A stretch of 20,112 bases of DNA from Pirellulaceae bacterium (lineage in GTDB: Bacteria; Planctomycetota; Planctomycetia; Pirellulales; Pirellulaceae). The first letter of the stretch is position 1; each line of letters starts with the position of its first letter. Shown piece after piece: positions 1-20,112 of this stretch. The stretch covers positions 1 to 20,112 of the forward strand of contig JABDKS010001012.1 in the NCBI GenBank assembly GCA_013002105.1, read 5' to 3'. The notes below the pieces were generated by a model. The model did not search any database. It was not told the DNA's origin and saw nothing but the letters and a program-made list of their open reading frames with translations. A program made the translations under genes and the position numbers.

Positions 1-431
1 GGTGAAATCAGCAACAATGCGCAGGGGCATTTTCGCAGCAACCGGCTTCCGGTGTTCCCAAAGAACCCCGCGTTGCGACTTTCCCGGTTTTTGGTGACTC
101 GTATGACTAAATCGTGATTGGATCGCAGCACTTCACGAATGATGGCAATGGAAGTCTTGCCACGGAGCAGTTTCCAATGGGCATCGACGCCTTTGTCTCG
201 GATTTTCGTGACCAAAGCTTCTAGTTTTTGCTGCTTCTCTTGTTCGATTAATTCACGCATATGTACGTGATCTTTCAACGTCAGTCGTACCATCCAGGAA
301 AAATCTGGGATAACGTCAACCAGTGTCAGGGACGCTTGGTTGATCTTGGCGATCTCCACCGCTTCATCGACGACCGGATCCGTTTCGAATCGTGTATCGG
401 TCGCGACCAAAATCTTTTTAAATTCGTCCAT
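1..431 (-). CDS. Universal stress protein (UspA family), C-terminus cut by window edge
   Basis: This is the first 143 residues of a Usp-fold protein read leftwards from ATG 431; the gene continues past base 1. The start MDEFKKILVATD is the usual first beta strand of Usp proteins, with the conserved Asp that contacts nucleotide in ATP-binding members. The end seen here, GFFGNTGSRLLRKCPCALLL (residues about 122-141), matches the Usp G-x-x-G...GS motif and the RKCPCP-type strand typical of UspE-like proteins. A strong ribosome site (GGAGG, complement of 441-445) lies 9 nt before the ATG and fixes the start. Usp proteins act in the cytoplasm in survival under stress or starvation. Whether a second Usp domain follows cannot be seen. 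The coiled-coil gene lies 60 bp upstream on the same strand, so the two are probably co-transcribed. Confidence 0.9.
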   Translation of the reverse strand, partial: MDEFKKILVATDTRFETDPVVDEAVEIAKINQASLTLVDVIPDFSWMVRLTLKDHVHMRELIEQEKQQKLEALVTKIRDKGVDAHWKLLRGKTSIAIIREVLRSNHDLVIRVTKNRESRNAGFFGNTGSRLLRKCPCALLLIS

Positions 432-491
432 GCCGTGGGTCCTCCGGTGGAGATTGCAATCCAACATCGCCGCTGCGTTGTCGATACGTGA

Positions 492-758
492 TTAGAGCGA
501 CTGGCGAATACGTTGAAAACCGTCGCGGATTTCGCCGCCAACCAATTTCAGCGAATCCCACACATCTTCGCTCGTTTCTTCCACTGCGTCCTTGAGCGGA
601 TCAAATCGATGATTCAAAGCATCCAGTTTATCCGCTAAAGCTTGCCACTCCTCCTGCAGTTCCATCTTGCCCAGATGCACCTTCAGTTTCAATTCATCGC
701 GTTCCTGCTTCAGTTCGCTGATCAATGTCTTGACGACTTTGCTCTTTTTCTTGGTCAT
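492..758 (-). CDS. Small coiled-coil protein, function unknown
   Basis: An 88-residue protein starting MTKKKSKVVKTLISELK. Residues about 8-60 are charged and helical with heptad-like hydrophobic spacing (LISELKQERDELKLKVHLGK), which suggests a coiled coil. A Trp-containing amphipathic tail follows (DVWDSLKLVGGEIRDGFQR). No signal peptide, membrane segment or catalytic motif is visible. No clear Shine-Dalgarno sequence precedes the ATG. It sits just upstream of the universal stress protein gene in the same direction, so a role in the same stress response is a guess from context only. I do not recognise the family by name. Confidence 0.7.
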   Translation of the reverse strand: MTKKKSKVVKTLISELKQERDELKLKVHLGKMELQEEWQALADKLDALNHRFDPLKDAVEETSEDVWDSLKLVGGEIRDGFQRIRQSL

Positions 759-1129
759 GATCGATTACTCGCGTGTATTGGGAAACCTGCAGAACCATTC
801 GTGCAAACCGAGACGTGTCGGACAGATCGGCAGACAGATATGACAGTGTGATCGACGATGCATCTGGTGTACCGTCGATGACGGGGAACGCATTTTCCGC
901 GCCGACGTACGATTTGAGCCGGCATGGCAACGCTCAGATCGCGACATGGAGAGTGCGTAGACGCACGTGGATGGTCAGCGTGTGCGGTAACGCTCATGCC
1001 CAGCTTCTCATCCGCGGGCGAGGCCAGAGCGACCTGGCTCGATCTTACCGACACAATCGCGCTGACTCACGAAGGCATTTTGGTCATGGATGTGGCCTAG
1101 GAGATATCGACAAATAATCTGAACTTGCT
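759..1129. other. 371-bp intergenic stretch without a supported gene
   Basis: Overlapping open frames exist on both strands, but they are Arg/His-rich, lack ribosome sites and resemble no family, so none is called. The stretch must hold the promoter of the minus-strand coiled-coil/Usp pair. No tRNA, clear terminator or repeat is seen. Confidence 0.5.
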
Positions 1130-1438
1130 CTAGGCGTGCGTTGGCGTCCAAGCTGGCGGGTCGCTGGCAGGAAACGATTCGTCGGATGCTTCATCCACCA
1201 GAGCATCGTCATGTTCGTGCCGCTCGTGCAGCACTTGCCAAGAGATCGCTAGCTGGGTCGCCTCCGAAACACGTTGGAGCAATTCGCCGTAATTCTTCGG
1301 GGGCGCTTGTTCGCAAAACGGCTTCGCGATTCGATCGTATTGAGCGAATTGCGATGGGGACCCACTTAAATGGGCAGCGCATTGGACCAGACGTTTGCAC
1401 AGAAAGGCCCAGTGTCGTTCTACGAATGCATCTTTCAT
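1130..1438 (-). CDS. Conserved hypothetical protein with C-terminal DESFPASDPPAW motif
   Basis: A 102-residue protein whose end, VDEASDESFPASDPPAWTPT (residues 81-100), is a tail I recognise from many short hypothetical proteins in planctomycetes and proteobacteria. The tail can sit behind unrelated N-terminal regions; its function is not known to me. The N-terminal 75 residues are probably helical and have three Cys (14, 20, 42). The ATG at 1438 is chosen because AAGGA lies about 7 nt before it. A TTG 36 nt further out would also keep the frame but has no ribosome site. The gene diverges from the helix-hairpin-helix gene across about 350 bp and lies among stress-type genes. Confidence 0.75.
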   Translation of the reverse strand: MKDAFVERHWAFLCKRLVQCAAHLSGSPSQFAQYDRIAKPFCEQAPPKNYGELLQRVSEATQLAISWQVLHERHEHDDALVDEASDESFPASDPPAWTPTHA

Positions 1439-1789
1439 CAGAATTCCTTTCGCAGTCTTGAATCCCGCAATCAATGTCCCAACAACAGTGTATTTCGATA
1501 CCTGCCCACAAGTAAGTGTCCGTAATCATTACTTTCAAATCGTAAGCCAACGTCCCTTTGGAACTGCACCCTCCGTTTCGAACGGTGGGTGCTGCCAAAT
1601 TGAGTGCAAAAACACCGGCCGAATTGGTAGACCGATCCCCCGCCAGCGGCATGGTCAATCGGGGCCCGCAAATGACCGGGAATGATGTCACAGATCACCA
1701 ATCAATGCGATTGAACAATGGCACGGCAAATGCGTCAACCTTTGTTGGTCATTCCATTGTCCACTTCCGTTTTACGAGGACACTCGCGC
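1439..1789. other. Divergent intergenic region between two accessory genes
   Basis: About 350 bp between the divergent starts at 1438 and 1790. It should carry both promoters, but I see no convincing -35/-10 pair, operator palindrome or RNA element. In-frame ATG 1718 lies here and would add 24 residues to the downstream protein, but it has no ribosome site. Confidence 0.4.
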
Positions 1790-2764
1790 ATGGTCGCTAT
1801 TCGAGCTACCCAACCAGAGTCGGTCGCGCGTGAAATCGATGCGGCTCACGACCACACGGATGTGCCTGCTCAGGCGTCGCAAGGATTCAACGAGAATCAA
1901 GTGCTGGCAAAGATGCTTCACGAGATCGGCGACTTGTTGGCCGATCAAGGTGCCATCGCTTTTCGGGTGCAAGCGTATCACAACGCTGCCAACACCCTGT
2001 TGGATTTACCGCGACCGGTGCGGGAGGTACTGGAATCCGATGGCACGGCAGGGCTGATTGAGCTGCCCACGATCGGACGGTCGATTGCCCGATTGATCGA
2101 CCAGTACTTGCATCTGGGACACATTCCCCTGCTGGATCGGTTACAAGGCGACGAGACGGCTGATCGATTATTCGCAACACTGCCGAGCGTGGGTCGCGAG
2201 TTAGCACGGCGCATTCACGACCAATTAGAAATTGAAACATTACCTGAACTCTATGCGGCATCGCGGGACGGGCGATTAGCCAAGGTGCCCGGCATGGGGC
2301 GCAAACGGGTGCAAGCGGTGCGGGAGTGTTTGGCCGAGCGGATTCGTCATCATCCGGCGCCCGATACGGTCCCGGTTCCAGGAGCGGTGGCGACCGAAAT
2401 TGGGCAAATCGATCGCTCCGTGGCATTGTCAGAATTGCTGGACGTGGACGAAGAGTATCGCCGCATGGCGGAGCAAGGAAAGTTGCCCAAAATTGCGCCG
2501 CGCAAATTTAATCCCAGCGGTGTTGCTTGGCTGCCGATTCTGCATACGCATCGTGATGAACATCACTACACGGCGATGTATTCCAATACCGCGCGCGCGC
2601 ACGAGCTGAACACGATCAAGGATTGGGTGATCATCTACCGCGACGATCCGAAGTCGCACGGACACTGGACAGTGATCACGTCGCAGTTCGGCAAACTGCA
2701 CGGCTGCCGAATCGTGCGCGGCCGCGAGGACGAGTGTCTGGAGTACTACACGCACCGAAACTAG
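1790..2764 (+). CDS. Helix-hairpin-helix protein resembling the N-terminus of family X DNA polymerase
   Basis: A 324-residue probable DNA-binding protein. Residues 35-190 match the PolX/Pol-beta 8-kDa and thumb-like region: a helical start (NQVLAKMLHEIGDLLADQGA), then three helix-hairpin-helix motifs, LPTIGRSIA (92-100), LPSVGRELA (131-139) and VPGMGRKRV (166-174). Instead of the nucleotidyltransferase palm and PHP domain of bacterial PolX there is a C-terminal domain of about 110 residues with KIAPRKFNPSGVAWLPILHT, YSNTARAHEL and RIVRGREDECLEYY. I know this combination from stand-alone bacterial HhH proteins of unknown function. The domain should bind the DNA backbone non-specifically, perhaps at gaps or ends, but no polymerase active site is present. 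ATG 1790 is preferred because GAGGA lies about 10 nt upstream. Confidence 0.85.
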   Translation: MVAIRATQPESVAREIDAAHDHTDVPAQASQGFNENQVLAKMLHEIGDLLADQGAIAFRVQAYHNAANTLLDLPRPVREVLESDGTAGLIELPTIGRSIARLIDQYLHLGHIPLLDRLQGDETADRLFATLPSVGRELARRIHDQLEIETLPELYAASRDGRLAKVPGMGRKRVQAVRECLAERIRHHPAPDTVPVPGAVATEIGQIDRSVALSELLDVDEEYRRMAEQGKLPKIAPRKFNPSGVAWLPILHTHRDEHHYTAMYSNTARAHELNTIKDWVIIYRDDPKSHGHWTVITSQFGKLHGCRIVRGREDECLEYYTHRN

Positions 2765-2851
2765 TCGCGGTATCTTAGAACCGATTTCCACAGGCCAATG
2801 CTGCGGGGGTGGCCGATAGGAACCGACCTCATCAAGCTCACCAGTCGCTTG

Positions 2852-3046
2852 CTACGAGACAATGTCATCAACAGTGGCGTCTTTTGCTGACGCGTCTGGA
2901 TGAATTCCGTTTTCGATCATGGCCATCCGTTCCTGATGATCGCAGTAACGCTTATAGATCTCGCTGGCAGCACCCAGGACAATGAACGACAGCGGAATCA
3001 GCACCCAAACCAACGCGGGATTCAAGAAAAAGGCTTGCCAATTCAT
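2852..3046 (-). CDS. Small single-span membrane protein
   Basis: A 64-residue protein with one hydrophobic helix (about residues 10-30, NPALVWVLIPLSFIVLGAAS) followed by a cytoplasmic-looking segment, YKRYCDHQERMAMIENGIHPD. The ERMAMIE-x-GIHP pattern occurs in small bacterial membrane proteins sometimes described as phage-shock-like, with no firm function. ATG 3046 is chosen over an adjacent GTG at 3049; GGAAA lies upstream. It converges with the helix-hairpin-helix gene, which ends 87 bp away. Confidence 0.7.
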   Translation of the reverse strand: MNWQAFFLNPALVWVLIPLSFIVLGAASEIYKRYCDHQERMAMIENGIHPDASAKDATVDDIVS

Positions 3047-3143
3047 CACGTTTCCACGAGCAGAAGGATGTTAACACAGCAATTACAACGTCACATTTGA
3101 CCACGCGTCTGAGATCTTGGCAACAATTTTTGCGAACCACATC

Positions 3144-3185
3144 GAGGCAGTGTCCACATTGAGGCAGTGTGTTGTGAGGCAATGA
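3144..3185. repeat. Three short direct repeats of GAGGCAGTGT type
   Basis: GAGGCAGTGT occurs at 3144-3153 and 3161-3170, with a variant GAGGCAATGA at 3176-3185. The spacing (17 and 15 bp) is uneven. They lie in non-coding DNA downstream of the tRNA terminator and upstream of the small membrane protein gene; the role is unknown. Confidence 0.4.
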
Positions 3186-3226
3186 ATGATCTAACGAAGT
3201 GCAAATGTTTCAAATGAATGACTGCG

Positions 3227-3266
3227 AAAAAAAAACACCTCGTAAGACCGACGGTCTTACGAGGTG
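3227..3266 (-). terminator. Rho-independent terminator of tRNA-Ser
   Basis: A perfect 15-nt inverted repeat (3236-3250 and 3252-3266, one base between) is followed on the minus strand by nine T (A tract 3227-3235). The stem CACCTCGTAAGACCG folds with an effective 3-nt loop. It lies 14 bp beyond the tRNA 3' end and is the clearest intrinsic terminator in the window. Confidence 0.95.
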
Positions 3267-3279
3267 CTGTGGATCGCAG

Positions 3280-3362
3280 CGGAGGACACGGGACTCGAAC
3301 CCGCAACCGGTTGCCCGGCAACTGATTTCGAATCAGTCTGCTAGCCAATTCGCATATCCTCC
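3280..3362 (-). tRNA. tRNA-Ser, anticodon CGA
   Basis: An 83-nt class II tRNA on the minus strand. The anticodon arm ACTGA-TTCGAAA-TCAGT gives anticodon CGA, which reads UCG. A long variable arm (CCGG-GCAA-CCGG) follows, typical of Ser, then the T arm GCGGG-TTCGAGT-CCCGT. The acceptor is GGAGGAT/GTCCTCC with G73. CCA is not encoded. One oddity is that fitting a 7+5 acceptor/T stack leaves A at position 8, whereas U8-A9 fit better if the acceptor is read one base out (CGGAGGA/TCCTCCG). The boundary is therefore uncertain by one base. A strong terminator follows directly. Confidence 0.93.
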
Positions 3363-3377
3363 GGGCGAATGGTTTCC

Positions 3378-3406
3378 ATGTTGGCTTGCTGGTCGCCATA
3401 CGTCAA
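3378..3406 (-). promoter_or_regulatory. Possible sigma-70 promoter for tRNA-Ser
   Basis: On the minus strand TTGACG (3401-3406, five of six matches to the -35 consensus) is followed after exactly 17 bp by CAACAT (3378-3383, a weak -10). Transcription would start a few bases before the tRNA 5' end. The spacing and position fit, but the -10 is poor. Confidence 0.35.
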
Positions 3407-3501
3407 GGTAGACGTTTTTTCAGACAAGACGCACAACTCGTAGGACGCATCGTGACGCGGCGGGGTTCGCCGTGACGAGGGGCGTCCAACGCGATTGGTA
3501 A

Positions 3502-3813
3502 TCAGTGTTTGTGCTCGGTGGTGAAGTTGTATTCTTTGAGCCACTTTTCCCATTTGTGGGCTTCGTCATGAGTATCCAGTTTCAACTCGTGCCACTTGGG
3601 GCATCGGTATTTCAAATCGATGTGCCCGTTGTGCTGCTCCTTTTTGACTTCGCAGCCAAGCTTTTTGAGCGTCTTGGCGATCGTTTCGGATTTCTTGGTG
3701 TCGTGGATATGTTTGGCTTTCCAATCCTTCAACTGGTATCGGACGATCTCGTCGGCCGATGCCAAAGCAGGCAAGGTGGCGATGGCGACAAACAGAGCAA
3801 ACATTCGGAACAT
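3502..3813 (-). CDS. Small secreted Lys/His-rich protein, function unknown
   Basis: A 103-residue protein with a Sec signal peptide (MFRMFALFVAIATLPALASA, cleavage after about residue 20, ALASA|DE). The mature part is about 83 residues, rich in Lys and His, with two Cys (54 and 71) that could form a disulfide, and Trp pairs (KYRCPKW, HKWEKWLKEY). It is probably periplasmic or exported. ATG 3813 is chosen because it places the hydrophobic core directly after a short n-region; ATG 3849 upstream would add 12 residues. I recognise no domain. It lies downstream of, and in the same direction as, the receiver-domain gene, separated by about 147 bp. Confidence 0.8.
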   Translation of the reverse strand: MFRMFALFVAIATLPALASADEIVRYQLKDWKAKHIHDTKKSETIAKTLKKLGCEVKKEQHNGHIDLKYRCPKWHELKLDTHDEAHKWEKWLKEYNFTTEHKH

Positions 3814-3960
3814 AGAGGGGCCTTTAGAAAGGGAATTTAAGTGCGTCATTGGTATACGATCTCGCACCAAGACGTCAAGGTTTTTTCGGGTGGCAATCGC
3901 CGCAAGGTGTGCAAAATCCCGGGCAATCGAGTATTCGCGGGCAATCGAGCGAAAATGAAT

Positions 3961-4446
3961 TTACAGCGTCACCCATCCGGGGCGGCTCGGTTTGGAGCCT
4001 TTACGGCGGTGGGCGCGAACCAGCGAGGGCATGTACAGGACTTGATGGACCACGGCGATCAGCGAGTTGGGGTCGATCGGTTTGAACAGGCACCGTGTCG
4101 CCTGCTCCATCGCTTCGGCTTTTTTTTCTAGCCCCGCCCAACGGCTTTCGGCGATCAGGACTGCCGGCAAGTCGCGGCAATCGTCGCGCGACCGCATTTG
4201 ATCGAGTGTTTCGAGCGCCAAACCTGCATCGTCGGCAACGTCCCAGACCACCAGGTCTTGCGGGCCCATATCGAGCGCCTCAACGGCGGCATCGGCGGTT
4301 CGAGCACAGATGCAGCCGTAGCCTTGATAGTCCAAAACGCCGGCCAGCGCGATCAGCGACAGCGGACTCGGATCGACAACCACGATCGACGCTTGCTTGC
4401 GCTGATCGGAGTGGTTGTCTGGATGGGCGGAATCGATCTTTTTCAT
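3961..4446 (-). CDS. Orphan response-regulator receiver-like protein
   Basis: A 161-residue protein with one CheY-like domain (about residues 20-138) and a basic tail (RAHRRKGSKPSRPG), without a DNA-binding output domain. Expected receiver landmarks are present: Asp25 at the end of beta 1 (IVVVD), Asp69 as the candidate phosphorylation site (LVVWD) and Lys122 (LFKP). The second acidic residue after Asp25 is replaced by Pro, and the Ser/Thr of beta 4 seems replaced by Ala99, so phosphorylation or switching may be altered. No histidine kinase is nearby. ATG 4446 is chosen by domain fit; a TTG at 4590 would add 48 residues of no recognisable structure. It diverges from lysS. Confidence 0.8.
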   Translation of the reverse strand: MKKIDSAHPDNHSDQRKQASIVVVDPSPLSLIALAGVLDYQGYGCICARTADAAVEALDMGPQDLVVWDVADDAGLALETLDQMRSRDDCRDLPAVLIAESRWAGLEKKAEAMEQATRCLFKPIDPNSLIAVVHQVLYMPSLVRAHRRKGSKPSRPGWVTL

Positions 4447-4637
4447 GGTCGGCCGAGAACCAAGGGGGACGCCGAAGATGCGGGTGGTTGTGTTGGTCAG
4501 GGATCTGCCCTGGATGGTCAAAAGGTACGGATACGGCCCGGTTACGGCAAGATCGCTCGTGGTTGCGTGTTTTGCCTCCTGAACGGACAATTCGCCGTTT
4601 CAATGGATGCTCGCCGAAACTGATTTGCAATCAACCC

Positions 4638-6203
4638 ATGAATCAAACACCCAGCAGCGACGACTTAAAAGATCCCCGAGTCGCACGTCGAGAAAAACTA
4701 CGCCAATTGGTCGAGCGCGGCATCGATCCGTGGGGCCAGCGGTTTGACGATCGAGATTTGGTCGCCCAGTGTCGCCAGCGGGCCTCCGAAATCAAGTTCG
4801 TCAAGCAAGATGGCAGCGAGGTCGAACTGCCCGATTTCGAAGATGAGAATCTGGACTATCGTCAGTGGAAATCTGACAACGGACCCGGTGGCGAGCAGGG
4901 GCCAACGGTCCGGATCTCGGGCCGGATCATGCTGTCACGTGACAAAGGAAAATTGATCTTTGTGACGCTGCGTGATTGGACCGGCGACATCCAGATTTTC
5001 ATTGGGATGAAACAGGTTGGCGAAGACGATTTTGCGTTGGCAAAGCTTTTTGACATCGGTGACTTGATTGGCGCAGAAGGTCGGTTGGGACGCACCAATA
5101 CCGGCGAGTTGACGGTGTTTGCTGAAAAACTGTTCTTCCACACCAAGATGCTGGAAGTTCCGCCTGAGAAGCACGCTGGTTTGACCGACCCAGAATTGCG
5201 TCAACGAATGCGTTACGCCGATTTGGCATTCAACGACGGTCCCATGAAAACGTTCCTGGACCGGACCAAGATCGTCAAATCGATCCGCAGAACGTTAGAC
5301 GAGGACGGTTTTTGCGAAGTCGAAGGTCCGACGCTGCACACCATCCCCGGTGGCGCGGCGGCCCGCCCATTCGAAACGCATCACAACGCATTGGACATGA
5401 AATTAACGATGCGAATCGCGCTGGAACTGCATCTGAAACGATTGATGGTCGGCGGCATGGAACGTGTCTATGAATTAGGTCGGGTCTATCGCAACGAAGG
5501 GTTGAGCCCGCGACATAATCCCGAATTCACGATGCTGGAAGTCTATCAGGCATACGGTGATTACGAATCGATGATGGAGTTGACCGAGCGTTTGATTTGC
5601 AATGCAATCGAAGCGACCGGTGGAAATTACCAGCGCGAATTTGCAGGCAACATGGTTGATTTTACGCCGCCGTTTAAACGCGAAACCTATGCGAACCTGT
5701 TTCAAAGTGCGACCGGCGTTGACCCAAGTGATGACGCAGCGGTCTCTGCGTTGGCCGGCAAATTGGGATTGGAAACCGATGGCAAGCACTTGGACGTGGT
5801 TCGCAACGAGATCTTCGAGGAGAAAGTCGAAGACACGCTGTCGGGCCCGATCTTTGTCATCGACTATCCCGCTAGCATTTGTCCGTTGACCAAACGCAAA
5901 CGTGACAATCCAGAGATCGCTGAACGTTTCGAGCTATTCATTTTGGGAATGGAATTGGCCAATGCGTATACGGAATTGAACGATCCCGATTTACAGCAAA
6001 AGTTGTTCGAAACCCAGTTGGAAGGCCTCGAGGACGAAGATTCGATGGCCAATATGGATCACGATTTCGTTCGCGCGTTGCAACACGCGATGCCGCCGGC
6101 GGGCGGTCTGGGGATCGGAATCGATCGATTGGTGATGCTGTTGACCAGTCAAAAATCGATCCGCGACGTGATCTTGTTCCCCGTTTTGCGGCCGCAGTCG
6201 TGA
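4638..6203 (+). CDS. lysS: Lysine--tRNA ligase, class II
   Basis: A 521-residue enzyme that charges tRNA-Lys with lysine using ATP in the cytoplasm. The N-terminal OB-fold anticodon-binding domain begins near residue 88 (VRISGRIMLSRDKGKLIFVTLRD) and is preceded by an acidic insert of about 35 residues (about 53-88) not present in short bacterial LysS. The class II core follows: PGGAAARPFETHHNALDM, motif 2 with YELGRVYRNEG (about 278-288) and RHNPEFTMLE, and motif 3 GLGIGIDRLVML (490-501). The usual RIAPEL reads RIALEL here. The length is close to E. coli LysS (505). The start is set by alignment with the family; no Shine-Dalgarno sequence is evident. The 191 bp to the divergent receiver gene should hold both promoters. 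Confidence 0.97.
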   Translation: MNQTPSSDDLKDPRVARREKLRQLVERGIDPWGQRFDDRDLVAQCRQRASEIKFVKQDGSEVELPDFEDENLDYRQWKSDNGPGGEQGPTVRISGRIMLSRDKGKLIFVTLRDWTGDIQIFIGMKQVGEDDFALAKLFDIGDLIGAEGRLGRTNTGELTVFAEKLFFHTKMLEVPPEKHAGLTDPELRQRMRYADLAFNDGPMKTFLDRTKIVKSIRRTLDEDGFCEVEGPTLHTIPGGAAARPFETHHNALDMKLTMRIALELHLKRLMVGGMERVYELGRVYRNEGLSPRHNPEFTMLEVYQAYGDYESMMELTERLICNAIEATGGNYQREFAGNMVDFTPPFKRETYANLFQSATGVDPSDDAAVSALAGKLGLETDGKHLDVVRNEIFEEKVEDTLSGPIFVIDYPASICPLTKRKRDNPEIAERFELFILGMELANAYTELNDPDLQQKLFETQLEGLEDEDSMANMDHDFVRALQHAMPPAGGLGIGIDRLVMLLTSQKSIRDVILFPVLRPQS

Positions 6204-6257
6204 CCCAGGGGGGCTGCGGCGGAAGGATCTGCACACGGCCCGCGGCATTTTGAGGGG

Positions 6258-6300
6258 GAGGGATCTCTGGGCGAGGGATCTTTGGGCGAGGGATCTCAAC
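6258..6300. repeat. 15-bp tandem repeat, about 2.9 copies
   Basis: Units GAGGGATCTCTGGGC (6258-6272), GAGGGATCTTTGGGC (6273-6287) and a partial GAGGGATCTCAAC (6288-6300). They lie between lysS and the Lol-type permease gene, about 110 bp before the latter's start. The remaining 200-bp gap shows no other feature. Confidence 0.85.
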
Positions 6301-6409
6301 GTAATGGATTGCCAGCGTTTACGGCGTGATTGCCGTTTACGCTGCTCGCGTGGTTTCCCTAGACTCCGACCGTTGATGAGTCACTGGAAGTCTGGCTGAA
6401 GGAACGGCT

Positions 6410-7957
6410 ATGTATCGTTGGTTACTTTGTTTTCGCTACTTGCGCACCCGCTACATCGCGTTGGCATCGATCATTAGCGTGACTTTGGGCGTCGCGACGC
6501 TGATAGTCGTCAACAGTGTGATGGCTGGGTTCTCGGCCGAGATGCACGAGCGACTGCACGGTTTGGCGTCGGACCTGATGATTGATTGCCACGCCAGTGG
6601 CGGGATGCCGGATCCAGAAGCCCATTTGCGCGAGATCGAGAAAGTCTGTGGCGATCAGATCGCCGGAGCATCGGTCAGCGTCAATGTTCCCAGCATGCTG
6701 GGGATCCAATTCAACGGTCAGCAGATCGCTCGACACGTGCAACTGATCGGGTTGGACGCCAAAACGTATGACAAGGTCAGCGATTTTGGCAAATACCTGT
6801 TGCATCCCGATAACCAAACCGACGCCAGTTTTGATTTGCGCGAAGGCGGTTTTGCGCCTGATCGCGAGGGATTTCCCGAGTCGGGTTGGGCCTATCGTCG
6901 ACATCGTGCGGCTTACGAAAAAGCGATCGAAGAAGAACGAGCCCGCATCGAGGCAATGACAAAGCCTGCGGCAGAATCCGCAACGACCACCGGTGACGGA
7001 CCATCGTTCGGAGGCACTTTCTCGCCGGAATTACTATCTGATGGCGGTGGCGAAGCGCCCAAGGAATTGGACGTTGCGACCGAGCAATTTCCCGGCATCA
7101 TTTTGGGAATCGCGACCTGCAGCACCAAAGTTCGTGACGCGGAAAACAACGTCCGCGACCACTACTACTGCCGTCCAGGCGACGACGTTCGGATGATGTT
7201 CCCCAATGCGTCAGACAATGCCAAAGTCGTCAACCAAAAATTCACTGTCGTCGATTTGTACGAATCGGGAATGAGCGAGTACGACAGCTCGTTTGCTTTT
7301 TGCCGACTTGATCAAATGCAGCAATTTCGCGGCATGATTGATCCGGCCACTGGTGTACGCAGTGTGACGACAATCCAACTGAAACTGGTCGAAGGAGCCG
7401 ATTTGAATGCCGTGCGTGATGCACTGCGTCGCCGCTTTCCGCCGGAAATGTACGCCTACAACATCCAAACCTGGCGTGACATGCAGGGCCCATTGCTGGC
7501 GGCGGTCCGTTTGGAAACAACCATCCTGAACATCCTGTTGTTCCTGATCATTGCGGTTGCCGGATTCGGAATCCTAGCAACGTTCTTTATGATCGTTGTC
7601 GAAAAAACACGCGACATCGGAACCCTGAAAGCATTGGGGGCTTCCGGCAAAGGTGTGATGAGCATCTTTTTGACCTACGGGTTGTTACTTGGATTCGTCG
7701 GCAGCGGCGCGGGACTGGTCGGTGGGCTGCTGTTCGTCGGCAACATCAATTCCATCGCGGGCGTCATCGAAACCATCACTGGTCAGGAAGTTTTTGATCC
7801 GACGGTTTACTACTTCAACGAGATTCCCACCATCATTCATCCGTTTACGCTCTGTTGGGTGATGATTGGCGCGATGGGGATCGCCGTTTTGGCAAGCGTC
7901 TTACCGGCTCTGCGTGCCGCACGGATGCATCCGGTCCAAGCGTTGCGATTTGAATAG
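6410..7957 (+). CDS. Lipoprotein-releasing ABC transporter permease (LolC/LolE family)
   Basis: A 515-residue FtsX/MacB-fold permease. Family landmarks are an N-terminal FRYLRTRYIALASIISVTLGV leading into membrane helix 1 (about 15-38), a large periplasmic domain, the segment IQTWRDMQGPLLAAVRLE, helix 2 with VVEKTRDIGTLKALGAS, and helices 3 and 4 (about 415-443 and 482-506) ending in LPALRAARMHPVQALRFE. These match LolC/LolE, which lift lipoproteins out of the inner membrane for passage to LolA. Only one permease gene is present, so it may act as a homodimer (LolF-like). The periplasmic domain has a charged, low-complexity insert at about residues 140-220. AAGGAA lies 6-7 nt before the ATG. 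The ATPase gene follows after 98 bp. Confidence 0.88.
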   Translation: MYRWLLCFRYLRTRYIALASIISVTLGVATLIVVNSVMAGFSAEMHERLHGLASDLMIDCHASGGMPDPEAHLREIEKVCGDQIAGASVSVNVPSMLGIQFNGQQIARHVQLIGLDAKTYDKVSDFGKYLLHPDNQTDASFDLREGGFAPDREGFPESGWAYRRHRAAYEKAIEEERARIEAMTKPAAESATTTGDGPSFGGTFSPELLSDGGGEAPKELDVATEQFPGIILGIATCSTKVRDAENNVRDHYYCRPGDDVRMMFPNASDNAKVVNQKFTVVDLYESGMSEYDSSFAFCRLDQMQQFRGMIDPATGVRSVTTIQLKLVEGADLNAVRDALRRRFPPEMYAYNIQTWRDMQGPLLAAVRLETTILNILLFLIIAVAGFGILATFFMIVVEKTRDIGTLKALGASGKGVMSIFLTYGLLLGFVGSGAGLVGGLLFVGNINSIAGVIETITGQEVFDPTVYYFNEIPTIIHPFTLCWVMIGAMGIAVLASVLPALRAARMHPVQALRFE

Positions 7958-8055
7958 AAACCCGTCGGTCAACTTGCGCGGAAAACGTTGGCTGACCAGA
8001 TCGACCATTTGTCGGCCACACTGTCATTGGCAAACCCCTTGCGGACAAGAGAATC

Positions 8056-8778
8056 ATGGAAAATCAATTCGTGCTCCAAGCCTTCGGTGTTCGCAAGAGC
8101 TACCACAAAAACAAGATCGAAGTTCCCGTTTTGCGGGGTGTTGACCTGAATATCCAAGCCAGTTGCGTGACCGCATTGGTCGGTCGTAGCGGTAGCGGCA
8201 AAAGCACGTTAATGCACTTGCTGGCGACCCTGGACACGCCGGACGAAGGCGAAATTTTTTACCGCGGCAAACGTCTGGACAATGCCAGTCGGGCCGAACG
8301 CGATGCGTATCGCAATCGCGACATCGGCATTATCTTTCAGTTCTACCACCTCTTGCCCGAACTGACGGCGTTGGAGAACGTGTTGGCTCCGTCGATGATC
8401 AGCCAAACGGCCTGGAGCTATTTCAAAAATCGCAAAGAGACACGACGTCGAGCCGAAGCGATGCTGGATCGTGTGGGGTTGCTGCATCGGGCAACTCACA
8501 AACCCTGTGAAATGAGTGGCGGCGAAATGCAGCGTGCCGCGATCGCCCGAGCATTGATGACCGATCCGTCCGTGTTGTTAGCCGATGAACCCACCGGCAA
8601 CTTGGATACCGAGACAGGCCGAGATATTCTGAAACTCTTATCCGAACTCAACGGCGACGATGGTCTGACGATTGTGATGATCACGCATGACGACTCGATC
8701 GCCGAAGGTGCCGATATCTGCTACCGAATGCAGGATGGCACGTTAGAGTCGTCCGAATCAGCGTTGCAAGTCGCGTAG
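8056..8778 (+). CDS. lolD: ABC transporter ATP-binding protein (LolD type)
   Basis: A 240-residue ATPase of the MacB/LolD/FtsE group, the motor for the permease encoded just upstream. Walker A is GRSGSGKST (43-51), the Q-loop Gln95 lies in GIIFQFYHLLPELTALENV, the signature is MSGGEMQR (153-160), Walker B is LLADEPT (174-180) followed by GNLD, and the H-loop is His211 (MITHD). ATP hydrolysis in the cytoplasm would drive lipoprotein release into the periplasm. The LLPELTALENV segment and the neighbour favour LolD over a MacB-type exporter, but the substrate is inferred. It converges with the next gene, which ends only 18 bp away. Confidence 0.88.
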   Translation: MENQFVLQAFGVRKSYHKNKIEVPVLRGVDLNIQASCVTALVGRSGSGKSTLMHLLATLDTPDEGEIFYRGKRLDNASRAERDAYRNRDIGIIFQFYHLLPELTALENVLAPSMISQTAWSYFKNRKETRRRAEAMLDRVGLLHRATHKPCEMSGGEMQRAAIARALMTDPSVLLADEPTGNLDTETGRDILKLLSELNGDDGLTIVMITHDDSIAEGADICYRMQDGTLESSESALQVA

Positions 8779-8796
8779 GATCGCAATCGTCGGCGG

Positions 8797-10581
8797 TTAT
8801 TCGTCAGTCTTTTCGTCTTCGCTGTCGTCGTCACTCGAATCACCGGACATTCTGGCTACTAATCGAGCACGGATGCGGTTGCCGTGTTCTTGCGGGTCGC
8901 CGGAGGTTTTGTAGAGTTCGATTGCTTGCTCGGGGTCGCCAAGCTTTTCGGCGGCGCGAGCCAAATTGTAACGCGCTGCGGCTTCCCAAAACGATCGCTG
9001 ACTCTCGTCCAGAACACGCTGGCGTAACCAGTTGCTGGCAGTTTCGATGCGGCCATCGTCAAATTGCACCAGGCTGAGCCAATAGGATGCGGTCCGCTTT
9101 CCCATTCGCATCATCACTTGAACTTGCGCGACCTGCTGTCGGTACTGTTCGGCAGTCAGGCCCAATTCGCGACGAAAGTACTTTTTTTGCAAATCAACAT
9201 CGATCGCTAAATCTTTAATTTCAAATTCGGGTGCTCGTTGGGCCATGTAAAGCGTTCGTGCGCCTTTGATGTTTTCGTTTTCGACGTCCGCGAACTGACC
9301 GTGCAAATGTTGCCAGCGGGCTTTGGCCAGTTGCCGCGACGTTGTGTCGTCACCCTCCATGATCGCCCACTTGGTGTAGTACCAAACCGCAAACATTGGG
9401 TCGAGTTCGGCCTGTTTCTCCATGGCTTGACTGTAGTATTCAGCCAGCAACGGGACTTTCCAAATTCTGACACCAGCGATACCGGTTGCGCTGTCCCACG
9501 ACTTCGCTTCGGCATCAACGTCGGCAAACGTAGTCATTCGCCGCTCACCGGTGAGCCCGCTTTGCAGTTGTTTCATCCGCGGGCTGATCGCTTCGGGCAA
9601 GACGTTCAGCAATGCGATGCACTGCTGAATGTTGTCCTTGCCGATCGGATACGTAAACTCGTCAAACCCGGGAACCCCCAGGCGTCGTGTCACCGCGGCG
9701 TCCCGGCGAGCCTGCGTCAGCGTTGCGATGCCTACCATCTTGGGACCGGGTACAAAGATCCCAAGGTCCGGTTCGAACAAGTAGACTTCGTCGCCAATCA
9801 AGATGCCGACGCACCAAGGCGTTAGTTCACCGGTTTGAGTTGATTGCGTGGCCAAGACGGCGGCCGGGATGGATGCTTGCCGGCACAATTGCGTGAACAC
9901 ACCGCTGCGCTGTAACGCATCGCCGGTGCCTCGCGTGAGCGTCTCGTAGTCGCTTTGTCTGTAACCCGCTCCGTTAATGACCAGTCCGAATGGCATGTTC
10001 GGACTTGGCGGCGCAGGTGTCTTCAACTCGAGTGGTTCGAACGCGACGTTGCGAACGGTCCAGTCGAACAGTCGACAGGCGGTTCGTAGTTTGCGGCTTT
10101 GTTCGTCATCGAGTTCGGCGTCTTTTTGCGCAAGCCAATCTTTCAGCAAGTCATCGTCGTTCAATTCCGAGTCGACCCACTGCACGATTTGCTGGTACAG
10201 GTAACAGCCACGCAGATGATTGACGTCGGATGCAACGAACCGTTCCTTTTTGATCCGCTGCTCGATCGCATCGGTTGTCAGGACATCGTCGATTGTTTTG
10301 ATCAACGTGGTGACATCCGACGAGTCAATATTGTCGCCCTGCTCCAGACGCCATTGATTCAGGTGATAGACAATTTGCCGTTCCGCTTTCTCGCGATTCA
10401 ATTCGACCAACTCACTGAGTAATCGAAACGCGTCGCCGATGTGATCCTGTTTGCTTTCGGATTGCAAACGTTGTTGGCGGCGTGATTGAATCTCGCGAAC
10501 AACGGACGTGTCGTCACTGCAGCCGGTCACTACCAACGACGCGAATACAAAATAGGCAACAAAGCAGCGGAATGGTTTCAT
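8797..10581 (-). CDS. Large lipoprotein with transglutaminase-like region and C-terminal helical/TPR-like repeat
   Basis: A 594-residue predicted lipoprotein. The signal peptide ends in lipobox VVTGC with Cys21, and Asp residues follow (CSDD). Residues about 168-275 resemble a transglutaminase-core domain: LFDWTVRNVAF, then GDALQRSGVFTQLCRQASIPAAVLA, then WCVGILIGDEVYLFEPDLG. The Cys and His expected for catalysis are not at their places, so it is probably inactive. Residues about 530-575 (AARYNLARAAEKLGDPEQAIELYK) look like a tetratricopeptide repeat. The tail is strongly acidic (DSSDDDSEDEKTDE). Probable location is the periplasmic face of a membrane, as a binding or scaffold protein. ATG 10581 is chosen because it starts the signal peptide. 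Confidence 0.82.
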   Translation of the reverse strand: MKPFRCFVAYFVFASLVVTGCSDDTSVVREIQSRRQQRLQSESKQDHIGDAFRLLSELVELNREKAERQIVYHLNQWRLEQGDNIDSSDVTTLIKTIDDVLTTDAIEQRIKKERFVASDVNHLRGCYLYQQIVQWVDSELNDDDLLKDWLAQKDAELDDEQSRKLRTACRLFDWTVRNVAFEPLELKTPAPPSPNMPFGLVINGAGYRQSDYETLTRGTGDALQRSGVFTQLCRQASIPAAVLATQSTQTGELTPWCVGILIGDEVYLFEPDLGIFVPGPKMVGIATLTQARRDAAVTRRLGVPGFDEFTYPIGKDNIQQCIALLNVLPEAISPRMKQLQSGLTGERRMTTFADVDAEAKSWDSATGIAGVRIWKVPLLAEYYSQAMEKQAELDPMFAVWYYTKWAIMEGDDTTSRQLAKARWQHLHGQFADVENENIKGARTLYMAQRAPEFEIKDLAIDVDLQKKYFRRELGLTAEQYRQQVAQVQVMMRMGKRTASYWLSLVQFDDGRIETASNWLRQRVLDESQRSFWEAAARYNLARAAEKLGDPEQAIELYKTSGDPQEHGNRIRARLVARMSGDSSDDDSEDEKTDE

Positions 10582-10800
10582 CGAACGGTAGCGATCACGG
10601 TGGTGACGCGGAATATTGGAGATGGGTAAGTGCAATGTCAAAATCAAGTCAGTGCAAACAAGATGAAGGCAGTCGGACCGTCCAGGTTAGTTCCCCGGGG
10701 ATCGAACGGCGCGTGCCATGGGTGGTCATGGTGATTTGGATCGGAGCAATGTCGGCTGGCAGGGTTGCGGCCAACATCGCTTCGACGCTGAACTTCATTG

Positions 10801-10842
10801 GCTGTGCATCATTGGATGTGCATCACTAGCTGTGCGTCACTG
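10801..10842. repeat. 14-bp tandem repeat, three copies, running into the 3' end of kdsA
   Basis: Units GCTGTGCATCATTG (10801-10814), GATGTGCATCACTA (10815-10828) and GCTGTGCGTCACTG (10829-10842). The last unit overlaps the kdsA stop codon at 10837-10839. The rest of the roughly 190-bp gap upstream of the lipoprotein gene shows nothing else I can name. Confidence 0.75.
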
Positions 10843-11730
10843 ATCAGCAACTTTGTTGTCGCTTTCGGTCCCCCATTGGGCGTCCCGTTCATGGCAAAGT
10901 TGAAGGACGGTGCGTCGGAGTTTCAGCAATCGATCGATCGTTGATTCGAATTCCGCCAAGGGGATCATGTTGGCCCCGTCACTTGGCGACGACTCCGGCG
11001 TTGGATGGGTCTCGAAAAACAACGCGTCGGTACCGATTGCTACGGCGGCCCGGGCCAAAGGTTCGACCATTTCTCGGTTTCCGCCGGTCGCACCACCCAA
11101 ACCGCCCGGTCGCTGCACGCTGTGGGTCGCGTCGAACACAACGGGAACGCCCAAAGAACGCATGATTGGCAGGGATTGCATGTCGTTGACCAAGCGGCCG
11201 TATCCAAAAAAGGTGCCTCGTTCGCACAGCATCACACCGCCGTCGCCGCTGCCCTGAACTTTGTCCACGACGTACCGCATGTCTTCGGGCGACATAAATT
11301 GGCCCTTTTTGACGTTGACCGGTCGACCGGTTCGCGCCGCCGCGACCAGCAAATCGGTCTGCCGAGCCAAAAAAGCCGGGATCTGCAGCAATGTGCAAAC
11401 TTCCGCCACCGCGTCGGCCTGTTCGGGTAGGTGCAAATCGGTGGTCGTCGGCAGCCCCGTTTGCTGTGCGAGTTCAGCCAGCATTTTCAAGCCCGCTTCG
11501 AGGCCGGGGCCACGTTGCGCGTTCAAACTGGTCCGGTTGGCTTTGTCAAAAGATGCTTTGAAAACGACGTTTACATCGTCCCGCTGATTGATGCGGACCA
11601 GGGTTTCGCCAATTTCTGCAGCGATCTCGCGGGATTGCAGTACGCAAGGGCCGGCGATCAGTAGCAAGGGTTGTCCGGGACCACATTGGTACGGACCAAC
11701 AGGGACGGTCGTTGTGTTGGATTGAGCCAT
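10837..11730 (-). CDS. kdsA: 3-deoxy-8-phosphooctulonate synthase (KDO-8-P synthase), metal-dependent type
   Basis: A 297-residue aldolase-type enzyme that condenses arabinose 5-phosphate with phosphoenolpyruvate to give KDO-8-phosphate, the first committed step to the KDO of lipopolysaccharide. Family motifs include [36 protein letters not shown] and [12 protein letters not shown]. Cys29, His203, Glu240 (FFETHP) and Asp251 (SDGANM) match the four metal ligands of the metal-dependent class (as in Aquifex), whereas E. coli KdsA has Asn instead of Cys. ATG 11730 is chosen; a TTG at 11766 would add 12 residues. It follows the lipid-kinase gene by 92 bp on the same strand and may share its transcript. 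Confidence 0.96.
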
Positions 11731-11822
11731 GTCCGCAATCTTCGAGGATTCGCCGCGAAATGACAATCACCGGCCTGGATGGGCGACCAGAGGCGACAAA
11801 TGTCAATTGGGTCGTTGGGACG

Positions 11823-12851
11823 CTAATTTCCCACGCGATTGGCCGCTGGCGGCAGCAGCAAATGAACGCGACCGGGTAAAGTTTCGATTTTTAGCGGCAA
11901 GCGGCCGACGTAATCACCGTCCAATTGATACGGAATACGGACATCGGAGCTGATTTCGATCCGTTGCGCTTTTCGGCGAATGACATCTTTGAATCGAACA
12001 TGTCGTCCTCTGGCGATGCCCAAAATGTATCGTGCAGCGCTGACAAGTGATCCTTTCTCAAATGCAATCACGTCCAGTTGTCCGTCATTGCCGATCGCTC
12101 CGGGTTCGACACCCAGTCCCCCACCATAACGAGGCAGGTTAAACGCCATCGCCCAGCGGCAGGAGATGCTGCGACAGGAGTTGCTCTGCGCCGGACCGTC
12201 GTCTTGGATGTCAATCGTGATGACCGGAAACTTGTACCGCCCAATGGCACGCAATATCGGTCGCGCGTAGCTAAAGCGACTGATGTGCCCGCTGCGTTTC
12301 AGATGTAACGCACGGACAACTTCGGCGTCGAAGCCGCACGACGCCATCACCAAAAAGAGCTGTCCGTTGGCACGTCCGGCATCCAACCGATAGCTGGCAC
12401 CTTGAGTAATCGTTTGGTGAACCTGCGTGGCCATCGGGGTATGGCCAAAGTACCTGGCCAGCAGATTCTCGGTCCCAAATGGCATGGGAACCAGGGGTAC
12501 GCTGGGCGACACGTTGTCGGCGACCAGGGCCAAGGTTCCGTCGCCACCGGCCGCAACGACCACAGGTGGTGCGCGGTGTTCGCTTTGAGCGCGGGCCAAG
12601 CGTTGTTTCAGTTCGCCGATTGCGGTGGTCGACACGGTTGCGATCCCAGCGCTTTCGAGTTGCTCCAGTAGCAGCGGCAACTGCTCGCGGTTTGCCCCGC
12701 TGCCCGCTTTAGGACTCGATACGACGATGACTTGGTCGACTTGTCGCGTCGACGTCCCCGAGGCAACTCCGGTTGAATCGGTCGTTTCACCGGCCCGCGA
12801 GTCATGGGGGCTCGCTGGATTCGGATCACTGTCTGATTTCGAATCAACCAT
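11823..12851 (-). CDS. Diacylglycerol kinase-family (YegS/DgkB-like) lipid kinase
   Basis: A 342-residue protein with a DAGK catalytic domain. The ATP-binding motif GGDGT is at 102-106, PFGTENLLARYFG begins at about 124, then ASCGFDAEVV and a C-terminal beta-sandwich with GNDGQLDVIAF. The N-terminal 40 residues are a Ser/Thr/Asp-rich, probably disordered extension. The family phosphorylates diacylglycerol, sphingoid or undecaprenol-type lipids; the true substrate cannot be told. ATG 12851 is preferred because a five-copy 16-bp repeat ends 4 bp before it. ATG 12944 would extend the protein by 31 Pro-rich residues encoded by that repeat. The gene diverges from the POTRA gene. Confidence 0.88.
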   Translation of the reverse strand: MVDSKSDSDPNPASPHDSRAGETTDSTGVASGTSTRQVDQVIVVSSPKAGSGANREQLPLLLEQLESAGIATVSTTAIGELKQRLARAQSEHRAPPVVVAAGGDGTLALVADNVSPSVPLVPMPFGTENLLARYFGHTPMATQVHQTITQGASYRLDAGRANGQLFLVMASCGFDAEVVRALHLKRSGHISRFSYARPILRAIGRYKFPVITIDIQDDGPAQSNSCRSISCRWAMAFNLPRYGGGLGVEPGAIGNDGQLDVIAFEKGSLVSAARYILGIARGRHVRFKDVIRRKAQRIEISSDVRIPYQLDGDYVGRLPLKIETLPGRVHLLLPPAANRVGN

Positions 12852-12854
12852 TGG

Positions 12855-12934
12855 GATTTCGACGGGCGGGTACTTCGGCAGGTGGGTAGTTCGGCTGGTG
12901 AGGATTTCGGCGGGTGGAGATTTCGGCGGGGCAA
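12855..12934. repeat. 16-bp tandem repeat, five degenerate copies, immediately upstream of the lipid-kinase start
   Basis: Five head-to-tail 16-bp units: GATTTCGACGGGCGGG, TACTTCGGCAGGTGGG, TAGTTCGGCTGGTGAG, GATTTCGGCGGGTGGA and GATTTCGGCGGGGCAA. The core TTCGGCGGGTGG is the best conserved part. The period is not a multiple of three, so a coding origin is unlikely. The array would lie in the leader or promoter of the minus-strand gene. Confidence 0.85.
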
Positions 12935-13219
12935 AATGAAACATGGCATCGGATCGTTGGTCACGTCGGCACGGCAAATCATACCCACCTGCGTGTTTCA
13001 CGGCGGGATGCTATCGCGTGAGAGCCCGTTTTTGAACGATCGATCGCGGAATTGTCCAAAGATCCCGTAATGCTTCGTAAATCCCCGCTTGATACGCGTG
13101 AATCCGCCTTGTGTCCGCCAGCATTGGATTGGTAGTTACCCAAGAAGTGCCTTGTCGTGAATCCCTCACCGCTGCGCACTTTACGAACTTGGTCCAGCGC
13201 TCCGGCAACCCTTTCGAAC

Positions 13220-14686
13220 ATGATTGATCGCTCTTACACATCGTCGCCGCACGAAAATCGAAGCTATCGGGTATCCCGACTGCTGGGATCACGATTGGCG
13301 ATATTGTTGTTGGCTTGCCTCAGCTGGGCGCTGGCATCGTCGCCCACGGCGGCTCAATTTGGCGGTGGTGGTTTTGGCGGCGGCGGTGGCGGCGGCGCGG
13401 GGCCGAACATGCCAGGGCCCGACACCAAACCAAAGTTTCGCGACCACATTCACGCTCAAGATGGCATCGCGATGCGGCGTGAGAAAGGCGACGCGGTTGT
13501 GTTGTCCGTGCAAATCAGTGGCAACAAAAACATCAGCACGCACGCGATTACGCAGCAATTGCAAACTCGTAAGGGGCGGTTCTACGAGTACGAAACGGTC
13601 CTCGGTGACGTCCGTCGACTCAATGACATGGGCTCATTCGATCACGTCACCTTTCGAACCAAAGAGTATCCAAAACAAAACGGTGTCGCGGTCGCGTTCG
13701 TGGTGCACGAACGGGCGATGATCAAACAGGTCAACTTTCACGGCAACCACGGACTAAACGATCGTGAACTGCGCGGCCGCGCAGGGCTGAATCCAAACGA
13801 TCCTCTGAGTGAGTTCACGATCGAGTCGGCACGTCGAAGAATGGTCGACTACTACCACGAAGAGGGGTTCAACCAAGCCACCATCACACTGGCCGGTGGC
13901 AAAGAAATTCAGCCGGGAACCGTGGTGTTTCGGATCAATGAAGGTCCCAAAGAACGGATTTGGGACATCAACGTCGAAGGCAACACGATCCTGACCGAAG
14001 CCCGGCTGAAAAAGATTATCAAGAGTCGAGGTCCCGCAGTCGGAGTGCTACGGCACTTGGGAAACACCGCCGACCTGAGCCGCATCGATGCCGATGTCGA
14101 TGTCTTGGCGTCGACTTATCACAACCTCGGATACCTGACGGCGACCGTGGGACGACGAATCCAGTACGACGAATCGGGCAAATGGATGACCGTCACCTTT
14201 GTCGTCAACGAAGGCCCCCGATTCAAAATCAACAGTATCCAGATCGAGGGAAACAAATTCGTCACCGAGCAATCACTACGTCAACGCTTGGAGTTGAAAT
14301 CAGGAGACACGTTCGATGGTACGCAGATGCGTAAGGACGTCGGAGAATTGGTTTATGGCTACGGCGAACTGGGGTTCATCTACGCCGAAGTCAATCCGCA
14401 GACCGTGATGCGTGACGAAAACAACGTGGTCGATCTGATTTACAAGATTGAGGAAGGCGATCGCTGGAAGATCGGCGAAATCCGCGTCAACATCGAAGGC
14501 GAGCCTCACTTGATGCGTGAGTCGACGATGTTGAACTTGGTCGATCTGCGCGAAGGCGATTTTATTGATCGACGTGCGCTGGAAGTCGGCCGACGTCGAT
14601 TGCAAGGTTCGAATCTGTTGGAGGTCAATCCACAAATTGCGAACCCGCCGGACATTATCGTTGAACCGGTTGATGAGGGTCCGTAG
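13220..14686 (+). CDS. POTRA-only BamA-like periplasmic protein (five POTRA domains, no barrel)
   Basis: A 488-residue exported protein. A signal peptide ends near residue 45 (LAILLLACLSWALASSPTAA), followed by a Gly-rich run at about 47-60. Five POTRA domains follow at about 93-167, 168-243, 245-333, 334-413 and 415-488. Each has the beta-strand opening (VQISGNKNIS, VNFHGNHGLN, INVEGNTILT, IQIEGNKFVT, IRVNIEG) and a late strand ending EGP or EGD. In ordinary BamA, POTRA 5 leads straight into the barrel. Here the reading frame stops at TAG 14684, and the barrel is in the next gene in another frame. It probably docks with that barrel for outer-membrane protein assembly. ATG 13220 is chosen for the signal peptide; GTG 13157 is an in-frame alternative. 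Confidence 0.9.
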   Translation: MIDRSYTSSPHENRSYRVSRLLGSRLAILLLACLSWALASSPTAAQFGGGGFGGGGGGGAGPNMPGPDTKPKFRDHIHAQDGIAMRREKGDAVVLSVQISGNKNISTHAITQQLQTRKGRFYEYETVLGDVRRLNDMGSFDHVTFRTKEYPKQNGVAVAFVVHERAMIKQVNFHGNHGLNDRELRGRAGLNPNDPLSEFTIESARRRMVDYYHEEGFNQATITLAGGKEIQPGTVVFRINEGPKERIWDINVEGNTILTEARLKKIIKSRGPAVGVLRHLGNTADLSRIDADVDVLASTYHNLGYLTATVGRRIQYDESGKWMTVTFVVNEGPRFKINSIQIEGNKFVTEQSLRQRLELKSGDTFDGTQMRKDVGELVYGYGELGFIYAEVNPQTVMRDENNVVDLIYKIEEGDRWKIGEIRVNIEGEPHLMRESTMLNLVDLREGDFIDRRALEVGRRRLQGSNLLEVNPQIANPPDIIVEPVDEGP

Positions 14687-14744
14687 ACCTATCGAGTATC
14701 GCATGGACTTTCCCGCTTACGACTTTTCGACCAATACCGACCGA

Positions 14745-16586
14745 ATGACAAATCGCAACCGCACCGCATCGAACCGCGAAACGCACCGAATAGAGAAATC
14801 TAGCGGACGATTCTTCGTCGCGACGCTGGCGTGTGTCGGTTGTATGACGGCGCTGGTCGGCTGCGCGCAAATTTCGACACCGCCATCGCTGGGTGATTGG
14901 ATGCGGGGCCCACAGTACGCCAATGCCCCCGATGATTCGTTGCTCTATCCGGCACCGACTCAGGCGTCGGTATCCGCAACATTGGAATCGTCCGCCGTCC
15001 ATTTAGATGGTTCGGTTCCCGCTGATACGGGCAGCGATTTCCCCAGCTTCGAGAGTTCGTTGATCGGTACCAATGCCGTGATGGACACGTCCGGCCGGTA
15101 TGTTGCCCGACAATATCCCCAGAACAGCCCGCCACAAAGTAATTACAGCGTCCAAGGCGGATTGCAAGGTTCGGTCGCGCCTCCGTCCCAGTTTCAGTAC
15201 ACTCCGTCGCAAGGTCCACCGCTACCACCGGGTACGCCAATCGTTTCACCACCCGCTCCGGTACCCAATCAACCCAACAATTACCAGCAGCCACAGCAAT
15301 ATCAGTCGTATCCGCCGCCACAACAACAGCGTTACTCCAGTCAGCAGCAGGCGATGAACCCGTACGCGGGCCAGCAAGGTGGCGTGCAATACACACCCAA
15401 CATGACGCCTTTCTCGCCCAACGCGATTGACGCACTTGGACCACCCGATGGTGGCAACGGGACCGCTTATCCGCCCCAGGGATACGAGCCGCTGTACACG
15501 CCGACGCTGCGCGAAGCTGATTTGATTATCAATGGGTTTCCGGCACGCACCGGGCGAATCATGTTTGGTGGTGCGGTGAACAGTGACGCCGGCGTGACCG
15601 GACAAGTCACGATCGACGAACGAAATTTTGACATTCGACGTTGGCCTCGATCGTTCCAGCAACTTTTTGCAGGGCAAGCGTTCCGCGGTGCCGGCGAGAC
15701 GTTCCGTGTCGAAGCCGCCCCGGGCAGCGATTTTGACCGATACACGATCCAATGGGCGACTCCGAACCTGTTCAATTATCTACCGTTCAGTTTCTCAGTC
15801 AGCGGATTTTTGTTTGATCGTCGATTCAACGATTGGGACGAGCAACGAAAAGGTGGCCGTGTCAGCCTTGGCTACCGAATCACGCCCGATTTGTCGCTCA
15901 GCGTCGGTGTCAGCGGTCAGAACGTCAAAGTCAAGAACCCTCGTAACCTGCTGTCACCCAAGTTGAATGATGTTCTGGGAAACAACGAACTTTATACCGG
16001 CCAGGTTTCGCTGAAACACGACACACGAAACAGTCCGATTCAGGCAAGTCGCGGTCATTACTTTGAATTCAGCTTCGAAGAAGCCTTTGGCGATTTTGAC
16101 TACGCCCGTTTCGAGATGGAATTTCGCCAGTACTGGTTGTTGGCCGAGCGGGTGGATGGCTCGGGAAAACAAACTCTGTCTTATTCGACGCAACTTGGTT
16201 TCAGCGGTGACGAAACACCGATCTTCGAGAACTTTTTTGCCGGCGGTTACGCAACGATCCGTGGTTTTGATTTCCGTGGTGCCAGCCCGGTCGTCAATGG
16301 GATCGAAACGGGCGGCCGATTTCAGTGGCTCAACAGTGTCGAGTACATGTTTCCGATCACCGCCGATGACGCATTCCGAGGTGTCGCGTTTGTGGACTTC
16401 GGGACAGTCGAAGAAGACATTGAAATCAATTCGGACAATTTTCGCGTCGCGCCGGGTGTTGGTTTCCGAGTTGCCATCCCCGCCCTGGGCCCTGCCCCAC
16501 TGGCGTTTGACTTTGCATTCCCCGTTGCCAAAGCCGATACCGACGACGAGCGATTGTTCAGTTTTTACATGAGCCTGATTCGCTAG
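14745..16586 (+). CDS. Omp85/BamA-type beta-barrel with lipoprotein signal and Pro/Gln-rich linker
   Basis: A 613-residue predicted outer-membrane protein. The hydrophobic segment FFVATLACVGCMTALVGC ends in a lipobox with Cys40, then AQ. Residues about 45-250 are low complexity, with Pro, Gln, Tyr and Ser dominating at 125-215. From about 255 the sequence matches the BamA barrel: TGRIMFGGAVNSDAGVTGQ, DERNFDIRRWP, KHDTRNSPIQASRGHYFE, and the loop-6 signature IRGF (505-508, Arg506) in GGYATIRGFDFRGASP. The last strand is FSFYMSLIR, ending in Arg rather than an aromatic residue. It carries no POTRA domains; these are in the gene before it, whose stop lies 58 bp upstream. Starts at 14673 or 14703 are also possible. 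Confidence 0.9.
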   Translation: MTNRNRTASNRETHRIEKSSGRFFVATLACVGCMTALVGCAQISTPPSLGDWMRGPQYANAPDDSLLYPAPTQASVSATLESSAVHLDGSVPADTGSDFPSFESSLIGTNAVMDTSGRYVARQYPQNSPPQSNYSVQGGLQGSVAPPSQFQYTPSQGPPLPPGTPIVSPPAPVPNQPNNYQQPQQYQSYPPPQQQRYSSQQQAMNPYAGQQGGVQYTPNMTPFSPNAIDALGPPDGGNGTAYPPQGYEPLYTPTLREADLIINGFPARTGRIMFGGAVNSDAGVTGQVTIDERNFDIRRWPRSFQQLFAGQAFRGAGETFRVEAAPGSDFDRYTIQWATPNLFNYLPFSFSVSGFLFDRRFNDWDEQRKGGRVSLGYRITPDLSLSVGVSGQNVKVKNPRNLLSPKLNDVLGNNELYTGQVSLKHDTRNSPIQASRGHYFEFSFEEAFGDFDYARFEMEFRQYWLLAERVDGSGKQTLSYSTQLGFSGDETPIFENFFAGGYATIRGFDFRGASPVVNGIETGGRFQWLNSVEYMFPITADDAFRGVAFVDFGTVEEDIEINSDNFRVAPGVGFRVAIPALGPAPLAFDFAFPVAKADTDDERLFSFYMSLIR

Positions 16587-16616
16587 CGCATTTTTACTTA
16601 ATACGTGGGATCAATC

Positions 16617-16668
16617 GTAGTCCAGGACCTGTCCTGGCACAGCTGCGCCAGGACAGATCCTGGCCTAC
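16617..16668. repeat. 52-bp imperfect palindrome with GTAG/CTAC ends (REP-like)
   Basis: Two 26-bp arms, 16617-16642 and 16643-16668, are complementary at 23 of 26 positions and meet at CAGCTG with no spacer. Each arm contains CCAGGA and CTGTCCTGGC. The outer GTAG tetranucleotide is the mark of bacterial REP elements moved by RAYT transposases. It lies between two convergent genes, and no T tract follows on either side, so it is not an ordinary intrinsic terminator. Confidence 0.8.
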
Positions 16669-16842
16669 GAGAAAACTAAAATTGCGCCAACGCACGTCTA
16701 TCGTGGAGGCGGGCAGATCGTAAGCCAGGGCATATCCTGACATCGTCCCACCGGCAGGGGTTCTGCCCGACATGAGATTGAACAGAGCACCATCGCCCGG
16801 CCAGTTGTCTGCCTATTGCCTGTCATCTGACCAGCCATCCGG

Positions 16843-18021
16843 CTACGAGCGGCGATGAATCCAGTCGTGGCTGGTCGCACGGTAGACGGTATCACGTCCC
16901 ATTTGCTCGGTCAGTTGATCGACCACGCGATCGACCTGCTTTTCCGATGTCTCGGCCTTTTGCAAATCAAAGAGTGATAACTGCTGGGGTTGGTCACGCT
17001 CGGTCAGCGAGCCGGCCGAAACGCCGATCAGACGCACCGGTCGTGGGTGGCGATTCCGCATTTCGCCCAGCAATTCCAGAGCGACCTGCATGATCTGAGA
17101 CGTGCTGTTGGTCGCCATGGACAGCGTCTGGGATCGGGTGAACGTGCGGAAATCCTCCAGGCGATATTTCAGCGTGACCGTCTTGGACAATCGATGACTG
17201 TTGCGTACCCGCCGGGCGACCTGTTCACACAAAAAGCTGACGACCGCTGTGAGCATGTTGATGTCGGACATGTCGGCGTGAAACGTGCGTTCGTGACTGA
17301 TCTGTTTGGCGGTGTGATCGGGAACGACGCCGCGTGGGTCGATGCCGTTGGCCAAATTCCACAAGTGTTCGCCCCATTTGCCAAACTTGCTCCGCAAATG
17401 ATCGACGCTTTGCAGGCGAATGTCCCGGACGAAATGCAGCCCAAGTCGTTCGAGTCGTTGTTGTCCAACCCGACCGACGCCCCACAGTTTGCCAATCGGT
17501 AACGGATCAAGAAAATCGATCACTCCGTCGTTGGCCACCTGGACAAAGCCGTTGGGTTTGTCGAAGTCGCTGGCAATTTTGGCGACAAATTTTAGCGGCG
17601 CGATACCAACACTGGCTGTCAGGTTCAATTCGGTGGCAATCGCATCCTTGATCGCATGACCGATTGTCACCGCGTCGCCATGCAGTCGCAGTGAACCGCT
17701 GACGTCCAAGAACGCTTCGTCCAGCGATAGCGGTTGGACAATCGGTGTGTAGCGGTGAAAGATTTCTCGAACTTGGCGGCCCACGGCAGCATAGTGTTCG
17801 ATTCGGCCGCGAACAAAAATCGCGTGGGGACAAAGCTGCGCCGCACGACGACCGGGCATCGCGCTATGGATCCCGTACTTACGGGCTTCGTAACTGGCCG
17901 CCGCCACCACGCCGCGACCGGTCGCACTACCACCGACAACGACAGCCTGTCCTCTGAGCTCCGGTTGATCGCGCTGTTCGATCGAAGCGTAGAAAGCGTC
18001 CATGTCGATGTGCAAGATCAT
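16843..18021 (-). CDS. dinB: DNA polymerase IV (Y-family, translesion)
   Basis: A 392-residue Y-family polymerase that copies past damaged bases. The catalytic acidic residues are Asp6 in HIDMDAFYAS and Asp101/Glu102 in SLDEAFLD; Tyr11 is the likely steric-gate position. The palm and fingers (VVVGGSATGRGVVAAASYEA, SAMPGRRAAQLCP), the thumb with helix-hairpin-helix (IGKLWGVGRVGQQRLERLG) and the little finger (VTLKYRLEDFRTFTRSQTL) are all present. QLSLF at 347-351 fits the beta-clamp-binding motif, followed by a tail of about 40 residues. The ATG overlaps the stop of the phosphatase gene by four bases (ATGA), so the two are translationally coupled. No LexA-type operator was identified. Confidence 0.96.
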   Translation of the reverse strand: MILHIDMDAFYASIEQRDQPELRGQAVVVGGSATGRGVVAAASYEARKYGIHSAMPGRRAAQLCPHAIFVRGRIEHYAAVGRQVREIFHRYTPIVQPLSLDEAFLDVSGSLRLHGDAVTIGHAIKDAIATELNLTASVGIAPLKFVAKIASDFDKPNGFVQVANDGVIDFLDPLPIGKLWGVGRVGQQRLERLGLHFVRDIRLQSVDHLRSKFGKWGEHLWNLANGIDPRGVVPDHTAKQISHERTFHADMSDINMLTAVVSFLCEQVARRVRNSHRLSKTVTLKYRLEDFRTFTRSQTLSMATNSTSQIMQVALELLGEMRNRHPRPVRLIGVSAGSLTERDQPQQLSLFDLQKAETSEKQVDRVVDQLTEQMGRDTVYRATSHDWIHRRS

Positions 18022-18692
18022 GTCAGCAGTAGATCACAGACTTGGTCCACATTCGACAGGTCGGGCAAGATCGCCATGGGGGATTCGGTCTGCAGGTCCG
18101 CGTGGTTGTCACCACCCGTGCAAACCGCGAGCACGCGTGCGCCGATCGCGTGACCACAACGGACATCCGCGGTGGTATCTCCGATCACGATCACATTGTG
18201 CAGCGACTGCGTTCCGTGGCGATCTTGAATGATCGTCGCGGTTCGACGTGCCAGATCGTCGCGATGCGAATCGAATTCGCCGCCGCTGATCCACTGCACA
18301 TAGGGCAGCAGATCAAAATGCGCCAGTTTGTGCTCGCCGGTTTGCTGCAGATTCCCCGTCATGACGCAAATGCGCACCCTCGGTTCGTCATGCAGTTTCG
18401 CCAACAAGTCGCGAACTCCTGGCAAAACTGTTCCGCCCCTTTGACGCAGCACATTGGGAAAAACCGAGACATAACGCTGCTGCAAACGACGGACATTCTC
18501 CGCGGTTTCGGGCAGATCGTTGATCGTCAGAAGTTGCGCCAGCAACGATCGATCGGTTCTACCTGCAAAGGAGACATTGATCGATGGTTCTGGCAGCGAA
18601 AATTCTTCGGTCAGCGCCTGCTCAAAAGCACCGGCTCCGCCCTGGTTGGTCAGTAACAGCGTGCCGTCGATATCAAAGAGCAGAGTTCGCAT
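18018..18692 (-). CDS. HAD-superfamily hydrolase (phosphoglycolate-phosphatase-like)
   Basis: A 224-residue haloacid-dehalogenase-fold phosphatase. Motif I is FDIDGT (Asp7 nucleophile, Asp9), motif II is VMTGN (Thr112), motif III is Lys122 in EHKLAHF, and motif IV is GDTTADV (Asp172, Asp176). A helical cap lies between motifs I and II, as in Gph-like proteins. The substrate is a small phosphorylated metabolite; phosphoglycolate, which arises from oxidative DNA damage, would fit the coupling to dinB but is an inference. ATG 18692 gives the canonical N-terminus. The gene diverges from ubiE across about 290 bp. Confidence 0.9.
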   Translation of the reverse strand: MRTLLFDIDGTLLLTNQGGAGAFEQALTEEFSLPEPSINVSFAGRTDRSLLAQLLTINDLPETAENVRRLQQRYVSVFPNVLRQRGGTVLPGVRDLLAKLHDEPRVRICVMTGNLQQTGEHKLAHFDLLPYVQWISGGEFDSHRDDLARRTATIIQDRHGTQSLHNVIVIGDTTADVRCGHAIGARVLAVCTGGDNHADLQTESPMAILPDLSNVDQVCDLLLT

Positions 18693-18983
18693 AAAACAAA
18701 GGCTAATCGTTTCCGTGTCAGGCCGCTACGGACGTTCCAGTCAGCAGTATTCTGCTGGGTTTTACTCAGCCGATCGGCTCCCTGTCGGCACGGCGGATTT
18801 GGCTGGGCCGTTGCCCAATATCGGCGGGATCATCGATCGATGGCGATCCGCCTGATCGACACTGGTTGCCGCCTGGTTACGCTGTAGTAGGTTGATAGCG
18901 TCCCGATTGTCCGCCGTGTTACCGAGACCGCATCGACCCCACGCAAATTTCGCGATTGACCCTTTGGCCTGCCCCAAAGAAAT

Positions 18984-19898
18984 ATGACCACTGCACAAGC
19001 ACCTCCTTTGAACGATTCCGCATCCCAGGTCGACAAAAGCAATTCGCGTGTTCGCGAAATGTTTCGGCAGATCGCGCCTCGGTATGATGCGATGAATCAT
19101 TTGTTGTCGATGAACATCGATCGCTATTGGCGATGGCGAGCGGTGCGACGACTAAATATGAAGGCGGGGACGCCCATTCTTGATACGTGTACTGGAACCG
19201 GTGACTTGGCATTGGCGATCGCGCGCAAGGCCCCTGAGAAAGTCGATGTGATCGGAAGCGATTTTTGCCATGCGATGTTGACGATCGCACGCGACAAGCG
19301 TCCCCGCGCCCAGTCGGACGATAGCAGCGATCAGTCGGACATTAGCAGTGATCAGTCGGACGATAGCAGCAATCAGTCACGCGATAGCGGCGAATCGGCT
19401 GCCCGCGTTTCTTTTTTAGAAGCCGACTCACAACAGCTACCCTTTGCCGACAACCAGTTTCAGTGTGTTACCGTTGCGTTTGGTTTGCGAAACGTGGCCG
19501 ACACCGATCGCGGACTTGCCGAGATGACGCGCGTCTGCACGCCGGGCGGACAGGTGATGGTGCTGGAATTTTCGCAACCGCGGATGATCGGTTTGCGTCA
19601 GGTCTATGGATTCTACTTTCGCAACATCTTGCCGCGGATCGGCCAGTGGTTCGCCCGAAATGACAAAGCGGCGTACAAGTATTTGCCCGAATCGGTCGGG
19701 CAGTTTCCCGATGGTCAAGAACTTGCCGATCGAATGACGGCGATCGGTTTGACCAACGTACGTTTCACTCCGATGACATTCGGCGTGGCAACGATTTACG
19801 AAGGGTTCAAACCATCTGATACGCAGCACGCAGGTCAGCAGCACGCAGATCAGCAGCACTCAAATCAGCAGCATGCAGATCAGCGGGGCGACGGATGA
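18984..19898 (+). CDS. ubiE: Demethylmenaquinone/ubiquinone C-methyltransferase with tandem-repeat insertions
   Basis: A 304-residue SAM-dependent methyltransferase of the UbiE/MenG family, which makes the last C-methylation in quinone synthesis; in planctomycetes the product should be menaquinone. Motifs are [19 protein letters not shown], the SAM site [12 protein letters not shown] (66-77), [18 protein letters not shown] and MVLEFSQP. The protein is about 50 residues longer than usual because of two repeats. One is an acidic Ser/Asp/Gln insert at 110-137 between the second and third strands of the fold, and the other is a Gln/His-rich tail from 281. The stop overlaps the ubiX start (ATGA), so they form an operon. 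The 291 bp upstream show no clear promoter. Confidence 0.96.
19311..19394 (+). repeat. 21-bp in-frame tandem repeat inside ubiE, four copies
   Basis: Four 21-bp units encode [21 protein letters not shown] and QSRDSGE (residues 110-137). The first three are nearly identical at DNA level, which points to recent duplication. They interrupt the methyltransferase domain at a loop before [13 protein letters not shown]. Confidence 0.92.
19824..19883 (+). repeat. 15-bp in-frame tandem repeat at the 3' end of ubiE, four copies
   Basis: Units of CAGCACGCAGATCAG type encode [15 protein letters not shown] and QHADQ (residues 281-300), just before the final RGDG and the overlap with ubiX. Confidence 0.92.
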
Positions 19899-20112
19899 GC
19901 GGTGACGGTCAGAATCGAATCGTGGTGGCGGTCACGGGTGCCAGCGGCGCCATCTATGCAATCCGGTTATTGAATATTCTGTGTCGCACCGAGTTGGAGG
20001 TTCACCTGACAATCAGCCCGAGCGGTGCAGCGGTGATCGGCGAAGAAACGGGGCTGGCGATCGATGTTCGCAAGCCGGATTTAGCGGCGTTGATCGGTCA
20101 TGTGCCCGCTTG
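19895..20112 (+). CDS. ubiX: Flavin prenyltransferase UbiX, N-terminal part (cut by window end)
   Basis: The first 72 residues of a UbiX/Pad1-type protein. [20 protein letters not shown] is the flavin-binding N-terminus, followed by [18 protein letters not shown]. UbiX joins dimethylallyl phosphate to FMN to make the prenylated flavin used by UbiD decarboxylases. The ATG lies within the ubiE stop (ATGA), so it is translationally coupled. Together with ubiE this suggests quinone synthesis, probably menaquinone by a route that uses a UbiD-type decarboxylation; ubiD and ubiA-type genes would be expected beyond the window. Confidence 0.94.

Follow-up and report, generated by a model that had tools for sequence, protein, structure and literature searches.

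We confirmed that a stretch of 20,112 nucleotides from a Pirellulaceae bacterium (hereafter, the window) holds a real BamA pair, consisting of a POTRA-only chain and a separate barrel chain. The explanation that we favour, with a probability of roughly 0.7, is that this is a BamA produced by gene fission, working as two chains, in which POTRA5 would be completed by a β3 strand carried on the barrel chain and the POTRA arm would be held non-covalently. BamA is usually regarded as a single-chain protein, and Omp85 proteins normally carry their POTRA domains and barrel on one chain.

Two adjacent genes encode the POTRA and barrel parts of BamA

The POTRA chain gene (13220..14686, forward strand) encodes 488 aa from the ATG at 13220 and contains no barrel. 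Its product runs from a signal peptide with a hydrophobic core, through a Gly-rich stretch and POTRA1-4, to a POTRA5 without its last strand. The Pfam POTRA profile PF07244 matches the open reading frame at 13157-14686 in five stretches (E 9.4e-56), the BamA model TIGR03303 matches the same frame over columns 2-370 of 741, and the chain is 74% identical to its best-scoring homologue at 95% coverage. The barrel chain gene (14745..16586, forward strand) encodes 613 aa from its likely start, the ATG at 14745, where the Stieleria marina protein P0004 also begins when the two are aligned. It is laid out as a lipoprotein-type signal, a P/Q-rich linker, the POTRA5 β3 position and a 16-strand Omp85 barrel, and its open frame (14565-16586) matches PF01103 (E 4.5e-46) and TIGR03303 columns 396-738. 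We counted the fact that the halves cover complementary parts of TIGR03303 in favour of a two-chain BamA. Taken singly, the chains score 205.7 and 136.3 bits, both below the equivalog cut-off of 297.15 for one protein; several POTRA domains followed by an Omp85 barrel are present only when both chains are summed, and not on one polypeptide.

The barrel itself (15555..16583, forward strand) was assigned 16 strands from the Pfam and TIGR03303 matches, AF2 and Foldseek. The AF2 model of the barrel chain alone has 16 barrel strands at a mean pLDDT of 62, and a Foldseek search with this model gave a BAM complex as its best match (E 1.5e-15), BAM complexes as its first eight and TamA among the matches. 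The preliminary description of this DNA had recognised the next gene, in another frame, as a barrel bearing the motifs VNSDAG and IRGF, and this identification was borne out, since both motifs, as well as the lipobox LVGC, are present in the window sequence. In public records the two halves go under separate names: BamA/OMP85 family, BamA precursor or TamA precursor.

The LVGC lipobox (14853..14864, forward strand; regex match) closes the hydrophobic segment of the barrel chain's signal. The aligned column of this lipobox Cys is C in 43 of 57 sequences, and the lipobox regex was negative in 27 of 84 barrel genes. Judged by this motif, the barrel chain would usually be lipid-anchored, as its commonest state and not as a universal one. 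Behind the lipobox lies a low-complexity linker (14865..15515, forward strand; P 17%, Q 12%) that is predicted to be disordered, with AF2 pLDDT mostly below 50. About 217 residues separate the lipobox Cys from β3, and about 257 residues of the barrel chain precede the conserved β3 segment. From their signal sequences, both chains would be exported separately, and the barrel chain would be lipidated.

The split arrangement is conserved in relatives

All 66 related loci that reach both genes, comprising 10/10 named relatives and 56/56 of the family regions fetched, keep the two halves as distinct neighbouring genes, a regularity that goes beyond chance. Thirteen of the 70 family genomes are without a fetched locus (no match, a partial match, a contig edge or separate contigs), and three genomes with BamA pieces on different contigs (G343, G346 and G327) stand outside the locus comparison. 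The barrel gene is downstream on the same strand in 83/83 split loci.

A normal bamA broken by sequencing error or mutation, as an artefact or pseudogene, or one subject to programmed frameshifting, would be consistent with the window taken by itself, where the two Omp85 halves are in different frames and their open frames overlap. However, the same layout recurs in the 66 relatives, including one named locus from a complete chromosome (CP036526), and the barrel gene begins with a signal sequence. All three frame relations occur (16/33/35 across 84 barrel genes), and the same-frame cases are still separated by stops, as checked on the DNA for the 14 such cases in the family draw. Programmed frameshifting was dropped because the frame relation varies between relatives, and we give practically no weight to any version of a broken or frameshifted gene. 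The original argument that the lipobox signal and long linker between the halves speak against a simple frameshift stands.

The search for a one-piece BamA covered relatives of the window organism only. None was found in the 10 named genomes, nor was a single-chain match across both halves found in the 70-genome family draw, which, together with the 66 split loci, upholds the proposal that BamA is here divided between two chains, each with its own export signal. In the 10 named genomes, each of the 40 listed POTRA matches belongs to a frame that carries POTRA alone (514-606 aa). A single full-length barrel is present in 62 of the 70 family genomes, where the frames span 438-707 aa. In a Mariniblastus locus (L011) a single POTRA gene precedes two barrel genes in tandem, and a fragment (L009) has the same two barrels, as might be expected if the POTRA chain were an arm shared by more than one barrel and fission had been selected to allow barrel exchange. 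This two-barrel layout was, however, seen in L011 and L009 only, and none of the 70 family genomes has two full-length barrels, making modular exchange very unlikely in our estimation.

The weak matches in the family genomes were sampled, with L185, L186, L188-L190, L192 and L193 left out of the scan. L184 and L187 are frames of about 800 aa that match POTRA but not the barrel, which L185, L186, L188 and L189 resemble by length only. L191 is a ShlB/TpsB-type protein, and L193 is R. baltica BR-MGV, the same as weak match L023.

The cut falls inside POTRA5

The POTRA gene had been described as ending, after five POTRA domains, exactly where the barrel should begin. The five PF07244 stretches are there, but the stop lies within the fifth: the POTRA5 fragment covers positions 5-65 of 79, under the curated cut-off, whereas POTRA4 covers 2-79. 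By alignment and structure prediction, the cut is inside POTRA5, in the β2-β3 hairpin, rather than between POTRA5 and the barrel. The sequence PPDIIVEP (14645..14668, forward strand) takes the POTRA5 β2 position in a BLAST alignment to the one-piece protein P0251 and is followed by five codons and the stop; the alignment of the window POTRA chain stops at P0251 residue 435, beside an AF2 strand at 430-433. A cut in this hairpin leaves on the barrel chain the strand that, in ordinary BamA, links POTRA5 to barrel strand 1.

The candidate for that strand is ADLIINGFPARTG (15516..15554, forward strand), placed at the POTRA5 β3 position and joined directly to barrel strand 1 by a MAFFT alignment with relatives including P0251. 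In the AF2 model of P0251, POTRA5 is without a third strand before a disordered stretch (448-643), and a strand at 651-661 (pLDDT block mean 91), following this stretch and directly preceding the barrel, sits where the third strand is needed; barrel residue 665 corresponds to E. coli BamA 423. The window segment aligned with strand 651-661 when intermediates were included, and across 57 sequences the β3 segment has invariant or highly conserved (at least 90%) residues at P253, R256, A258, D259, L260, G264, P266, A267, R268, T269 and G270. The barrel gene, thought at first to be free of POTRA, carries the last POTRA5 strand position.

We also placed 13 listed split loci on a linker-free planctomycete BamA model built in this analysis. 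The POTRA chains stop at columns 398-408 in ten of them and at columns 418-421 in L113, L146 and L163, and the barrel chains begin at columns 414-430. The barrels of the window, L001 and L163 match this model only from column 430, past β3. When the window barrel was compared with P0251 by BLAST, a gap fell opposite the β3 segment, and a β3 strand was not predicted in the AF2 model of the barrel chain alone, where the segment has low confidence. The window β3 has drifted; its assignment comes from the MAFFT alignment with intermediates.

A β3-like strand was also scored on the POTRA-chain tails of other Pirellulaceae, in 7 of 80 at p<=0.01 (about 0.8 expected) and 14 of 80 at p<=0.05 (about 4 expected), the scan having covered 80 of 83 tails, with L128, L134 and L138 dropped as missed by the TG pattern. 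Since some of these other Pirellulaceae POTRA chains have their own β3-like strand, completion in trans need not be universal. Such chains could complete POTRA5 without the barrel, as would suit a system in which the two chains act apart, the barrel alone being an insertase and the POTRA chain a free periplasmic chaperone or adaptor. Sam50 is cited as functional without POTRA, and POTRA-less 'noNterm' Omp85s exist, according to the available text of Heinz and Lithgow (PMC4104836). Separate action gives no obvious need, however, for a conserved POTRA5 β3 segment on a free barrel, nor does it sit well with two genes adjacent and co-oriented in every split locus, and we consider it unlikely.

Relation to one-piece BamA and to other Omp85 proteins

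Many other planctomycetes retain a one-chain BamA, in which a long insert often occupies the corresponding point of POTRA5. In 28 one-piece loci, 14-396 residues separate the matched POTRA and barrel parts, and RGQ is present in 23 of the 28 linkers. Trees were built with FastTree on a 136-row alignment and with a quick IQ-TREE run on 54 rows chosen from it. There are 73 split loci in one clade, with one-piece long-linker relatives around it, and a 7-row split group outside this main clade (FastTree support 0.566) that forms two groups in the 54-row IQ-TREE. The latter tree needs five changes between the split and one-piece states, at least three of them forced by starred branches. This suggests that further fissions occurred among the long-linker relatives, and both trees fit repeated fission, or fission plus re-fusion, alike. 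A clear internal signal remnant was not seen in the seven one-piece linkers (of 28) inspected. The one-piece linkers of L143 and L148 each contain three Cys, and their hydrophobicity peaks at 1.73 and 1.92, values that fall inside the span seen for the signals of the split genes (1.5-3.31), so re-fusion may also have taken place. Fission by tandem duplication and reciprocal truncation was considered and dropped; the β3-like POTRA tails had once been taken as a duplicated β3. Strands like β3 after RGQSP are seen by eye in one-piece linkers too, and hence the POTRA-tail strand may be an old linker element.

The split pair shares with one-chain BamA (TIGR03303; E. coli BamA) the five POTRA positions, the 16-strand Omp85 barrel and IRGF, and in most of the relatives searched no other full-length barrel is present. 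It differs in having two genes, two signals, a cut POTRA5 hairpin, a long linker and, usually, a barrel lipobox. The long-linker one-piece BamA of other Planctomycetia (Thermogutta, Thermopirellula) has its insert at the corresponding position in POTRA5 and a similar Pro-rich composition, but is one continuous chain. Omp85 'Lipo'/TamL proteins of Bacteroidetes and Chlorobi share an N-terminal lipid anchor on the barrel protein (here by motif), whereas the three POTRA domains that the available text of Heinz and Lithgow (2014, PMC4104836) gives to the anchored 'Lipo' chain are absent from the split barrel chain. The 'noNterm' class shares a barrel protein without whole POTRA domains; however, that text defines it by having no N-terminal extension, and the split barrel has a signal, a linker, a POTRA5 β3 position and a neighbouring POTRA gene.

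A model for a two-chain BamA

We propose that fission of bamA would have given a POTRA gene with a type I-like signal and a barrel gene that has a signal of its own, usually of the lipoprotein type, and a long disordered linker. The barrel chain would be exported, lipid-anchored and inserted in the outer membrane, where it would offer β3 to the POTRA chain and so complete POTRA5 by strand complementation. The POTRA arm would then be held non-covalently beneath the barrel and work as in one-chain BamA. The machine is very probably completed by the joining of two chains in the cell envelope, for which we infer binding in trans and insertase function. We lean slightly towards a fuller statement, that in this natural split BamA a lipoprotein barrel donates the third strand in trans and clips on the POTRA arm, and that long-linker ancestors were cut in this way more than once.

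Models of BamA gating make use of the way POTRA5 is tied to barrel strand 1. In the available text of a 2026 review, the end of barrel strand 1 carries POTRA5 along. Our searches of open-licence PMC papers, among them PMC3422733, PMC8567305, PMC4827864, PMC8871954, PMC13067283 and PMC4104836, turned up no account of a two-chain BamA; Speth 2012 gives a single BamA accession per strain for two R. baltica strains, and the word 'split' is absent from its available text. With the halves under separate names in public records, annotation is affected as well. The split pair would be nature's own test of having POTRA and barrel on one chain, in which the link from β3 to strand 1 is kept and the hairpin preceding it is broken. 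It may thus offer a natural system for probing the role of the POTRA-barrel connection, for assembling BAM from separate parts and for understanding how an essential fused protein comes to be split. If the proposal is true, completing POTRA5 in trans would amount to fragment complementation as an inherent feature of an essential machine.

Two genes and their signals

The first gene of the pair (13220-14686, + strand) encodes a POTRA chain of 488 residues that has a hydrophobic signal and a Gly-rich stretch; PF07244 matches its POTRA domains in five stretches (E 9.4e-56), and there is no barrel. The second (14745-16586, +) lies in a different reading frame and encodes a barrel chain of 613 residues. 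The preliminary description gave this gene its own lipobox signal and linker, and both are seen in the sequence: a lipobox-type signal with LVGC at 14853-14864 (+), then a Pro/Gln-rich linker leading to the Omp85 barrel (PF01103, E 4.5e-46). The POTRA chain matches columns 2-370 of the 741-column BamA profile TIGR03303, and the barrel chain columns 396-738. Translation of the barrel chain probably starts at ATG 14745, where the Stieleria marina homologue P0004 also begins in the alignment; the database prediction for the same gene, P0001, has only 501 aa and therefore begins downstream of the signal. Database names of barrel-gene homologues are BamA/OMP85 family, TamA precursor or hypothetical.

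A lipobox regex matches 57 of 84 split barrel genes, and an alignment of close sequences has C at the lipobox cysteine column in 43/57; other split barrel genes have ordinary-looking signal peptides. The same regex matches 15 of 84 POTRA-chain rows (L011 counted twice), for example in Mariniblastus. Chance probably accounts for several of these matches, the LLAC of the window among them. The POTRA genes of four loci (L011, L122, L132 and L137) have a lipobox-like signal, and judging from it these chains may themselves be lipid-anchored.

Conservation among relatives

We used the window barrel protein as the query in a genome scan, which gave 11 loci from K23_9 (Stieleria marina, going by its protein names), Rhodopirellula, Roseiconus, Rubripirellula, Aporhodopirellula, Mariniblastus and one Planctomycetota MAG. 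A separate POTRA gene lies immediately upstream of the barrel gene in all 10 loci with upstream sequence, a count outside which falls the fragment L009, without its upstream part; the locus of K23_9, a member of the Pirellulaceae, comes from a complete chromosome. In a draw of 70 genomes from the family of K23_9, all 56 loci retrieved were split; the remaining 14 genomes are K23_9 itself and 13 that gave no match or whose pieces were incomplete, lay at a contig edge or, in G343, G346 and G327, fell on different contigs. The two-gene arrangement is thus conserved in relatives. The barrel gene follows the POTRA gene on the same strand in 83/83 split loci, and its frame relative to the POTRA gene is 0, 1 or 2 in 16, 33 and 35 of 84 barrel genes. 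This variation argues against a conserved frameshift, in agreement with the preliminary description. One genome, G390, carries two separate split loci (L146 and L147).

No complete one-piece BamA was found in the relatives searched, which were the 10 named genomes and the family draw. The named genomes have one PF01103 barrel each, but two in Mariniblastus, and there is an additional weak match in R. baltica BR-MGV; all 40 POTRA matches listed for them (four per genome) fall in POTRA-only frames. No TIGR03303 match spans both halves in the 70-genome draw, and in the 14 genomes where both halves share a frame there are stops between them on the DNA. Full-length barrels number one in 62 of these genomes, in frames of 438-707 aa, while four have partial matches and the other four lack any. 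A weak second match occurs in six genomes of the 62, and the one examined is a ShlB/TpsB-type protein.

Some loci depart from the simple pair. In L011 (6797-10076), a Mariniblastus-like locus, a single POTRA gene precedes two barrel genes in tandem, each with a full barrel match; L009 (1-3001), also Mariniblastus-like, has the same tandem barrels, its upstream part missing. Two family genomes carry frames of about 800 aa that match POTRA but not the barrel (L184, 779-3184, -; L187, 897-3407, -), which four further loci resemble by length only.

Position of the break

The preliminary description placed the cut after POTRA5; the evidence instead locates it inside this domain. In the window, the POTRA5 part aligns to PF07244 over positions 5-65 of 79, below the cut-off (E 0.0019), and POTRA4 over 2-79. 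On a linker-free model that we built from planctomycete BamAs, column 406 is the last one reached by the window POTRA chain; the barrel chains begin at columns 414-430 in the 13 split loci printed. As a structural reference we used an AlphaFold2 model (mean pLDDT 73.8) of P0251, a one-piece relative from Thermopirellula (1010 aa). Its POTRA5 consists of beta1 (368-378), alpha1 (386-391), alpha2 (403-415) and beta2 (430-433), after which comes a disordered linker (448-643, pLDDT under 50), then a strand at 651-661 (block mean pLDDT 91) and, directly next, barrel strand 1, residue 665 aligning with E. coli BamA 423. Judging by DSSP state and the order of the elements, strand 651-661 would pair with the other POTRA5 strands.

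The window POTRA chain can be aligned to P0251 as far as residue 435, just beyond beta2, and MAFFT aligns ADLIINGFPARTG of the window with strand 651-661, its counterparts including ADLTIRAEEAQTG in L085 and DLDIFVQEARTG in L113. The model columns, the P0251 structure and this alignment together indicate that the barrel chain very probably carries beta3 of POTRA5. The window sequence has drifted at this position: the linker-free model matches its barrel only from column 430, and BLAST against P0251 leaves a gap opposite ADLIINGFPARTG. Modelled alone, the barrel chain forms 16 barrel strands, with the ADLIINGFPARTG segment at low confidence and without a strand. Conservation of the barrel chain starts at this segment.

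Origin of the split

TIGR03303 finds matches in 289/294 genomes of the phylum, 235 above the cut-off, an upper count of one-piece genes because the search counts neighbours across stops (as in G001); the best matches among those listed for the phylum are one continuous chain. One-piece genes make up 28 of 44 loci from the order (12/24) and class (16/20) draws, with a matched POTRA-to-barrel gap of 14 (nearly insert-free) to 396 residues (median 187). Split-barrel linkers have a median of 167 residues past the signal (83 loci) and resemble one-piece linkers in composition. A short motif, RGQ(S/Y)P, is common to one-piece linkers and split chains (window, L001-L011, L084-L183); an RGQ regex, at least one of whose matches (L002) is not this motif, finds 23/28 one-piece linkers, 47/83 split POTRA tails and 39/83 split barrel linkers.

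FastTree, run on 136 loci, groups 73 split loci, the window among them, in one clade (0.952) and places 10 more among one-piece long-linker relatives. An IQ-TREE phylogeny of 54 rows requires five state changes, and starred branches force three of them. Fission followed by re-fusion is a possible account of these changes, and two of seven one-piece linkers inspected show hydrophobic peaks within the range of true signals. The simplest reading is that long-linker ancestors underwent repeated fission.

Implications for assembly

We found no description of a split BamA in the open-licence PMC literature. In the parts consulted, Heinz and Lithgow present Omp85 subfamilies that lack POTRA or carry a lipid anchor, with no two-chain BamA among them, and Speth and co-workers give a single BamA accession for each R. 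baltica strain listed.

The window-type POTRA chain stops five residues past PPDIIVEP, without a beta3-like strand. Completion in trans, proposed below, is complicated by some Pirellulaceae POTRA chains in whose tails a beta3-like strand, for example LDLDIYVQPAR, follows RGQSP (7/80 tails, p<=0.01; L086, L088, L092, L093, L099, L103 and L108). POTRA5 might be complete in such chains, and the barrel strand might supplement it or compete with it.

In the window, sequence and model place the break, in all likelihood, in the hairpin ahead of beta3, so that the mechanically relevant link from beta3 to strand 1 would stay on the barrel chain. Because this link is retained and the break precedes it, we propose completion of POTRA5 in trans, for which the barrel chain would supply beta3.
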